From: Microcaldota archaeon
GTDB lineage: Archaea; Micrarchaeota; Micrarchaeia; Micrarchaeales; CABMGC01
Length of the DNA stretch: 60,822 bases
Reading direction: 5' to 3'
Assembly: GCA_028866835.1 (NCBI GenBank)
Contig: JAGWHJ010000004.1
Location: forward strand, 1 to 60,822
The stretch's first letter is position 1; every line of letters begins with the position of its first letter. Below, one piece after another: positions 1 to 60,822 of the stretch. The notes beneath the pieces are model-generated. The model saw only the letters and a list, made by a program, of their open reading frames with translations, was not told the DNA's origin and ran no database searches. The translations under genes and the position numbers were made by a program.

Positions 1-28
1 TTATCCTTCCACCAGGCAACACCGGACC

Positions 29-1297
29 TTAGTGCCCAGGATACCACTCGGTTACATTGCTGGAGTTTGTGCCGCTGTTCGAATCGCCGCTGTAATCGTT
101 GAAGTCGCCATTCAGGGGCCACCAGCCTGCGAGCGCCTGCAGCGATATGGGTTCGGCCCCTATCCCGCCCATGTAAAGAGCGTGCATGTCACTCGATGAG
201 AGGCTGCTGTTGTATATTTGGACATTTGATATCGAACCATTGAAATAAGAGATCCTGGTGGGCTGTGTCTTATTGACTGGGCAAATGTTGGGCGCACAGA
301 TCGGCTGGGTGCTGTTGTCGAACTGCGCTTTTGCGAGATTTGCGCCGCTGAAGTTGGCGTTTTGCAGGTTGGAACCGGAGAAATTTGCATGCTGCGCATT
401 TGCGCCTTTGAAAATGGCGCTTTGAAGCGAAGAATTCAGCATGTCTGCATGCTGCATATTCACCCCGCTGAAGTTCGCACCTGTACCATCGGAGCATTTG
501 AACAGTGCCTGCTGCAGGTTTGCGCCCTGGAAATTCGCATTGCTTATGTTGCTGCCTTTTACAATTGCGTACTGAAGGTTTGCGCCGCTGAAGTTGGCGC
601 CTTCAAGGTCGAGGCAGGAAAGGTTAGCGCTCTGCAGATTTTTGCCTGAGAAGTTCAACGTAGTAGAACCAGCTATCGGCGCAACGCCGTTCCCTATGTA
701 AAGAAATCTTGATCTGTGTATGATATAGGAACCTCTTAGGCCCATGGTTGCCTTAAGCGTTCCGTTTATGTAAAAATTCACGGTATTGGACGTGGGAGAC
801 AATGTTACGGCAAGGTTATACCATTTGTTGGGCTGGAAATTGCCGGTGAAGCTGTATTGCCTGTCCCCGCACCCTGGCAGAAATTGCAGTGAGCTGCGAT
901 TGAGCGTCAGTTGATACCCGCAGTCAGATGTGGAGACAAGTGTCGACTGCTGGGCCTTTTGGCTCTTCATCCAAAGGTCTATAGTGATGCCTTTATTCGC
1001 AGGGGTTATGTTCAAGTAATGATTCATTGGTATGACGGCGCCGTTGGTGCGGCCATTCATTACTGGCGTAAATTCCGGCGGCCAGTTCTGGCATACGCCT
1101 TGAAGCGAGGGTGGACTCTGCACCCTGAATGCCGACTTCAGAACCGTGCAAGAACCGGGTTTTGCGGTAGGACCTTGCAAAAATGAGTTGAGTATGCCAG
1201 TCTCATAAAAGAGGACAACTACCACGGCAATAGCGACTATTGCAAAAGCATAAGTGTGCATATACTCCAAAACCGACTGGAGCTTGTACTCTCTCAT
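29..1297 (-). CDS. Pilin-like surface protein with LamG fold interrupted by pentapeptide repeats
   Basis: Predicted surface protein of 422 residues. The ATG at 1297 is chosen because a TATA-like CTATATAAG lies at 1326-1334, giving a nearly leaderless mRNA; the frame is open further upstream but would lie outside that transcript. The N-terminus (KLQSVLEYMHTYAFAIV) is a class III, type IV prepilin-like signal with one hydrophobic helix, so export or anchoring by a pilin-type route is likely. Residues about 85-215 resemble the first half of a LamG/concanavalin-like sandwich, about 220-335 are pentapeptide repeats (ANFSGANLQ type), and the last 75 (GWWPLNGDFNDYSG) return to LamG. Two intact paralogues without the repeat block lie at 35-37 kb. 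The ligand is unknown. LamG and pilin assignments are by pattern recognition. Confidence 0.75.
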   Translation of the reverse strand: MREYKLQSVLEYMHTYAFAIVAIAVVVVLFYETGILNSFLQGPTAKPGSCTVLKSAFRVQSPPSLQGVCQNWPPEFTPVMNGRTNGAVIPMNHYLNITPANKGITIDLWMKSQKAQQSTLVSTSDCGYQLTLNRSSLQFLPGCGDRQYSFTGNFQPNKWYNLAVTLSPTSNTVNFYINGTLKATMGLRGSYIIHRSRFLYIGNGVAPIAGSTTLNFSGKNLQSANLSCLDLEGANFSGANLQYAIVKGSNISNANFQGANLQQALFKCSDGTGANFSGVNMQHADMLNSSLQSAIFKGANAQHANFSGSNLQNANFSGANLAKAQFDNSTQPICAPNICPVNKTQPTRISYFNGSISNVQIYNSSLSSSDMHALYMGGIGAEPISLQALAGWWPLNGDFNDYSGDSNSGTNSSNVTEWYPGH

Positions 1298-1428
1298 ATA
1301 CCTGTTACTATCAGAGACTTTGCATCTTATATAGCATTCCTTTTGATCGCAGTATTCGATACTGCGCAACAGCGTACCTGGTCGGATTGCCGCACGTTTT
1401 ATCCAGGTAACGCCGTTTTGATGCAATC

Positions 1429-1436
1429 TTTATAAT
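1429..1436 (+). promoter_or_regulatory. TATA box of the riboswitch-controlled gene
   Basis: TTTATAAT lies about 27 nt before 1458-1460, which is where the first paired bases of the cobalamin-type riboswitch begin. The transcript would therefore start at the very 5' edge of the RNA element. No other good TATA candidate lies between here and the start codon. Confidence 0.55.
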
Positions 1437-1457
1437 GATGCTTTCAAAGGTTAATGT

Positions 1458-1567
1458 AAGGATAGCTAGTTCAGAACTAGCCGTGTCAGGGGAAAGCGGT
1501 GAAAATCCGCTGCTGTGCCGCAACTGTAAGCCCATCCGTTTGGGTAAGCCAGGCTGCCTGAATCCGC
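1458..1567 (+). promoter_or_regulatory. Cobalamin-type riboswitch
   Basis: The conserved core of cobalamin riboswitches is readable: AGGGGAA at 1488-1494, the GCGG-TGAAAAT-CCGC hairpin at 1496-1510, the hallmark GCTGTGCCGCAACTGTAAG at 1512-1530, then AAGCCAGG-CTG-CCTG at 1546-1560. GGAT (1460-1463) can pair with ATCC (1562-1565) to close the element, and 1465-1481 is an 8-bp hairpin. The CCCA/TGGG hairpin at 1531-1544 replaces the long peripheral arm of large class I members, so it resembles compact variants. It ends 1-7 nt before the candidate start codons of the downstream membrane protein, which fits control of translation initiation. The family is known mostly from bacteria; seeing it behind an archaeal promoter is unusual. 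Confidence 0.88.
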
Positions 1568-1568
1568 G

Positions 1569-2132
1569 ATGCCCACGAGCATGGTGAATATGAGAACAAA
1601 CAATCTGGTGAAGTTGGTACTGTCTGTTTTTATAGCGAACGGGATACGGCTGTTAAGGATAATTCCAAATAACGACCCAATAATGTCAATGGCCTTGCCA
1701 TTCTCAAGGAGAGGCTCCGCATGGATATCGTTTATTTTCCCGCTTCTCACCATGGCGTCATTCGATTTTGTCACCGGATACGTTGGGGTCTGGACCGCGA
1801 TTACGGCGCTCACCTACGGTTTCATAGGCATCGCTTTCCATTTCTATCTGAAGGACAGGAAGGATGTTAACATAAGGACTTACATGGGCTGCGGGATTGC
1901 GGGGGTATTGGCATTCGACTTCGTTACGGGGGTGGTTGCAACCCCGCTTATTTACGGCGGGACGTTAGAGCAGTCATTCTTTGGTCAGATACCGTTCACG
2001 ATCACGCACTTGCTTACGAGCTCATTCTTTATCCTGATAGTCACGCCTTTACTGGATAAGAACATCCTATTGAACAAAAGGCTAGATGACAATAGAATCT
2101 GGTCCTACATCTCCAGCTTGACATTGGGCTGA
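1569..2132 (+). CDS. Small polytopic membrane protein, possible cobalamin (ECF S-component-like) importer
   Basis: A 187-residue integral membrane protein with about five hydrophobic helices. The segment RLLRIIPNNDPIMSMALPF followed by paired helices resembles ECF-transporter S components and DUF6580-like proteins; I cannot separate these families by eye. The upstream cobalamin riboswitch suggests that it takes up a corrinoid or precursor. No EcfA or EcfT partner is present in the window, so it would need a shared energising module or act alone. Starts at 1569, 1581 and 1590 are possible; all fall directly behind the riboswitch. It is monocistronic: the next gene is convergent and begins its stop region 22 nt away. 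Substrate is inferred from the riboswitch only. Confidence 0.7.
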   Translation: MPTSMVNMRTNNLVKLVLSVFIANGIRLLRIIPNNDPIMSMALPFSRRGSAWISFIFPLLTMASFDFVTGYVGVWTAITALTYGFIGIAFHFYLKDRKDVNIRTYMGCGIAGVLAFDFVTGVVATPLIYGGTLEQSFFGQIPFTITHLLTSSFFILIVTPLLDKNILLNKRLDDNRIWSYISSLTLG

Positions 2133-2154
2133 AATGACGAAGGGACCTGGCATA

Positions 2155-3483
2155 TTACCCAAAGCTTTCGATCGTGTCCCAGTATATCTTCTTTATTGTC
2201 CCTATGGTCGTGGTGACATAACAGGCCTTGGCCATGTTTTTCGCATTGGTGCCCATGTCTGACAATAGCCGCCCGTTGCCGTTGAATAGCCGGGTTATCT
2301 TTTGGGCCAGGCTTTTGGTATCTCCGGCCCTGAAGGTAAAGCCATTGAAGCCCTCGGTTACGAGCTCAGAGACGCCAGCTCCTTCGCTCACTATCGATGG
2401 GGTATCGTACAGCCAGCCCTCGACCACAGCCAGACCGAATCCCTCCATCCTAGAAGGCAATGCGAAGAGGTCTGCCCTTGTGTAAGCGCATTCGAGGTCG
2501 GAATGGGTTAGGGTGCCCGCAAAGATGACCCTGTCCTCGATCTTCAGCTTTCTTGCGAGCTTTTTGAGCTTGTCAAGCCAAAGTGCGCCCTTTGAATGCC
2601 CCAAAGCATTGGTCGTGAAACTGCTGCCGCCGATGAGCATCAGCTTGATCCTTTTGTTTCCTGCCATGGCCACGGCCTTTATCAGGTCGTCCTGCGATTT
2701 TATGGGATCCATCCTCGCAACGTTTATGACAAGGAAGTCATCCGGCTTTATGTTAAACCTGTGCGAAAAGGCGTTTAGCCTGTTTCTGCTGGTCCTGTTC
2801 CATACCCGGTTGTCAATGTGCGGATACAGCTGGTACGCGCTGCCCCTGTATCCTCCCCTGATCAAACCTTCAAGATCGCGCTTTGTGCTCACGATTACCG
2901 CGTCGTTGCCCTCAAGGCCGTTTATGATAAACTTTCTTATTTTCTTGTTCAGTATCTCCGGGACAAAGGGGCCGTGCCACCTAAGTATGGTCGGGAAGGA
3001 AGGCCCGAGCATGGCGCCCAGGAGCATCTGCTGGAAGTCGTGTATTTCGAACAGATTGATGTCCTCGTAGTCCTTCAGCATCAGCTTTCCCAGTTTCGAG
3101 TTGTACCTAAAGTATCCAAGATACTCCTTGATCGTGAATGCCCTCGAATTGAGATTGTGTATGTTCTTCCATACCTCCTCCTTGAAATCCACATAATCCC
3201 TGCTGCTTTCATCCTCGAGGTATATGCTCACGGCCCTTGTGACTTTGGAGAGGATGATGTTCTTAGGCGCACTTGGATTTAATGAGAACCATATGGCCTT
3301 ACGGAGCGCCCCCATGCCCTCAAGCTGCTCCAACTGCGCCTTTACCAGTGGCGCTACACCGCCGGCAGTATATGCATACTCCCTTTCACTAAGGTCCGAG
3401 AGCCTTATCGTATCGCCCTCCTGCTTCTGCAGGAGCCTTACCACCGGAGTCTGTGAGACTATACCAAGACTTATCTTTGACAT
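2155..3483 (-). CDS. Family 4 (GT-B) glycosyltransferase, TreT-like
   Basis: A 442-residue retaining glycosyltransferase of the GT4/group 1 type. The C-terminal nucleotide-sugar half shows VINVARMDPIKSQDDLIKA and the donor-binding signature MEGFGLAVVEGWLYDTPSIV with the EX7E arrangement, typical of GT4. The N-terminal half (LGIVSQTPVVRLL, a Gly-rich AGGVAPLV turn, and RWHGPFVPEI) recalls trehalose-synthase TreT and other sugar-condensing GT4 enzymes, but sugar and acceptor cannot be read from sequence. The ATG at 3483 has a GAGGT ribosome site about 9 nt upstream. It is a cytosolic enzyme with no membrane helix, and may make compatible solute or envelope glycan. Confidence 0.85.
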   Translation of the reverse strand: MSKISLGIVSQTPVVRLLQKQEGDTIRLSDLSEREYAYTAGGVAPLVKAQLEQLEGMGALRKAIWFSLNPSAPKNIILSKVTRAVSIYLEDESSRDYVDFKEEVWKNIHNLNSRAFTIKEYLGYFRYNSKLGKLMLKDYEDINLFEIHDFQQMLLGAMLGPSFPTILRWHGPFVPEILNKKIRKFIINGLEGNDAVIVSTKRDLEGLIRGGYRGSAYQLYPHIDNRVWNRTSRNRLNAFSHRFNIKPDDFLVINVARMDPIKSQDDLIKAVAMAGNKRIKLMLIGGSSFTTNALGHSKGALWLDKLKKLARKLKIEDRVIFAGTLTHSDLECAYTRADLFALPSRMEGFGLAVVEGWLYDTPSIVSEGAGVSELVTEGFNGFTFRAGDTKSLAQKITRLFNGNGRLLSDMGTNAKNMAKACYVTTTIGTIKKIYWDTIESFG

Positions 3484-3547
3484 ATGCTAAACCTCATGCG
3501 GTAACAACTGCATGCACACAACGTCCTTGTGTTGTCAAAATCTATTC

Positions 3548-3841
3548 CTATGTCCATAAAATCCCAATTCGCCCTGGCGCTCTGTTTATCGGCATGAGTT
3601 TACCAGAGAGCCCATAGCAGCGCGAGAGAGTAGAAATTGCAATGGAAACGATGGTCGAGATTACTATTCCAGTGAGTACATAACCCAGAAGAGAGATTAT
3701 GCCAGCCGTGTACTCTCTTCCGATTTTAAGCGATATCAGTGTAACTACCGATATGCAGATATCGATTATGATGGATGCGTATGCGATTATCTCCAATAAT
3801 TTTTTCAGGTTCTTTGCCTTTTTAGCGGAGTTTGTAATCAT
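3548..3841 (-). CDS. Small membrane protein, unknown
   Basis: A 97-residue protein with a basic N-terminus (KKAKNLKK) and two hydrophobic helices at about residues 15-38 and 45-70, followed by a short polar tail containing two cysteine/glycine turns. I do not recognise a family. The AT-rich stretch upstream (3842-3890) could hold a promoter, and the gene sits at the edge of a gene-poor, AT-rich island with toxin-antitoxin remnants. It is probably real but has no assignable role. Confidence 0.5.
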   Translation of the reverse strand: MITNSAKKAKNLKKLLEIIAYASIIIDICISVVTLISLKIGREYTAGIISLLGYVLTGIVISTIVSIAISTLSRCYGLSGKLMPINRAPGRIGILWT

Positions 3842-3945
3842 TTCAACATTATTATCTTTCAGATAAATAATTTATTAGTTTTGTTTCAATAAAAACCGCA
3901 TTTTATGGGTATTTAAGTAATTGTTACATCAGCCCATTTCATATC

Positions 3946-4014
3946 ATGATAGGCGGATGGATTATTCGTAGCATTGGCATAGCATTCTTGGGATTCGTAA
4001 TAATGCTTTGCTAA
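3946..4014 (+). CDS. Possible 22-residue membrane microprotein
   Basis: A tiny frame beginning ATG at 3946 encodes one hydrophobic helix (MIGGWIIRSIGIAFLGFVIM). A TATA-like TATTTAAGTA at 3910-3919 would put the transcription start about 6 nt before the ATG, the same geometry as proven-looking genes in this window. Nothing else supports it, and single-helix toxins of TA systems look like this, but chance is a serious alternative. Confidence 0.25.
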   Translation: MIGGWIIRSIGIAFLGFVIMLC

Positions 4015-4077
4015 ACAGAATAAGGATAACCAAGACCTTGCCTCTCATGGTGATTGGGCTTTTGTATGCCGTGTTCA

Positions 4078-4353
4078 TCAAGCTAGCGACCCATCACCAC
4101 CGTGCTTAAGAAAATCCTCATATTGCGCTCTTATACGGTTGTACTCAGGTGGTTGGGGTGGCTCTTGCGATATCTGCCGCTGTCGCTCCTCTTCCTGTGC
4201 TTTTATTGCCCTCGCTTGTTGTGCGGCTTCGATTGCTCTCGCTTGCTCTATTCTCTTTTTAAATTCCTCATGATAGTGATGCTCTGCGGCTTCTAATGAT
4301 CCAAACCGTTTTATAAGTGCTGCCGTTCTCCAAATTTTGATGTATATTTGCCT
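4078..4353 (-). pseudogene. Start-less coiled-coil reading frame, probable gene remnant
   Basis: A 91-codon open frame without ATG, GTG or TTG near its beginning. It encodes IWRTAALIKRFGSLEAAEHH followed by a strongly charged helix rich in Gln, Glu, Arg and Ala, then a Pro-rich turn (EPPQPPEYN) and an acidic tail. The conserved-looking head and long charged helix suggest the decayed 3' part of a real gene. It overlaps the HicA-like frame in another frame, so a fusion or deletion event is plausible. Family not recognised. Confidence 0.35.
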
Positions 4354-4466
4354 TTATCTATAAGGTGCATTACTATATGGCTTCCGCTTTGGTGATGAAA
4401 CGTATAGCCGATTTTAGATAGCGCCTTTATTACTTTGTCGTAATTTAGAGGAATTAGCCTAGACAC
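4311..4466 (-). pseudogene. hicA: HicA-like toxin fragment, C-terminally truncated
   Basis: A 51-residue frame starting GTG at 4466, which overlaps the HicB stop by a few bases as expected for translational coupling. It reads IPLNYDKVIKALSKIGYTFH then HQSGSHIVMHL, the first strand-helix and the catalytic-His/GSH signature of HicA mRNA interferases (dsRBD-like fold). The usual TVPxH...LxxGTLxxIL C-terminal part is missing and replaced by KFGERQHL before a stop. The order antitoxin then toxin is less common but known for HicBA. The toxin is probably inactive unless this short form folds. Confidence 0.6.
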
Positions 4467-4668
4467 TTACCTGCACCATTCCAATAGGGACAGGGTTGCC
4501 ATCTTTCTTAAGCGCCTCTACGTATGCTTGTATTGCCTCCTTAACATTCTTCATAAGCTCTTTCTTGGTTTTGCCTTCGGTAGCACAGCCAGGCAAATCA
4601 GGAACTTTTGCAACATAAACGCCATCTTCATCTCTTTCTATGATTACTCTATAACTCATTTTTGACAT
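4459..4668 (-). CDS. hicB: HicB-family antitoxin
   Basis: A 69-residue protein matching the HicB partial RNase H-like domain: MSYRVIIERDEDGVYVAKVP, then DLPGCATEGKTKKELMKNV and an EAIQAYVEAL helix. It lacks the C-terminal DNA-binding domain of longer HicB proteins, which is common for short HicB (UPF0150) forms. The ATG at 4668 (or the Met at 4659) follows a TATA-like CATATATAATATACT at about 4689-4702, so the mRNA is nearly leaderless. It would neutralise a HicA ribonuclease, here present only as a truncated frame just downstream, so it may now be an orphan antitoxin. Confidence 0.85.
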   Translation of the reverse strand: MSKMSYRVIIERDEDGVYVAKVPDLPGCATEGKTKKELMKNVKEAIQAYVEALKKDGNPVPIGMVQVSV

Positions 4669-4775
4669 ATATTTTCGCCTCTGCCTTTAGTATATTATAT
4701 ATGTCTATTCTAATTCTTAAAACTTTCTTTGTAACAGGATTTATAGCAGGTTAGTGTTATAGTATACCCAACAAA

Positions 4776-4839
4776 TACCATTATTCGCAAGTGTTAGGGA
4801 TGTGTACTCTGGGTTCAATGGACGTGAGTGGACTTGTCG
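4776..4839 (+). repeat. Direct repeat copy 1, attachment-site-like
   Basis: About 64 bp that recur imperfectly at 5518-5580, with 29 identical bases at 4811-4839 and 5552-5580. The last 11 bases of the second copy are the 3' end of the intact tRNA-Ala gene, so this copy is a detached tRNA 3'-end fragment plus its flank. That is the arrangement left by site-specific integration at a tRNA gene, with a two-gene toxin-antitoxin module in between. Confidence 0.75.
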
Positions 4840-4956
4840 TACGTCTGCATTTGAGTACGCTGGACAAACAATGTTGTTTAATGGTATTTAATTGTATTTG
4901 CAATTGTTTTATGGTGCATGGAAAAGCTTATAACTTCCAAATTGATATTTTGATTT

Positions 4957-5262
4957 ATGATTGGGTCTGCAAATTCTAAAAACAGAGTAAAAATAAGGCT
5001 TACAGAGGAACGTTGGTTTCATATAACTGAATCTCATGACGAATTGACTGGACTTAGCTTTGATGTTTTAGATTCTATCGAAAATCCCGATGTTATAGTA
5101 AAAGGGATTGCTGGTGAGTTAATAGCGTGCACGAGGATTGGCAATAAGTATTTAATATCTGTTTACAAAGAAACTAATAATGATGGTTTCGTAATAACTG
5201 CCTATTTGACTAAGAGCATTAAGAAGCTCCTAAAGAGAGGTATTTTATGGAAAAAGAAATGA
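4957..5262 (+). CDS. Predicted BECR-fold (PBECR-like) ribonuclease toxin
   Basis: A 101-residue protein of the pattern LTEERWFHITESHDEL ... VLDSIENPDVIVKGIAGELI ... KYLISVYKETNNDGFVITAY, with a conserved His, a central Asp-rich turn and a C-terminal FVITAYLTK strand. These are typical of small BECR/barnase-EndoU-like proteins that pair with DUF2283 partners. The next gene is such a partner and overlaps it by 16 nt, so the two are co-translated. A TATA-like CTTATAAC at about 4928-4935 predicts a leaderless message starting at the ATG. Toxin activity is inferred from family and context; it could instead be a regulatory RNA-binding protein. Confidence 0.65.
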   Translation: MIGSANSKNRVKIRLTEERWFHITESHDELTGLSFDVLDSIENPDVIVKGIAGELIACTRIGNKYLISVYKETNNDGFVITAYLTKSIKKLLKRGILWKKK

Positions 5263-5498
5263 CTTTAGAAAAGGGATTCATTAGCAGGTTAGAGAAGCCA
5301 CTGCTCCAATTACTTAAATTGTCTAATCATGCGTGGATAGATTATGATAAAGGTGCTGATGTTGCCTATGTGTCATTTGAAAGACCGCAGCATGCAACTG
5401 ATAGCGAACTCCTGGACAATGGAGTGATAGTGAGGAAACGAGGAAAGAAGATAGTTGGATTTACAATACTTAATGCTGGAAAGCTGATTTATGGTTAA
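5247..5498 (+). CDS. DUF2283 protein, predicted antitoxin
   Basis: An 83-residue protein with the DUF2283 core: WIDYDKGADVAYVSFERP, an acidic DSELLDNGVIVR segment and the closing GKKIVGFTILNAGKLI. The family makes a small beta-rich fold and commonly sits beside BECR-like or DUF4258-type toxins, as here, where its start lies inside the 3' end of the preceding gene. The N-terminal 25 residues form an extra amphipathic helix that could contact the toxin. Function as antitoxin is inference from pairing. Confidence 0.75.
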   Translation: MEKEMTLEKGFISRLEKPLLQLLKLSNHAWIDYDKGADVAYVSFERPQHATDSELLDNGVIVRKRGKKIVGFTILNAGKLIYG

Positions 5499-5517
5499 TC
5501 TGCCCGATAGCCATACT

Positions 5518-5580
5518 TACCATTATTTACATTTGTTGGGATGTGAACTCAGGGTTCAATGGACGTGAGTGGACTTGTCG
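5518..5580 (+). repeat. Direct repeat copy 2, overlapping the tRNA-Ala 3' end
   Basis: Second copy of the repeat at 4776-4839. The 29-base identical core (5552-5580) runs from 18 bases outside the tRNA into the last 11 bases of the tRNA-Ala gene. The sequence between the copies, about 0.7 kb, contains only the two-gene toxin-antitoxin-like module and no integrase. Confidence 0.75.
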
Positions 5581-5641
5581 GGATTCGAACCCGAAACCTT
5601 CCGCATGCAAAGCGGACGCTCTGCCGTTGAGCTACAAGCCC
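5570..5641 (-). tRNA. tRNA-Ala (anticodon TGC)
   Basis: A complete cloverleaf on the minus strand: acceptor GGGCTTG pairs with CAAGTCC and contains the G3-U70 pair that identifies alanine tRNAs. The anticodon loop is TTTGCAT between CCGC and GCGG, and the T-loop is TTCGAAT. The discriminator is A and CCA is not encoded. A TATA-like TTTATATAGA lies about 25-30 nt upstream (5665-5674 on the plus strand). No intron. Its 3' end forms part of the direct repeat. Confidence 0.97.
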
Positions 5642-5737
5642 GTGCTTGATTATTGATGCGGTTATCTATATAAATTGCCACCCATCGGTTTTCCTTGCTT
5701 GGCCTTATCCCCTCGGAAAACAGCAAAGTATGAATAG

Positions 5738-5747
5738 CTTTAAATAG
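5738..5747 (+). promoter_or_regulatory. TATA box of the acidic microprotein
   Basis: CTTTAAATAG, a near-perfect archaeal TATA element, predicts transcription start near 5770 and a leader of about 20 nt that contains AAGGT, a plausible ribosome site 8 nt before the ATG at 5793. Confidence 0.6.
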
Positions 5748-5792
5748 TTTTCTAATATATGTTGCTTGACAATCAGCAAAAGGTAGATAACT

Positions 5793-5906
5793 ATGGCCAA
5801 GAAGGAAGAAGACGAAGAAGACTTTGAAGAAGACGAAGAGGATAGCGACGACTTCGACGAGGAGGAGTTCGAAGACGAAGATTCAGAAGACTTTAATGAT
5901 GAGTAA
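5793..5906 (+). CDS. Extremely acidic 37-residue microprotein
   Basis: A short gene with 26 Asp or Glu among 37 residues; it begins MAKKEEDEEDFEED and continues with Phe spaced at intervals (DDFDEEEF, EDF). It has its own TATA box, a ribosome site and a downstream hairpin with T-rich tail, so it is probably expressed. Regularly spaced Phe in an acidic chain resembles histone- or DNA-mimicking tails and polymerase- or chaperone-binding peptides, but no family can be named. Confidence 0.6.
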   Translation: MAKKEEDEEDFEEDEEDSDDFDEEEFEDEDSEDFNDE

Positions 5907-5940
5907 GAAGGGTTTCCCTTTCTTATTCTCTATTTTTTAT
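5904..5940 (+). terminator. Candidate terminator after the acidic microprotein
   Basis: AAGAAGGG and CCCTTTCTT form an imperfect hairpin across 5906-5924, directly after the stop codon, and are followed by a T-rich run ending in TATTTTTTAT. The next gene is convergent and ends at 5945, so the tail separates the two. Confidence 0.45.
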
Positions 5941-5944
5941 CCAT

Positions 5945-7291
5945 TTATGTTGTCCCTATCGTATGTGCCGGAACGGCCACGATGCGTCTCGTTTCAGCTC
6001 TAAGAAGGCTTGACAAGTCATGCCTACTGCCAAGAAGCCTCACTATGAGCTCGTGCGCAGCCTGCTCGTCCTTGTCAAAGTATGAGATGATGTCCTTTCT
6101 CACCTGTTTCTCAAGCCTCTGCATGACGAAGTAGGAAACAAGCATGTTGGAATCGTTCAGCTCATTCAGCAAAGCCCTTCCCGTCTCTCTTGAGAATTTG
6201 TTGCTGTTTGCTACATTCGAACTCTTGAACCCGAACGCCTTTGCAAATGCATCCAGATATCGGTTTGCCTGATTAAGTGTGCCATTCATTTCGGCTACGC
6301 CGTTGGCATCCATGACATGCATGTAAAGGTGTGCCTCGGCAAACAGCAACTGGTGCAGGCGGTTGATCTCTTCCACGTCGCCTTTTGAGAGCTTAGCTCC
6401 AGGGAATTTTATAACGCTTACACTGCCATCAGGATCAGTGTTGAATATGATGTCACCGGCATCTTCCATCCTTCGCGCGAGCTGATTCAATCTTGCGTCG
6501 ATTATTCCCCTGAGCAGATCATTGTTTGCCGGGTCAAATATAGAATGGTCAAGAGCGTGCCTTATCATGTCATCCAGTTCCCTTGCGCGGTAGCGCTGCT
6601 CATCCAGACCGTAACGCCTTACACTTGGAGGGTCATTAACTATGTCAATCAAGAAGGTTATACCTCTTGCAACACTTCCGCTCTGCTCGATTTCATCAAG
6701 AGCTTTCTCGAGTATCTGCATCTTTGCAAGGTTCTTCTCAACCCTTATCATCGAGGTCTGAGTCTCCCCTATGCCGATTCTCGCGGAAGCCTCCTCTGCG
6801 GCTTTCCACTGCTCGCTTACGTTATTTACCCGTGGCATGGCGTCGCCTATTACCCCCATCGCCCGCTTTAGCCTATTCCTCGCCGCCCTCCGGCTGGTCT
6901 TTGATTCATATTTACTGAACTGTTTTAACATGTCGCTTATTTCAGCAAAGTTTCTTGAGGCGAGCACGTCTTTAAGCTCCTCCCTGCTACTCTTCAGCTC
7001 GGCCTTCATTGCGTCAAGCATTTCTTTATGGTCGGGCATAGGAGTTCTCCTCGCCCTATCTACTAAATCATGTAAATCGTGATATGCTGCCGAATCACCT
7101 CTGTCTATGCTGCCACTTATGCCAGTTCTCAGGAAATTATCGAAACGGCTTGTGAGGGTAGGATCGTGTATTGCAAGGTGGTCGTTTACGTTTGACACCT
7201 CCTTTGCAAAAGCAGCAATTGTCTCGTGAATACTGCCTTCCCTAGTTTCTCTCATAACTCTTTCTACATGTCCCCTGGTTGGAAAAACCAT
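5945..7291 (-). CDS. Unknown helical cytosolic protein, paralogue of the next gene
   Basis: A soluble protein of about 448 residues with no signal peptide or membrane helix and mostly helix-forming, charged sequence. The start at 7291 (MVFPTRGHVERV) is preferred because the TATA-like TTTAATATATTA near 7330-7342 would place the transcript start around 7312; an ATG at 7321 lies too close to it. The C-terminal 180 residues (for example SKGDVEEINRLHQLLFAEAH and TLNQANRYLDAFAKAFG) align with the neighbouring 312-residue protein, so the two are diverged duplicates. No catalytic motif or known family is recognised. Confidence 0.75.
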   Translation of the reverse strand: MVFPTRGHVERVMRETREGSIHETIAAFAKEVSNVNDHLAIHDPTLTSRFDNFLRTGISGSIDRGDSAAYHDLHDLVDRARRTPMPDHKEMLDAMKAELKSSREELKDVLASRNFAEISDMLKQFSKYESKTSRRAARNRLKRAMGVIGDAMPRVNNVSEQWKAAEEASARIGIGETQTSMIRVEKNLAKMQILEKALDEIEQSGSVARGITFLIDIVNDPPSVRRYGLDEQRYRARELDDMIRHALDHSIFDPANNDLLRGIIDARLNQLARRMEDAGDIIFNTDPDGSVSVIKFPGAKLSKGDVEEINRLHQLLFAEAHLYMHVMDANGVAEMNGTLNQANRYLDAFAKAFGFKSSNVANSNKFSRETGRALLNELNDSNMLVSYFVMQRLEKQVRKDIISYFDKDEQAAHELIVRLLGSRHDLSSLLRAETRRIVAVPAHTIGTT

Positions 7292-7388
7292 TATACTACC
7301 CTTCTGATAATAAGAAGTCATTATTCTAATATATTAAAATATTGCTTAAGAATGATATTAGTCCAGCCCTCTGGAAAAGCGTATATAT

Positions 7389-8327
7389 CTAGTTTTCAGT
7401 CCCCACTTCTGGCACTGCCTCCCTCTTTCCAGGCAAACCAAGCTCTTCAGTTGGCTGTTCTCCTTCTTGGCGACCTTCAACGAAATGTGCACGGACGTCT
7501 GCGCCATCGAACCTTTCCTCAAAGCCCGGACCAAGCTGCAGCTTCCTGCCGTCGACAAGCAGCCTCCTTACCAGTTCCTTTGCGGATCTCTCCCCTTCGA
7601 AGAAGTGCATTGAGAGGGCTGCTGCGAGAGGCCCGTACGTATCGCTCTGCGCCATTTCCTCATACACCTTGGCGTGGTCTCTCCTGCCGGATTCTATGTG
7701 CGGGGAAAGGTACACCATCATGGCCATACCAAGGTCGCTGGCGAATTGCATGCTGTCCGTCTTTTCGTACACCTGCCTGTTAAGCGATTCCGCCACCGCG
7801 TCGATGAAGACATTGGCATGCGTCAGCTTCTCGCTGATGCGGGCCTGCGCTTCGTCATTCCCGTTCAGGAGATGCCTGTACGCATCGAGCTGTGCAAACA
7901 ACAGAAGGTTTTCGTCGTTTATCTTCTTTATGTCATCCTCTGTAAACGTTGTGCCCTGCTTCAAGGTAGCCACCAGACCCGCACCATTTGGCGTTTCCAC
8001 TCTCTCGAAGACTACGCCGAATCCCTCTATCTTCTTTACGAACGCCTCCAGGCGCGCGTCGGCTACGGCCATCACCTCTTCGTGAGATGTCAGGGAGCCG
8101 TTCCTTGCTGCGCCTACTGCGGCATCCTTGAGCTCTCCGCCTACCTGCCTGGGCGCAGGGCGAATGTCGCGCCTTGCATGCGCTGCATTAGCTCCATTCA
8201 AGACCCTTACGTCCTCCGCGCCTAATCTGGCTTCCGAACCATATAGTCTGCGGGTTACGTCATCGTCGACCTGCTGGGGGTCGACCTTTTGTGGGCTTTT
8301 TACTCTCTGCCTTCCGTCCGCTGACAT
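7389..8327 (-). CDS. Unknown cytosolic protein sharing a domain with its neighbour
   Basis: A 312-residue soluble protein. Residues about 80-250 (FTEDDIKKINDENLLLFAQL, KLTHANVFIDAVAESLN, then FFEGERSAKELVRRLL) match the C-terminal domain of the 448-residue protein downstream. The N-terminal 70 and C-terminal 45 residues are polar and low complexity and look disordered. TATA-like CTTTAAATATC at about 8353-8363 predicts a leaderless or very short 5' end at the ATG. It has its own promoter, so the pair is not necessarily co-regulated. No function can be assigned. Confidence 0.75.
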   Translation of the reverse strand: MSADGRQRVKSPQKVDPQQVDDDVTRRLYGSEARLGAEDVRVLNGANAAHARRDIRPAPRQVGGELKDAAVGAARNGSLTSHEEVMAVADARLEAFVKKIEGFGVVFERVETPNGAGLVATLKQGTTFTEDDIKKINDENLLLFAQLDAYRHLLNGNDEAQARISEKLTHANVFIDAVAESLNRQVYEKTDSMQFASDLGMAMMVYLSPHIESGRRDHAKVYEEMAQSDTYGPLAAALSMHFFEGERSAKELVRRLLVDGRKLQLGPGFEERFDGADVRAHFVEGRQEGEQPTEELGLPGKREAVPEVGTEN

Positions 8328-8382
8328 AAGTATCCATAATATATTGCATTTTTTGATATTTAAAGATATCAGGCGGTTTCGG

Positions 8383-11300
8383 CTACTGCTTCTGCCTCCT
8401 CCTTGCCGGCCTCTGCGACCTTGCCCATCTTGAATGGCCTTTCTTGACCATCCATATGGTAAGTATTATCAGCATGCTTGCTACCAGTGCCACTCCGCCT
8501 ATCGTTCCGTAGCTTATGAGCAGCGAGCCTATGGCAACGGACTGCGTTGACGTGGTAGGGGCCCACGAATAGTCAGGCGCAGTGAATGTCTTTGAGGAGA
8601 TGAAGGAAGGATCGTACGCGACCTGTATTGGAGGCTGGTGGACAAGTATAGGCTCTGGAGGAGGGGTGCCGTAATACTGCGCTATTATGGTGTGGAAGCC
8701 TGAGCCGCACGCCATTGCCTTGAAAGAGAAGTTTCCCATAGAGTTCGTTGTTGCCACCCCGATAAGGCCGAGCTGCGATGTGCATATGCCAGTGCCGTTG
8801 TTGGCATAGGGCTGGCAATACTGCTGTGCGGGGCCGTGGGCAGCGCATGTAGCAGGCAGGTGGAAGTTGCCGTAAATGTTGCAGTTGAAAGATGGCAGTT
8901 GGAGCAGGCTTGACGGTGGCGGCGGGCACGACGCAGGGCTGGTGAACGGCACAGAGGAAGGCTTGTAGTTGACAGTATGTGCGTTAGCCATCTCGCCGGT
9001 GTAGACCGGATTCGAGTTGATGCAGCCCGCAATGGGAGGGCCCGAAGCTCCATTCCCGAAAGCGCACAGCTGCGCGTCCTTGGGATCAGTCTGCGGATTG
9101 TACTTGAAATAGTTTATGTTCTGGTCGTAATACAGATAGATGTGGCCTCCCTTGAGTGGCACAGTGTTTATGCTGAACTGCGGCCTGAAGAAGGCACTGC
9201 CGTTTATCCAGAGTGTCGTCTGGTTGGGGTTGCTTCCATCCACCACTGGTATCACATTCAGCGTAACGTTCGTCAGGTTTGCTATGTCGGCATCTATCGG
9301 CATGTAAAGGGTATTGTTGAACCGGTCATGGTATACGTAAACTAGCCTGTGGTACCCGAATATGTCCTTGGGGGTGTTCTTGGTCCCGTTGAGGTCTAGG
9401 TTGATTATTGTGGAGTACACAGGGAAGCGCTCCCAGTTGAAGAGGCTTACAAGCGCGGGGGCATTTGTCTGCGAATATGAGAAGTTGTTGTATTTGTCTA
9501 TCGTGGAGCTGGTCTTTGCGTAAGGCGCTGCGCAAGATGGTTTGTAACATGGAGGCACGATGGGCTTTGACTTGATGACCTCATAGCCAGGATACGGGCC
9601 TTGCATATGAGTCATGGTATTGAAGAGGAGCTGCCTTGTCGAATTGATTATGCCCTGATGGTTCGATGAGGGAAGAAAAGTGGCATTGATGTATATGTTT
9701 GCAAGCTTCCTGTCGGTTGCAAACTGGTATATTATCTGTGGGGGAAGGGTTGACGGCGCTATGCTCTCCTGGTAGTATGTCTGGTTTGCAAGGTATTCCG
9801 CATATGATGGCCCGCCTTCAATATTGGCGACCAGAGGCGAGGATTTTGTCCACAGGGTGTTTGCGAATGCGTACACCGTGGCTCCAGAAGTCGATGTGGT
9901 GCTTATTGAAGGGCATGACGGGCCAGGGTAGTTTGTCTGCGTTATCTGCTCTGTAAGCGAGTACGTGTAAGAGAAAGGCACTACCAGGTAGCCGCCGACT
10001 ATGCTGTTTATTGCAGTAACCGGCACTGCGGCCCCGGAGCTCGTGCTTGGAAGGTGGCAGAAAGGCCCATGATGGCCTGTCGAGCACGAAATCTTGTTTA
10101 TCTCTGTCGAGCCGAATGCGCCCTGGTAGTATGTAGGCGTCTTGCTTGGTCCTCCCGGAGCAGTAGATCCTGCCGTGAACGACGAGTAGAAGAAGTCCTC
10201 ATAAGTAAGCGTCCTTAGTGAGCCTATGCTTTCAGTGTACTCGAATGGATTATCTGCAGGATACACCAGGCCCCATATGTTGTCTATGTTTGGCTCGTAG
10301 CGGCATGTCCCGTAACCGCTCCCACTGCCAATTGCAGTAGACGCGGCCTTTTTATCAACGTAGCACTTATATAGCGGGTAGGAGAACGGCGGCCCTATCA
10401 CACCTATGTCTTTCGTGTAATTCTCCACATTGAAGTTTATGAATGCGAGGCCGCCGTGCTGGTTTGCAACATGGGCCTTGCCAGTGCCGCCGTTCAGTGA
10501 GGGCTGCGAAGGCAGGTACACCACTGCGGTGCCGTTTATGCCAACACCAAAGCTGACGCCGTCGAAGTTTGGAATGTGGCTCGTGAATGGTATGCAGCTG
10601 CCTAAGAAATGCGTGCACTCCCAGTTGCTGATGCTGGGCAGCAACGGCTGGTAGCTGCTTGGCGCGTCATGCGCATTCACAGTGCAGTTTGCTGTATTTT
10701 CATTACAGACGTTCAAGGACGTGTCCGATTTTGAGCAATGGCCGCCAAGGCAAACCTGCACTCCGCCGTCGGTGCCGGTCACATTTGCAGCGAGTATCCA
10801 GCCGTAGGGTGGGAAGTATTTCTGGGTTGGCTCGGGTATGGCCGTGGTGCCGAAATCGCCGCCTATCCAGATGTCGTTTGCGTGAGTCGGGCTTATCTGT
10901 ATGTCTGCGCCGCTCGAGTTTATCACGCGCAGCATGAGCATGTTGAACTTCACACCGCCGGTGCAGCCCTCATGAACCCCACCGATGATGATGGAACAGG
11001 TCTGACCGTACCTTGCGCCCCAGTTGTCAAGCACGTAGAGGTAACCGTTTATGTCCTGTATGCCAAGCGGGTAGTGCCAGCAGTCCCTGTCGAGCTGTCC
11101 TGATGCAGCATTGTTATCGCCGATGTTTGCGTTCCCGTCAAGTATCGCCGCAAGGTCTGCTGCGGCCTTGCTTGTCCCGGTCCTTGGGTTTATGCCCTCA
11201 AAGCCTCCCGACAGGAAGTAACTTGAGATGTTGAGGTCCGGTATCGTATCCTCGATCGGGCTGAAAAGGCCGTGCCCACAGCCGTTGTTTATGGTCCCGC

Positions 11301-14300
11301 ACGTCTTTGTGTCCGAGAACACAAGATCGAAGCAGCCTACGTAGTCGAGGGTGTTTGCGTCATATGCAAGTATGTTGTGGTCTTTCGGATCCGCGACGTA
11401 CAGCAACGCGCCCGTTGGAGATGCGGTTATCTCAAGCCATTGGGACCCTTCCTGCGGTGCGCACCCTGTGACAGCGCCATGGCAGAACTCGACGGGGTCG
11501 ATGATGAAGTTGCCGGTCACCTGCCTATCAAGCTCATTTCCTGTGATGGTATTAGATATCCTTACAATGAACGGATACGAAAACTGGTCTGACATGGTGT
11601 CCGTAAAGTTAACTGAACCAGTAAGGTAGACTGTGCCGAAACTGTCTGCACTGACATTATATGCCGTGAATCCGCTGTAGGTAAGTCCAGTATGGGCGGC
11701 ATATTTTTTTATTCTGAGGATATTCCCTACATCTGGGTATATGGCGTTGACAACGTAAGTTGAGCCGTTTTGCAGGCCTATGACGGTGCCCCAGTAGGAG
11801 CCCCAGTTGCTGTCCCACGTGCCCTGGTCGGTTTCGGATGTGAGGCTGTTGGGCTGCAGTATGCTGCTGTTGTACTCGCCGTGCGCAAGGAGCTTTGCGA
11901 CAAACACCAGCTGTGCAGGGGACGAGGAGGAGGGAGGTGGCGGCGTAGGGCTTGGTGAGCCTGATGGGGCGCCGCTAAGCGTGCTTATGAACTTGAAAAA
12001 GTCCTGGCCCTGCGGCGTAGCGCCTGCGCCGTTGCCTAGGAAGGCGGCGAGCGCATCTCCTACTGCTGTAGGGTCGGCCCAACCTATCTCCGTGCAGCCG
12101 CCGGGCATGTTGCCTATTACCTGGCCGGTAGTCACGCGCTCCCCTGCTGTCACAGTGGGGGTGAAGCCCTCAGCATAGTATATATACTGGCGCGGATAGC
12201 CCCCTGAAACGGAATCTGGTGGTAGGGGATGGTCTAGCCTAAGCACGACGAATGCATCGTTGCCACAGTAGTTCCAGCCGCTATTGGTCAGGGGGCTCAG
12301 TATCGTTCCGGAGCCCACTGCGAGAAGTTGGCAACCTGATGTGCCTGCCCAGTCCACGCCTTCGTCTATCCATGGGCCACCGCTGCTGGTGTGGTCAAGA
12401 ATACAGCTTGAGCTCACGGGATAGGTATAACCTGAGGTGCTTACCGCGCCGCTCGTGCCTCCTGCACCTGCACTTGTGCCGAGTATGTACATGTAGTCGC
12501 TGGATATTGCCGTAATGGAATCGGCCTGTATGCCTATCGAACCGGGGCCGCCGCTGGTGGGTTGAGTGGCTGATGAAGAGCCAAGGCATGCGCCTCCCTT
12601 GCTTCCTGTCCAGGGATATGGATAATCAGATGGTATTGGGCCTACGCACGGCAGAGAAGCACCCGCCTTTGAGATCATGTCAAGCACGTGCGTGGGGTAC
12701 CAGCAATCAGGGCCTACCTCAGGTGGTGTACAACTGCCCCCATTTCCAGGGTTATTGCACTGTGCAGTCGGGGAGCCGCCGTTGTATGAGCATAGTGCCT
12801 CCCACCAGCCGTTGTACTGGTTTATGAGTGGTACGAAGAACTTCGCGGATGCTATGGCCTGCGCAAGGAAGTCAGATGGTGAGCAGCCGCTCAAAGCGTT
12901 GGGGTCCTGCCCCTCTTTTGACATATCGCTGGTGCTCAGGCCAAACCAGCCGCCGTAGCCCGCGCTGTTCGTTGTCGGGTAGCATGTGCCACCAGATTCC
13001 TGCATCTCCACGGATGCGATAATGACATCGGGGATGCCAGTCTGTGTTGATGCTTGCTCGATGTACGGAACCTGCCACGCGTCTGATCCAAGAAGTATAC
13101 TTGCGAGTGCAGAGCTCGGCGTTGCTGAGCTGCCTCCGCCACCCACATTAGGAGCGGAGATAAGGCTTATTATGTTCTGCTCGTTGTTCACATCGAAGCC
13201 CAAGCCGCTGCCGTCGCTGCTCCTTCCGAATGCTGTGAGGTTTGTGCCTTCCGCAGGACCAGCGCCAAGGGATCCGCCGATGTTAACCGAACTCCATGGA
13301 AGGCCTCCGCCTCCGCCCGGGCAGTTCTCTCCGCTGTATGAAGTTGGCATGTCACCGCAGAAGTACTGGCTACCTGGTTCGTAGGTCTGCCACTGGCAGA
13401 AGGTGTGGCCAGGGACCGGAGATGGACAGGCGACACCGTTCCAACCGCCCTGTGCTTGAGAATCATGAGTATAATGATATGCAGCCTGCATCGAGCACAA
13501 CGGGTTCCACCACCAGTCGGTTCCAGTGGTGCATTTGGAGCCATCGTAGCTACCTCCTAGTCCAGGACCCATCTGGAGAAGACCGAGGTTGGAGCCGAGC
13601 TGTGCACCTGGCTGGAAAGAGCTTTCTTTGTCTGCAATCGACACTATTATCATGAGCTGGTCTCCGGAAAATCCAGCCGCCTTGGCGCAGTCGACAACCT
13701 GAGCAAATGTTAATGCGTCAGACGAACCTGGGGTGTAAGCCTGATTCGGGCAGTTGCCACTTGACGATGTGCCCGTATGGTACTCTGCGAAGAAGAGCGA
13801 TGGAGTGTTTATGTGGAATGGATCCTCATGGTTGGTAGGGCCGTAGTAATTCCAGGGGCTGTATATGTCATAGGAAACGCTCAGGTTAAGTGCCTTCGAC
13901 ACGAGGTTCAGATTAGACACATTTGATTTCATTATTAGATATGGAAGCACCTGGGTGTTGAAGCTTGTTGTTGCACTGCCTGGCCACGTAACCTCGGTGT
14001 ACGGTATGTAGCTGTTCCTGAAGTTGCTGAGCGAGTACGTTACGGCATAGTCATAGGTGTAAGAGCAGGAAGCTGTGCTGTACGAAAGACCAGTCAGTGT
14101 TTTGGTGAAAGATATGGGTGGCACGTTCGCGAAGTTCGCATACCTTGCATTCCAGGTCCATATGGCCCTCTGGCCGTTCAACGGGAACGTGTCCCATATG
14201 TTCTCCGCAGTGGAAAATGCGGTGGAAACGTTGCGGTTGACTTCAGGGGTGTAGGCCCATTCATTGATGGCAAGGGTTGCAGGTTTTATTATATTGACGC

Positions 14301-14727
14301 TCGCCGAGGCGCTTGGAAGGCCGCCGCTGTTATAGGTTATTGAAAGGAGGGCATCGACAGTGCTGTGCAGCTGGTTCGTATTAGCAAGGCACTGGTCCCC
14401 GGCTATGAACGAGGCAGGGTCAGTATAGAAGTACTGTGGGTTGGTGGGGCTCTTCTCTGGGACCTGCGGGCAGGTTATATACCATGCGGCGTTGTTATTG
14501 TTATACTGCGCCACGGAGCTTGCCGGAGAGTATATCCTTGTGGGACCTGTCGATACCACAGGTGGCTTGCTTACGTGTGAATATGAGGTAGAGAACGGCT
14601 GGAGATAGTGATATGATACGGTGGTTGCATGGGCATTAGGAATTAGAACCATGAATAGCAGAGAGCTAAGGAGCGCCAATGCTAGGGTAATTCTCCTGGT
14701 ACCCATGGATTTCATATAGCTATTCAC
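8383..14727 (-). CDS. Giant membrane-anchored surface protein with two lysozyme-like domains and an M23-like domain
   Basis: A 2114-residue exported protein. The GTG at 14727 overlaps the upstream stop (GTGA), so it is translationally coupled. Order: signal peptide (about 10-35); Ser/Thr/Asn-rich beta region; lysozyme/SLT-like domain about 335-430 with Glu368 in IADKESSFQPGAQLG and the GLLQMGP signature; second lysozyme-like domain about 540-655 with Glu577 in VEMQESGG; M23/LytM-like fold about 765-920 (EGVDWAG, RVTTGQVIGNMPGG, TEIGW) whose zinc-binding His residues are not conserved; a propeller-like region from about 1090 (LEITASPTGALLYVADP); many sequons; a C-terminal membrane helix about 2075-2097 with a basic cytosolic tail. 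Archaea lack peptidoglycan, so this suggests action on bacterial or partner envelopes or a reused glycan-binding scaffold. Domain assignments are by motif. Confidence 0.85.
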   Translation of the reverse strand: MNSYMKSMGTRRITLALALLSSLLFMVLIPNAHATTVSYHYLQPFSTSYSHVSKPPVVSTGPTRIYSPASSVAQYNNNNAAWYITCPQVPEKSPTNPQYFYTDPASFIAGDQCLANTNQLHSTVDALLSITYNSGGLPSASASVNIIKPATLAINEWAYTPEVNRNVSTAFSTAENIWDTFPLNGQRAIWTWNARYANFANVPPISFTKTLTGLSYSTASCSYTYDYAVTYSLSNFRNSYIPYTEVTWPGSATTSFNTQVLPYLIMKSNVSNLNLVSKALNLSVSYDIYSPWNYYGPTNHEDPFHINTPSLFFAEYHTGTSSSGNCPNQAYTPGSSDALTFAQVVDCAKAAGFSGDQLMIIVSIADKESSFQPGAQLGSNLGLLQMGPGLGGSYDGSKCTTGTDWWWNPLCSMQAAYHYTHDSQAQGGWNGVACPSPVPGHTFCQWQTYEPGSQYFCGDMPTSYSGENCPGGGGGLPWSSVNIGGSLGAGPAEGTNLTAFGRSSDGSGLGFDVNNEQNIISLISAPNVGGGGSSATPSSALASILLGSDAWQVPYIEQASTQTGIPDVIIASVEMQESGGTCYPTTNSAGYGGWFGLSTSDMSKEGQDPNALSGCSPSDFLAQAIASAKFFVPLINQYNGWWEALCSYNGGSPTAQCNNPGNGGSCTPPEVGPDCWYPTHVLDMISKAGASLPCVGPIPSDYPYPWTGSKGGACLGSSSATQPTSGGPGSIGIQADSITAISSDYMYILGTSAGAGGTSGAVSTSGYTYPVSSSCILDHTSSGGPWIDEGVDWAGTSGCQLLAVGSGTILSPLTNSGWNYCGNDAFVVLRLDHPLPPDSVSGGYPRQYIYYAEGFTPTVTAGERVTTGQVIGNMPGGCTEIGWADPTAVGDALAAFLGNGAGATPQGQDFFKFISTLSGAPSGSPSPTPPPPSSSSPAQLVFVAKLLAHGEYNSSILQPNSLTSETDQGTWDSNWGSYWGTVIGLQNGSTYVVNAIYPDVGNILRIKKYAAHTGLTYSGFTAYNVSADSFGTVYLTGSVNFTDTMSDQFSYPFIVRISNTITGNELDRQVTGNFIIDPVEFCHGAVTGCAPQEGSQWLEITASPTGALLYVADPKDHNILAYDANTLDYVGCFDLVFSDTKTCGTINNGCGHGLFSPIEDTIPDLNISSYFLSGGFEGINPRTGTSKAAADLAAILDGNANIGDNNAASGQLDRDCWHYPLGIQDINGYLYVLDNWGARYGQTCSIIIGGVHEGCTGGVKFNMLMLRVINSSGADIQISPTHANDIWIGGDFGTTAIPEPTQKYFPPYGWILAANVTGTDGGVQVCLGGHCSKSDTSLNVCNENTANCTVNAHDAPSSYQPLLPSISNWECTHFLGSCIPFTSHIPNFDGVSFGVGINGTAVVYLPSQPSLNGGTGKAHVANQHGGLAFINFNVENYTKDIGVIGPPFSYPLYKCYVDKKAASTAIGSGSGYGTCRYEPNIDNIWGLVYPADNPFEYTESIGSLRTLTYEDFFYSSFTAGSTAPGGPSKTPTYYQGAFGSTEINKISCSTGHHGPFCHLPSTSSGAAVPVTAINSIVGGYLVVPFSYTYSLTEQITQTNYPGPSCPSISTTSTSGATVYAFANTLWTKSSPLVANIEGGPSYAEYLANQTYYQESIAPSTLPPQIIYQFATDRKLANIYINATFLPSSNHQGIINSTRQLLFNTMTHMQGPYPGYEVIKSKPIVPPCYKPSCAAPYAKTSSTIDKYNNFSYSQTNAPALVSLFNWERFPVYSTIINLDLNGTKNTPKDIFGYHRLVYVYHDRFNNTLYMPIDADIANLTNVTLNVIPVVDGSNPNQTTLWINGSAFFRPQFSINTVPLKGGHIYLYYDQNINYFKYNPQTDPKDAQLCAFGNGASGPPIAGCINSNPVYTGEMANAHTVNYKPSSVPFTSPASCPPPPSSLLQLPSFNCNIYGNFHLPATCAAHGPAQQYCQPYANNGTGICTSQLGLIGVATTNSMGNFSFKAMACGSGFHTIIAQYYGTPPPEPILVHQPPIQVAYDPSFISSKTFTAPDYSWAPTTSTQSVAIGSLLISYGTIGGVALVASMLIILTIWMVKKGHSRWARSQRPARRRQKQ

Positions 14728-15437
14728 CTGGCTCTGCTATTTATTGCTTTTTGATTGCCGGACCTCCTGTAAAAGAGATATCCTGCAATGGCGGCAACGA
14801 TCACAATGATTATGACAACTATCCAATAAGGGGATTGCTGCTGGGTATTGTTGGTCACCGTGCCGTTTTCTGTTGCATTTGTTGTGTTTATCGTGGGGAC
14901 AGAAGAATTGCTGGAAAAATTTTGAATGAGTATGGTGGTTATGTTCACAAATGGCTCAACGGTTGTTGTCGACGAACTATTGATCGATTCTATGCTTGTA
15001 TTGATTATCATAGGGCCGGAGAGGCTCTGGTTGAGCACTAGTAAATTAAAGGTCGTGGTTGTATTTTGGTTCGTGGGGTCTGCGCCCACAGTGCCAAAGG
15101 TTATATTGTAGAGTCCCACTGGCGTGTTGCTGGAGACAAAAATCGCGGCGCTGCCGGTGTATGGAGGCACATTTGCAGTGGTGTTGAATACTATGGTTAT
15201 GCCGTTTTGGGTCAATGGCTGTGGATCTACAGTAAACGGCAGCGTTGGCCCCGCTGTGCCGTTTACAGTGACCAGGTAACCTACCACAGTAACGTTCCCT
15301 GGGTTTACTGTAAGGCTATCGTAAGGATTCACTCCAGCCGTTTCAATAAGCTGTATCTGCCCAACACCAGATGCAAGAATGCTGTTGGAAAGTATTGAGG
15401 CGATGATAAACACTGGAAGCAGTACTTTTCCAGACAT
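14724..15437 (-). CDS. Membrane-anchored, sequon-rich surface protein
   Basis: About 237 residues. The start at 15437 (MSGKVLLPVFIIASILS) is preferred because TATA-like GATATAAATC at about 15469-15478 would start the transcript near 15450, after an upstream in-frame ATG at 15461. An N-terminal signal peptide is followed by an Ig-like beta domain (SLTVNPGNVTVVGYLVTVNG ... IFVSSNTPVGLYNITFG), a Ser/Thr/Asn stalk with many N-glycosylation sequons and a C-terminal membrane helix ending YLFYRRSG. It overlaps the giant protein by 4 nt and is first in that two-gene operon, so it may be its surface partner. No specific family is recognised. Confidence 0.75.
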   Translation of the reverse strand: MSGKVLLPVFIIASILSNSILASGVGQIQLIETAGVNPYDSLTVNPGNVTVVGYLVTVNGTAGPTLPFTVDPQPLTQNGITIVFNTTANVPPYTGSAAIFVSSNTPVGLYNITFGTVGADPTNQNTTTTFNLLVLNQSLSGPMIINTSIESINSSSTTTVEPFVNITTILIQNFSSNSSVPTINTTNATENGTVTNNTQQQSPYWIVVIIIVIVAAIAGYLFYRRSGNQKAINSRAR

Positions 15438-15489
15438 GAAATCCTGATATTTAATCTGCATGATAGATTTATATCCCGTTCGTTGACAA

Positions 15490-17913
15490 TCATGCGGTCG
15501 AGTTTGCGGTTGAATTGTAGATTATCCTGAATATCTTCGTGTCCTGGTTGTAGTAGACCATCCGCAGCTTCGCGATGTTGTTGTCCCACACGCACGCGTA
15601 GGTGTTGCAGAAGAAGAGCCATTTTATCATGTTGCTGTTGGCCAGCCCGGGTTCCATGACATAGGATCCTGTCAGGTTGATGAACAGGCCCGGCCTCGGC
15701 TTGCCCGAGTACATGACGATGACGCTCTGGTTTATGGTCTTGTTAGTGCGGTACGGGTTGGTGAAGATGCTGAAGTTTGAGTTGTCTATGTCGAAAAACG
15801 CCACGGCGTCGAAGTAGTAGTTGCCGTTCGGCCCGGGCAGGTACGCGCTTATGCTCGTGCCGTTGGTCGTGAGGTTCCTCGCTATGTTGACGGTGAAATT
15901 GCCCTGGGGCGTCTTTATGCCGAGCAGCTTGTTGGTGGAGTTCTCGTTCTCCGTGAACGAGATGGCGGATTCTAGGCCGTACGCCTGCGTGTTGTTGGGG
16001 TTGAGCCCGGATTCAACGTATATGCCGTCAGTCTCGAGCAGCCACGGCGTCCTCACAAGCAGGTAGTCCGGCTTCCCGTTTATCGGGCTGAGGAGGAACC
16101 GCGGGTCGTCGCTAGAGTTGAGTATCCAGGTGGCGAACGGGAGCGCCTTCGTGCCGTTCTGCGAGCCGACGCTGTCGGTCACGCTGGTCCTGTTCGCCAC
16201 GCCCTCCACGAGCGAGCCGTCCGGCCAAAGCGTCAGCACGACGCTGCTGTTTGCCGAATTGCCCTTGAACCACTGAAGGGCGCTTATGAACGACGGGTTT
16301 ATCGAATCCGCAGGGCTGAGGTTGCTCCCGTATATGCCATCGTAGTATACGAGCACAACCCCTATCAGCACCATGAAGAGGAGCATGGCCGCCGCGGTTA
16401 CGTACATTGCGCGCCTGTTGGAGAGCGAGAGCGAGAACGAGAGCAGCCAGTACAGCGTGTATGCTGACATTATCGCGAGCGGAACGGAGAGCAGGGAATT
16501 GAACCTTATCGCGTGCATCTCAAGGTATGCCGTCAGTATGAAATACGAAAAGACCACTATGAATCCGGGATTTATGTCGAAGCGTATCTTGGCCTTCCCT
16601 GAAAGGAGGCCTGTCCCTGAATCATAGACCTGCATGAAGAAGTAGGGTATGAACGAGAGGACGGCGATGAGCCATATCAGCAGTATTACCAGCGACGACT
16701 GCGGCAGCACGGATGCAAGCCATATGAAAGCGGACATTGGCGTAGTAAGCAGGGAGTAGCCGAAGCTTGCGAAGAGGAACTGCGATGTAGGGGGCTGGAG
16801 CTCCTGGATCGTGGCCCCGAAGTTGTTCGTTATGATGAAGCCGTTGGTGACGAAGATCGCGGTGACGGTGCTCGGGAAGGCGACGTAGAATGCAATGGTT
16901 CCGACAATCGACACGATGAACACGAACGCCATCCTGTGAATGGCATTCTTCGTGAACATGATGAACGACATGCGATTCTTCGAGAGCCAGTAGAGAAGGG
17001 CCCAGAAGGCGATTATCATAACCAGTATCGGTATGAAATCGAAGCCGGTGAAGGTCTGTATGCTTATGTACCCCAGCGCCAGGTACATGCGCACGAGCAC
17101 GAACCATATTACCAGTGTTGCTATGAGGTAGCCGCAATCGTGCAGCAGGTTCTCCCTGTCCCAGATGTAGGCGACGAAGAGCAGCACCATGAGCGATACT
17201 ATGAACGCTGCTGTGGCGAAAGGCGCGCCGTTCCACACGAGGTTGCATACGGACAGGAGCACTGCAGATGCGACGCAGAATATTATCTTCCAGTTCCTTT
17301 TCTGCGCCCTGGATACCTCTATGGCGAAGACCAGCGCGAGTATGAAGAAGAACGGAAGGAACGTGTCGCCTCGGTATATGGTGCCGCTCGTCCTTGCCGC
17401 GTCGCCCAGGCTCAGTGCAACGAAGAGCATTGCAAGGAGGCCGAACAGGCGGTCCTTGCTCATGTATCTTGACAGGAGGTATGCGCCGAGTATGTCCAGG
17501 AACGCGAAGAGTATGGGTATGAGGCGCATTATCGTGTAATAGCTTACACCAAGCCTGCCTATTATGAAATACGGGACAAGTGTGATCCAGTAGAGGCCAT
17601 CGGGCTCGCCGACGGGGGCGTGCTGCGGCCAGCCAGAGATGCCAAGCGCCTTCGGGACCGCGAAGCCGTTGTTTATTGCAGCCCTTACTACGGAGAAATG
17701 GTAGAAGCCATCGGGCTCGTAGAAGCCGAAGAACTGCAACAAGGAGATTCTGTATATTATAGTGAAGTAGGCTATGGCGATGAGCAGTGCTATGACAACT
17801 ATTATCGCAACGTATTTGTTCTGAAGGATGGTCTGGACCTTCGATGGGGCCTGCGGCTCGGATGAAACATCCTCGGCGGCTACATTGCTATAATGATGCC
17901 TCAAATCAATCAA
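15490..17913 (-). CDS. aglB: STT3/AglB oligosaccharyltransferase, paralogue 1
   Basis: 807 residues, the catalytic enzyme of archaeal N-glycosylation, moving a lipid-linked glycan to Asn in sequons on the outer face of the membrane. About 11-13 helices fill the first 540 residues. The first acidic motif is FYEPDGFYHFSVVR (Asp68), the second is in GTIYRGDTFL. The soluble C-domain has LTLWPDGSLVEGVANRTSV in place of the canonical WWDYG, a divergent but clearly equivalent site. The start is a TTG with AGGAG about 10 nt upstream, inside the 3' end of the TrmI gene. It is last in an operon with TopA, a secreted glycoprotein candidate and TrmI. A second AglB lies at 49-51 kb. Confidence 0.92.
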   Translation of the reverse strand: MIDLRHHYSNVAAEDVSSEPQAPSKVQTILQNKYVAIIVVIALLIAIAYFTIIYRISLLQFFGFYEPDGFYHFSVVRAAINNGFAVPKALGISGWPQHAPVGEPDGLYWITLVPYFIIGRLGVSYYTIMRLIPILFAFLDILGAYLLSRYMSKDRLFGLLAMLFVALSLGDAARTSGTIYRGDTFLPFFFILALVFAIEVSRAQKRNWKIIFCVASAVLLSVCNLVWNGAPFATAAFIVSLMVLLFVAYIWDRENLLHDCGYLIATLVIWFVLVRMYLALGYISIQTFTGFDFIPILVMIIAFWALLYWLSKNRMSFIMFTKNAIHRMAFVFIVSIVGTIAFYVAFPSTVTAIFVTNGFIITNNFGATIQELQPPTSQFLFASFGYSLLTTPMSAFIWLASVLPQSSLVILLIWLIAVLSFIPYFFMQVYDSGTGLLSGKAKIRFDINPGFIVVFSYFILTAYLEMHAIRFNSLLSVPLAIMSAYTLYWLLSFSLSLSNRRAMYVTAAAMLLFMVLIGVVLVYYDGIYGSNLSPADSINPSFISALQWFKGNSANSSVVLTLWPDGSLVEGVANRTSVTDSVGSQNGTKALPFATWILNSSDDPRFLLSPINGKPDYLLVRTPWLLETDGIYVESGLNPNNTQAYGLESAISFTENENSTNKLLGIKTPQGNFTVNIARNLTTNGTSISAYLPGPNGNYYFDAVAFFDIDNSNFSIFTNPYRTNKTINQSVIVMYSGKPRPGLFINLTGSYVMEPGLANSNMIKWLFFCNTYACVWDNNIAKLRMVYYNQDTKIFRIIYNSTANSTA

Positions 17914-18535
17914 CCTGCTCCTGCCTCTTTCTTGCGAATGTCATGTATCCGGTATGCCATATCCCTTTGGTTGACGGCCTTGTCCCCTCCTCGCGCACAA
18001 GGAAGTCCCTTACCACCGTCTCGACCGTGTATATGTCAGTGAAGCCAAGCTTGTTAAGCTTATACACGAATTTCTTGACCTGCTCGACATGGGGCAGGTA
18101 GCCGACGACAGTGCCGCCGGGCCTGAGCGCCTTCTTCGCGTTCCCAAGGGCCTTCTCCGAGGATGGCAGGTCAAGGCATACAAGATCCACGTCCCTCTCC
18201 TCTATCTTCCTGGTGACATCGCCGTTCTTGAACGTCACGTTCGAAAGGTTCCATATTATCCTGTTCTTCTCTGCTATCGCGGTGAACTCCGGCCTCGTGT
18301 CATAGCTGTATACGTGGCTGCAGAGCCTTGCCAGGGACACGGCAAGCCAGCCGCTGCCCGTGCCCGCGTCAACGCACACGCTGTTCCTGTCTATCCCGGA
18401 CATCACGATTATTGTGCCTATGTCCTTTGGCAGTATGACCTGCGGGCCACGCTTGAGCTTCCTGTATGAGCTTGGATATATGAACAATCTATCATCCCTG
18501 CCTGGAACTGAGGAACCTGAGCAGAAGGAATGCAA
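17906..18535 (-). CDS. trmI: tRNA (adenine-N1)-methyltransferase TrmI-like
   Basis: A 209-residue class I SAM-dependent methyltransferase. KLKRGPQVILPKDIGTIIV is the TrmI linker signature, VCVDAGTGSGWLAVSLAR is the SAM-binding motif I, and DLVCLDLPS is motif IV. The family makes m1A at tRNA positions 57/58. The protein is shorter than usual (about 250) because the N-terminal beta domain is largely missing; only some 18 residues precede the linker. It overlaps the upstream secreted-protein gene by 44 nt and the AglB gene by 8 nt, so it is translated from a polycistronic message. Confidence 0.85.
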   Translation of the reverse strand: MHSFCSGSSVPGRDDRLFIYPSSYRKLKRGPQVILPKDIGTIIVMSGIDRNSVCVDAGTGSGWLAVSLARLCSHVYSYDTRPEFTAIAEKNRIIWNLSNVTFKNGDVTRKIEERDVDLVCLDLPSSEKALGNAKKALRPGGTVVGYLPHVEQVKKFVYKLNKLGFTDIYTVETVVRDFLVREEGTRPSTKGIWHTGYMTFARKRQEQVD

Positions 18536-19706
18536 ACAAGATTAATACGATTATTGCGATTATATAGAGATATAAATCAGATGGTATGCCGCTGCCCTGG
18601 CCCTGCGCCGATGACGTGTAGTTCCGGGAGATGTTCTGCTTGGCCGTGGTGGGCATGGTCGAAGGAGCAGATGATGTTTGAGGCGCCGTAGTTACACTGG
18701 TGCTCGGCTGAGACTCGAAGCCCAGCAATGCCCTAGGAACTCCAGAAAGCCGTATGGTCTCATTGTCAGGCAGATTCCCCTCTGTCACTGACGCATCGCC
18801 GCCTGCCTGACTTACCGCGAGCCCTTGCGCGGCCTCCTGCGTGTTGAGGCCGAACGTCGCTGCCGTTGGGAACGGCTGCAGTGCGCTTCCGTTCTGGTAC
18901 CCTATCCACAATTCTGCGTTTGTTTTCGTGAAAGCCGATATCTCGCCGCTGCCCTCCCCGCCTATCACAAGCTCGTCGTCGTAGAAGTTTGTTGAGTTCG
19001 GTCCCGTGGATGAGGGCGTGTAGTAGTACGGAGTTACAAGGAAATGCACGCTTGTCGAGTGAATGTTGAACGTGACATTGTCGTAGTAGAAGGTGGTGCC
19101 GTTCTGGTAGTATCCGAACTGGGCTACGGGAAGGCCGTTTGCGATGTACACGCGCATCACCGGTATAAAGCGCACAGGATAGCCGTACGGCACCGTGTAA
19201 TTGGGGAAATAGCTGTAGAAGGTGTCGTTTGCGCTCGCGCTGGCCGTGGAGTTGAAGATGCCGCCGTATCCGGAGATCGTCCCGTTGGAGACGTTCGCAA
19301 CGATGTCGCTCATGTTCCAGAGATTGTCCCCTATCGAATAGGTATGGTTGCTGGTGTTCATGTCAAGCACGTCCTGCAGCCAGTAGGAGTAGGCCTTCCC
19401 GGAACCGGACGTGATGTTTATCACTGCGTTGAGTTGCACCGTAGCGCCCTCCGCAGAGGTATTCTGCGGCGGAGTCGCGTTGTAGGCGTACATGGAATTG
19501 ACAAGCGCGTAACCCACCACCTCGTTAGTCTCGACGCGGTACGGCCCGCTGTCGTTCGAGATGTTGTAGAGGCCGTAGCTTGCTATGCCCACTGCGGCCG
19601 GAGCCGATGAGTTGATGTATGCGAGCGGGGCGACGAGCGCCTGCGCGTGTGCGCACATAGGCATTGCGGCAGCGATAAGCATGACTGCGATAAGCGCATA
19701 TCTCAT
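18492..19706 (-). CDS. Secreted, C-terminally anchored glycoprotein candidate
   Basis: 404 residues starting at the ATG at 19706, which overlaps the TopA stop codon (ATGA). MRYALIAVMLIAAAMPMCAH is a signal peptide. The body is beta-rich with about 20 N-glycosylation sequons (NTSAEG, NISNDSG) and a Thr/Ser/Pro-rich stalk, then a C-terminal membrane helix (YLYIIAIIVLILFAFLLLRF). No known domain is recognised. The dense sequons and co-transcription with AglB suggest it is an N-glycosylated envelope protein. Confidence 0.75.
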   Translation of the reverse strand: MRYALIAVMLIAAAMPMCAHAQALVAPLAYINSSAPAAVGIASYGLYNISNDSGPYRVETNEVVGYALVNSMYAYNATPPQNTSAEGATVQLNAVINITSGSGKAYSYWLQDVLDMNTSNHTYSIGDNLWNMSDIVANVSNGTISGYGGIFNSTASASANDTFYSYFPNYTVPYGYPVRFIPVMRVYIANGLPVAQFGYYQNGTTFYYDNVTFNIHSTSVHFLVTPYYYTPSSTGPNSTNFYDDELVIGGEGSGEISAFTKTNAELWIGYQNGSALQPFPTAATFGLNTQEAAQGLAVSQAGGDASVTEGNLPDNETIRLSGVPRALLGFESQPSTSVTTAPQTSSAPSTMPTTAKQNISRNYTSSAQGQGSGIPSDLYLYIIAIIVLILFAFLLLRFLSSRQG

Positions 19707-21994
19707 TGGCCATCGCCGCTCTCGTTTTTCGGGGGCTTCTTCGGGCCTGCGGCTCTTTTCGCCTTCCTTGGCTTCCTCTTTTTCTCTGCTCCTGGGGCGG
19801 CTTCGGTCTTCGCCGCGGAGCGCTTGCCCCTGGCCGGCTTTGCTGCCGTGGCTGGCGCGGCGGCGTGCGCCTGCACGGCAATCTTTATGGTTTCTTTCTG
19901 TGCCGGCTGCTTTGCGGCCCTTTCCGCAGTCGCAGGTGACATTCCCTGCTCGGTTACCTTGTTCGCCCAGCCGGCCTTCGTCGGGCATGCGGGGTCGAGG
20001 TCCATCTCAAAGACCTTCTTGTCCCTCCTGAAGACCTTTATCCTCGGCGTGTGGCAGATCTCGCAGACCTTCCCTGTCGGTACGATCTTGGCGTTCTGCG
20101 GCACGGAGTAGGTCTTGTTGCACCTGGGCCAGTCGCTGCAGCCGACGAAGGTCTTGCCCATCCTCGACCTCCTGAGCAGCAGGTTGCCGTTCCCGCACGT
20201 GCACTTTCCGAGGGAGCTCTGGAGCTCGCTCTGGGCGAGCCCTTTCATGAGCTCGTCGCCTATGCTGGGCTCGTTGGTGGTGAACTCCGTTATTATCGAT
20301 GTTATTATGCCCTTCCCTTCCTTCAGCACGGCCTCCTTCTGCTTCATGCCCTTTGCTATCTCGTCCATGTCCTTCTCGAGCCTGCGCGTCATGTCCTCGT
20401 CGAGGATCTGGCCGCAGTACTTGGAGAGGGCGTTGTAGACGCTCATACCGAAGCCCGTCACCTCTATGCTGGCGTTCCTTATGTACTCCCTCCTGAAGAG
20501 CGTGTCTATGACCTCGGTCCTCGTCGCCTTGGTGCCCAGGTCCTTGCTTTCGAGCAATGAGATAAGACTCGCCTTAGTGTAGCGCTTGGGCGGTAGCGTC
20601 TTGAGCTCCTTAATGTCCGACTTCAGCTGCGAGAGCCTCTCGCCCTGGTCGAAGTGCGGCATCTCGCTCGTCTTCGGTTTGTAATGCAGATAGAAATCAA
20701 GCCAGCCGGGGCTCTTTATCGTGTCGCCCTTTGCTGCGTAAGTCTCCTCTGCCACCTGGAGCACGACTCTCGATTCCTGCAGCACAGCGCGGTCAGCGAA
20801 GCACGAGAGGAAGCGCCTTGCGACAAGGTCGTATACCTTCTCCTCCTCGTCATTGAGCCTCTGCGGGAACTCTCCGGTGGGGTATATTGCTGGGTGCGCC
20901 TCGTCCTCCTTCGCGCCTTCGATGGGCCTGAATCTTTTCTCAGAGGTGAGCTTCTCGGCAAGCGCCGAGTACTTGTCCACCTTGGCTAGCATCGAGATTA
21001 TCCTGGGCAGGTTCAGCGTAGCCGGAAGCTTCTGCGAGGACGTCCTTGGATAGGAGATGTACGAGCGCTCGTAGAGCACCTGCGCTATGGCCAGCGTCCT
21101 TGTCGGGTCGATCCTGTGCACGCGGTTCGCCTCGAGCTGCAGCGATGTGAGGTCGAAGGGAGGGAACGGGTACAGCGTCTTCTCCCTGCTCTCGACGGTC
21201 TTGACCGTGGCCTCGCCCTTCCTGGCCTGCTCGTGTATCCTCTGGGCGAGAGCCTTGTCGAAGATCTCGCCCCTTGAGTTGTCGAATGCGACGTTCCTTG
21301 CGAGTATGGTGACCCTCCAGTAAGGCTTGGGGACGAAGTCCTTTATCTCGAGCTCGCGCCTCGCCAGTATGCCTAGGGTCGGACCCTGCACCCTGCCTAT
21401 GCTCAGCGTCTTCCTGACGCCTTTCTTTGTGAGCGCGCGCATGAGCGCCCTGCTCATGTTTATGCCCCAGAACCAGTCCAGAGTGTGCCGGGTCTCACCG
21501 GCATCGAAGTTGCCCCTGTCGAACTCGTTCAGGTGCTCATAGGACTGTATGAGGTCCTGGTTAGTAGTTGTCGAGAAGCGCATCCTCATCACGTTGTGCG
21601 ATGACATCGGCCGGTTCACGTCGCCCGTGGTCACGAACCCTATTATGTTCGTCCCTATGACAGTTCCTTCTATGTCGTAGTCGCATGCGTTGATGAAGAA
21701 CTGGCACTTCTTCCCTATGCTCTCTATCGCGTCGAGGTACTTCTTCGTGTAGTAGGATTCCTTGTTGACCTTGTACGATGCGACCCACTCTATGTCGAAG
21801 AGCGGGATGCTGCCCTCGGCCTTCGCCCGTATCGTGAAGAGATGTCCTGCCGCGGCCACGATGAAGACGTTGTCCTGGCCCTGCTGGAGCTCGTAGTATC
21901 TTATGCCGTTGAAGTAGTTGGTCCTCGGCTTCCCCAAGGCCATGGCTATCCTGAGCGCAACGCTTGGCTTCTCTGCCACGATGAGCTTATTCAT
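19703..21994 (-). CDS. topA: DNA topoisomerase I (type IA)
   Basis: 763 residues. It relaxes negative supercoils by a transient 5'-phosphotyrosine. The Toprim domain opens the protein (LIVAEKPSVALRIAMALG; later NACDYDIEGT, the metal site). Residues 150-320 carry the type IA core with RALMRALTKKG, SIGRVQGPTLG and the catalytic Tyr in SYISYPRTSSQKLP (about residue 313). Two C4 zinc ribbons follow near residues 625-700 (CTCGNGNLLLRRSRMGKTF, then CEICHTPR), and the final 60 residues are a Lys/Ala-rich disordered tail. It follows a small membrane-protein gene and precedes a secreted-protein gene in one operon. Confidence 0.96.
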   Translation of the reverse strand: MNKLIVAEKPSVALRIAMALGKPRTNYFNGIRYYELQQGQDNVFIVAAAGHLFTIRAKAEGSIPLFDIEWVASYKVNKESYYTKKYLDAIESIGKKCQFFINACDYDIEGTVIGTNIIGFVTTGDVNRPMSSHNVMRMRFSTTTNQDLIQSYEHLNEFDRGNFDAGETRHTLDWFWGINMSRALMRALTKKGVRKTLSIGRVQGPTLGILARRELEIKDFVPKPYWRVTILARNVAFDNSRGEIFDKALAQRIHEQARKGEATVKTVESREKTLYPFPPFDLTSLQLEANRVHRIDPTRTLAIAQVLYERSYISYPRTSSQKLPATLNLPRIISMLAKVDKYSALAEKLTSEKRFRPIEGAKEDEAHPAIYPTGEFPQRLNDEEEKVYDLVARRFLSCFADRAVLQESRVVLQVAEETYAAKGDTIKSPGWLDFYLHYKPKTSEMPHFDQGERLSQLKSDIKELKTLPPKRYTKASLISLLESKDLGTKATRTEVIDTLFRREYIRNASIEVTGFGMSVYNALSKYCGQILDEDMTRRLEKDMDEIAKGMKQKEAVLKEGKGIITSIITEFTTNEPSIGDELMKGLAQSELQSSLGKCTCGNGNLLLRRSRMGKTFVGCSDWPRCNKTYSVPQNAKIVPTGKVCEICHTPRIKVFRRDKKVFEMDLDPACPTKAGWANKVTEQGMSPATAERAAKQPAQKETIKIAVQAHAAAPATAAKPARGKRSAAKTEAAPGAEKKRKPRKAKRAAGPKKPPKNESGDGQ

Positions 21995-22030
21995 TGAAAC
22001 GCAATACCTCAGCGTGCTGGCTTGCAGGCC

Positions 22031-22264
22031 TTACTTCCTTGCCCTCTTCCTGGCCGCGGGCTTCCCGGCATGCTCCTCGGCAGGCCGCTGCTCCCTGGAC
22101 AGGGTGTAAGACATGTAGAACCCGAGGCCTATGGCTATTATGGCCGCTCCGTAGAAGACTATGCCCGGCAGCCCCAGGGCGAATGACAGTATGGCAACGA
22201 TGCTAGCCACGACAACCGCCAGGGCAAGCATGAACAGCCTTGATTCGGTACTCTCTGCCTGCAT
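22031..22264 (-). CDS. Small two-helix membrane protein
   Basis: 77 residues with two hydrophobic helices (about 12-33 and 36-53) and a basic tail (AARKRARK). It is the first gene of the operon that continues with TopA 36 nt downstream. A TATA-like stretch near 22295-22308 fits a short leader. The intergenic region is shared with the divergent transporter pair. No family is recognised. Confidence 0.6.
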   Translation of the reverse strand: MQAESTESRLFMLALAVVVASIVAILSFALGLPGIVFYGAAIIAIGLGFYMSYTLSREQRPAEEHAGKPAARKRARK

Positions 22265-22334
22265 TGCAACACATTTATAACTCTGCTTGGAACTTAAAAG
22301 TTAAATAATGCTAGGTTAATGCTGAGGTCCCATC

Positions 22335-22694
22335 ATGCTGCTGGAAGCCATAGTGTTCGTTCTCGTGCTGCTGTCAGCGATGATGGCCGCCTATGCCCAG
22401 TTCATCTTCAAGAAAGGGGTCCCGAAGTTCCGTATAGACATGCGCCAGATATTCGACATGCTGAGGGCGCGTGCCGTGTACACGGGGCTGGCGCTGTACA
22501 TGGTGAGCCTGCTGATATACCTCTACGCCCTAAAGTTCGAGGACCTCTCGTTCGTGTATCCTCTCTTCTCCACAACCTTCATCTTCGTGATGCTGATAGC
22601 CAAGTTCAGGCTCAACGAGCCGGTGACATGGATGCGCGCCGGAGGCATAGCGCTCATAGTCCTCGGCATAGGGCTGGTGGTACTTAGCGGTTGA
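22335..22694 (+). CDS. SMR/EamA-type small transporter subunit, ArnE/F-like (first)
   Basis: 119 residues, four membrane helices, related to the drug/metabolite transporter superfamily: AQFIFKKGV in helix 1 and FVYPLFSTTFIFVML ... LIVLGIGLVVLSG at the end match the small half-size ArnE/ArnF type that flips undecaprenyl-phosphate-linked amino sugars. A GAGGT ribosome site lies about 7 nt before the ATG. The second subunit starts 7 nt after its stop, suggesting an obligate antiparallel heterodimer. In a genome with AglB enzymes it is a candidate glycolipid flippase; that role is inference. Confidence 0.75.
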   Translation: MLLEAIVFVLVLLSAMMAAYAQFIFKKGVPKFRIDMRQIFDMLRARAVYTGLALYMVSLLIYLYALKFEDLSFVYPLFSTTFIFVMLIAKFRLNEPVTWMRAGGIALIVLGIGLVVLSG

Positions 22695-22700
22695 TTTGAT

Positions 22701-23042
22701 ATGGCACAGAAATCCAAGCTCCTTCTTGTCTGCGTCCTCCTTGTCAGCACCAGCCTGGCAAGCATCGGCCAGCTTCTCTTCAAGCTGGGCCTGTCGCAGG
22801 CGGGTGCCATCCAGCTAGTATCCTATGTCTGCCTGGGAATAATCGTCTATGGCATGTCCATCATAGCGTACTTCTATGCGCTCGGCAGAACGCACCTGAG
22901 CTGGGGCTACGGCTTCACAGGCCTCAGCTACGCGTTCACGGCCCTGCTTGCATACCTAGTTCTCGGGGAGACGATAGGCAGCATGAGGGCGTTGGGTATA
23001 ATAGCAATAGTCATCGGGACCGTAGTGATAGGGGTCAGTTGA
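22701..23042 (+). CDS. SMR/EamA-type small transporter subunit, ArnE/F-like (second)
   Basis: 113 residues and four helices. SLASIGQLLFKLGLSQAG is the helix-1 signature also seen in the upstream gene, and GYGFTGLSYAFTALLAYLVL with a final IAIVIGTVVIG are typical of ArnE-like proteins. It probably pairs with the gene before it to make one transporter. Its 3' end overlaps the convergent MscS gene by 8 nt. Confidence 0.75.
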   Translation: MAQKSKLLLVCVLLVSTSLASIGQLLFKLGLSQAGAIQLVSYVCLGIIVYGMSIIAYFYALGRTHLSWGYGFTGLSYAFTALLAYLVLGETIGSMRALGIIAIVIGTVVIGVS

Positions 23043-23904
23043 ATTGGTTTACGTAGGGCAGGTTCTTGACAAGGGCGCTGTACAGGCTCGACTTCAGCTG
23101 CCTCGTGCTCTCGAGCGTCCTCACGTGCACGGTAACCACGTAGAAGTCAATGTGGAAGTACTCCACATCTGTGGTGTACTCGTCCATCTTGTTAGCCTTC
23201 ATGACCTTCTGGACTATCTTCTGCACCTTCTCGAAAGGAACCTTTGAGCTGACATCGAACTGTATCCTCTTCATGTGCTCCTTCGCGGCCCTCCTGTAGT
23301 TGACCACGAGCGCCTGCGCCACGACGCTGTTGGGCACGTAGAAGGGCACGCTCTCGTCGTTTATCAGCTTGGTGTAAAGCAGGCCTATGCTCTCTATCGT
23401 GCCCGAGAAGCCCGGTATGAACTTGTCGTGCGGATAGCTCTGCGGCTGCAGCGTGTACTGCGCCGTAAGTATCATCACGTTGTCATTCGGCTCGAACGCC
23501 TTGCTGGCCAGCAGGTGTATTCCAGAGATGAAGTTTGACAGCGTCGACTGCGCTGCAAGGCCCAGGACTATGCCAAGGAACCCGGCCCCGACAAGGAAGC
23601 CGGTCAGGTCCTGTATGCCCACAACTATCGTGAGCAGCAGGAGCACAAGCAGGGTGTACGCTACTATCCTGAAAAGATCCCTGAGGGTCTTGGCCTCTGC
23701 TGCCGTTATCCCCTTTATTATGTAGAAGTATATCGAATTGGCTATTATCTCTATTATCGCTATGCCGAAAAGCGCCGTGTACACGCTATAGTCTATCGTC
23801 TGCTGGGGAATCAGGCTGAAGTACGTTGCCGCGTAGTATATCCCCAATGTTGCAAGTATGACAATTGCGCCCACAAGTATGACGACCTTTCGCCCCTTTC
23901 GCAT
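23035..23904 (-). CDS. mscS: MscS-family mechanosensitive channel
   Basis: About 289 residues. Four hydrophobic segments precede the pore helix, with GFLVGAGFLGIVLGLAAQST and LSNFISGIHLLASKAFEPND, which is the conserved TM3/beta-domain junction of small-conductance channels that release solutes on hypo-osmotic shock. A cytosolic beta and alpha/beta vestibule follows (residues about 150-289). The ATG at 23904 is preferred over one at 23928 because a TATA-like GTTATTAATC near 23938-23947 would start the message between them. Confidence 0.92.
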   Translation of the reverse strand: MRKGRKVVILVGAIVILATLGIYYAATYFSLIPQQTIDYSVYTALFGIAIIEIIANSIYFYIIKGITAAEAKTLRDLFRIVAYTLLVLLLLTIVVGIQDLTGFLVGAGFLGIVLGLAAQSTLSNFISGIHLLASKAFEPNDNVMILTAQYTLQPQSYPHDKFIPGFSGTIESIGLLYTKLINDESVPFYVPNSVVAQALVVNYRRAAKEHMKRIQFDVSSKVPFEKVQKIVQKVMKANKMDEYTTDVEYFHIDFYVVTVHVRTLESTRQLKSSLYSALVKNLPYVNQFN

Positions 23905-24006
23905 CCCTATCCGGTATCTACATGACATTAGAAGGATTAATAACCTTCATAGCGCCGCTTGCCTGCCCGTTTTGCTTACCGTGGGAACGGGATTCCATGG
24001 GGAATG

Positions 24007-24016
24007 TTTAAATATC
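24007..24016 (+). promoter_or_regulatory. Orphan TATA box upstream of a hairpin
   Basis: TTTAAATATC is a consensus archaeal TATA element but no open reading frame begins within 150 nt. Predicted transcription start is near 24034, the first bases of the inverted repeat described in the next entry. Confidence 0.55.
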
Positions 24017-24033
24017 TTTCTTTCAATAGTAGT

Positions 24034-24092
24034 GATTAAGCGTTTAGAGCACATTCTATTTGTCCTTCCCCACCCTCTAAACGCTTCTTTTT
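24034..24092 (+). ncRNA. Candidate small structured RNA
   Basis: A perfect 12-bp inverted repeat (AAGCGTTTAGAG at 24038-24049, CTCTAAACGCTT at 24075-24086) encloses a 25-nt pyrimidine-rich loop and is followed at once by CTTTTTAT. The consensus promoter sits 25 nt before it, so transcription would start at the stem and end at the T-run, giving a roughly 55-60 nt RNA. It does not match C/D or H/ACA box layouts. It could also be an attenuator or simply a terminator, but no gene lies before it on this strand. Confidence 0.5.
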
Positions 24093-24195
24093 ATGGCGTG
24101 CTTAGATTCGGGGAGTATACGCCGTATTTCTGGAAAACCTCACTCACATTTATAAACATTTAACAGCGTATTATACAATATCTTCCATCCTATAT

Positions 24196-26196
24196 ATGAT
24201 TACCATGAGGGGCTTCAAGACAACTGACGAGATAAAGATACCCGAGAAGATAGTGGATCAGGTGATAGGCCAGGACCGCGCCGTAGACATTATCAAGAAA
24301 GCCGCAAAACAGCATCGTAACGTGCTATTAATTGGAGAACCCGGGACGGGCAAGACGCTCCTCGCGCAGGCGATTGCAGAGCTCCTGCCGGTAACCAACC
24401 TCGAGGACGTACTTGTCTTCAAGAACATGAATGACGAGAACAAGCCGCTCATAAAGGTGGTGAAGACATACCCCAGCCTGAAGGACCTCTCAAAGCCCCT
24501 GGGAGACGGAGAGGGCAGGCAGCTTATCCAGAAGGAGAAGCTAAGGAACAGGATCGACACGACCAAGAGCAGGAACAGCATAACCCCGATAATAATGGTC
24601 ATAATAATAGCGCTTGTGGCGGTGACGATACTCGGATTCGTGCAGGGTTATGAGATACTCCTTGTGGCTGCGCTGATACTTGGAATACTCATCTTCGGAT
24701 CGATGCTGCTCTTCGTTGGGAGCTTCCGGCGCGTTGGCATACTTCCAGGCATGTTCGATACAAATGAGCCAAAGCTCATAGTCGACAATACGGGCATGTC
24801 CCACGCCCCGTTCCTCGATGGCACAGGCGCGAAGGCTGGCGCGCTCTTCGGGGACGTGAAGCACGACCCGCTGCAGAGCGGGGGCCTCGGGACCCCGGCG
24901 CACCTGAGGGTGGAGAGCGGTTACATACACAGGGCCAACAAAGGTGTACTGTTCATAGACGAGATAGCGGACATAGAGCCGAAGTCGCAGCAGGAGCTGC
25001 TCACGGCGATGCAGGAGAAGAAGTACTCGATAACAGGGCAGAGCGAGATGAGCTCAGGGGCGATGGTGAGGACTGAGCCGGTGCCGTGCGATTTCCTGCT
25101 CGTCGCTGCAGGAAACCTGCAGGACATACAGAAGATGCACCCCGCGCTCAGGTCAAGGATACGCGGTTACGGGTACGAGGTGTACATGGAATCGTCGATG
25201 CCTGACAACGAGGCCAACCGCGAGAAGATAGTGCGCTTCATAGCGCAGGAGGTCAAGAAGGACGGCAAGATACCCCACTTCGACTACGACGCATGCATGC
25301 TTATAGTGGAAGAGGCGAAGAGGAGGAGCGGCAGGAAGAACAGGCTTACGCTCATACTCAGGGAGCTCGGCGGAGTGGTGAGGGCCGCCGGTGACGTTGC
25401 CATCGAGAAGGGCAGGAAGGTCGTAACTAAGGAGGATGTGCGCGCCGCGTTCACGCTCTCTAAGCCGATAGAGGCGCAGTTCGTCGAGCAGACGCTTGAT
25501 TACAGGAAGGATTACAAGATCTTCAGGACAGGGGGCTATTCAATAGGAAGGGTCAACGGCCTCGCCGTTGTTGGTTCATCGTACCTGTCAGCGGGCATAG
25601 TGCTCCCGATAGTCGCTGAGGTCACAAGGGCTAGCTCAAGGACGGAGGGCAAGCTCATACCTACGGGGAAGCTCGGCAAGATAGCCAAGGAGGCCGTCAA
25701 GAACATCAGCGCCGTGATAAAGCGCCACATGAACAGGGACATGACCAGCTACGACGTTCACGTGCAGTTCATACAGACATACGAGGGGGTCGAGGGGGAC
25801 AGCGCGAGCATCTCCGTGGCGGTGGCTGTCATATCCGCAATGGAGGGCATACCCGTAGACCAGGAGATAGCGATGACGGGCTCGCTGTCCGTAAGGGGAG
25901 ACGTCCTTCCTGTTGGCGGCATAACCAACAAGATAATGGCCGCGATAGACGCCGGCATGAAGTACGTGATAATACCGGAGAGCAACTCAAAGGACATCTA
26001 CATCGAGAAGGAGACGCTGAGGAAGATAAAGGTGATACCGGTGAAGAACATAGCGGACGTGCTTGACCATTCGCTCAAGGGCGGGGCAAGGACAAACGAG
26101 ATAGTGAGGAAGCTCAGGAGGTACATAACATCGGATTCCAAGGAGAGGAAGCCGCTTGAGGCAGTTGAGTTGGTGCCGAATGCCGGAGGGGAATGA
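24196..26196 (+). CDS. lonB: Archaeal Lon protease (LonB type), membrane-anchored
   Basis: 666 residues. An AAA+ module opens the protein: Walker A GEPGTGKT at about 55, then two adjacent membrane helices (about 118-170) inserted in the ATPase, as in archaeal LonB, then Walker [12 protein letters not shown] and a sensor region. The C-terminal protease carries the Ser-Lys dyad: Ser in [14 protein letters not shown] (about 535) and Lys in [14 protein letters not shown] (about 577). It degrades unfolded or short-lived proteins at the inner face of the membrane. Its last codons overlap the Top6A gene by 17 nt. Confidence 0.97.
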
Positions 26197-27280
26197 CGCA
26201 AAGAAGAAGCTTGAGGGCCTCGGCCAGGATATAGTCAGCGACATCCGCGCCGGCAAGAACCCGACCTTCGTCACGCTTGCTAGGAAGAGGTCGAACATCA
26301 TATTCGACCAGAAGACCGGTTACCTGAAGCTCGGGCGCGCAAAGGAGGAGCGCGACTTCGTCAACGTCGCTCAGTCGAAGAGGTTCATGCAGACGGTGGC
26401 GATCGCTGCTAAATGCCACAAGTTCGTGAAGGAGAACCTCCACACGACCATAAGGGGACTTTTCTACCAGCTGAAATACTCGCTGGGCGAGGACGTCGAC
26501 GAGAACATATTCAACGAGCAGGCCGAATCAAATCCGCTCATCGAGGACCTCGAGGTGGCGCTCAGCCTCACCAGGGAGCAGCTCAACCTCAACGCGAACA
26601 GGAAGGGCGTGCTTGCGGGGAACCTGAAGATAATAGACACGTTCGGCAACGAGAGGATACAGATAGACTGCAGCAAGCAGGGGAGGAGCGGCTGGGCCAT
26701 ACCGAGCGACGTTGACAACGACATAGAGTTCGTCGACCTCAAGGCGAAGTATGCCATCGTTGTGGAGAAGGACGCGCTATGGCAGAGGCTCAACGAGGAC
26801 GGCTTCTGGAAGAAGGAGAACGCCATACTGATAACACCGCAGGGCCAGGCAGCGAGGGGCACTAGGCGCCTGATAAGGAAGCTTGCGGACATGGGCCTCC
26901 CGATCTACGTCTTCACTGATTCGGATGCGTGGGGATGGTACATATACTGGACCATAAAGACCGGCAGCATAAATCTCGCGCACATAGGCGAGAACGTCGC
27001 AACTCCCGAGGCCAGGTTCATAGGCGTCACGATGTCCGATCTGGACAGGTACGACTTCCTCAACAAGCTGACGATGAATGCGAGCGATGTCGACCTGAAG
27101 AGGGCGCAGGAGATGCTAAGGTACGACTGGATAAAGAAGAGCAGGGAGTGGGTCACCGAGCTGGAGCGGATGATAAAGCTGAAGAAGAAGCTCGAGCAGG
27201 ACGCGCTGCAGGGGCCTAGGCTCACCTTCGTCGACGATTACATAAAGGAGAAGATAAGGAACAAGGAGTACCTGCCTTGA
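26180..27280 (+). CDS. top6A: DNA topoisomerase VI subunit A
   Basis: 366 residues from the ATG at 26180, inside the end of lonB. It is the DNA-cleaving, Spo11-like subunit of the type IIB topoisomerase. The winged-helix (5Y-CAP) domain has [16 protein letters not shown] with catalytic Tyr96, and the Toprim domain shows [14 protein letters not shown] and the acidic metal site [12 protein letters not shown]. The ATPase partner Top6B is not in the window, although many archaea keep the two genes together. Coupling to lonB by overlap is the notable context. Confidence 0.95.
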
Positions 27281-27330
27281 TGGGATTTGTAGGTAACGCA
27301 TAAATATTTATCATCGCACATAAGGCTAAT

Positions 27331-27708
27331 GTGGCGACGGTAAGAAGCATCCTTAACAGGCACGCTGGTGCAAATGTAGAGATAGATAGTTCGATTAAGC
27401 GTCCCCTTCATGATCTGCTCCTTGAGGTGGCGCGTCATAAGATGCATAGATACAAAATAAGGCGTAACCTATCTCCAGGGGCGCATGTGTCAATGAAGGA
27501 CGACATAGACCCTGGGACAGGTAATGGCAAAGTACATGAAGTTGGGGAGCCGGTGGCATTCGGAAACAGGATATTCACTTTCAAGACCGAAGGCGGCGAC
27601 ACGGTAAATATGTTCTACAGAAGCGTTTCGCATGTGATGGTACCGCAAAATGAAGCAGCAGCAGAGAGATCGACGTACAGGCGGCTGTCCATGGTTTTTA
27701 GGCATTAG
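27331..27708 (+). CDS. Hypothetical protein, 125 residues
   Basis: A basic soluble protein beginning with GTG at 27331, a few bases after the start predicted from the TATA-like CATAAATATTTA at 27299-27310, so the message would be leaderless. It has an N-terminal helical part (TVRSILNRHAGANVEID), a Lys/Arg-rich segment (HKMHRYKIRRNL) and a beta-rich end. No family is recognised. It is convergent with Nth with only 7 nt between stops. Confidence 0.6.
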   Translation: MATVRSILNRHAGANVEIDSSIKRPLHDLLLEVARHKMHRYKIRRNLSPGAHVSMKDDIDPGTGNGKVHEVGEPVAFGNRIFTFKTEGGDTVNMFYRSVSHVMVPQNEAAAERSTYRRLSMVFRH

Positions 27709-27715
27709 CCGTGCT

Positions 27716-28351
27716 TCAGGCTTTTACATTGCTGCTTGGGCAAACATCATTGAGCACGCACCTGTAGCACTGTTTGTCCCTCGCCTTGCAAGCGTCCCTC
27801 CCAAGCTCTATGAAGAGGTTCGACGCTATGCCCCACTCGCTTCTTGGTATCTTCCTCAGAAGGTCCAGCTCGACCTTGTGCGGATCCTTGTGCCTCGAGA
27901 TGCCCATCCTCCTGGCGACTCTTCCGCAATGGGTATCCACGGCGATTCCCTCGTTTATGCCGTAGCCCTCGTTCAGTATGACGTTCGCGACCTTCCTGCC
28001 CACGCCGTAGAGTTCCGTGAGCTCCAGCATCGTGCGCGGGACCTTGCCGCTGAAGCGCTCGCGTATCTCCTTCGACGCGCGCGTAAGGTTCCTTGCCTTA
28101 GTCTTGTAATAATTCAGCCCGCTGAGGCCGGCCTCGAGCCTCTTGGGATCTGCATCAGCATAATCGGAGAATGTGCGGTACTTCCTGAAAAGCGCCTTTG
28201 TGACATTGTTCACCTGCTTGTCAGTGCATTGGGGCGAGAGCAGTACAGCAACGAAGAGCTCGGTCATGTTCTTGTGCACCAGCTGGGTGTGAGGCATTCC
28301 GTACCTATCGGACAGCCTTTTCAGGACAAGCTTAACGTATCCTCCCCTCAT
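27716..28351 (-). CDS. nth: Endonuclease III (DNA glycosylase/AP lyase)
   Basis: 211 residues, full length for the family. The enzyme removes oxidised pyrimidines and cuts the abasic site. The helix-hairpin-helix LYGVGRKVANVILNEGY places the catalytic Lys at 120, and the aspartate is Asp139 in GIAVDTHCGRVARRMG. The iron-sulfur cluster ligands are Cys188, 195, 198 and 204 (C-x6-C-x2-C-x5-C). A TATA-like TTTTATTAG near 28374-28383 predicts a leaderless message. It is divergent from the MEMO gene. Confidence 0.97.
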   Translation of the reverse strand: MRGGYVKLVLKRLSDRYGMPHTQLVHKNMTELFVAVLLSPQCTDKQVNNVTKALFRKYRTFSDYADADPKRLEAGLSGLNYYKTKARNLTRASKEIRERFSGKVPRTMLELTELYGVGRKVANVILNEGYGINEGIAVDTHCGRVARRMGISRHKDPHKVELDLLRKIPRSEWGIASNLFIELGRDACKARDKQCYRCVLNDVCPSSNVKA

Positions 28352-28389
28352 GCTTTTAAAGATGCGAATTCACTAATAAAATAGTTTCT

Positions 28390-29220
28390 ATGGAGAGGGA
28401 ACCGGCAGTTGCAGGGGCATTCTATCCTGATGACAGCATCAGGCTTTCGAAGCTTGTCGACGAGTACCTCAAGGAGGCAAAGCTTGAGGGGCTTGATCCC
28501 GATGGCGCGGTGTCCTATGTTGCGCCGCATGCAGGGTACATATATTCGGGTAGGACAGCAGCCTACACGTTCAAGGCGCTATCGAAAAGGAGGGATCTGG
28601 GCAACGCAACGTTTGTACTGATAGGGCCCAACCATACCGGAGACGGCACAGCCCTGTCCATCTCCGGAGCCGATTGGATGACGCCTTTGGGCAAGGCCAG
28701 CAATGACATTGAACTGACAAAGAGGATAGCCGGCATGTCCAAGTTCATATCCATTGAGGAGAGGGCGCATGCGCGGGAGCATTCGATAGAGGTGGAGCTT
28801 CCCTTTCTCCAGCGGGTTGTCAAGAACCCGAGATGCTGCTTCATATGCATGGGCGACCAGGGATACGAAGCTGCGAAGATGCTCTGCAAGGCGATAACCG
28901 ACGCGGCCGTGGAGCTCAAGCGGAATATAGTGATAATAGCCAGCTCTGACTTCAACCATTACGAATCAGCGGAGGTCGCGAAGGGAAAGGACATGCCTGC
29001 GATAGGCGCGCTAAGATCCCTTGACACGGAGAAGTTCAACGAGCTGATAGACAGGCTTGGCGATACCGCATGCGGTCATGGGCCGATAACGGTGGCTGCG
29101 ATGTACGCCAAGGCGAACCGCGCAAGGATCGGGAAACTCATGAAGTACGCCACGTCCGGCGATGCGAACGGTGACTACGATTCTGTTGTTGCGTACGCAA
29201 GCATCATATTCGCGCGGTGA
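28390..29220 (+). CDS. MEMO1-family protein (AmmeMemoRadiSam system B)
   Basis: 276 residues, full length. It has the family signatures REPAVAGAFYPDD, APHAGYIYSG (His47), LIGPNHTGDG (His82) and TACGHGPI with the conserved Cys. These three residues line the putative metal or redox site of the class III extradiol dioxygenase-like fold. The protein often occurs with AMMECR1 and a radical SAM protein; neither is in this window. The biochemical role in archaea is not settled. TATA-like CTTTTAAAG at 28353-28361 fits a very short leader. Confidence 0.93.
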   Translation: MEREPAVAGAFYPDDSIRLSKLVDEYLKEAKLEGLDPDGAVSYVAPHAGYIYSGRTAAYTFKALSKRRDLGNATFVLIGPNHTGDGTALSISGADWMTPLGKASNDIELTKRIAGMSKFISIEERAHAREHSIEVELPFLQRVVKNPRCCFICMGDQGYEAAKMLCKAITDAAVELKRNIVIIASSDFNHYESAEVAKGKDMPAIGALRSLDTEKFNELIDRLGDTACGHGPITVAAMYAKANRARIGKLMKYATSGDANGDYDSVVAYASIIFAR

Positions 29221-29270
29221 ATAGAATATTTAAGTATGTTCATTGCGAAGTCTAAGCTGGTGGCAAACCG

Positions 29271-30473
29271 ATGAAAAAGCCGAATGTAGTAATAATCCTG
29301 ATGGACACGATGAGGAGGGACGAGTTTGCGAGGCTCGAGTGGAGGCACGGCAGCCTGCACGACCTCGGCTTCCTCTTCCTTGACAACTGCATCGCGCCTT
29401 CGTCATGGACGCTGCCATCGCATGCATCGCTGTTCACTGGACTTTACCCGAGCAAGCACGGCGCCCACGAGACCAAGACGGTGAAGTCGCTCGACATAGA
29501 CAACATACGCCTGAAACTGCCCACTTTCGTGAAGGACCTTTCAAGGATGGGTTACAAATCCCATGGCATCTCCGCAAACCCGTACGTCCACCCGATATAC
29601 GGCTTCAGCGACTTCGATGTATTCGAGGAGGAATCCTATTTCACGGACATCTTCGGCAGCGTTATTGAGGTAGCGGATCACCTGAAGCCCAGGATAGCCA
29701 AATACAGGAACGTGGAAGGCAGCAACCTGATAAAACTCTCAAGGAACATGCTTATGAACGATCCGAACCTCTTCTTCGAGGCCGTTGGCAGCGCGGCGAG
29801 GCGCTCACCCGGAGCGGCTTTCAAGAAGCTGAGGGCAAAGATGATAGAGGGCTGGCCGATAGAGAAGGGCGGCATGAATACTGTAAGGAGGGTCAAGGAG
29901 ATTGATTTCGAGGACCAGTACCTCCTTTTCATAAACCTTATGGAAGCGCACGATCCATACATAGGGAAGAAGGGCATGGACTTCAACTGGTCCACACCGT
30001 TCAAGAAGGAAGCACCTGGCGAAAGCCTTGTTGCCCACTGGAAGAGGCTCTATTCAACAGCGTCTGAAAGGGCCTACAAGTATACCGTTGAGATAGTAAG
30101 GTCGATGATGTACGACAATGGCGGCGAACAGCTCTTTGTTGTCACCAGCGACCACGGGCAGGCCTTCAATGAGCACGGCTTCATAGGCCACGGCACGGTG
30201 CTCTACGATGAAGTGCTCAGGATACCTATGGCGATAAAGATGCCGTATTCGGGCTATGCGATGCCGAGCGGAAAGGGCTACTGCTCGCTCATAAATGTCA
30301 AGAAATTCGTCCTCGATGCAATAAAACACAGCAGGAGCGCCCTGAAGAACTTCGAGAACAGGTCTGTTGCTGCGGAAAGCTTCGGCATACCGGCAAATAT
30401 AACCATCACGGACGATGTAGATGAGAATAAGATAAAGGCCCTTGAAAGGTACGAGATAAGGAAGTTCACGTGA
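29271..30473 (+). CDS. Sulfatase/alkaline-phosphatase-superfamily hydrolase
   Basis: 400 residues. Metal-site motifs are VVIILMDTMRRDE at the N-terminus, SSWTLPSHASLFTGLYPSKH carrying a Thr/Ser nucleophile instead of the Cys of formylglycine sulfatases, and VTSDHGQAFNEHGFIGHG near residue 290. Without the Cys it is more likely a phosphate or phosphoglycerol transferase/esterase than a true sulfatase. There is no signal peptide, so it acts in the cytosol or is peripheral. A TATA-like TATTTAAGTA lies at 29227-29236. It is followed 9 nt later by a GT4 gene, suggesting a role in glycan or glycolipid assembly. Confidence 0.88.
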   Translation: MKKPNVVIILMDTMRRDEFARLEWRHGSLHDLGFLFLDNCIAPSSWTLPSHASLFTGLYPSKHGAHETKTVKSLDIDNIRLKLPTFVKDLSRMGYKSHGISANPYVHPIYGFSDFDVFEEESYFTDIFGSVIEVADHLKPRIAKYRNVEGSNLIKLSRNMLMNDPNLFFEAVGSAARRSPGAAFKKLRAKMIEGWPIEKGGMNTVRRVKEIDFEDQYLLFINLMEAHDPYIGKKGMDFNWSTPFKKEAPGESLVAHWKRLYSTASERAYKYTVEIVRSMMYDNGGEQLFVVTSDHGQAFNEHGFIGHGTVLYDEVLRIPMAIKMPYSGYAMPSGKGYCSLINVKKFVLDAIKHSRSALKNFENRSVAAESFGIPANITITDDVDENKIKALERYEIRKFT

Positions 30474-30482
30474 GATGAACTG

Positions 30483-31529
30483 ATGGATGTAACTCTTGTC
30501 GGCAGGGACTTTGATTTCAGCGGAAACGACGGCATAAGCAGGTACTCCAATCAAATATACACGAAGATATCAGAGGTCAGCAAGGAGAGGAAGCTGAGGC
30601 TCAAGGCAGTAAGCGTCATCAGATTTTCAAGGATCAGAAGGGCGATAGGGGAACTTGATGTGGGCAACTGTGACCTGGTCCATCTTGTATACCCAAACCC
30701 CATAGGAGTAATGAGAACATTGGCGAAGATGGTGATAACATGGCACGACAACAGGGTCTTCACGAGGGCCCATGGAGTTACCGTGCTATCGGGGAAGTAC
30801 TACAGGGAACGGTCGGTCAGGCGCCTTGCCATTGAGAACTACATGAAAAGCGATGGAATAATAAGCGTGAGCAGCAAGACCGAACGGGAGCTCAAGGAGT
30901 ATCTCAAGAGATACGACCTGTACGACCAGGGGAAAAGGCATTTTGTCGTGAATGAAGGAATAGAGGACATCTTCCTTGCGCAGAAGGTCTGGAACGGGCC
31001 GCGGAAGGATTTCGCGTACGTTGGTTCGATACATCAGGAGCACAAGAACCTGCCTGCCTTGCTAAGGGTGTTCAGCTCGATAGTCCATGAGGTCGACGAC
31101 CAGAAGCTGCACATCTTTACCATGAGTCCCGATGCGGACAAGGTGCTCAGGAGAGAGCTTGGCAGATTCGAGAACCTCTCGATGGAGAATGTCGTACTTC
31201 ACTACAAAAAACCAGATTCAGAGCTGATAAAGTACATACCCAAGATTGCAGCATATATCCATCTCTCGAAGGACGAGGGGTTCGGCCTCCCGATAATGGA
31301 GGCCATCTCGATGGGCACGCCGGCGCTAATACTGAGGGACAGCGACATACCCGAGGAGGTGAAGAAACCTGCATTCAAGTCAGACATCGGCGGGATAGAA
31401 CGGGAGGCGCTGCGGCTTCTTGACAGGCAAAAACCTGCGCCTGCCGCTGCAATAAAGTACGTGCGCGGATTCACCTGGGAGAGGACAGCGGAGCGCACCA
31501 TAGAAGTCTACGAGCACATGCTCAAATGA
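30483..31529 (+). CDS. Family 4 (GT-B) glycosyltransferase
   Basis: 348 residues. The C-terminal half shows AYVGSIHQEHKNLPALLR, AAYIHLSKDEGFGLPIMEAI and GTPALI, which form the donor-binding site of GT4 enzymes (EX7E: EGFGLPIME). The N-terminal acceptor half has DGISRYSNQIY and ITWHDNRVF. It is probably co-transcribed with the hydrolase gene 9 nt upstream. Donor and acceptor unknown; envelope glycan synthesis is likely from context. Confidence 0.9.
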   Translation: MDVTLVGRDFDFSGNDGISRYSNQIYTKISEVSKERKLRLKAVSVIRFSRIRRAIGELDVGNCDLVHLVYPNPIGVMRTLAKMVITWHDNRVFTRAHGVTVLSGKYYRERSVRRLAIENYMKSDGIISVSSKTERELKEYLKRYDLYDQGKRHFVVNEGIEDIFLAQKVWNGPRKDFAYVGSIHQEHKNLPALLRVFSSIVHEVDDQKLHIFTMSPDADKVLRRELGRFENLSMENVVLHYKKPDSELIKYIPKIAAYIHLSKDEGFGLPIMEAISMGTPALILRDSDIPEEVKKPAFKSDIGGIEREALRLLDRQKPAPAAAIKYVRGFTWERTAERTIEVYEHMLK

Positions 31530-32750
31530 CTACTTGATTATGCCGATGCCTGCGAATTTGCTCCCCTCATAGAGGACGAACCTGCCGAGTTCCCTTGAAT
31601 CGGTGAACGGTTCCGCCTGGATCTTCTTTCCGAGCTTTATGTTTACGTCGGCGGCATTCAGCGCGTAGTTCCCGCTTTTCGGTGCCTCCCTCGAGCCCGT
31701 GGTCGTATCTATTAGGCTATTTATGGCAATCTTTCCCTGCAGATTGCTGCCGTTGAATCTCACTGTAATCTTCTCGCCTATCTCCTTTGTGAGGAAAACG
31801 GTGGCTTTGATCTCGTCCGAAGGCCTTTGCCTGCTCCCCTCCGAGTAGATAACGCTGCCCCTTGGCTCCCTGGAGATTGGCTTGTCAAGCAGCATCGCCA
31901 CATTCTCTCCTGTGCTGGCGCTCTTTGTCCTTGAGCCTTTCACGAACAGGTCTTTTACAGTGGCATTCGCGCCTTCTGGAAGGATCATTATCCTCTGCCC
32001 GGATCTTATGCTGCCGCTCAGGACATTGCCTATGAGCATGCTGCCTGTCTCATGCGGTATGGTACCCTGAAGAAGTATCCTGAGATGTGGATCCTCCACC
32101 TCCTCGTTAGACTTCACTACAGTCCGCATCACATCGAGGAGGGGCTTGCCCTTGTACCATTTCATGTTTGGGGATTTTGCCGACAGGTTCTCGGCGTTGT
32201 ATGCCGATATAGGGACGAAGTACACGTTGTCATTCCTTATGCCGACACCCCCAAGGAACTCCCCTAGCTCTCCCTTTATCCTCTCGAACTCCTTTTCATC
32301 GTACCCAATCGTATCCATCTTGTTTACAGCGACTATGATCCTGTCTATGCCAAGCATCTTGGCAAGGAAGATGTGCCTCTTTGTCTGTGGCCTTATGCCC
32401 TCATCGGCTTTTGCCGAGACTATTAGAAGCGCGAAGCTTGCGTATGATGCGCCGCTTATCATGTTCTTTATCAGCTCCTCGTGGCCAGGGACGTCTATGA
32501 ACTCGAAGGCGACGTCCCTGTACTTGACCTGCGCGCGAGTGGTGTCTATGGTCATCTCACCCTGCCGCTCCTCCTCGAAGCTGTCGAGGATGTAACCGGG
32601 CTCGAACCTCCTGCCGAGCTTCCTGCTCGTCTTCTTGGCCTCGTTTATGCGCTGCTCAGAAGCCGCGCCTGAAGTGATCAGCATGTTGCCTATAAGAGTC
32701 GACTTGCCGTGGTCCTTGTGCCCCAGAAGGGTTACCTTGTTTATCTTCAA
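31530..32750 (-). CDS. cysN: Sulfate adenylyltransferase GTPase subunit (CysN-like)
   Basis: 406 residues, EF-Tu-like GTPase: G1 GHKDHGKS, G2 in TIDTTRAQV, G3 DVPGHEE, G4 NKMD, then SAYNAENLSAKSPNMKWYKG and two beta-barrel domains. These motifs alone would fit an EF1A paralogue, but the immediately upstream gene is CysD, so the pair should form ATP sulfurylase, using GTP to drive APS synthesis. The start is TTG at 32750, preceded by AAGGTG about 7 nt away. It ends back to back with the convergent GT4 gene, sharing no spacer. No APS kinase or PAPS reductase is present nearby. Confidence 0.82.
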   Translation of the reverse strand: MKINKVTLLGHKDHGKSTLIGNMLITSGAASEQRINEAKKTSRKLGRRFEPGYILDSFEEERQGEMTIDTTRAQVKYRDVAFEFIDVPGHEELIKNMISGASYASFALLIVSAKADEGIRPQTKRHIFLAKMLGIDRIIVAVNKMDTIGYDEKEFERIKGELGEFLGGVGIRNDNVYFVPISAYNAENLSAKSPNMKWYKGKPLLDVMRTVVKSNEEVEDPHLRILLQGTIPHETGSMLIGNVLSGSIRSGQRIMILPEGANATVKDLFVKGSRTKSASTGENVAMLLDKPISREPRGSVIYSEGSRQRPSDEIKATVFLTKEIGEKITVRFNGSNLQGKIAINSLIDTTTGSREAPKSGNYALNAADVNIKLGKKIQAEPFTDSRELGRFVLYEGSKFAGIGIIK

Positions 32751-32759
32751 GAAAACACC

Positions 32760-33548
32760 TTACATGTAGCCAAGGGAGCGCAGCTTCTGCATAACGTACT
32801 CCTTCTCCTTGTCCTGGTCGCGTCCTGCCCTCTCTTCTGTTGTTGTGGTGCCGAGCTCCTTTATTATATCATCAACGTTCCTTGCGTTGGACTTTATCGC
32901 AGTCGTGCAGTGTGTGCAACCGAGGCTCCTGTACCTCATGCCGTTCCTTGAGAAGTAAAGTGGATTTATCGGCACCTTCTCCTTCTTTATGTAATTCCAT
33001 ATGTCTATCTCGTTGAAATCCAGGAGAGGATGCACGCGCACGTGCCCCTTGGAATCAAGGCTCGATGAGTAGTCGTTCCAGAGCTCTGCAGGCTGGTCCT
33101 TGTAAGACCACTTGAAGTTCCTGTCCCTTGGTGACACATACCTCTCCTTCGCCCTTATACCGTGCTCGTCCCTCCTTATCGAGACTATAAGCGCGTCGAA
33201 GCCTCGCTCCTCCATGAGCTTCTTAAGTGCAACGGTCTTGTTCGCGCCGCAGCACGCGAAGCCAGACATCTCCGGCTTGATCTCGCTCTCAACGACTATG
33301 AGATCGAGATTCCATTTCTTTGCAAGCTCAGCCCTGAATTTGTACGTCTCCGGGAAGTCGATGCCGTTGTCGATGTGTATCACCGGGAACGGGACCTTTC
33401 CTAGAAAGGCCTTCCTTGCAAGCGCGATCATCGTGGTGCTGTCCTTGCCCATGCTCCAGAGCGCTGCGACGTTCTTGAACTTCGACTTGGCTTCCCTTAT
33501 TATGAATATGCTCCTCTCTTCCAGTTCGTTTATGTCTTGTTGTATCAT
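32760..33548 (-). CDS. cysD: Sulfate adenylyltransferase subunit 2 (CysD-like)
   Basis: 262 residues, PP-loop ATPase of the PAPS reductase/CysD family. The PP motif is LWSMGKDSTTMIALAR, followed by FPVIHIDNGIDFPETYKF, HPLLDFNEIDIW and the CysD signature MRYRSLGCTHCTTAI with TTTTEERAGR. It activates sulfate to APS with CysN. The family is about 300 residues, so this is a compact version. It ends KLRSLGYM, a tail also seen on the RHH protein at the head of the operon. Spacing to cysN is 9 nt. Confidence 0.88.
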   Translation of the reverse strand: MIQQDINELEERSIFIIREAKSKFKNVAALWSMGKDSTTMIALARKAFLGKVPFPVIHIDNGIDFPETYKFRAELAKKWNLDLIVVESEIKPEMSGFACCGANKTVALKKLMEERGFDALIVSIRRDEHGIRAKERYVSPRDRNFKWSYKDQPAELWNDYSSSLDSKGHVRVHPLLDFNEIDIWNYIKKEKVPINPLYFSRNGMRYRSLGCTHCTTAIKSNARNVDDIIKELGTTTTEERAGRDQDKEKEYVMQKLRSLGYM

Positions 33549-33552
33549 GCAA

Positions 33553-33837
33553 TCACTTGTTTATGTTCAATAACCCCGACAGATATATCGTTGCGCCCTT
33601 TATCTTTGCGCCGTCCTTCCTGAAGATCGGCACCTTGCACACCGCCTTCTCCTTCGAATCATAAAGTTCAGCGTACGAATACCTTAGGTCCTCCTTGTTT
33701 GCAAGCTTCCCCTTTTCATAGAAGATCTTGTAGTACTTTATTCCGCCCTTTGCCAGGGAACCGGAGAATGCCTCCCAGCCCTTCGTTGTCGGATTTTTCC
33801 ACAGCGCTTCTGCCAGCGTCTTAGCGTTTTCCGCCAT
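33553..33837 (-). CDS. Hypothetical protein of the sulfate-activation operon
   Basis: 94 residues from the ATG at 33837, which follows the RHH stop by 5 nt; an overlapping TTG at 33846 is an alternative. It carries an N-terminal helix (NAKTLAEALWKNPTTKGWEA) and then beta-rich, Lys-rich sequence (IKYYKIFYEKGKL, YAELYDSKEKAVCKVPIF). No membrane segment and no known family. Its position between the regulator and cysD, with gaps under 10 nt, says it belongs to this operon; it could be a small partner of CysD. Confidence 0.65.
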   Translation of the reverse strand: MAENAKTLAEALWKNPTTKGWEAFSGSLAKGGIKYYKIFYEKGKLANKEDLRYSYAELYDSKEKAVCKVPIFRKDGAKIKGATIYLSGLLNINK

Positions 33838-33842
33838 TTTGA

Positions 33843-34070
33843 TCAACTCATGTAACCCAATGCCTTGAGCTTCTCGACAACCCCGTGGGCCTCCTTCTTG
33901 CCGGACCTCTCATTCAGCTCCGCGACCGTCTCCCTCAGGACATAGGTCGCATAGTCCGACACCGAAGAGAAGCCGGTAGTCTTTATCTTCTCCCGGATGT
34001 TCTCGAAAAGCTTTGTTGGTATGGTTATTGTTGTGTACTTCCTCTTTTCTGATGTGTTTGGCCTTCTCAT
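33843..34070 (-). CDS. Ribbon-helix-helix transcriptional regulator
   Basis: 75 residues. RKYTTITIPTKLFENIREKI forms the DNA-reading strand and first helix of an RHH (CopG/Arc-type) domain, and FSSVSDYATYVLRETVAEL the second helix. It probably binds DNA as a dimer. A GGTG ribosome site sits just before the ATG. A perfect 22-bp palindrome lies 25-46 bp upstream of the start, between it and the TATA element, so autorepression of the sulfate operon is likely. The C-terminus VEKLKALGYMS resembles the CysD tail. Confidence 0.85.
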   Translation of the reverse strand: MRRPNTSEKRKYTTITIPTKLFENIREKIKTTGFSSVSDYATYVLRETVAELNERSGKKEAHGVVEKLKALGYMS

Positions 34071-34094
34071 CTCCTCACCAGATTGTTTAATTAT

Positions 34095-34116
34095 ATATAA
34101 TGTTATAACATTATAT
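34095..34116. promoter_or_regulatory. Perfect 22-bp palindrome, predicted RHH operator
   Basis: ATATAATGTTA-TAACATTATAT is fully self-complementary. It lies just downstream of the TATA-like CTTTTATATATTATC (about 34118-34132, minus strand) and covers the expected transcription start near 34100. A dimeric RHH protein bound here would block the promoter of its own operon. AT-rich chance palindromes occur, but length and position favour an operator. Confidence 0.65.
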
Positions 34117-34255
34117 GATAATATATAAAAGCCTTTCGGTGCTTGGCCTTACTTGCAGAGTATAAAAACCTGTACACTGATTGCATTCCTGTAATAGGCT
34201 GGAATCTGGCAATATCCTTTTTATTATCACTGGAATAGATAATATGGGGGTTAAA

Positions 34256-34936
34256 ATGAACAAAAAATTCGTAGAGGAGATAGATGCGATACTAAAGGAA
34301 AAGTCGCTGTTAAGGCACCCGTTCTACAAGATGTGGTCCGAAGGCAGGCTGAGCCTTGATACTTTGAGGGGCTATGCGGTTGAGTATTACAGCCTTGAGG
34401 CAGCATTTCCGAAATTCCTGTTGCAGCTCAGGGAGCACGGACCGGACAGCAGTGACGACAAAGTGCTGATGGAAAATTATGCAGAAGAGACCGCAAAGGG
34501 GAAAACGCATGTAGGCCTATGGCTGGATTTTGCAGAAGGTCTCGGATTAAGCAGGGCAGACGTAGAGAATAGCAGAACATTGGACTCCACGCGAGAGACA
34601 CTTGCTCAGATAAGATCCCTGGTCAAGATGGGCTATCTGTCTGGGATAGCCGCCTTGCTTGCATATGAGGCAAACCTCCAGGAGACCTCGGTGACCAAGA
34701 TCGAGGGCCTGAAGAAGCACTATGGGCTGACGGACAAAAAGTCTACAGAGTTCTTCGCTCTGCATGGAATCGTGGATGTGAAGCATTCAAATGACTGGAG
34801 GATAATACTGTCCAAGAATGCAAAGACCGAGGAGCAGAGGGAGGAGGTAAAGCGTGCCGTGGGAAAATCAATGGATGCGTTATGGAGCTTCCTTGACGGG
34901 ATCAATGAGAGGTATAACGAAGGAAGGGCCTGCTAG
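34256..34936 (+). CDS. CADD-like di-metal oxygenase, possible p-aminobenzoate synthase
   Basis: About 226 residues, TenA/PqqC-like helical fold. The metal ligands expected for Chlamydia CADD are all present: Glu78 (NYAEET), His85 (KTHVGLW), Glu138 (AYEANLQET), His170, Asp174 and His177 (ALHGIVDVKHS). The self-sacrificed Tyr (Tyr24, HPFYKMW) and the Lys amino donor (Lys148) are also at the equivalent places. CADD makes p-aminobenzoate from its own tyrosine, feeding folate or methanopterin synthesis. The start at 34256 has GGGGG about 5 nt before it; an in-frame ATG at 34244 is an alternative. TATA-like TTTTTATTA at 34217-34225. Confidence 0.82.
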   Translation: MNKKFVEEIDAILKEKSLLRHPFYKMWSEGRLSLDTLRGYAVEYYSLEAAFPKFLLQLREHGPDSSDDKVLMENYAEETAKGKTHVGLWLDFAEGLGLSRADVENSRTLDSTRETLAQIRSLVKMGYLSGIAALLAYEANLQETSVTKIEGLKKHYGLTDKKSTEFFALHGIVDVKHSNDWRIILSKNAKTEEQREEVKRAVGKSMDALWSFLDGINERYNEGRAC

Positions 34937-34957
34937 AAGGCTTTTGCGCTGCCCGCG

Positions 34958-35108
34958 TCACGGAGGCGTATACCCTCCAGTCCATGATTCGGTGTACGAG
35001 AGGTTGAAGCCTGCGCCGTTGTTCCTGTCACCGCTGTAGTCACTGGAATCGCCGTTGAGAGGCGTACTCTAAGGCTGCCTGCTGTTTGAGTCGTGGTTTA
35101 TCGTGCAT
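34958..35108 (-). pseudogene. Deletion remnant of a pilin-like LamG gene
   Basis: The first 15 codons of the neighbouring LamG genes (MHDKPRLKQQAALEY) are joined directly to their last 35 codons (LNGDSSDYSGDRNNGAGFN), with about 250 codons missing and the frame broken at the join. Its 5' end is identical over 44 bp with that of the intact gene downstream. It is a fossil of a third member of the array. Confidence 0.8.
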
Positions 35109-35116
35109 GCAGGATC
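35073..35116 (-). repeat. 44-bp identical repeat at the 5' ends of LamG genes (copy 1)
   Basis: Identical to 36070-36113. It covers the start codon and prepilin-signal codons of the deletion remnant and of the intact gene. Further long, nearly identical blocks join the 3' parts of the two intact genes (around 35223-35350 and 36220-36344), showing recent duplication or gene conversion. Confidence 0.85.
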
Positions 35117-35166
35117 CCCATCGGTTAAGGCCGTTTTGATAGATATAAATCTCCTGCCCTGGCCGC

Positions 35167-36105
35167 CTATGGTACGTAATAGCCAGCATACCAGGCATCT
35201 GTATAGTATACATTGACACTGGCCCCGTTCCTCTTGTTGCCGCTGTAGTCATTAACATCGCCGTTCAGGGGCCACCAGCCGACGAGGTTGTTCAGGGCCT
35301 CGGGATGGCCGCCTATGCCCTCGTAGTAAAGGGCGGTTATCTCGTTCTGGGTTAATGAAGTGTTATAAAGCTGCACGTTTGCCATCTGTCCGCTGAAATT
35401 GTCCGGATCGGTTTGCAGAACCACATCCACTTGGTTGTATCCGAGATACATCACAGAATTTGCCGTGATGATCCTTGGAAGTAAGGTGTCGGTAAATTCC
35501 TGGAAGGCAGTGCCGTTTGATATGGTAACGCTTGTGCTGTTGTATGTCGCAGCAACGAAGTTCCATTTGTTGAGCGTCACATTTACCAACGAGCTATAAT
35601 ACTCCACGGATCCGAATACCGGCCATGTTGTCACTTCCAACCCGTGCCCTAACGCTCCGTCTAGACTAAGCCCAAAGCTATTGGATGAGTAAATAGATGG
35701 ATATGGATCACCCATGTAAAACAATCCAGGTTCGTGGACGCCGAATGAGGTGGGTTTTATCCACATCACAACAGTGACGGAATTGCTTCCGTAAAGGGAC
35801 TGCGGCACGCCGTTACCAGTGATATTCACGTAACTGCCAGTATTGGGGCTTGAAAAGTTCATGGCAAACTCAGGAATGGCAGAGGTGCACTCGCCCTGAA
35901 GCGAGATGTCGAAAGTGGTGTTGGGGCCTTGGGGCCTGAAGACATGGCATGTGCCTGGCTGCGCTTTTGGGGCATAGCTGAACTGGTTTCCTATGCCGAG
36001 ATAAAGGAAGACGATAAGTACCAATGCAATTATGAGTATCATCCAGCCGTAGGTGGTAAGGTACTCCAGGGCTGCCTGCTGTTTGAGTCGTGGTTTATCG
36101 TGCAT
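35167..36105 (-). CDS. Pilin-like LamG surface protein (array member 1)
   Basis: 312 residues from the ATG at 36105, where TATA-like CATTATATGATC near 36121-36132 predicts a leaderless message. KQQAALEYLTTYGWMILII is a classic archaeal class III (prepilin-like) signal plus helix. Then comes a single LamG/concanavalin-like domain with MNFSSPNTGSYVNITGNG, VTVVMWIKPTS, KWNFVAATYNST and LNNLVGWWPLNGDVNDYSG. It probably displays a glycan- or surface-binding domain on a pilus-like fibre or at the membrane. Its neighbour is about 60 percent identical by eye. Confidence 0.82.
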   Translation of the reverse strand: MHDKPRLKQQAALEYLTTYGWMILIIALVLIVFLYLGIGNQFSYAPKAQPGTCHVFRPQGPNTTFDISLQGECTSAIPEFAMNFSSPNTGSYVNITGNGVPQSLYGSNSVTVVMWIKPTSFGVHEPGLFYMGDPYPSIYSSNSFGLSLDGALGHGLEVTTWPVFGSVEYYSSLVNVTLNKWNFVAATYNSTSVTISNGTAFQEFTDTLLPRIITANSVMYLGYNQVDVVLQTDPDNFSGQMANVQLYNTSLTQNEITALYYEGIGGHPEALNNLVGWWPLNGDVNDYSGNKRNGASVNVYYTDAWYAGYYVP

Positions 36106-36113
36106 GCAGGATC
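36070..36113 (-). repeat. 44-bp identical repeat at the 5' ends of LamG genes (copy 2)
   Basis: Matches 35073-35116 base for base and covers the start codon and first 12 codons of the intact LamG gene. See copy 1 for the wider duplication. Confidence 0.85.
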
Positions 36114-36163
36114 TCCATCGGATCATATAATGTTTTGTGGACATATCTTCTTATTCCATCCGC

Positions 36164-37129
36164 TTACGGAACGTAATAGCCGTCATACCATTTACCCGTA
36201 TAATATATGTTGGTAGATACGCCGTTCCTCTTGTTGCCGCTGTAGTCATTGGCATTGCCGTTCAGGGGCCACCAGCCGATGAGGTTGTTCAGGGCCTCGG
36301 GATGGCCGCCTATGCCCTCGTAGTAAAGGGCGGTTATCTCGTTCGAGGTCAAAGACCTGTTATAAAGCTGCACGTTAGCCATCAGACCAGTGAAATAGTC
36401 AGGCGACCCGTCTGCGAATGTATCGAACTGGTTGTAACCCAGTAACATTATAGAATTTTCACTAATGATCGGGGGCGACAGGCTAAAACCGAATCTTTGG
36501 GACGCTGTGCCATTATATATGGTAACGTTGTTTGTGCTGTTGTATGTCACAGCAACGAAGTTCCACTGATTGAGCGAGATGTTAACATTTGTGGGGTCAT
36601 ATTCATTGCCTACGCCTGTGCTCTCGTTTGTTGTCACTTCAAGGCCGTGGTGGCCGCCGTATCCCGCGCCCCTTAGGGTAAGGGCGAAGGAGCTGATAGA
36701 CGAGGAATTGGAATACGGATCCCCAAGGTAGAATAATCCTGGTTCATACTCGCTTAGGGTGGATGGCTTTATCCACATGACAATTGTGAGCGAATTGCCG
36801 CCGCTAAGGCTGCTGTAGAGCGACTGCGGAACGCCGTTGCCGGTGAGGTTTACGTAACCGCTGGCATTGATGCCAGTGAAGTTCATTGTGAACTCGGGCA
36901 ACCCGGAAGTGCACTCGCCCTGAAGCGAGATGTCGAAAGTGGTGTTGGGGCCTTGGGGCCTGAATACGTCGCATGCGCCTGGCTGCACTTTTGGGGCATA
37001 GCTGAACTGGTTTCCTATCCCGAGATAAATGAAGAAGATAAGTACCAATGCAATTATGAGTATCATCCAGCCGTAGGTGGTAAGGTACTCCAGGGCTGCC
37101 TGCTGTTTCATCGCATCTTTCCAATCCAT
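36164..37129 (-). CDS. Pilin-like LamG surface protein (array member 2)
   Basis: 321 residues from the ATG at 37129; the Met at 37111 is an alternative. TATA-like CTTTATATACTT at about 37160-37171 supports a short leader. The prepilin-like signal KQQAALEYLTTYGWMILII is identical to that of array member 1. The LamG-like domain has VNLTGNGVPQSLY, LTIVMWIKPSTLSEYEPGLF, QWNFVAVTYNST and LNNLIGWWPLNGNANDYSG. Many sequons suggest N-glycosylation. The related protein at 29-1297 adds a pentapeptide-repeat block. Confidence 0.82.
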   Translation of the reverse strand: MDWKDAMKQQAALEYLTTYGWMILIIALVLIFFIYLGIGNQFSYAPKVQPGACDVFRPQGPNTTFDISLQGECTSGLPEFTMNFTGINASGYVNLTGNGVPQSLYSSLSGGNSLTIVMWIKPSTLSEYEPGLFYLGDPYSNSSSISSFALTLRGAGYGGHHGLEVTTNESTGVGNEYDPTNVNISLNQWNFVAVTYNSTNNVTIYNGTASQRFGFSLSPPIISENSIMLLGYNQFDTFADGSPDYFTGLMANVQLYNRSLTSNEITALYYEGIGGHPEALNNLIGWWPLNGNANDYSGNKRNGVSTNIYYTGKWYDGYYVP

Positions 37130-37249
37130 ACCGAATCGCGCTAAATTAGGGGCGCTTAAAAAGTATATAAAGTTTGGCACGGCTCATCTGCCGTCAGGTA
37201 TTTAAGCTTGTTCGAGATAAGTGAGTATATCATTTGTAGAGGTATTAGT

Positions 37250-38947
37250 TTGAAGATACTCCAGATGGACGTCAACAACATCACGTACGAGCCCACCGCG
37301 CCGGAAGCCAGCGTGTACGAGGACGCGAAGAGGGAGAAGACCTCGATAGACAATACGATGGTGATCTTCGTAAGCGTAGAGAACGGGGACACCGAGGCCA
37401 TGGCAGAGAAGGCGGTCAGGGACACCGAGGAGTTCATGCGCAAGCTAGAGAGGAAGAAGATACTAGTATATCCATTCGCGCACCTCAGCAACAACCTTTC
37501 AGAGCCGAAGGAGGCCATGCGCATACTGCAGTTGATGGGCAGGAGCTTCGGGGAGGGCTATGAAGTCAAGAAGGCGCCGTTCGGCTGGACAAAGAAGATG
37601 AGCATAGACATAAAGGGGCATCCGCTCGCGGAGCAGTCGAGGAGCTACAGCCCTGCCGGGGAGACGAAGATCTACAAGAAGGTGAAGCCGATGAAGCTTG
37701 ACGAATCCATCGTCAGGAAGAGCGACTGGTCCGGCCTTCCGGACACGGACCACAGGACCATCGGCGAGAAGCTCGACCTCTACAGCTTCCAGGAGGTCTC
37801 GCCGGGGATGGTTTACTGGCACCCCAACGGATTCATGCTGTACAGGCAGCTGCAGGAATTCCTCAGGGCGAAGCTCGATGCTTACGGATACCGTGAGATA
37901 AGCGCCCCTGCCGTCGCCAACCTCGTACTCTGGAAGGTGAGCGGGCATCTGGAGCACTACGTGGAGAACATGTTCAAGTTCGATACCGGCGAGGCGGACC
38001 TCGGGCTCAAGCCGATGAATTGCCCTTCGACGATAATGATCTACAAGTCAAGCAAGTGGAGCTACAGAGACCTGCCGCTGAGGCTTGCCACGTTCGACAA
38101 GATATACAGGAACGAGGTCAGCGGCGCGCTCACCGGCCTGTTCAGGGTGCGCGAGATAACCCTAGACGACGCGCACATCTTCGCCACCGAATCGCAGCTT
38201 CCCGAGGAGCTCGAATCGCTGATAAAGCTGGTGAAGGAGGTCTACGACACGTTCGGACTGCCATTCAAGGCAAGGCTCTCGACCATGCCCGACAGCCACA
38301 TGGGGGACGAGAGGCTGTGGGAGCAGGCGGAGGGCATACTTAAGATGGCGCTCGAATCGCACAATATACCTTATGAGCTGAAGCCCAAGGACGGGGCGTT
38401 CTACGGGCCGAAGATAGATTTCGATGTCACGGATTCGATGGGAAGGGACTGGCAGTGCGCGACGATACAGCTGGATTACCAGATGCCGCAGAGGTTCGTG
38501 CTCGAGTATACGGGCGAGGACGGGAAGGCGCACGCGCCGATAATCATACACAGGGCGCTGTTCGGAAGCCTTGAGAGGTTTATAGGCATCATGACCGAGC
38601 ACTACAAGGGCAAGTTCCCTACCTGGCTTGCGCCCACGCAGGTTGCCGTGGTCTCGATATCGGAGCAGGTTGCAGATTATGCCGCGCACATCCACAAGGA
38701 GCTCAAGGGGCATGGGATAAGGTCCGCGCTGGACGTGTCCGACAAGACCCTCGAGTACAAGATACGCGACGCGAAGATGAGGGAGGTACCCTACACGATA
38801 ATACTCGGCAGGAAGGAGAAGGAAGCAAAGACGATATCGGTCAGGACCAGAGACAACGTGCAGAAGAACCAGCTTAAGCTAGCCGATTTTATCGGCACAT
38901 TAGGCAAGGAGGTATCGGAGCGGAAGAACAAGCTCCAGCTCTCTTAG
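37250..38947 (+). CDS. thrS: Threonyl-tRNA synthetase, archaeal type
   Basis: 565 residues. The start is TTG at 37250 (reads MKILQMDVNNITYEP), which matches the known N-terminus of archaeal ThrRS and has GAGGT about 8 nt upstream. Residues 1-140 are the archaeal editing domain, related to D-aminoacyl-tRNA deacylases (VYPFAHLSNNLSEPKEAM). The class II catalytic core follows with GLKPMNCPSTIMIY, RNEVSGALTGLFRVREITLD and HRALFGSLERFIGIMTEHY (motif 3). The anticodon-binding domain ends the protein (APTQVAVVSISEQ). TATA-like TATTTAAG lies at 37199-37206. Confidence 0.97.
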   Translation: MKILQMDVNNITYEPTAPEASVYEDAKREKTSIDNTMVIFVSVENGDTEAMAEKAVRDTEEFMRKLERKKILVYPFAHLSNNLSEPKEAMRILQLMGRSFGEGYEVKKAPFGWTKKMSIDIKGHPLAEQSRSYSPAGETKIYKKVKPMKLDESIVRKSDWSGLPDTDHRTIGEKLDLYSFQEVSPGMVYWHPNGFMLYRQLQEFLRAKLDAYGYREISAPAVANLVLWKVSGHLEHYVENMFKFDTGEADLGLKPMNCPSTIMIYKSSKWSYRDLPLRLATFDKIYRNEVSGALTGLFRVREITLDDAHIFATESQLPEELESLIKLVKEVYDTFGLPFKARLSTMPDSHMGDERLWEQAEGILKMALESHNIPYELKPKDGAFYGPKIDFDVTDSMGRDWQCATIQLDYQMPQRFVLEYTGEDGKAHAPIIIHRALFGSLERFIGIMTEHYKGKFPTWLAPTQVAVVSISEQVADYAAHIHKELKGHGIRSALDVSDKTLEYKIRDAKMREVPYTIILGRKEKEAKTISVRTRDNVQKNQLKLADFIGTLGKEVSERKNKLQLS

Positions 38948-40323
38948 CTTATCGTACCCTGCTCCTTCGAGTACAGGATTATGCCGGGATACTTCCTGGT
39001 CAGCGTATTGGCCTTCTGCCCGTACACCGCCTTTATGTTCCTCTGCACGGCCAGCTCGACAAGCCTTTGCGTTATGACACCGTCAAGCACTATGGCGTAC
39101 ACGCCGTTCGTGTACTCCACTCCTGCCAGGAGCTCGCGTATGGGGATCTCCTTTATGATGTTGCCAGCGCTGTCGTAGAGCCTGCTGCGCAGCGTCCCGG
39201 TGAGCTCGTCCAGACCTCCGGCAAGCTGCGTGAGGAGCATGCTCTTCAATGCCGGCTCCGGTCCCGGATTTGGCGCGGGCCTTGACAGGTCCTTCGCGGG
39301 CATGTATGACTGCCTTCCTATATCGCCGACCTCGCCAGGATTGGGCTCGAGTATCGCGCTGAGCTCCTTCGCCGGCTCAGCCCGCTGCGGCTGGTCCTGC
39401 GGGTCAGGCGGCTGCGGAGGCCTTGGCGGCGTAGGCCTGTACTGAGGCGTGCCGCCAGAACCTTGCCCCTGCTGGGACGGTCTCCTGTTCCTCCCGCCCT
39501 GGTACTGGTCTGTAGGTATCCTCGTCCTGAGCGCCTTTATCACCTCCTTCCTTGTGAGGTCCTCTACTTCCTTCCCGTCAGGGGCCCTTGCGATGAAGTC
39601 GATCTCGGCGACGTTCATCAGCGACCTAAGAATAAGGTCGCCGCCCCTGTCACCGTCAAGGAAGAGCGTTGATTCCTTCTCGGTTGCAAGCGTTATTATG
39701 GACTTGGGGATGTTGTTCGTTGCCCCGCCTACCGCTATCGCGTTGGTTATGTCGTTCCTGAGGAGGTTGAGCACGTCTGCCCTTCCCTCTACTATTATCA
39801 CCTCGTCGCTCTTGCCCACCTCCGGCCCTGCGGGAAGCTGCTCCGGCCCGTATGTGGTGACCTCGCTTGCGCGCACGTCGGACTGGACCATCTCGGCTAT
39901 CTCCTTGCTGTCGGGTATCTCGGTGTTGAGGAGCTGCTTGAGAAGGTCCTTTGCCCTGTTTAGTATCTTCCTCCTCTTCTCTGACCTTGTATCCTCGACC
40001 TTGTCGACGCCGAAGTTTGCCTCGTAAGGACCCACTCTGTCGACGGATTCTATAGCAGCCGCAAGTATGCACGTCTCTATCCTGTCAAGCGATGCCGGCA
40101 GGTGCAGCTTGCCGAAGGTCTTGTTCGATGACTGGTTGACATCTATCTCTATCCTGCCTATCTTTCCGTTCTTCTGCAGCTCGCGGAGGTCGAGCTCGCT
40201 GCCGAGGAGGCCTTCGGTCTGGCCGAAGACCGCGCCTATTATGTCGGGCTTGTCGACCACTCCGTCTATCGTGAACTTAGCCTCCACCATGTACTTTACT
40301 ATCTCCAGGTATGTTTTTGCCAT
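38944..40323 (-). CDS. dnaG: Archaeal DnaG-like primase
   Basis: 459 residues from the ATG at 40323. N-terminal signature YMVEAKFTIDGVVDKPDIIG and GAVFGQTEGLLG, then a Toprim domain: VIIVEGRADVLNLLRNDI (about 175-192), VGGATNNIP and the acidic site LFLDGDRGGDL. A Gln/Pro-rich linker at about 290-350 separates the C-terminal domain, which includes QLAGGLDELTGTLRSRLYD and the end VYGQKANTLTRKYPGI. Archaeal DnaG is linked both to RNA priming and to the exosome. It is convergent with thrS with a 4-nt overlap of stops. Confidence 0.95.
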   Translation of the reverse strand: MAKTYLEIVKYMVEAKFTIDGVVDKPDIIGAVFGQTEGLLGSELDLRELQKNGKIGRIEIDVNQSSNKTFGKLHLPASLDRIETCILAAAIESVDRVGPYEANFGVDKVEDTRSEKRRKILNRAKDLLKQLLNTEIPDSKEIAEMVQSDVRASEVTTYGPEQLPAGPEVGKSDEVIIVEGRADVLNLLRNDITNAIAVGGATNNIPKSIITLATEKESTLFLDGDRGGDLILRSLMNVAEIDFIARAPDGKEVEDLTRKEVIKALRTRIPTDQYQGGRNRRPSQQGQGSGGTPQYRPTPPRPPQPPDPQDQPQRAEPAKELSAILEPNPGEVGDIGRQSYMPAKDLSRPAPNPGPEPALKSMLLTQLAGGLDELTGTLRSRLYDSAGNIIKEIPIRELLAGVEYTNGVYAIVLDGVITQRLVELAVQRNIKAVYGQKANTLTRKYPGIILYSKEQGTIS

Positions 40324-40610
40324 CAAAATCGCTCTCGTTGTGTTGTCGTTAGATCAGTCTGGCGGGTATTGCAGCCGCTGGGCGCGAATAGCGCGCAAGG
40401 ATCAATTAACAAAGATCTCTCAGCAATTGGCTTTGGCGCTGCCTTTCCTAGCACAGATATCACTATGGAGCAGCTGCTTTACTGAAGTAGAAGACGGCAG
40501 TCCAACTCGGCAGAACCCGAGCGGTTGTTTGAATAAGTATAAAACGCCATCGTCACACCAGATAAATGCAACTATTCCCGGTATATATCTAGTCAGGAAG
40601 ATTATTAAGG
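40324..40610. other. Gene-free spacer with a hairpin and possible promoter
   Basis: 287 bp between dnaG and a membrane-protein gene with no convincing ORF. It contains a hairpin (CTCGG-CAGAAC-CCGAG at about 40506-40521) and a TATA-like TTTTATACTTATTC on the minus strand near 40530-40543 that would transcribe through it toward dnaG. A longer leader or a small RNA are both possible; no known RNA family is recognised. Confidence 0.3.
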
Positions 40611-41486
40611 TTACTGTATGCCCGGCTGAGAGGGCGGGTTTGGCGCCTGCGCAGGCTTCTTGATGCCGGACTGCACCATCTCCTTTGTGATGCCCTCCGG
40701 AAGCTTGCCGCCGGTTGCGGAATCGTAGAGGATCAGCTTGTAGACATTGGCGAGCATGTAGTTGAGCATTGCACCGTAGACTATCAGAAGCAGGCCCATT
40801 ATACCGACTATGGCCATCAGTATGAATGATCCGGTAAGGACGATGAGGCCTATCGCCAGGATTATCACCACTATGCCTGCCACTATGAACAGTATGGAAT
40901 AGAGGTCCGTGAAGAGCAGGCCTCCGAAAGTCTGCCCGAAATTCCTGGTTATGAAGCCGACGCTCTCCTTTATCGTCGCTATGGGCCCTGTCTTCTTCTC
41001 AATTATCACGGGTATTGCGAAGACCTGTATTACCGACATGGCTATCGAGATGCCAAGGCCTGCGAGCAGCGCGGTTAGATTTATCCCGCCCCTGCCCCTG
41101 CTCTCAAGCGCCTTTATTACCATGGTTACTATGGCCTCGAATACCGCCCATTCCAGTATCACAAGGGCGTATCCCGATGCAGTCTGCCCGAGCGCCTCGA
41201 AGAAGCCAATCTTCTTGCCTTTCTCGAAGCTCTTGAATGCGAGCAGCATCGAGACCACTATGAAGATGGAGGTGAAATAGATAATGACATAATAGATGAA
41301 CAGGCCCACTATGAAGGCTATCGAGTTGTTGTTGCTGAGGAAAAGGAAGGGTATGAGTATCAGTATGGTCTCGACAAATATGACGAGCCCGGATACTATC
41401 GGGTATATGAAGAGTCCGCGGTCCTTGAAGACCAGCTTCCTTATCGAAGCTGCGAGTTTCCAGCCTGCTATTACGTTCTCGAACAT
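40611..41486 (-). CDS. DUF6159-like polytopic membrane protein
   Basis: 291 residues with about six membrane helices. The N-terminus MFENVIAGWKLAASIRKLVF ... GLFIYPIVSG resembles DUF6159 and the glycerophosphoryl diester phosphodiesterase membrane-domain-like families. A cytosolic loop holds KTGPIATIKESVGFITRNFG, and the C-terminus is a Pro-rich tail (KKPAQAPNPPSQPG). Possible roles are membrane-domain organisation or transport; none can be assigned from sequence. Confidence 0.75.
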   Translation of the reverse strand: MFENVIAGWKLAASIRKLVFKDRGLFIYPIVSGLVIFVETILILIPFLFLSNNNSIAFIVGLFIYYVIIYFTSIFIVVSMLLAFKSFEKGKKIGFFEALGQTASGYALVILEWAVFEAIVTMVIKALESRGRGGINLTALLAGLGISIAMSVIQVFAIPVIIEKKTGPIATIKESVGFITRNFGQTFGGLLFTDLYSILFIVAGIVVIILAIGLIVLTGSFILMAIVGIMGLLLIVYGAMLNYMLANVYKLILYDSATGGKLPEGITKEMVQSGIKKPAQAPNPPSQPGIQ

Positions 41487-41550
41487 GGTGTTTGCAACCT
41501 CAGGGTCTTAGTTAAGTTTATATTAGGCAAGCAACATTAATAAAGATGCG

Positions 41551-41985
41551 GTGATCAGTCTGCCGAACAACAGGTACCAGCGCGGAGCCAGAGCTGAAAG
41601 GGAGCTCCTGGGCACTTTTTACGAGACAGGATGGTCCGTCATAAGGAGCAGCGGCAGCGGGGTCAATGCGCTGAGCCCTGACCTGCTTGTCGCAAAGGAC
41701 CGCGTCTGCATAGCCATAGAGTGCAAGGCCTGGGACCGCGGGAGCCTGAGCATCGGGCCGGAGCAGTTCCTCAAGCTGCTCGAGTGGGAAAAGAACACAT
41801 CCTTCCCGACGTACGTCGCGTGGCGCGTCAACAGGAAGGGCTGGTACTTCATAAGGCTTGACGAGTTCACGAAGGGCGAGAAGAATTATAATGTCACGAT
41901 GAAGAAGGTATCCGAGATAAACAGGCTGTTCGATGACGTGGTGAGGATGTTTGCACCGCATGAAGTGGTGCAGGCCGCAGTATAG
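41551..41985 (+). CDS. hjc: Holliday junction resolvase Hjc
   Basis: 144 residues. It cleaves four-way DNA junctions during recombination. The nuclease site is complete: Glu16 (RGARAERELL), Asp44 (ALSPDLLVAKD) and Glu57-x-Lys59 (IAIECKAW), with the family Ser-rich turn IRSSGSG. The start is GTG at 41551; TATA-like GTTTATATTA at 41516-41525 predicts a leaderless message. Divergent from the DUF6159-like gene. Confidence 0.95.
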   Translation: MISLPNNRYQRGARAERELLGTFYETGWSVIRSSGSGVNALSPDLLVAKDRVCIAIECKAWDRGSLSIGPEQFLKLLEWEKNTSFPTYVAWRVNRKGWYFIRLDEFTKGEKNYNVTMKKVSEINRLFDDVVRMFAPHEVVQAAV

Positions 41986-42040
41986 GGCCCCAGACCACCA
42001 TTTTAAATATGATAAATCTTAGCTATATTATGCGATATTT

Positions 42041-42277
42041 ATGGTCCAGAGTGTAGCGGCGCGCAAGGTGAACGGCCATCTCGAGAGGGTAGCCATGCTT
42101 GCGGATGACAGGACCGCTAGGCTGACGGCTCTGGAGAGCCTGAGGAACAAGGCCCTCTATTCGGGAGAGGAGGAGGCCGTAAGGTCGCTCGAGTATCTCT
42201 CGATGGAAGGCCGTGGAAAGGTCAGGAGGGCGGCGAAAAGCGCCCTGGGAGAACTCGATGCGCTAAGGAGGCGCTGA
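42041..42277 (+). CDS. Small helical protein, paralogue of the next gene
   Basis: 78 residues, helical and Ala/Arg/Leu-rich. ALESLRNKALYSGEEEAVRS followed by LEYLSMEGRGKVRRAAKSAL resembles two HEAT-like helical pairs, and it aligns with the next gene (LLRNQAIDG, VAMEGDGEAQ). TATA-like TTTAAATATG at 42002-42011 is well placed. No function recognised; helical-repeat scaffolds of this size often bind other proteins. Confidence 0.65.
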   Translation: MVQSVAARKVNGHLERVAMLADDRTARLTALESLRNKALYSGEEEAVRSLEYLSMEGRGKVRRAAKSALGELDALRRR

Positions 42278-42310
42278 TAAAAGCGCATATATATCAGGGT
42301 TGCATAATTG

Positions 42311-42571
42311 ATGATTATGGCCAGCGACATGGTGAGGGTAAGGAACAGGGTGCTTACGTCAACGGCACTGGTAGGAGAGGACAGGTTCACGCGCGCAGAT
42401 GCTGCGATGCTTCTGAGGAACCAGGCCATAGATGGAAGGCAGCCAAGCGCAATGCAGGGTTTGAGGCATGTGGCTATGGAGGGCGATGGGGAGGCCCAGG
42501 CCATAGCAAAGGGCGGCGTGAGGGAGCTTGAAGAGCTCGCCAAGCGCGAGTTCAGGGACAGGCCGGCATAG
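42311..42571 (+). CDS. Small helical protein, paralogue of the previous gene
   Basis: About 86 residues; ATG codons at 42311 and 42317 both fit the TATA-like CATATATATC at 42283-42292, whose predicted start site is near 42313. AMLLRNQAIDGRQPSAMQGL and RHVAMEGDGEAQAIAKGGVR match the previous protein, so this is a tandem duplication with each copy keeping its own promoter. Helical, soluble, no known family. Confidence 0.65.
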   Translation: MIMASDMVRVRNRVLTSTALVGEDRFTRADAAMLLRNQAIDGRQPSAMQGLRHVAMEGDGEAQAIAKGGVRELEELAKREFRDRPA

Positions 42572-42612
42572 GCCCTGCGCTTATTCATGGAGATAGCAAT
42601 AGATACATTAGC

Positions 42613-43179
42613 CTAGGCCAGGTTTACGGATATGGGGCACTCCGTCATGTAGGGGGCGTTGCCGTACACGTAGATCCTGCTAGCGTGTATTATGGTAGAA
42701 TTGAAGCCGCTGTAGTTAAGGAAGATGGACGGCTCCGAATAGGCCGTGGAAAGGCAGGAGCTGGCATTGGCGGTAACCGGAGAGATCTGGCCGCCAAGGC
42801 CCGTCTTCGAGTATATGCACTCGTGCGTGGTCCCGTTTATCAGGAAGAAGTCTATGGTGCTGGCCTTCCTGGAATGCGCTATTATCTGTATTATGGAATC
42901 GAAGCATGAGCTCTCTATCGGGTACTGCGAGGCGTTGTAGTAGGTAGCTACGATCGCCACGCGTGGCGCGGCGTCGAAATTTGACTTGAACGACGAGAAC
43001 GAGACGCCGGTGAGCGTGGATGGGACGACGAGGAACAGAGCTATTAGCACGGCTATGCCGACTATCACTATCGCGATTATGACAGGCAGCGAGCTCGGGG
43101 GAGCCTTCTGGCTCTCCTTGTGCTTCTTTGAATCGGCCTGCTTCTTCTCGGCTGCTGGATCCGCTCTCTTCTCGGCCAT
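42613..43179 (-). CDS. Membrane-anchored protein related to the C-domain of its upstream neighbour
   Basis: 188 residues from the ATG at 43179. A charged Lys/Ala-rich cytosolic head is followed by one membrane helix (about 33-53) and an extracellular domain with conserved Cys pairs (SSCFDSIIQI, THECIYS, NASSCLS, MTECPISVNL). The spacing of Cys and the ending resemble the last 115 residues of the preceding gene (MINCSGRIATA, NATCLVGG, FMNSCPIAAL). The two genes are separated by 4 nt and likely co-transcribed. No known family. Confidence 0.7.
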   Translation of the reverse strand: MAEKRADPAAEKKQADSKKHKESQKAPPSSLPVIIAIVIVGIAVLIALFLVVPSTLTGVSFSSFKSNFDAAPRVAIVATYYNASQYPIESSCFDSIIQIIAHSRKASTIDFFLINGTTHECIYSKTGLGGQISPVTANASSCLSTAYSEPSIFLNYSGFNSTIIHASRIYVYGNAPYMTECPISVNLA

Positions 43180-43183
43180 CAAC

Positions 43184-45259
43184 TCACCTTATCAGCGCAG
43201 CAATAGGGCAGCTGTTCATGAACACGTCGTTCCCTGTAGCGCTCAGTATCGTGCCGTAGTACGAGTACATGCCTATGTGCGTGGAGTTGCCCTGCGTAAG
43301 CACGACAACAGGCGTGTTCTTCGCAAGGTACGGATTGAGGCAGGTGCCCAATCCCTGAGGAGTTCCTCCAACGAGGCACGTGGCATTGCTTATCCTAAGC
43401 GTCTGCACGCTCTTGTTGATTGCCTTGGCGGCTGTCGCTATCCTTCCGGAGCAGTTTATCATCGCGGTCGAAGTGGTGCCGTTAAGCGCAACGACGAGCG
43501 TGTTTGAAGCGGAGAGAGATGAATGGAACGTGCTTACAGGGGCGAATGAGCTTGCGCTTGCGGCAAGAGAGTAGGTCACGGCCAGGTAGATGGCTACCAG
43601 TATCACTGCGGCGGCGAAGAGCTTCCTCCAGTTAGCAGCGGTCCTGGGGTCGTTCCTCAGCTTATGCCTGTGCTTCAGGCTGTTGTACTTGTAGAATACA
43701 AGGCCGAGGAGTATCAGCCCTATTATCAGTGAGGGTATCATCGCGTAGAAAGGCGCGGAAGCTATCGCCGCTGCGGAAGGCATGTTCTCGGCGCCCAGCA
43801 TGACGCGCACGATGGGCGCGTCTATGCCCCTCGATAGCTCCTGGAATGGATCCCCGAAGCCGCCACTGCCGAGGGCGGCAGCCTGCGAATTGATTGCGAG
43901 CAGATTGGAATTGAGTGCTGATATCGAGCTTATCCTCGATGAGAGCTGCGTCTCAAGCGCGGCTTCCTGGAAGCCGAGTGAGCTTGCGCTCTGGCTAGGC
44001 GCCATGGTATTGAGCTGCAGCTCCAGTATCAGCGCGGTGTTGTTCCTCGCAAGTTTGACGTCATTCGAGTACGTGGCATTAGCGCTTGCGTACACCCTCG
44101 AGAAAGAGGTTATCTGCTTCGAGAGGTTCGCCGCGTACGCCGTTATGTTAAGGTTCAGGTAGTTGGCCTCGAGGGTCGAGACGTTGCGCATGAGCGCGCT
44201 CTCGTCAGCGGCGAGAGTGCTGTTGCTTATGTGCGTGAGCAGGGTGTTGGTTGCGAAGATGAGGGTGCTGTATCCGGAGAGCGTGGTGTTGAGCGTCGTG
44301 GCGAGCTCCTTCGCCTTCCTTGCCGTCAGTATTGGAAGGACGTAGGAATTCTCCTTCTGGCTTATGTTTGAAGCGAGGCTCTCTATCTGCGGATCGGTCA
44401 GCGGAAGGGATTCCAGCTGGCTTATCGTCGTCTGTATGGACGACAGCTTTGATTGCTGGAAGAACGGCGTGGGGCAGTACGGCAGCGAGTTGCAGTACCA
44501 AGGGCCGCCAGGAGACGAGACGTTGACCTTGGAGTTGCCTGCGCCCGTGCAGAGGTTGTAGTTGACGCCTGCTGGCGGCGGGAATATGGGGTTGTGTGTT
44601 ATGCTCTGCGTCAGGGACGAGATGCTGTTGTACGCGCTCGATATCTGCGGCACTGTGGCGCCTGCATTCGAGCCGTTTATCGTCATTGCGCCGGAGGTGA
44701 ACTTGGTGAAATTGGATTCGAGCTGGGTGTACTCGGTGGAGAACAGCATCACGCCTGCCGCGAAAGAGCCGCTGGGGCCTCCCGAGGCGTCGAGGTACTT
44801 GTGGCACAGGGGCACGGAGCCGCATGCCTGGCACTGGTTGGCCAAGGTGCAGGAGAACCTGTTGAGACCGGTGATGTTGTAGCATGCCGTAAGGTTCTTG
44901 GCCGCGTTGTTCGCGGTCTCGAACTGCTGCATCTGGCTGACGAGGCTGCTCGTGTTGACGCTTGCAAGGCTCTGGTTGATCAGCTCTGGCCGCAGTATCG
45001 CAGCTATGGTGCTGCCGTTGAGCACTATGAGGTACGGTGTCGACGATACGTTGACAAGGAAGTCGATGTTGTTCTGGCTTGAGAGCGCGATGTACTGGCT
45101 GCCCTGGAAGGTTATGCCTGTCGTGCTCAGGTTGCGTATCAGTCCCGAAGAGACGTTATAGCTTGAGAGAAGGCTGTTGACCTCCTGTGAAGAGTATGCG
45201 CCAGCGACGTTTACGACGGAAAACAGCACGAGCAGGACGAGCAGTGTTCTCGTATACAT
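43184..45259 (-). CDS. Exported coiled-coil membrane protein, lineage-specific
   Basis: 691 residues. The start at 45259 (MYTRTLLVLLVLFSVVNVAG) is chosen because TATA-like GTATATAAAC at about 45279-45288 predicts a leaderless mRNA, and it gives a clean signal peptide. Next come a Cys-rich segment (CQACGSVPLCHKYLD), long Ser/Thr/Asn-rich helices suggestive of a coiled coil (about 270-510), two membrane helices (about 530-555 and 575-600) with a basic loop between, and a C-terminal Cys domain related to the following gene. It is heavily sequon-rich. No family is recognised. Confidence 0.75.
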   Translation of the reverse strand: MYTRTLLVLLVLFSVVNVAGAYSSQEVNSLLSSYNVSSGLIRNLSTTGITFQGSQYIALSSQNNIDFLVNVSSTPYLIVLNGSTIAAILRPELINQSLASVNTSSLVSQMQQFETANNAAKNLTACYNITGLNRFSCTLANQCQACGSVPLCHKYLDASGGPSGSFAAGVMLFSTEYTQLESNFTKFTSGAMTINGSNAGATVPQISSAYNSISSLTQSITHNPIFPPPAGVNYNLCTGAGNSKVNVSSPGGPWYCNSLPYCPTPFFQQSKLSSIQTTISQLESLPLTDPQIESLASNISQKENSYVLPILTARKAKELATTLNTTLSGYSTLIFATNTLLTHISNSTLAADESALMRNVSTLEANYLNLNITAYAANLSKQITSFSRVYASANATYSNDVKLARNNTALILELQLNTMAPSQSASSLGFQEAALETQLSSRISSISALNSNLLAINSQAAALGSGGFGDPFQELSRGIDAPIVRVMLGAENMPSAAAIASAPFYAMIPSLIIGLILLGLVFYKYNSLKHRHKLRNDPRTAANWRKLFAAAVILVAIYLAVTYSLAASASSFAPVSTFHSSLSASNTLVVALNGTTSTAMINCSGRIATAAKAINKSVQTLRISNATCLVGGTPQGLGTCLNPYLAKNTPVVVLTQGNSTHIGMYSYYGTILSATGNDVFMNSCPIAALIR

Positions 45260-45362
45260 GAGAAAGTTATTGCTATTGGTGTTTATATACATTTCCCCAA
45301 TTTTTGGTTCTGAAACGAAATGAGATTAATGATTTTGAAAACCAAAAGGAAGAGAAAGGAAA

Positions 45363-45406
45363 AAGGAATAGAAAAAAGAAAAAGTGTGAAGCCAAAATGG
45401 CTTCAC
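45363..45406 (-). terminator. Strong hairpin-plus-T-tract terminator of the S-layer gene
   Basis: Starting 14 nt after the stop, GTGAAGCC-ATTTT-GGCTTCAC forms a perfect 8-bp hairpin (45386-45406) and is followed on the transcript by ACACTTTTTCTTTTTTC and a longer pyrimidine run. This is a very well-formed terminator, in keeping with a highly expressed gene. Confidence 0.75.
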
Positions 45407-45419
45407 AAGCTCAGCCGCT

Positions 45420-48400
45420 TTACGTGCCTGCAGACTGCAACAGCTGCCCTATGAACTGGTTCCCTGCCTGTACCGTCTCGTTGGCAGAGTATCCTGCAAC
45501 CAGTATCCTGTTGTTGCCCTCAGCAGAGGCGATCACAGACCCAGGTCCGAAGCTTGAGTCCAAGCTTGGGTTCTGCTGGAAGATCTGCGCTGCCACAGCG
45601 TTGACATACTTGCTTCCAACCACTATAAGGTTAGATGATTGGTTTGCATTCGTGTCAAGGACGACTAGTGGCTGTGCCACCGTGTTCAGGTGTACAGGTG
45701 TTACTGCATGCGAGATTGACGGCGTTGCCGTTAGGTTGCCAAGTCCAGTTACCGTGCAGCTCGCGCTTGTGGTGTTTCCACCGCTGCATGAGGCGCTGAC
45801 GTTCGCAATGGTCACGTTCGCTATGTTTGTGGCCTGTCCTATCTTGTAAGGACCGAACGTCTGGGTCGTTGTCGCGGCGGTTCCGTTTATTCGTCCTACC
45901 ACGAACAGGAGCTGGTCAGGCGACTTTGCGAGGTTGAATGATATCGTTGTTGGCGATATTGAGACAACCTTGCTGCCTCGCTCTCCGACGAATCCAGGCA
46001 TCACGTTGAATGCTGCATTGCCCAATGAAGGGATGTACGTGATGTTGTTCTTCTGGCCTATAGCGTTCGTTGCCGAGCCGCTGTAGTTGAGCTGGAACAG
46101 TGGGCTTGCTGATACTCCTCCGGTTGAGTTCACTATGCCGAATGCGAACCCGCTCTGCTTTATCAGAGTGTTGGAAGGTACCGCTACCTCGTTGAACGTG
46201 TAGCTGTAGTACTGCTGAGGCGTCGCCAATACACCGGCCGCCTTTGCAGACGTCGGCGTCAAGGCAAATGTCTCAGTAGACTGCGCTCCGTTGTACACTA
46301 CGTTCGTTGCCGCTGAAGACAGCGAGTAGTATGTCTGTCCGGAGAGTGGTCCGTAGATTATCTCACCGGCAGCCGGAACGTTCGTGAGGTTGGCAAGCTG
46401 CACCACGTTGGCGGTGTTTGTCAGGGAGTTCGCCCATACTGCTACTGTGAATGGGTTTCCTGGCAGTGGCCTGCTCAACTGTATGTTCGTGACGTTGAAG
46501 AACGCCGTGGCAGTGAGCTGGTTGCCGCTGTTCGTTGTGAACTGCACCGCGGAGCTTACAGGGGACTTGCCCGCCGTGTTTGACGTGAAACCTTGTATGG
46601 TTACAGTCAATGGGTTCGTCGAGGTTATCCAGTACTGGCCGCCAGTTGTCTGATACGTCAGGATGACGTTGTCAGTTCCTGGGGTCGTCAGACCCTGTCC
46701 TGTTCCTGCTCCTGGGGCAATCGTGTTGCCGTTTGGCCTCATCGTGTTAGCGATCTCGTTCAGCTGGTATGGGTCCAGCAAGTACGTTACTGTCGCACTC
46801 TGCTGTCCTGCGTACGTGAACGCATTTGGTATGCTGCTCGTTACAGTCAGCTCTGATGCTGGCTCGGTTATGCTGTTGACCGCGAGCTGCACTGCGTCAG
46901 GCGCAGATGCACCAACTCCAGAAGAGCCTGCACCGATGTTCTGGTATGTTATCGATGAGGTTGGTTGGGCCGTCGCAGAGACAGAGTCGAAACCTGCAGG
47001 TGATAGTGAGTCACCGACGAAGGTTATCTTCCATGCCGCTGGGTTCTGTATGAACGTGAACGACTGCCCTGGTGCCAGGGTTGTAGGCGTCCTGTTGTAC
47101 ACGACTATCGATTGCAAAGCCACTGCGTTTGCAGAGCTGCTCGATGAGGTGTTTGTCCAGTATATGTTCACTGTCCAACCTGGGTCATTCGTCTGGTTGT
47201 AGACCTGACCGTCAGTTATGTTCAGCAGGTTGGAGTATAGCTGGATCTTTGCCCACTTCTCGTATGCATACAAACCTGCGAAGGTCTGCTGTACATTGAC
47301 GAAAAGCTTCTGGCCCGAGACGTTGAACGCCTGGGTCTTGAACTCGTTTATTGACGTCGTGTTCGTCTTCACTCCGTGGTAGTACACAGCCACTGAAGCT
47401 GGTGTCGCACCTGTGGAGTTAGGCTGACCAAGGTCCTGCAATTGCACCGTGAATGGACCTGTTGAGATGTTGTCTCCCACGTACACAATTGTCGCTGGTA
47501 CCAACGCTGCAGCAAGCTCAAGCTTTCCTCCGTTAATTACATTTGAGGATGTAACTCCCGTGGTTGTTGAGTATGCCTGTAGTATTGTATAGTTCTGTCC
47601 CAGGAACTTGATTGGAACGTTCAGGTTTCCTGCTATGTGGGCGCTTGACGTTGCCGATGCGTTTATCTGTATCGGCGAGCCGAAGACAGTCTGGTATGCG
47701 CCAGTCGCAGACATCAGCCTGAAGTTGTTCACTCCAGTTGCCTGGTCGAATACAGGGAATCCTGCCAGCCAGAGGTATGAGCTCTGCTGGTGTGTGCCCC
47801 AGCTCGATGTCAGGGTTGTCAACTGAGCTGACGATACCCTCAAGAGGTTGTCGAACGTTGCTGTTCCTGATCCAGAGCCGAATCCGCTGTTGAACGAGAC
47901 TCCGCCTCCGTTGTTGTTTGACTGCACTGTTGAGTATGGAACTTGGCTGGCCGCAGTGTACGGGCTCATGACCGGAGAGATTATCAAGGACGGAAGCTCC
48001 TGATATGCATATTGGCTTCCTGCGCCCTGGATGCTCTTCGTGCTGCCCGGCTGGCTCAATTGGATTGCTGAATTAAATACGGATCCTATTATTGCATAGA
48101 ATGCGTATGATCCACCCGTTCCAGTTAAGCCCTGCTCTCCAAGCCAAACCTGTTGGTTTGTAAGCGTGCACGTTGGTCTTGTCACTACACAATTCACGTT
48201 GCTTTGCCCGCTTACCGTTGCAGTCACATTCTGCGATGTGAATGCAAGGTTTCCGATGACTGCAGCGATGTTAGCTGCAACAACTCCGTCGCTAGGCGAA
48301 GGGGTGTATTGTGTGCCCTGACCTGATCCAACTACGATCTGCACTACTGGCGTTCCCGCACTGTTTATTATTGGTATTGTTCCGTTGAAGTTTACTCCTC

Positions 48401-48476
48401 CTGAGCCTGCGAATGCAAAGCCCATGAGCAAACTTGCCGCGACAGCGGCTATTCTCTTTGCGTTTTTACTTCTCAT
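45420..48476 (-). CDS. S-layer protein
   Basis: 1018 residues. A Lys/Arg-rich start and hydrophobic segment (about 9-24) make a signal peptide. The mature chain is beta-rich, poor in Cys and Lys, rich in Ser, Thr, Asn, Gln and Gly, and has many sequons. The C-terminal signature VVLDTNANQSSNLIVVGSKY ... NAVAAQIF ... NRILVAGYSANET matches the archaeal S-layer C-terminal domain. Upstream are two TATA-like elements (CTTTAAATACTT at about 48515-48526 and CATTTAAGTATATC near 48491-48504), a GAGTGGT ribosome site, and a strong terminator follows the stop, all consistent with very high expression. It is probably the main target of the two AglB enzymes here. Confidence 0.9.
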   Translation of the reverse strand: MRSKNAKRIAAVAASLLMGFAFAGSGGVNFNGTIPIINSAGTPVVQIVVGSGQGTQYTPSPSDGVVAANIAAVIGNLAFTSQNVTATVSGQSNVNCVVTRPTCTLTNQQVWLGEQGLTGTGGSYAFYAIIGSVFNSAIQLSQPGSTKSIQGAGSQYAYQELPSLIISPVMSPYTAASQVPYSTVQSNNNGGGVSFNSGFGSGSGTATFDNLLRVSSAQLTTLTSSWGTHQQSSYLWLAGFPVFDQATGVNNFRLMSATGAYQTVFGSPIQINASATSSAHIAGNLNVPIKFLGQNYTILQAYSTTTGVTSSNVINGGKLELAAALVPATIVYVGDNISTGPFTVQLQDLGQPNSTGATPASVAVYYHGVKTNTTSINEFKTQAFNVSGQKLFVNVQQTFAGLYAYEKWAKIQLYSNLLNITDGQVYNQTNDPGWTVNIYWTNTSSSSSANAVALQSIVVYNRTPTTLAPGQSFTFIQNPAAWKITFVGDSLSPAGFDSVSATAQPTSSITYQNIGAGSSGVGASAPDAVQLAVNSITEPASELTVTSSIPNAFTYAGQQSATVTYLLDPYQLNEIANTMRPNGNTIAPGAGTGQGLTTPGTDNVILTYQTTGGQYWITSTNPLTVTIQGFTSNTAGKSPVSSAVQFTTNSGNQLTATAFFNVTNIQLSRPLPGNPFTVAVWANSLTNTANVVQLANLTNVPAAGEIIYGPLSGQTYYSLSSAATNVVYNGAQSTETFALTPTSAKAAGVLATPQQYYSYTFNEVAVPSNTLIKQSGFAFGIVNSTGGVSASPLFQLNYSGSATNAIGQKNNITYIPSLGNAAFNVMPGFVGERGSKVVSISPTTISFNLAKSPDQLLFVVGRINGTAATTTQTFGPYKIGQATNIANVTIANVSASCSGGNTTSASCTVTGLGNLTATPSISHAVTPVHLNTVAQPLVVLDTNANQSSNLIVVGSKYVNAVAAQIFQQNPSLDSSFGPGSVIASAEGNNRILVAGYSANETVQAGNQFIGQLLQSAGT

Positions 48477-48698
48477 CTTACCACTCTAATGGTGCAGATA
48501 TACTTAAATGCAAAGTATTTAAAGGCTAGTGTTTTATTTAATTTTTAATTGCTATATTAAAGATAAAATTACGTTGATTGTCATACCATTTTTCTTTTTT
48601 CAGCGAAGTATTTCGTCGAAAGCCATAATTGATGCCAGATGCATGCCCTTCAGCGCAGGTTATATATTGTTTAGCTGCAATCTACTCCTGTTGGTTCA

Positions 48699-49055
48699 AT
48701 GATGCCTAACATAGATCCGAGGCAGCTTAAGAGCATGATGGACAAGATGGGCATATCGAGCAGGGAGATACCTGCGACGCGCGTGGTCATCGAGAGCAGA
48801 GGGGGCAACATCGTCATAGACAACCCGCAGGTTGTCGAGATAAGCGCCCAGGGGAGCAAGAGCTATCAGATAAGCGGCATCATCAGGGAGGAGGCGGGAG
48901 AGGAGGAGAAGGTGGAGATACGCGGGGACGACGTGCGTGTCGTCATGGAGCAGAGCGGCGCTGACGAGGCGACAGCGAGGAAGGCCCTCGAGTCCACGAA
49001 CGGAGACATAGCGGCTGCGATCCTCAAGATTGAGGAGGAGGAGCCTGTAGATTGA
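48699..49055 (+). CDS. nac: Nascent polypeptide-associated complex protein (archaeal NAC)
   Basis: 118 residues. The NAC beta-barrel is at about 35-75 (VVIESRGGNIVIDNPQVVEI, SYQISG) and a UBA-like three-helix domain at the end (SGADEATARKALESTNGDIA). Archaeal NAC forms homodimers on the ribosome near the peptide exit and shields nascent chains. TATA-like GTTATATATTG lies at 48659-48669. The stop overlaps an upstream alternative start of the second AglB gene, so the two may be co-translated at the ribosome-membrane interface. Confidence 0.93.
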   Translation: MMPNIDPRQLKSMMDKMGISSREIPATRVVIESRGGNIVIDNPQVVEISAQGSKSYQISGIIREEAGEEEKVEIRGDDVRVVMEQSGADEATARKALESTNGDIAAAILKIEEEEPVD

Positions 49056-49060
49056 GGTCC

Positions 49061-51475
49061 ATGAACCTAGACGCGGCTATAGGCAAGGTCCTGCCTGACA
49101 GGCGGGTCTTTATCGCATTAATACTAATTACCATACTAGTATCAATATACTTCAGGATAGGGCTACTGCAGTATCCGGGCTTCTTCGAGCCTGACGTATT
49201 CTTCTATTACGCATATGTAAGGGCCATACTGAACAGCAACCTCATCGAGCCCGCGGTCCTCAACATCTCGGGCTTCCCTGCGCACAACGGCATGGGAGAG
49301 GCTCCGGGGCTTCCTTACACGGTGGTTGCGCCCTACCTCGTGCTCAAGTACCTTGGCATAAGCTACTACGACATAATGAGGAACATAGCAGTCGTCTTCG
49401 CCCTTCTCGACATGCTCGGCACTTACTTCCTTGCCAGGTATCTCTCGAACAGCAGATGGCTCGGGCTGATGTCGGCGCTGTTCGTCGCCCTTTCAAACGG
49501 CAACACGGCAAGGACCAGCGCCACAGTATTCAGGGGCGACACGTTCATAACGATAGTGATCATCGCTGCGCTCGTACTTATGCTCAGGGCGCTCTCCGAC
49601 GAGAACACGAGGAAGCAGGTGCTTTTCTCTCTCGCCTCGGGCTTCGCCCTCAGCATCGGCATCGTGTTCTGGAACGGCGCTCCTTTCGTGACGGCAGTAT
49701 ACTTCGTGGCGGTCTTCGTCCTCCTGGCATACTCGTTCGTCGCGGACCAGGAGAGGCTCCTTCGCAAGACGATCATAGCGGCGGTGTGCGGGCTGCTCTT
49801 CTCTGCGATGCTGCAGGATATTTACGTCGGGATTGGGATTGCGAGACCCGGCCTCCAGCTCACGGGCACAGGATTTTTCCTCATCTTCATCCCATTGATC
49901 GCAGCGGCAGTTGCGGCGTTCTACATACTTAAGATGAGGCATCGCATACCTTATGTCCGAATGCCCCTCGGCAGGCTCGGCATCGCGGCTGTCGCGGCGC
50001 TGCTCGTCTTCGCCGTCATATACCTTTCAGATTACGGCTTCATCAGCGGCCTGAACGCAGCCGTCACTGGAACGAACGCAATAGGGATCACGACGCAGGA
50101 GCTCCAGAGGCCCGACCTCACCTTCCTGTACTACAGCTCTGGGCTGCAGCTCTACCTCTTCCCTATAGGGGTGATGCTCTTCATACTCCTGTCCCACGAG
50201 CTCGGGAATGAGCATCATGCGAGGATAGGGCGCATCAGGATAGGCGCAAGCGCAGGTTTCCTCGTCATACTGTCATACCTTATAGTGACCGGATACCTCC
50301 AGTACAGCGCGATAAGGTACAACTCGATCGTTTCCATACCGATAGCGATATTTGCCGCGTACGCAGTGTACGCAGCAGCACGCCTGTGCCTGAGGTTCGC
50401 GAAGGTAAACAACCTTATCTTCATCCTGGTTCTGACGGCGCTGGTCATCGGCGCCTACGCTTACGGCATAGCCACCTTCCAGTACCCGGACATGATAGGC
50501 AACACGGCCGCATTCCTCATAGCCGCGGGATGGCTCTCGGTCGCGATGATGGTGCTGACCATCCTGTACTTCGCATACGCCATACTGCTGAAGAGCCTTG
50601 ACATGCGGATCTTCTTCATCTCCCTGTTCATAGTGTTCTTCCTTTACTCATCGGAGATAAGCTGGCTCAACGCCTACACGAGCACTCAGGCGAACGGGAT
50701 GAACCCGCTCTTCTACAGCGCGATGGCGTGGTTCGGCCAGAACTCTGCCCCGAACTCCACGGTGCTTTCGGTATGGACGGACGGGAGCGTCGTCGAAGGC
50801 ATAGCGAACAGGACAAGCTACGTCGACAGCGTCGGCGGGGAGAACGGCGCAAAGATACTCGGCGAATCGAGGTTCCTGTTCAGCACGAACAACGATACGC
50901 AGTACCTGTATTCCATAGGCAAGCCCGATTACATAATCTCGAGGAGCTACTGGTACGAGGAGCTCGGGGGCCTTGCCACCGAGGGCAACATAACCAACAG
51001 GACCTACTACTTCCTCCTCATGACTGCGGTGAACGAGACCGGGAACAGCACGGCGCAGCTGTACTTCTTCCATTCGGCCACGGAGCCGTACTCGGCCCTC
51101 CTGGAGGTGCAGCCGCAGGCGAACGGCACCGACAAGTTCGCCGCCTTCATAGGCACAGTCAGCAGCTCGCGCCTCTACGAGATAAGGCAGGTGGTGTTCT
51201 ACAACGTGCTGAACTACAGCTACGCGATAGTGAACTCCAGCAACCCCAACGTCTACAACAACACGCTCATGGTGTCCTATGCAATCAATCCGCAGACGGG
51301 AAGCAGGGTCATAACAGGAGGCGTGATACTCGGCCAGGGACTCGCGGAGAGCAACATCTTCAAGCTCACTTACCTGTGCAATGAGCAGCACTGCGCATTC
51401 GGAGACAGGAACGTGACCGCGCACGTGGTCTACCTGAACAATGACACAAGAATAGTGCACCTTACATACGTCTAG
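49061..51475 (+). CDS. aglB: STT3/AglB oligosaccharyltransferase, paralogue 2
   Basis: 804 residues from the ATG at 49061; a TTG at 49052 overlapping the NAC stop is possible. Membrane part as in paralogue 1, with FFEPDVFFYYAYVRAIL as first acidic motif and SATVFRGDTFITIV as second. The luminal site reads VLSVWTDGSVVEGIANRTSY, again WxDG in place of WWDYG. The C-terminal domain is beta-rich with sequons. The similar length and shared motif variants show an old duplication; each could use different acceptors or glycans. Transfer of N-glycans to S-layer and surface proteins is the expected role. Confidence 0.92.
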   Translation: MNLDAAIGKVLPDRRVFIALILITILVSIYFRIGLLQYPGFFEPDVFFYYAYVRAILNSNLIEPAVLNISGFPAHNGMGEAPGLPYTVVAPYLVLKYLGISYYDIMRNIAVVFALLDMLGTYFLARYLSNSRWLGLMSALFVALSNGNTARTSATVFRGDTFITIVIIAALVLMLRALSDENTRKQVLFSLASGFALSIGIVFWNGAPFVTAVYFVAVFVLLAYSFVADQERLLRKTIIAAVCGLLFSAMLQDIYVGIGIARPGLQLTGTGFFLIFIPLIAAAVAAFYILKMRHRIPYVRMPLGRLGIAAVAALLVFAVIYLSDYGFISGLNAAVTGTNAIGITTQELQRPDLTFLYYSSGLQLYLFPIGVMLFILLSHELGNEHHARIGRIRIGASAGFLVILSYLIVTGYLQYSAIRYNSIVSIPIAIFAAYAVYAAARLCLRFAKVNNLIFILVLTALVIGAYAYGIATFQYPDMIGNTAAFLIAAGWLSVAMMVLTILYFAYAILLKSLDMRIFFISLFIVFFLYSSEISWLNAYTSTQANGMNPLFYSAMAWFGQNSAPNSTVLSVWTDGSVVEGIANRTSYVDSVGGENGAKILGESRFLFSTNNDTQYLYSIGKPDYIISRSYWYEELGGLATEGNITNRTYYFLLMTAVNETGNSTAQLYFFHSATEPYSALLEVQPQANGTDKFAAFIGTVSSSRLYEIRQVVFYNVLNYSYAIVNSSNPNVYNNTLMVSYAINPQTGSRVITGGVILGQGLAESNIFKLTYLCNEQHCAFGDRNVTAHVVYLNNDTRIVHLTYV

Positions 51476-51478
51476 GCG

Positions 51479-51793
51479 CTATCTGTCTACGCTGTAGATC
51501 TGCACGAAGCTCACGCCGCGCACCTTCCTCACCTCGCCGGCCTTGACGAGCCCCTTCTGCACCAGGATTTTGACGGACTTGTTTCCCACCGCATTAAGCG
51601 AGAAGATGCTGCTGCCGAGCTGCCTCGCCGCATCCTCCTCGCTGACAAGGCTGCCCTTGTAGAACGAGGCGTAGTTCTTCAGGTCTATCTCCAGCTTCCC
51701 CTGCTTGAGGACCTTGCCTATGAGCTCCTCGTCGCACATGGCCACGATCTCGCCCTTCTCAGTGTCATGCCTGTTTAGGTAGATCATCGACAT
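51479..51793 (-). CDS. DUF424 protein
   Basis: 104 residues. MIYLNRHDTEKGEIVAMCDE ELIGK, NYASFYKGSLVSEEDAAR and LNAVGNKSVKILVQKGLV are the conserved blocks of the archaeal DUF424 family, small proteins of unknown biochemical role conserved widely in archaea. The ATG directly follows the stop codon of the GT2 gene (TAGATG), so it is co-transcribed and probably coupled to it. It is convergent with AglB with 3 nt between the ends. Confidence 0.85.
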   Translation of the reverse strand: MSMIYLNRHDTEKGEIVAMCDEELIGKVLKQGKLEIDLKNYASFYKGSLVSEEDAARQLGSSIFSLNAVGNKSVKILVQKGLVKAGEVRKVRGVSFVQIYSVDR

Positions 51794-53353
51794 CTAGCCG
51801 TATTTGTAGAAGAAGAAGAATGCAGAGATGTAGAGCACGCCGTACCAGAGCAGCCACAGCGCGCCGAAGATGTTGTTGACAAGCAGGGCGACAAGGCTCA
51901 GGGCAAGCAGCGCTCCCGAGAAGATGACCTCGTGCGTCGACTTCCTGAATGCGCTGGCTGCCTTCTTTGTGCTGTTCTCACCAGTGTCGGCTGTCCATGC
52001 AAGGAACGGCATGTGGTTGAGCGCGGCAGCTATCGCGGCCTTGAATCTCACGAAGGAGAGCGCGAAATTGAGAAGGAAGACCATGACGCCCTTCGTAACT
52101 GACTTGAAGTGTATCTTTGTCATTACTATGGGCGTGCATATGGAGAGCACGAACGTGGACACGCCGAAGACCTCGATCCAGAAGTTCAGGCTGCTCGCCT
52201 CGACCAACTGCGCTATAGAGAGGCGAGATATGGCGAACGACGAGAACACTATTAGGACGGAAACGAGGGTGAACATTATCAATACAGTTGATATGTAATT
52301 CAGGCCCAGGCCGTGTACGACGTAGTCTACCTTTGACTTGCCAGGCATCGAGAGGTTCTTCTTCCTCAGGAAGTAGAAAAGGAACTGCGTGTCGCCGTAG
52401 TTGTAGCGCCACTGCTGCTTCGCCAGCTCGGTGAAAGTGGTCATCGGCTTCCCGAGTGCGTACACCTTCGGGATGTACAGGCCCTTGTACTTGTGTATGT
52501 CTGATTCGAGGCTGAAGAAGGTGTCCTCTATTATGTACTCGGGGAAGCCGCCTATGTTTCGAAGCGCGCTCCTCCTTATTATGCCGCACGAGCCCGCGAA
52601 GACCGCGGTGTTGTTCATTGCCCTCGAAGGCTGTATGAACTTGAAGAAGTACGCGTCGAACAGGTCGACAGTATCCGAGAAGAGATTGCCCTTGAAGTAC
52701 CTCTTCTCGGTCTGCACGAACGAGACGCTCGGATCCTGGAAGTAGGGCAGGAGATCCATGAGGAAGTTCCTGTTAGTTATGTACTCGTCGTAGTCGAAGA
52801 TCGCTATGAACTCCTCCTTGCAGTGCCTCAGCATGTTGTTGAGGGCGCCGGCCTTGTATCCCTCCCTGTCCTTCCTGTGTATGTACCTTATCCTGTGGCT
52901 CTCGCTGAAGGCCTTGAGCCTTCTCCTTGTCGCTGCGTCGGTCGAATCGTCAAGAAGGTAGAACGTTATGCGGCCCTTCGCGTAGTTGAGCTCCTGGAGT
53001 CTTGAGAGATTCTTCTCTACAATCACGGGGTTTTCATTGTAGACGGGCATCGCGACTGCAACGGTAGGATAGTTCTCAAGCGGCCTTGTAGAATCGTCTA
53101 TACTCTTGAGGTACCTGTAGTACAGCGATGACCTGTAGTATGCGTACGATGTGAAGATGTTGAAGAAGCCGGAGATCGAGGTGAGTATGAGGAATAGGAC
53201 GGCTATGAGGTACGTATAGATGTCATGCGTCCCGTATACGAGCAGGTATAGCGAGAAGGCGAAGGCCGCCGCAGTAACTATGATGTACAGTACGACAACG
53301 AGGAACTTCAGCACTGGGCTGGAAGCCAGGTCGTTCTTCATGCTCTCGCTCAC
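51794..53353 (-). CDS. Membrane glycosyltransferase family 2 (cellulose-synthase-like)
   Basis: 519 residues. Two N-terminal helices (about 17-66), then a GT-A catalytic domain with VAMPVYNENPVIVEKNL, YLLDDSTD, IFDYDEY (metal-binding DxD), EDTFFSLE (catalytic base) and QQWRYNYGD in place of the classical QxxRW, then about five more helices. Processive enzymes of this type polymerise beta-linked sugars across the membrane. The start is GTG at 53353 or ATG at 53341; the TATA-like CTTATTAAGATT near 53370-53381 is shared back to back with tRNA-Ser. Likely product: an envelope polysaccharide. Confidence 0.9.
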   Translation of the reverse strand: MSESMKNDLASSPVLKFLVVVLYIIVTAAAFAFSLYLLVYGTHDIYTYLIAVLFLILTSISGFFNIFTSYAYYRSSLYYRYLKSIDDSTRPLENYPTVAVAMPVYNENPVIVEKNLSRLQELNYAKGRITFYLLDDSTDAATRRRLKAFSESHRIRYIHRKDREGYKAGALNNMLRHCKEEFIAIFDYDEYITNRNFLMDLLPYFQDPSVSFVQTEKRYFKGNLFSDTVDLFDAYFFKFIQPSRAMNNTAVFAGSCGIIRRSALRNIGGFPEYIIEDTFFSLESDIHKYKGLYIPKVYALGKPMTTFTELAKQQWRYNYGDTQFLFYFLRKKNLSMPGKSKVDYVVHGLGLNYISTVLIMFTLVSVLIVFSSFAISRLSIAQLVEASSLNFWIEVFGVSTFVLSICTPIVMTKIHFKSVTKGVMVFLLNFALSFVRFKAAIAAALNHMPFLAWTADTGENSTKKAASAFRKSTHEVIFSGALLALSLVALLVNNIFGALWLLWYGVLYISAFFFFYKYG

Positions 53354-53406
53354 ATACCTATTGCAGATGAAATCTTAATAAGGTATCCTGGGTAATGTAT
53401 TGCTGT

Positions 53407-53530
53407 GCCGGGATGGCAGAACCAGGTATAGCGCCAGATAGCATTGGCGAGACTCGAGATCTGGTGTCCTTCGGGACTTTTGGGTTCAAATAAACTTCCA
53501 GCAGAAGTTTTGGAAATCCCAATCCCGGCG
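53407..53530 (+). tRNA. tRNA-Ser (CGA) with two inserted sequences
   Basis: Acceptor GCCGGGA (53407-53413) pairs perfectly with TCCCGGC (53523-53529), with G73 typical of serine tRNAs. The anticodon loop CTCGAGA (53453-53459, anticodon CGA) is followed by TCTGG, but its partner CCAGA lies at 53434-53438, so 14 nt (53439-53452) are inserted in the anticodon arm. The long variable arm is GTCC-TTCG-GGAC. In the T-arm, TTGGG-TTCAAAT is separated from CCCAA by 26 nt (53492-53517) that contain a perfect AAACTTC/GAAGTTT hairpin. Removing both gives 84 nt. The D-stem has one A-A mismatch. TATA-like TCTTAATAAGG at 53371-53381. Splice boundaries are ambiguous by 3-4 nt because of short repeats. Confidence 0.85.
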
Positions 53531-53643
53531 CATTTATAGCCCTTGACCCCTCCACTGTAGCTAGCGTACTAGACGCGAGACAGCACCAAACCTCGCCAGT
53601 TAATAATATATATCACGGGCGTGAGGGTATTTTTGGTACATGC

Positions 53644-54555
53644 ATGGCCTTAGCGTATAAGCGTCAAAAAACAATCTTTTCGCAGGGGCTGACACAGGAA
53701 CAGCGTGATCTGTTCATGGAGTATGAGGATCTTGCGCGAACGGTCGCGAGGCAGACCCTGCCCGGCAATAGAAACGGAACAGTCTGGCAGGGTGACGTAG
53801 AATCTGCGGCGCTTGTAGCGCTGGCGGAGTGCGTGCTCACTTATGACAGCAGCTTTGGCATGCCATTTAAGGACTTTGCACATTTCAAGTTAAGAAGCGC
53901 TGCTGTAGACGAGGTCAGGCACATTTTCGGGAAGAAGAGCAGGGAGACAGGAGTTGCAGCGCAAGATGGGTATGGTGCGCCTTGGGAGCACGAGGCGAAC
54001 GTCTTCCCATTTCAATACCATCAGAAACCGAGGCTTATCGCATCCGACATAGCTCCAGAAGCGGAGGGGAAGGCCATGGGTGAGGAAGGGTATTCGCATG
54101 TAGAAGGCTATGATTCCGCCTTGAGCATGCTCTCAATGATAGTAGACCCCAGGGTGCGGGAGGTCGCCGTAAAACATGTCTTGGGCGATATCCCTCTTAG
54201 AGAGGTTGGTGAGAGCATGGGCATCACAGAATCGAGGGCCTGCCAGCTCATGAGCATTGCAAGGAAGGATATGGAGGACGGGCTTGCACTGGAGGAGCAT
54301 GGCATACTTACTCAGTCGTCCATCGAGCTGCTCAGATCCCTTGTCGATGATATGCACTCTAATTGGAACCTGAGGGAGCTGGCCGAAAAACTGGGCACGT
54401 ATAAGGACCATGTCCTTGCTAATATAATGAGGCTTGCAAAGCATGGCTTTATTTCAGTAGATTACGATGGCGCAGGAAGGGTCATGGGGATAGAGCTAAG
54501 GGAGGATAGGGTAAAGCCGCTGCTCGAATCCGAGCAAGGGTCCGGCTCAGGATGA
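53644..54555 (+). CDS. Sigma-70-like (FliA/WhiG-type) protein with C-terminal winged helix
   Basis: 303 residues, cytosolic. Residues 16-96 match sigma region 2: LFMEYEDLARTVARQTLP, then DVESAALVALAECVLTYD and FKDFAHFKLRSAAVDEVRH, the FliA-like FxxYAxxRIRGAxxDELR block. Residues 158-215 match region 4: VDPRVREVAVKHVLGDIPLR with EVGESMGITESRACQLM, the EIGxxxGVTESRVSQL helix-turn-helix. Residues 222-288 look like a winged helix (NWNLRELAEKLGTYKDHVLA). Sigma factors are bacterial; archaea use TBP and TFB, so this is unexpected. Its own TATA (TTAATAATATATAT at about 53600-53613) is archaeal. It may be a DNA-binding regulator derived from a sigma factor. Homology is by motif reading. Confidence 0.75.
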   Translation: MALAYKRQKTIFSQGLTQEQRDLFMEYEDLARTVARQTLPGNRNGTVWQGDVESAALVALAECVLTYDSSFGMPFKDFAHFKLRSAAVDEVRHIFGKKSRETGVAAQDGYGAPWEHEANVFPFQYHQKPRLIASDIAPEAEGKAMGEEGYSHVEGYDSALSMLSMIVDPRVREVAVKHVLGDIPLREVGESMGITESRACQLMSIARKDMEDGLALEEHGILTQSSIELLRSLVDDMHSNWNLRELAEKLGTYKDHVLANIMRLAKHGFISVDYDGAGRVMGIELREDRVKPLLESEQGSGSG

Positions 54556-54575
54556 CTTGCATATGCCCGGCCTGG

Positions 54576-54605
54576 CTTGATTTGTGGCATCCGCCCCAAA
54601 TCAAG
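54576..54605. terminator. 9-bp hairpin between convergent genes
   Basis: CTTGATTTG (54576-54584) and CAAATCAAG (54597-54605) form a perfect inverted repeat with a 12-nt loop, lying between the stop of the sigma-like gene and the stop of TruD. No T-tract follows on either side, so it is at best a weak bidirectional terminator or an mRNA 3'-end stabiliser. Confidence 0.4.
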
Positions 54606-54615
54606 GCGCAGAGCT

Positions 54616-55872
54616 TCATTCGTTTGAGGCCGCCAATATCTGCTTGGCATCAAAATCCTGATTTTTCATTATCTCGTTCAGCAATACGGTCGCGTACGAG
54701 CCCGAAGGCACGGAGAAGCTTATCTTCAGCGACTTGGGCGAGACCGCATCGCACTTTATCCCAGTGACAGGGGAGAGGATGGGCCTGAGGCTGCCTGCCA
54801 TGCTGAGCTCGGGGATGCCCTTTATATTGAACTGCTCCTTGGAAATGCCTATCTTCTCCATCGCCTCACCGATGTAGCTGCTGATCATCCTGTCATCGGT
54901 CTTGTAGCCTACCAGCGCCTCCAGCGGGTACGTGCCGTCGGGCTCTGCCTTTGAGACGTCGGGGAAGCCGTAGAAGTTCATCCCGCAGCTTACAATTGAA
55001 TCGAAGTCGCGCCTCTTTATGCGCTTCTCTACGGCCATGTTGAATAGCAACGATTCCACGGAGTGTATGAACATTATCGCTATGCCCCTGGGCAGGGCCC
55101 TTACAGCATTCGTGTAGTTGTCGTATTCGGCGAGATGGTTTATCACGGTCCGCTCCACGCGGAGGTATCCGGGGAAGTATTCCTGCGCCTTCTTGAAATC
55201 CTGCTCCTCGGCGAGCCGCTTCCTCGCCTCTATCGCCTCCTTGTTCTCCTCGCCGTGCGTGTTCGTGAGGAGGTCCATGACGGCCTCCTTCGTCTCGCCG
55301 CGCATCAGCTTGACGCCTATGCTTGCGTTGTTCAGCCTTATGCCGAACCTCTGCCTGTCGAAGTAGTTCGGCATCATCCCGTCCAGTTCGGAGAGCACGT
55401 TAAGAGCAGCCTCCTTCGGATTCCTGTTGCTTATCTTCCTGATGGTGGCCTCGAAAGCGTTACCCACGTTGCTGCCGAGCTCCACTCCGTTGCCGCTCTG
55501 CCATGCGCCGTTTATGCTGAGGTCCTTGATCTTGAAAGATGAGAACTGCTCCGGCTTCGTGCCGAAGATGCTTGCCAGCTGCACCGACACGGACATGCGG
55601 TCCTTCGATCCCGCGTAGCCTATGGACTTCCTCCCCCTGGAGAGCCGCTTCGCCAGCGTCACCAAGGCATAGGAAGTGTCCCACCTGGTCTTCTGCAGCA
55701 CCATCACGGTGAACTTCCCGTCGGCGCTCTCCGTCTCTCCGAGCTCCTCGGGAGCGTACTTCCTGCCTGGCTCGAGCACCATGCCCTTTTCGGTTATCTC
55801 CTTTACAACAAAGTCCTCAGGGCTTTCCTTTATGACGCCTGAAATGCCCCTGGATTTGGAAAGAGTCAGCAT
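54616..55872 (-). CDS. truD: tRNA pseudouridine synthase D
   Basis: 418 residues. The TruD signature SIGYAGSKDRMSVSVQ places catalytic Asp91, with IKESPEDFVVKEI at the N-terminus and the family insertion domain in the middle (EEQDFKKAQEYFPGYLRVER). It makes pseudouridine at tRNA position 13. FDRQRFGIR is the second conserved block. It is convergent with the sigma-like gene and its start at 55872 is preceded on the minus strand by an AT-rich element (GGTTTATTAAGAC) near 55895-55907. Confidence 0.95.
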   Translation of the reverse strand: MLTLSKSRGISGVIKESPEDFVVKEITEKGMVLEPGRKYAPEELGETESADGKFTVMVLQKTRWDTSYALVTLAKRLSRGRKSIGYAGSKDRMSVSVQLASIFGTKPEQFSSFKIKDLSINGAWQSGNGVELGSNVGNAFEATIRKISNRNPKEAALNVLSELDGMMPNYFDRQRFGIRLNNASIGVKLMRGETKEAVMDLLTNTHGEENKEAIEARKRLAEEQDFKKAQEYFPGYLRVERTVINHLAEYDNYTNAVRALPRGIAIMFIHSVESLLFNMAVEKRIKRRDFDSIVSCGMNFYGFPDVSKAEPDGTYPLEALVGYKTDDRMISSYIGEAMEKIGISKEQFNIKGIPELSMAGSLRPILSPVTGIKCDAVSPKSLKISFSVPSGSYATVLLNEIMKNQDFDAKQILAASNE

Positions 55873-55970
55873 AAATATCAGGTTGCCTACCTAGTCTTAA
55901 TAAACCTTGGTTACCAAGGTATTAATGTGCAAAGCGCAGAGACACATGCACACGGTTTATTCAACTTAGA

Positions 55971-56789
55971 GTGAGATGTTTGGAGGAGCAGGAGCCTCTG
56001 TTTGAGAAGGTTCTTCACAGGCTTGTGAAGAGGCATATATCGGGCACTACCATGAGCTCTGCTATAGAGAAGGCCAAGGAGCTCAACAGCAGGAACATGG
56101 CAGTAGCGATAACGTTCCTCAGCGGCGCGGTCACCGACAAGTCAAAGGCGCGATACATAACCACGACGTATCTGGAGCTGATAAGGCAGATCTCAAGACT
56201 CGGCATAAAGGCCAGCGTGCAGATACCACTTGAACAGCTCGGCATGAATGTTAGCAGGGATACCGCAATAAAGAACCTGCAGGAGATCGTCGCAGCAGGC
56301 AGCAAATACGGCGTCTTTGTGTGGGCAGAGATAGACGACACAAACATCGACATATCCCGAGGCATAGACGAGGGCAAGCGCGCCTTCGGAATCGCATTCC
56401 CATCTGATGATTACAAGAAGTACCTCAAGATGTACAAGCAGAGCAGGGCCGTGAAACTGATGTTCGGCGGAGGCGCGAAGAAGGAGAAGGGCTATTACAA
56501 GAGCCTTGTTAAGGAGGTCAGCAAGCGCGACACGATAAACAACTGCGTGCTCTCATCATTGCCGGAAAACGCGCTGTGGCCGATCGTCAACAATGGCATA
56601 CGGAAGGAGAAGAGCCTCGCCCTAGAGTTCGGCATGGGCTACAGCAGCAGGAAGCTCGCAAAGGCGATGAAGAAGGGGGCGAAGGTAAGCATGATGGTTC
56701 CTTTCGGGAAGGACTGGGTCAGGTATGCGACGACAAACGTGCCGGAGGGGTACATGCGCTTCCTGGCGGGAAGGCTTCTCAAGGAGTAG
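55971..56789 (+). CDS. Proline dehydrogenase-like TIM-barrel protein
   Basis: 272 residues starting with GTG at 55971 (a TTG at 55980 is an alternative). SVQIPLEQLGMNVSRDTAIK, the acidic strand YGVFVWAEIDDTNID, AVKLMFGGGAKKEKGYY and the ending VSMMVPFGKDWVRYATTNVP match successive blocks of the PRODH barrel, where the corresponding bacterial motifs bind FAD and proline. Key substrate-binding RR of PRODH (near YxxRRxxER) is replaced by TTNVPEG, so proline oxidation is uncertain; another FAD-linked oxidation is possible. No P5C dehydrogenase is nearby. It is followed 9 nt later by an SDR gene. Confidence 0.72.
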   Translation: MRCLEEQEPLFEKVLHRLVKRHISGTTMSSAIEKAKELNSRNMAVAITFLSGAVTDKSKARYITTTYLELIRQISRLGIKASVQIPLEQLGMNVSRDTAIKNLQEIVAAGSKYGVFVWAEIDDTNIDISRGIDEGKRAFGIAFPSDDYKKYLKMYKQSRAVKLMFGGGAKKEKGYYKSLVKEVSKRDTINNCVLSSLPENALWPIVNNGIRKEKSLALEFGMGYSSRKLAKAMKKGAKVSMMVPFGKDWVRYATTNVPEGYMRFLAGRLLKE

Positions 56790-56798
56790 GTTCGTTTT

Positions 56799-57782
56799 AT
56801 GCAAAAGCGTAGCACAAGGAGTGAGGGCGTTCCGAAGAAGGGCGGGGGCCGCGTAGTCCTCGTTACCGGGGGATCGGGCAGGCTCGGCAGGACGCTGATA
56901 AAGGAACTTCTGGGAAGGGGCTATTCCGTCAGGGCGCTGGTCCAGAGGAAGGAATCGCTCCTGTCCATGCCCGTAGGCATAGTCCCGTTCCTTGGCGACG
57001 TAGGGAACAGGAAGGTCCTTGCCGGAGCGTGCGATGGCGCTTACGCCGTCTTCCATCTCGCCGCCATAGTCAGCGAGTACAGGGAGATGATGCCGAAGCT
57101 CATGCACGTGAATGTCGAGGGCACTGCGAACGTTATAGATGCCGCGAGCATGAAGGGCGTCAGGAAATTCATATACACCAGCACGGTTGATGTTTACGGC
57201 CACGTAAGGAAGGACGTGCTGAAGGAGGACAGCGAGCTGAGGCCGGCAGACAAGTACGGATACAGCAAGATGATGGCGGAGAAGGAGATAGAGCGTTACA
57301 CGGACATGGACTATACAATTCTTAGGATGGCTGCCATGTACGGCCCGGGCTTTGAGAAGTCCTATCTCAAGGTCCTGCGCGCCATAAAGGACGGAAAGGC
57401 TTACATAATAGGCGACGGCGCAAACCATCTCGCGCTCGTCCACGTGGACGATGTAGTGAGGGCGCTCCTTCTCGCCCTCGAGAACAACGATGGCAAGCGG
57501 AGGACGTTCAACATCGGGGACGGAATTGCTTACACGCAGGAGCAGCTCTTCAGGATATCCTCTGAACTTATGGGGATAGAGGTGCCCAAGAGGCACATAA
57601 GCCCGCTTGTCGTAAGGCTCATCGCGAAGAAGCGGGGCCTTGACAGCGACGAGCTGAGGTTCCTTCTCAGCGATAGGGTCCTTGACGTTTCCAAGGCGAA
57701 GAAGGAGCTGGGCTTCGCCGCGAGGATGAAGCTGCGCGAGACAAGCGTGGACCTGATAAAACAGCTCAACAAGGTGGGATGA
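56799..57782 (+). CDS. NAD-dependent epimerase/dehydratase (extended SDR)
   Basis: 327 residues. The Rossmann motif VVLVTGGSGRLGRTLIKEL binds NAD(P), VFHLAAIVSEY follows, the catalytic site is STVDVYGH and YGYSKMMAEKEIERY (Tyr and Lys of YxxxK), and LRMAAMYGPG is the substrate-side strand. Members interconvert nucleotide sugars or modify lipids and steroids; the substrate is not evident. The next gene, GGGPS, overlaps its stop by 4 nt, so a link with lipid or glycan synthesis is possible. Confidence 0.9.
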   Translation: MQKRSTRSEGVPKKGGGRVVLVTGGSGRLGRTLIKELLGRGYSVRALVQRKESLLSMPVGIVPFLGDVGNRKVLAGACDGAYAVFHLAAIVSEYREMMPKLMHVNVEGTANVIDAASMKGVRKFIYTSTVDVYGHVRKDVLKEDSELRPADKYGYSKMMAEKEIERYTDMDYTILRMAAMYGPGFEKSYLKVLRAIKDGKAYIIGDGANHLALVHVDDVVRALLLALENNDGKRRTFNIGDGIAYTQEQLFRISSELMGIEVPKRHISPLVVRLIAKKRGLDSDELRFLLSDRVLDVSKAKKELGFAARMKLRETSVDLIKQLNKVG

Positions 57783-58573
57783 TGCAAAAACCCGGAAAGG
57801 TGGAGAGATACATATACGAAAGGCTTGAGCAGAAGGGAGCGCTGATGTTCATGCTCGTTGACCCCGTCGATTACAAGACGCCGGACATGGCCGTAAAGAC
57901 GGCGGCTGAAGCCCATGCGGGCGGCGCAGACCTCATACTTGTCGGCGGCAGCATCGGAGCGCAGGGCGAGCTCCTCGATTACGTCACGAAAGGGATAAAG
58001 GAGGCGATAGGCGCACCAGTCGTCCTGTTCCCGGGCAACATCGCAACGCTTACGAGGCATGCGGATGCCGTCTACTTCATGTCGCTGCTTAATGCAAGGA
58101 ACACCTACTGGATAACGAATGCGCAGATGCTCTCCGCGCCCCTGGTCAAGCAGATGAGGATAGAGCCGCTTCCCGTTGGCTACATAGTGGTCGCCCCGGG
58201 CGGCACGGTAGGCTGGGTCGGGGACGTTAACATGGTGCCGCGTGAGAAGAGCAAGATAGCCGCTTCCCTTGCTCTCGCAGGCGAGTTCCTCGGGAACAAG
58301 TTCATAATAACAGATGTGGGCTCCAATCCGCAGACCCAGGGCTACGGGCCCGTCCCTCACGAGATGGTGCGCGCGGTGAAGGATGCCATAACGGTGCCCT
58401 ACATAGTAGCAGGAGGCATACGGGACGTTGACATGCTAAGGACGACCATAAGGAGCGGCGCTGACATAGTGCAGATAGGCACCGCCATAGAGCAGTCAAG
58501 CGAGGCGAGAAAGCAGGCGGAGGCCTTTGCAAAGGTAATTAAGGAGGAAGGCGCAAAGAAATTGAAGAAGTGA
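57779..58573 (+). CDS. Geranylgeranylglyceryl phosphate synthase
   Basis: 264 residues, TIM-barrel prenyltransferase making the first ether bond of archaeal membrane lipids from glycerol-1-phosphate and geranylgeranyl diphosphate. Signatures are MLVDPVDYKTPDMAV, ADLILVGGSIGAQGELLD, VVLFPGN, FMSLLNARNTYW, LPVGYIVVAPGGTVGWVGD and the closing phosphate site PYIVAGGIRDVDML ... GADIVQIGTAIE. A GGTGGG ribosome site precedes the start, which overlaps the SDR stop (ATGA). This is a hallmark archaeal gene. Confidence 0.96.
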   Translation: MMQKPGKVERYIYERLEQKGALMFMLVDPVDYKTPDMAVKTAAEAHAGGADLILVGGSIGAQGELLDYVTKGIKEAIGAPVVLFPGNIATLTRHADAVYFMSLLNARNTYWITNAQMLSAPLVKQMRIEPLPVGYIVVAPGGTVGWVGDVNMVPREKSKIAASLALAGEFLGNKFIITDVGSNPQTQGYGPVPHEMVRAVKDAITVPYIVAGGIRDVDMLRTTIRSGADIVQIGTAIEQSSEARKQAEAFAKVIKEEGAKKLKK

Positions 58574-58588
58574 ACGCGGGTCTTTCCC

Positions 58589-59689
58589 ATGCACGAGCTT
58601 ACTGCCCTGGAGCTGGGCCTGGTGGTGAACGAGCTTAAGCCAAAGGTAGAGAAGGGCTTCCTGAAGAAGTTCTACGACCTTGGCAATGGATCCTTCAAGA
58701 TGGTCTTCTACAGGGAAGGCGTTAATACGATAGTCTACTGCAAGCTCTGCGTCACCATCAACGAGACGAAATTCAGCGAGGAAGCAGGAGCCGCGACGGA
58801 CTTCGCCATGGGAGTGAGGAAGAGGATAGAGGGCTCCCTCGTGCACGAAATCGAGCAGTACGATTCAGACAGGATAGTGGTTATAAAGTTCAGCGATTTC
58901 AGGCTTGTGATCGAGATGTTCGGGAAGGGCAATCTGGTGCTTGTCGGCAATGACGGGAAGACAGCGCTCGCTTACAAGTCAATAGAATACCGCGACCGTG
59001 CGGTCAAGGCAAGGGCCGTTTACCTGTTCCCCAAATCATCTTTCATAGAGATAGAGGGACTGGACCAGGCGACAGCAAAGTACATCGCTGAGGCGGCGCG
59101 CGATTCAGAAGACAAGCTCATAGTCGCGCTCGCAAGGACGATAAACGTAGGTCCGATATACCTTGAGGACATCATAAGGAGGTGCGGCCTCGAGCCGAAC
59201 GGGAAGCTGCACGCGGATGACGATGTGCACGCACTGGAGCACGAGATACTCCGCTTCTCGAAGGAGCTTTCCTCCTACAAGGCGAGGTCCTATGCCGTAG
59301 AGGGAGGAAGGGAGTACTCCGTGCTGCATCTGCTGAAGTTCAAGGACATGCCGACGACAGAGTACGATAGCTTATGCGCCCTCCTGGACGAACTTCACGT
59401 TGCCTCAAGGACCGCAGTGGACGACAGCGCGAAGAGCAAGGCTCTCACTGAGGTTGATGCCAATATACAGAAGCAGAGGGCGCTTGCTGACGGCCTTGCG
59501 AATGATTCGATATCCTACAGCAGCATGGGGAACAAGATCTTCGAGCGCATGGACGATATAAATGCGCTTGTCGAATACATGAGGAGGAACAAGAAGGCGG
59601 ACGTCAAGGAACTTGAGAGGGAGTTCCCGGGGCTCGGAGTCAAGAGCGTGGACCTCAAGAACAAGACCGTGGCCATATCCGTCGAGTGA
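58589..59689 (+). CDS. NFACT/Rqc2-like protein lacking the C-terminal RNA-binding domain
   Basis: 366 residues against about 600-700 for full-length archaeal Rqc2 (NEMF). It has the NFACT-N domain (MHELTALELGLVVNELKPKV, VVIKFSDFRLVIEMFGKGNL, VYLFPKSS), the helix-hairpin-helix middle region (GLDQATAKYIAEAA) and the coiled coil (DANIQKQRALADGLANDS), then stops where the NFACT-R (DUF814) domain should begin. Family members bind stalled 60S/50S subunits and add C-terminal tails. RNase Z starts 5 nt after its stop. No frame past the stop shows NFACT-R, so this is a natural short form. Confidence 0.85.
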   Translation: MHELTALELGLVVNELKPKVEKGFLKKFYDLGNGSFKMVFYREGVNTIVYCKLCVTINETKFSEEAGAATDFAMGVRKRIEGSLVHEIEQYDSDRIVVIKFSDFRLVIEMFGKGNLVLVGNDGKTALAYKSIEYRDRAVKARAVYLFPKSSFIEIEGLDQATAKYIAEAARDSEDKLIVALARTINVGPIYLEDIIRRCGLEPNGKLHADDDVHALEHEILRFSKELSSYKARSYAVEGGREYSVLHLLKFKDMPTTEYDSLCALLDELHVASRTAVDDSAKSKALTEVDANIQKQRALADGLANDSISYSSMGNKIFERMDDINALVEYMRRNKKADVKELEREFPGLGVKSVDLKNKTVAISVE

Positions 59690-59693
59690 GACC

Positions 59694-60587
59694 ATGGAGA
59701 TAAAGGTAATAGTATTGGGAAGCAGCGGCTCCGCGCCTACGAAGGAGAGGGCACTTCCCTGCGTCGCACTGATCTACAACGGCGAGCTCTTCCTCTTCGA
59801 CTGCGGCGAGGGCACGCAGATGCAGATGCTGAGATACGGGGTGAACGCCTCGAGGCTGAAGGCCGTATTCCTGAGCCACGCGCATGCGGACCACATGCTC
59901 GGGATCGCCGGCCTGGTAAGGAGCCTTGCGCTCAGCGGAAGGAAGGATCCTCTCGACATATGCATACCGAAGGGCTACGAGAACGCGGTCAAGACCCTGG
60001 CCTCGTTCGACAAGGCGATGATAGGCTACCAGATAAGGATACACGGTGTGGGCAACGGTATCGCGTACAGGGCCAGGGATTTCAGCGTGTCGTCATTCGC
60101 GCTGAAGCACACGATACCGACATGCGGATACATCTTCAGGGAGCGCGACAGGCTGAGGTTCAACAAGGAGAAATCGCACGGCCTCGGGATAAAAGGCACG
60201 ATGTTCTCCGAACTTGAGAAGAAGGGCAGCATAAGGATCGGCAGGAAGGTGATCCGCATAGGCGCCGTCACCAAGCTGCAGAGGGGCAAGGCTGTCGTCT
60301 ATGCGGCTGATACAAGGCCTGTCAAGTCGGTCGCCAGGATCGCTAAAGGCGCCGACCTGCTCATACATGAATCGTCATACGCCGACGAGCACAGGCACCT
60401 TGCCGCCGAGCGCATGCATTCCTCTGCGTCAGATGTCGCCAGGATCGCAAAGACCGCAGGCGTGAAACAGCTCATCCTAACGCACATAAGCGCAAGGTAT
60501 AAATCTGCGGAGGGCATAGAGAAATCCGCAAGGAAGGTTTTCGGCAACACTGTCGTTGCCGATGACGGCTATTCCGTTACGGTATAA
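59694..60587 (+). CDS. rnz: Ribonuclease Z (tRNA 3' processing)
   Basis: 297 residues from the ATG at 59694, 5 nt after the previous stop. Metallo-beta-lactamase fold with the zinc site LSHAHADHMLG (His62, His64, Asp66, His67), plus DCGEGTQMQM, KHTIPTCGYIF, YAADTRPV and LTHISARY. It trims tRNA 3' trailers; since tRNAs here lack encoded CCA, the enzyme is needed before CCA addition. tRNA-Val begins 4 nt after its stop, so the two are probably co-transcribed. Confidence 0.95.
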   Translation: MEIKVIVLGSSGSAPTKERALPCVALIYNGELFLFDCGEGTQMQMLRYGVNASRLKAVFLSHAHADHMLGIAGLVRSLALSGRKDPLDICIPKGYENAVKTLASFDKAMIGYQIRIHGVGNGIAYRARDFSVSSFALKHTIPTCGYIFRERDRLRFNKEKSHGLGIKGTMFSELEKKGSIRIGRKVIRIGAVTKLQRGKAVVYAADTRPVKSVARIAKGADLLIHESSYADEHRHLAAERMHSSASDVARIAKTAGVKQLILTHISARYKSAEGIEKSARKVFGNTVVADDGYSVTV

Positions 60588-60590
60588 TCT

Positions 60591-60661
60591 GGAGGCATCG
60601 TCTAGTGGTAGGATAGCAGATTGACATTCTGCGGGCAGGAGTTCAATTCTCCTTGCCTCCA
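60591..60661 (+). tRNA. tRNA-Val (GAC)
   Basis: Acceptor GGAGGCA pairs with TGCCTCC, the anticodon arm is GCAGA-TTGACAT-TCTGC with anticodon GAC, and the T-arm is AGGAG-TTCAATT-CTCCT. The discriminator is A and CCA is not encoded. No intron. It is directly behind RNase Z and may be released from its transcript. Confidence 0.96.
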
Positions 60662-60777
60662 TCACCAATTATTGTCGTCGAAAGCCTATCTTCTCGATTT
60701 CATTTGTAATGTTGGCATGTATTACAATATGTAAATACGTTTAAATATCTGATGTTCCATAATATATTTGTGATAAA

Positions 60778-60822
60778 ATGGAAAGCGTGATAACAATACG
60801 TTTATCCGAAGAGTTGAAGGGA
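60778..60822 (+). CDS. Start of a ribbon-helix-helix-like gene (cut by window edge)
   Basis: The first 15 codons (MESVITIRLSEELKG) begin at 60778 and run off the right edge. The ITIRLSEEL strand is typical of RHH/CopG DNA-binding proteins and antitoxins. A consensus TATA, GTTTAAATATC at 60739-60749, would start the message about 8 nt before the ATG. Confidence 0.6.
   Translation, partial: MESVITIRLSEELKG

Follow-up and report, generated by a model that had tools for sequence, protein, structure and literature searches.

The window, by which we mean the whole stretch of 60,822 nucleotides that was analysed, carries the gene of a protein (P0001; Table 1) that is almost certainly a sigma-70-family homologue. 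In the reading that we prefer (probability about 0.5), P0001 is a captured sigma-derived DNA-binding regulator that would act on ordinary TBP/TFB promoters. This reading is based on the sigma homology of regions 2 and 4, a changed region 2.2, a kept ESRxxQ motif, an archaeal host and the empty syntenic sites in relatives of the host.

Table 1. Positions of the features discussed. Plain numbers refer to the window; other loci are given as contig label and position, with the genome label.
Feature	Position	Strand	Basis or remark
tRNA-Leu(GAG) gene, intron in the T-loop; flanks the inserted gene upstream	53405..53532	+	relatives have a homologous tRNA in this position; acceptor arms
TATA-like A/T run TTAATAATATATAT, some 36 nt upstream of the ATG	53600..53613	+	by eye
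Small palindrome CACGGGCGTG adjoining the TATA-like run	53614..53623	.	sequence
CDS of the sigma-like protein (P0001), 303 aa	53644..54555	+	ATG start, no internal stop
Sigma region 2 of P0001, residues 16-94	53689..53925	+	profile and PDB matches; pLDDT about 80-97
Low-confidence linker of P0001, residues 105-151, at the place of FliA region 3	53956..54096	+	pLDDT <50
Sigma region 4 of P0001, residues 157-212; its recognition helix, ESRACQL, is of FliA type	54112..54279	+	pLDDT about 88-97
C-terminal winged helix-turn-helix of P0001, residues 220-299	54301..54540	+	closest to PF25212 HVO_A0114 (below cut-off); pLDDT about 70-83
TruD gene, flanking the inserted gene downstream (shown for context)	54616..55872	-	PF01142, E 5.3e-87; synteny
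Tandem sigma-like array (G203)	L071:7852-15136
Tandem sigma-like array (G201)	L070:33-3991
Tandem sigma-like array (G202)	L072:189-3738
RpoD/RpoS-like sigma (G025)	L002:1111-2286
RpoD/RpoS-like sigma (G025)	L007:1204-2307
RpoD/RpoS-like sigma (G025)	L008:1063-2277
DEAD/H-type helicase with sigma region 4-like helix-turn-helix (G116:C100)	L078:184-3408
Half-size TBP (G113)	L149:1242-1562
Half-size TBP (G028)	L151:787-1206
Half-size TBP (G002)	L152:783-1079
Half-size TBP (G070)	L153/L154
Half-size TBP (G080)	L156/L157
Half-size TBP (G025)	L147:1286-1639
Half-size TBP (G025)	L148:1459-1752
Half-size TBP (G000)	L146:1510-1923

Of the NCBIfam profiles, the whole protein matched FliA_WhiG TIGR02479 in two stretches (E 8.3e-11) and, over residues 20-211, the sigma-70 superfamily profile TIGR02937 (E 1.8e-8); among PDB sequences it matched FliA chains (E 9.6e-8) and WhiG (E 4.9e-6), with regions 2 and 4 aligned in order. 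The scores stayed under the curated cut-offs of both profiles (34.2 versus 42.9 bits for TIGR02937 and 42 versus 189.6 bits for the FliA/WhiG subfamily TIGR02479), which makes P0001 a divergent member. A region-2-like block and a region-4-like helix-turn-helix had been described in an earlier note on this DNA, and searches with each part alone bore out both. Region 2 alone (residues 1-106) matched TIGR02479 (E 1.2e-6) and PDB FliA (E 5.9e-5), and region 4 alone matched TIGR02937 (E 1.5e-4). In the Pfam search of P0001, Sigma70_r2 reached only E 0.087 and Sigma70_r4 E 7.6e-5 (22.6 versus 24.1 bits). The sigma-70 r2/r4 profile check that the same note had proposed thus found a region 2, and the separate searches ruled out chance similarity or a general helix-turn-helix protein only.

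The proposed FliA/WhiG layout holds for the order of the regions and fails for the full anatomy: region 3 is absent from P0001, and profile and PDB sequence searches matched nothing from residue 105 to residue 156. The extra winged helix claimed to follow the sigma regions is real in the AlphaFold model, as a predicted helix-helix-strand-strand arrangement at residues 224-285. The C-terminal part matched winged-helix families only, with E 3.6e-5 and 23.9 bits against a gathering cut-off of 27.6 for PF25212. A Pfam profile search of P0001 gave no match to the cyclin-fold repeats of archaeal TFB (PF00382); the TFB of this genome is encoded at another place.

The AlphaFold2 model has a mean pLDDT of 77 and was run on a 21-row alignment of sigma homologues, so that it is sigma-biased; in it, the linker is unstructured where FliA carries region 3. 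Foldseek matched this model to sigma factors in the PDB, including WhiG and FliA, and the named top matches in a viral library were phage sigma factors or polymerase subunits. Because of the alignment bias, a single-sequence model was searched as well; it was poor (pLDDT 50), and its best structural matches were again sigma factors. Global TM-scores were low (0.19-0.35 by query length), because the relative placement of the domains is undefined. Models with and without homologues have only sigma factors at the top.

Region 2.2 is the face of sigma that holds the polymerase clamp, and it has conserved D, Q, G and G residues. Here P0001 reads GDVESAALVALAECVLTYD and E. coli FliA reads DDLLQAGGIGLLNAVERYD; in a comparison that takes in P0002, a relative described below, E. 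coli FliA has DDLLQAGGIGLLNAV, P0001 GDVESAALVALAECV and P0002 GDAESEATIGMIDAL. The bacterial core-binding motif DLxQxGxxGL is missing, with DVESAALVAL in P0001 and DAESEATIGM in P0002, and its Q and first G are gone from both proteins. The FliA-type recognition helix of region 4.2, ESRxxQ, is retained in P0001 as ESRACQL; in a viral FliA-like set, E and S are each present in 16/17 proteins and R and Q in 17/17. The motif comparison therefore indicates that P0001 has kept the DNA-reading helix and that its polymerase-holding motif has changed, and the altered region 2.2 is a suggestive sign of a lost polymerase grip. Region 2.2 is similarly altered in the phage FliA-like proteins L117, L127, L130 and L139, which may still be working sigmas, so that motif loss is no proof of lost polymerase binding; it argues mildly against recruitment of RNA polymerase by P0001.

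These residues bear on the alternative that P0001 is a true initiation factor, used by archaeal RNA polymerase at a few genes without TBP/TFB, which we regard as possible but unlikely. Region 2 might then dock on the coiled coil in the polymerase clamp, and region 4 and the winged helix might read upstream DNA. The clamp coiled coil is common to all cellular RNA polymerases, and both bacterial sigma region 2 and archaeal TFB/TFE act there. Along with this universality, such a role is favoured by the fold and order of regions 2 and 4, which appear preserved in the model, by the recurrence of sigma-70 proteins on archaeal chromosomal contigs of the phylum, and by three RpoD/RpoS-like sigmas (best 118-126 bits) in a genome of the same family, G025, in which the full core-binding motif is intact as QEGSLGL or QEGSIGL. 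Against it stand the replaced core-binding residues of P0001, the missing region 3 with its finger, the orphan status of the gene in its family and the absence of a FliA-type promoter (TAAA-N15-GCCGATA) from the window. Archaeal Rpo2 is also not known to have the flap-tip helix by which bacterial polymerase secures region 4. The G025 proteins provide a natural contrast for asking whether sigma factors are usable by archaeal polymerase at all. The earlier note had also considered repression and bridging to the machinery of a bacterial partner; sequence alone cannot separate these from polymerase recruitment, and no evidence of bridging was found.

The earlier note took the host for an archaeon, and this is supported: the host is a genuine member of the archaeal phylum Micrarchaeota (Microcaldota at NCBI), and its own genome (G000) has one TFB, a TBP and an archaeal RpoB above cut-off. 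Archaeal genes in the window include those for STT3, GGGPS, TruD, NFACT, RNase Z, LonB, TopoVI and DnaG (the last three named by eye). These genes, the surrounding gene order, which many genomes of the family share, and the presence of RpoB, TFB and TBP ruled out a chimeric contig or bacterial contamination.

The order GT2, tRNA-Leu(GAG), TruD, a 272-aa protein and an epimerase is conserved in many genomes of the family. Relatives with that order have no sigma-like gene in the interval from tRNA-Leu to TruD, and no P0001 orthologue was found among 97 relatives. The empty site implies that the gene was gained singly, beside a tRNA gene. Other single ORFs fill the same slot in two relatives, L083 and L107 (by eye), so the slot takes up genes. 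The tRNA-Leu(GAG) gene of the window was missed by ARAGORN and Rfam; in relatives it has T-loop introns of differing lengths, and it is intronless in L087. The third-position G+C of the P0001 gene, 0.594, is the lowest among genes from 49 kb on and about 1.4 sd below the window mean (0.709, sd 0.084). This is a weak signal, and a few other genes in the window are lower still; the value gives mild support to a recent gain. Upstream, no sigma-70-type promoter was found. The TATA-like run would be consistent with an archaeal promoter, and the palindrome next to it is a possible candidate operator that could well be chance at such length.

For the captured regulator that we prefer, we infer that the donor of this single gene was probably a bacterium or a phage. 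DNA reading would fall to the region 4 helix together with the winged helix, region 2 would serve as a folded binding domain whose tight grip on RNA polymerase has been lost, and the protein would block or help assembly of the normal initiation complex at a few TBP/TFB promoters. Its DNA targets and regulatory role we likewise infer.

We consider it quite unlikely that the gene is instead a recent acquisition from a phage or bacterium, without a settled function and drifting to loss. Its presence at this site in one genome only and its absence from syntenic relatives would fit such a history, as would the tRNA-adjoining slot where single ORFs come and go and the mildly atypical third-position G+C, but the 303-codon frame is intact, the DNA-reading helix is preserved, an extra domain is fused in a high-confidence model and a TATA-like A/T-rich stretch lies upstream. 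It is improbable that an element once integrated at tRNA-Leu left P0001 behind as a regulator of viral or plasmid origin, made for promoters of the virus or of the infected host. Phage contigs do carry the FliA-like proteins without region 3 that are nearest to P0001, and tRNA genes such as the adjoining one commonly serve as integration sites, but the site holds one extra gene only, with no integrase and no flanking direct repeat of the tRNA end, and tblastn searches of plasmids and phages returned no match at E 0.01.

A search for relatives of P0001 among 84,980 species found one only, the distant P0002 (E 7.3e-6, 26% identity), from 'Candidatus Micrarchaeota archaeon isolate DBS1-2.bin49' (JAJYFQ010000008.1; the same protein is on G113:C91). 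P0002 belongs to the same archaeal family, is FliA-like, shares the region 2.2 start GD[VA]ES.A and passes the TIGR02937 cut-off with 48.5 bits. It differs from P0001 in its length of 234 aa, its lack of a winged helix and its locus, a chromosomal archaeal contig on which it lies beside HisRS, exosome and proteasome genes. A two-sequence profile searched against 301 phylum genomes returned G000, G113 and weak generic sigma matches only.

The earlier note knew of no established archaeal system of this kind, and here it has to be corrected. Archaeal sigma factors were first described by Rinke et al., according to PMC6126073, and sigma-70 family genes in DPANN, mostly in Woesearchaeota, have been reported with mis-binning excluded (PMC8204110). 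In our own collection, the TIGR02937 cut-off was exceeded in 38/301 phylum genomes, an upper bound that includes some matches on likely contaminant or phage contigs (for example L062). Sigma in archaea is thus not new, and P0001 is a rare variant among archaeal sigma proteins. It shares with the DPANN sigma-70 proteins (Rinke et al., cited through PMC6126073; fam00359 of PMC8204110) the occurrence of a sigma-70 gene in an archaeon with TBP and TFB. No anti-sigma factors were found for the DPANN proteins and their role was left open (PMC8204110); the literature that we searched held no functional study of archaeal sigma factors.

With bacterial FliA/WhiG (sigma-28), P0001 has in common regions 2 and 4 in the same order and the ESRxxQ recognition helix; it differs in having no region 3, a replaced region 2.2 motif, an added C-terminal winged helix and an archaeal host. 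Phage FliA-like sigmas without region 3 (L117, L126 and L130, IMG/VR) have the same short layout of region 2 followed by region 4, and region 2.2 is altered in several phage FliA-like sigmas as it is in P0001, but these proteins lie on phage contigs, have no such fused winged helix and are 20-27% identical. Most other sigma proteins collected from the phylum group with RpoD/RpoS/RpoH (weak support), unlike the FliA-like P0001, and none was found to share its domain pattern. A tree of 46 sequences placed P0001 and P0002 among FliA and phage proteins, and the remaining sigmas from micrarchaea joined RpoS/RpoH; this split between FliA-like and RpoD-like proteins has weak support (76/65), and the viral rows had been chosen by likeness to P0001; the tree left the origin of P0001 and its relationship to P0002 without resolution.

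The survey of the phylum also brought up other sigma-like genes. On archaeal chromosomes of three species of one genus (G201-G203), divergent sigma-like genes of about 290-580 aa stand in tandem, as many as seven in an array, and their neighbours look by eye like archaeal isoprenoid-pathway genes (UbiD/UbiX-like, isopentenyl phosphate kinase, aconitase X-like). A 1074-aa DEAD/H-type helicase contains an internal sigma region 4-like helix-turn-helix. Two contigs binned as micrarchaeal look otherwise, L062 (G275:C29) like the source of a Bacteroidetes-type ECF sigma and L077 (G019:C56) like a bacteriophage with a lysozyme-like gene and sigma-like genes; they call for caution when sigma genes are counted in archaeal genomes assembled from metagenomes. 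TFB was found alongside sigma in 12/14 tested genomes. In the G025 assembly (83% complete), no TFB was found and TBP genes are present.

Sigma versus TBP/TFB is an accepted dividing line between bacterial and archaeal transcription, and in DPANN archaea sigma genes recur with no known role. The case of P0001 would show how a sigma gene turns into an archaeal regulator, with DNA reading kept, the polymerase motif lost and a winged helix gained. A wider proposal, which we hold to be unlikely, is that sigma-derived proteins serve certain micrarchaea as functional initiation factors beside a stripped-down TBP/TFB system with half-size TBP. If true, a factor of bacterial type, to which a winged helix has been added, would direct archaeal RNA polymerase to special promoters.

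The half-size TBP may deserve more attention than the sigma-like protein. In the host's order of Micrarchaeota, TBP is a single-repeat protein of about 97-140 aa, which implies a half-TBP dimer like the inferred TBP ancestor; we found no paper on it in the literature searched. Most genomes of family f2 have two separate half-TBP genes, and many of family f1 have only one, including the single-contig G028 and the three-contig G002. Another family of the same class (G201, G203) has a normal two-repeat TBP. In G000, a contig ends inside an apparent near-identical tandem repeat of half-TBP (98/99 nt).
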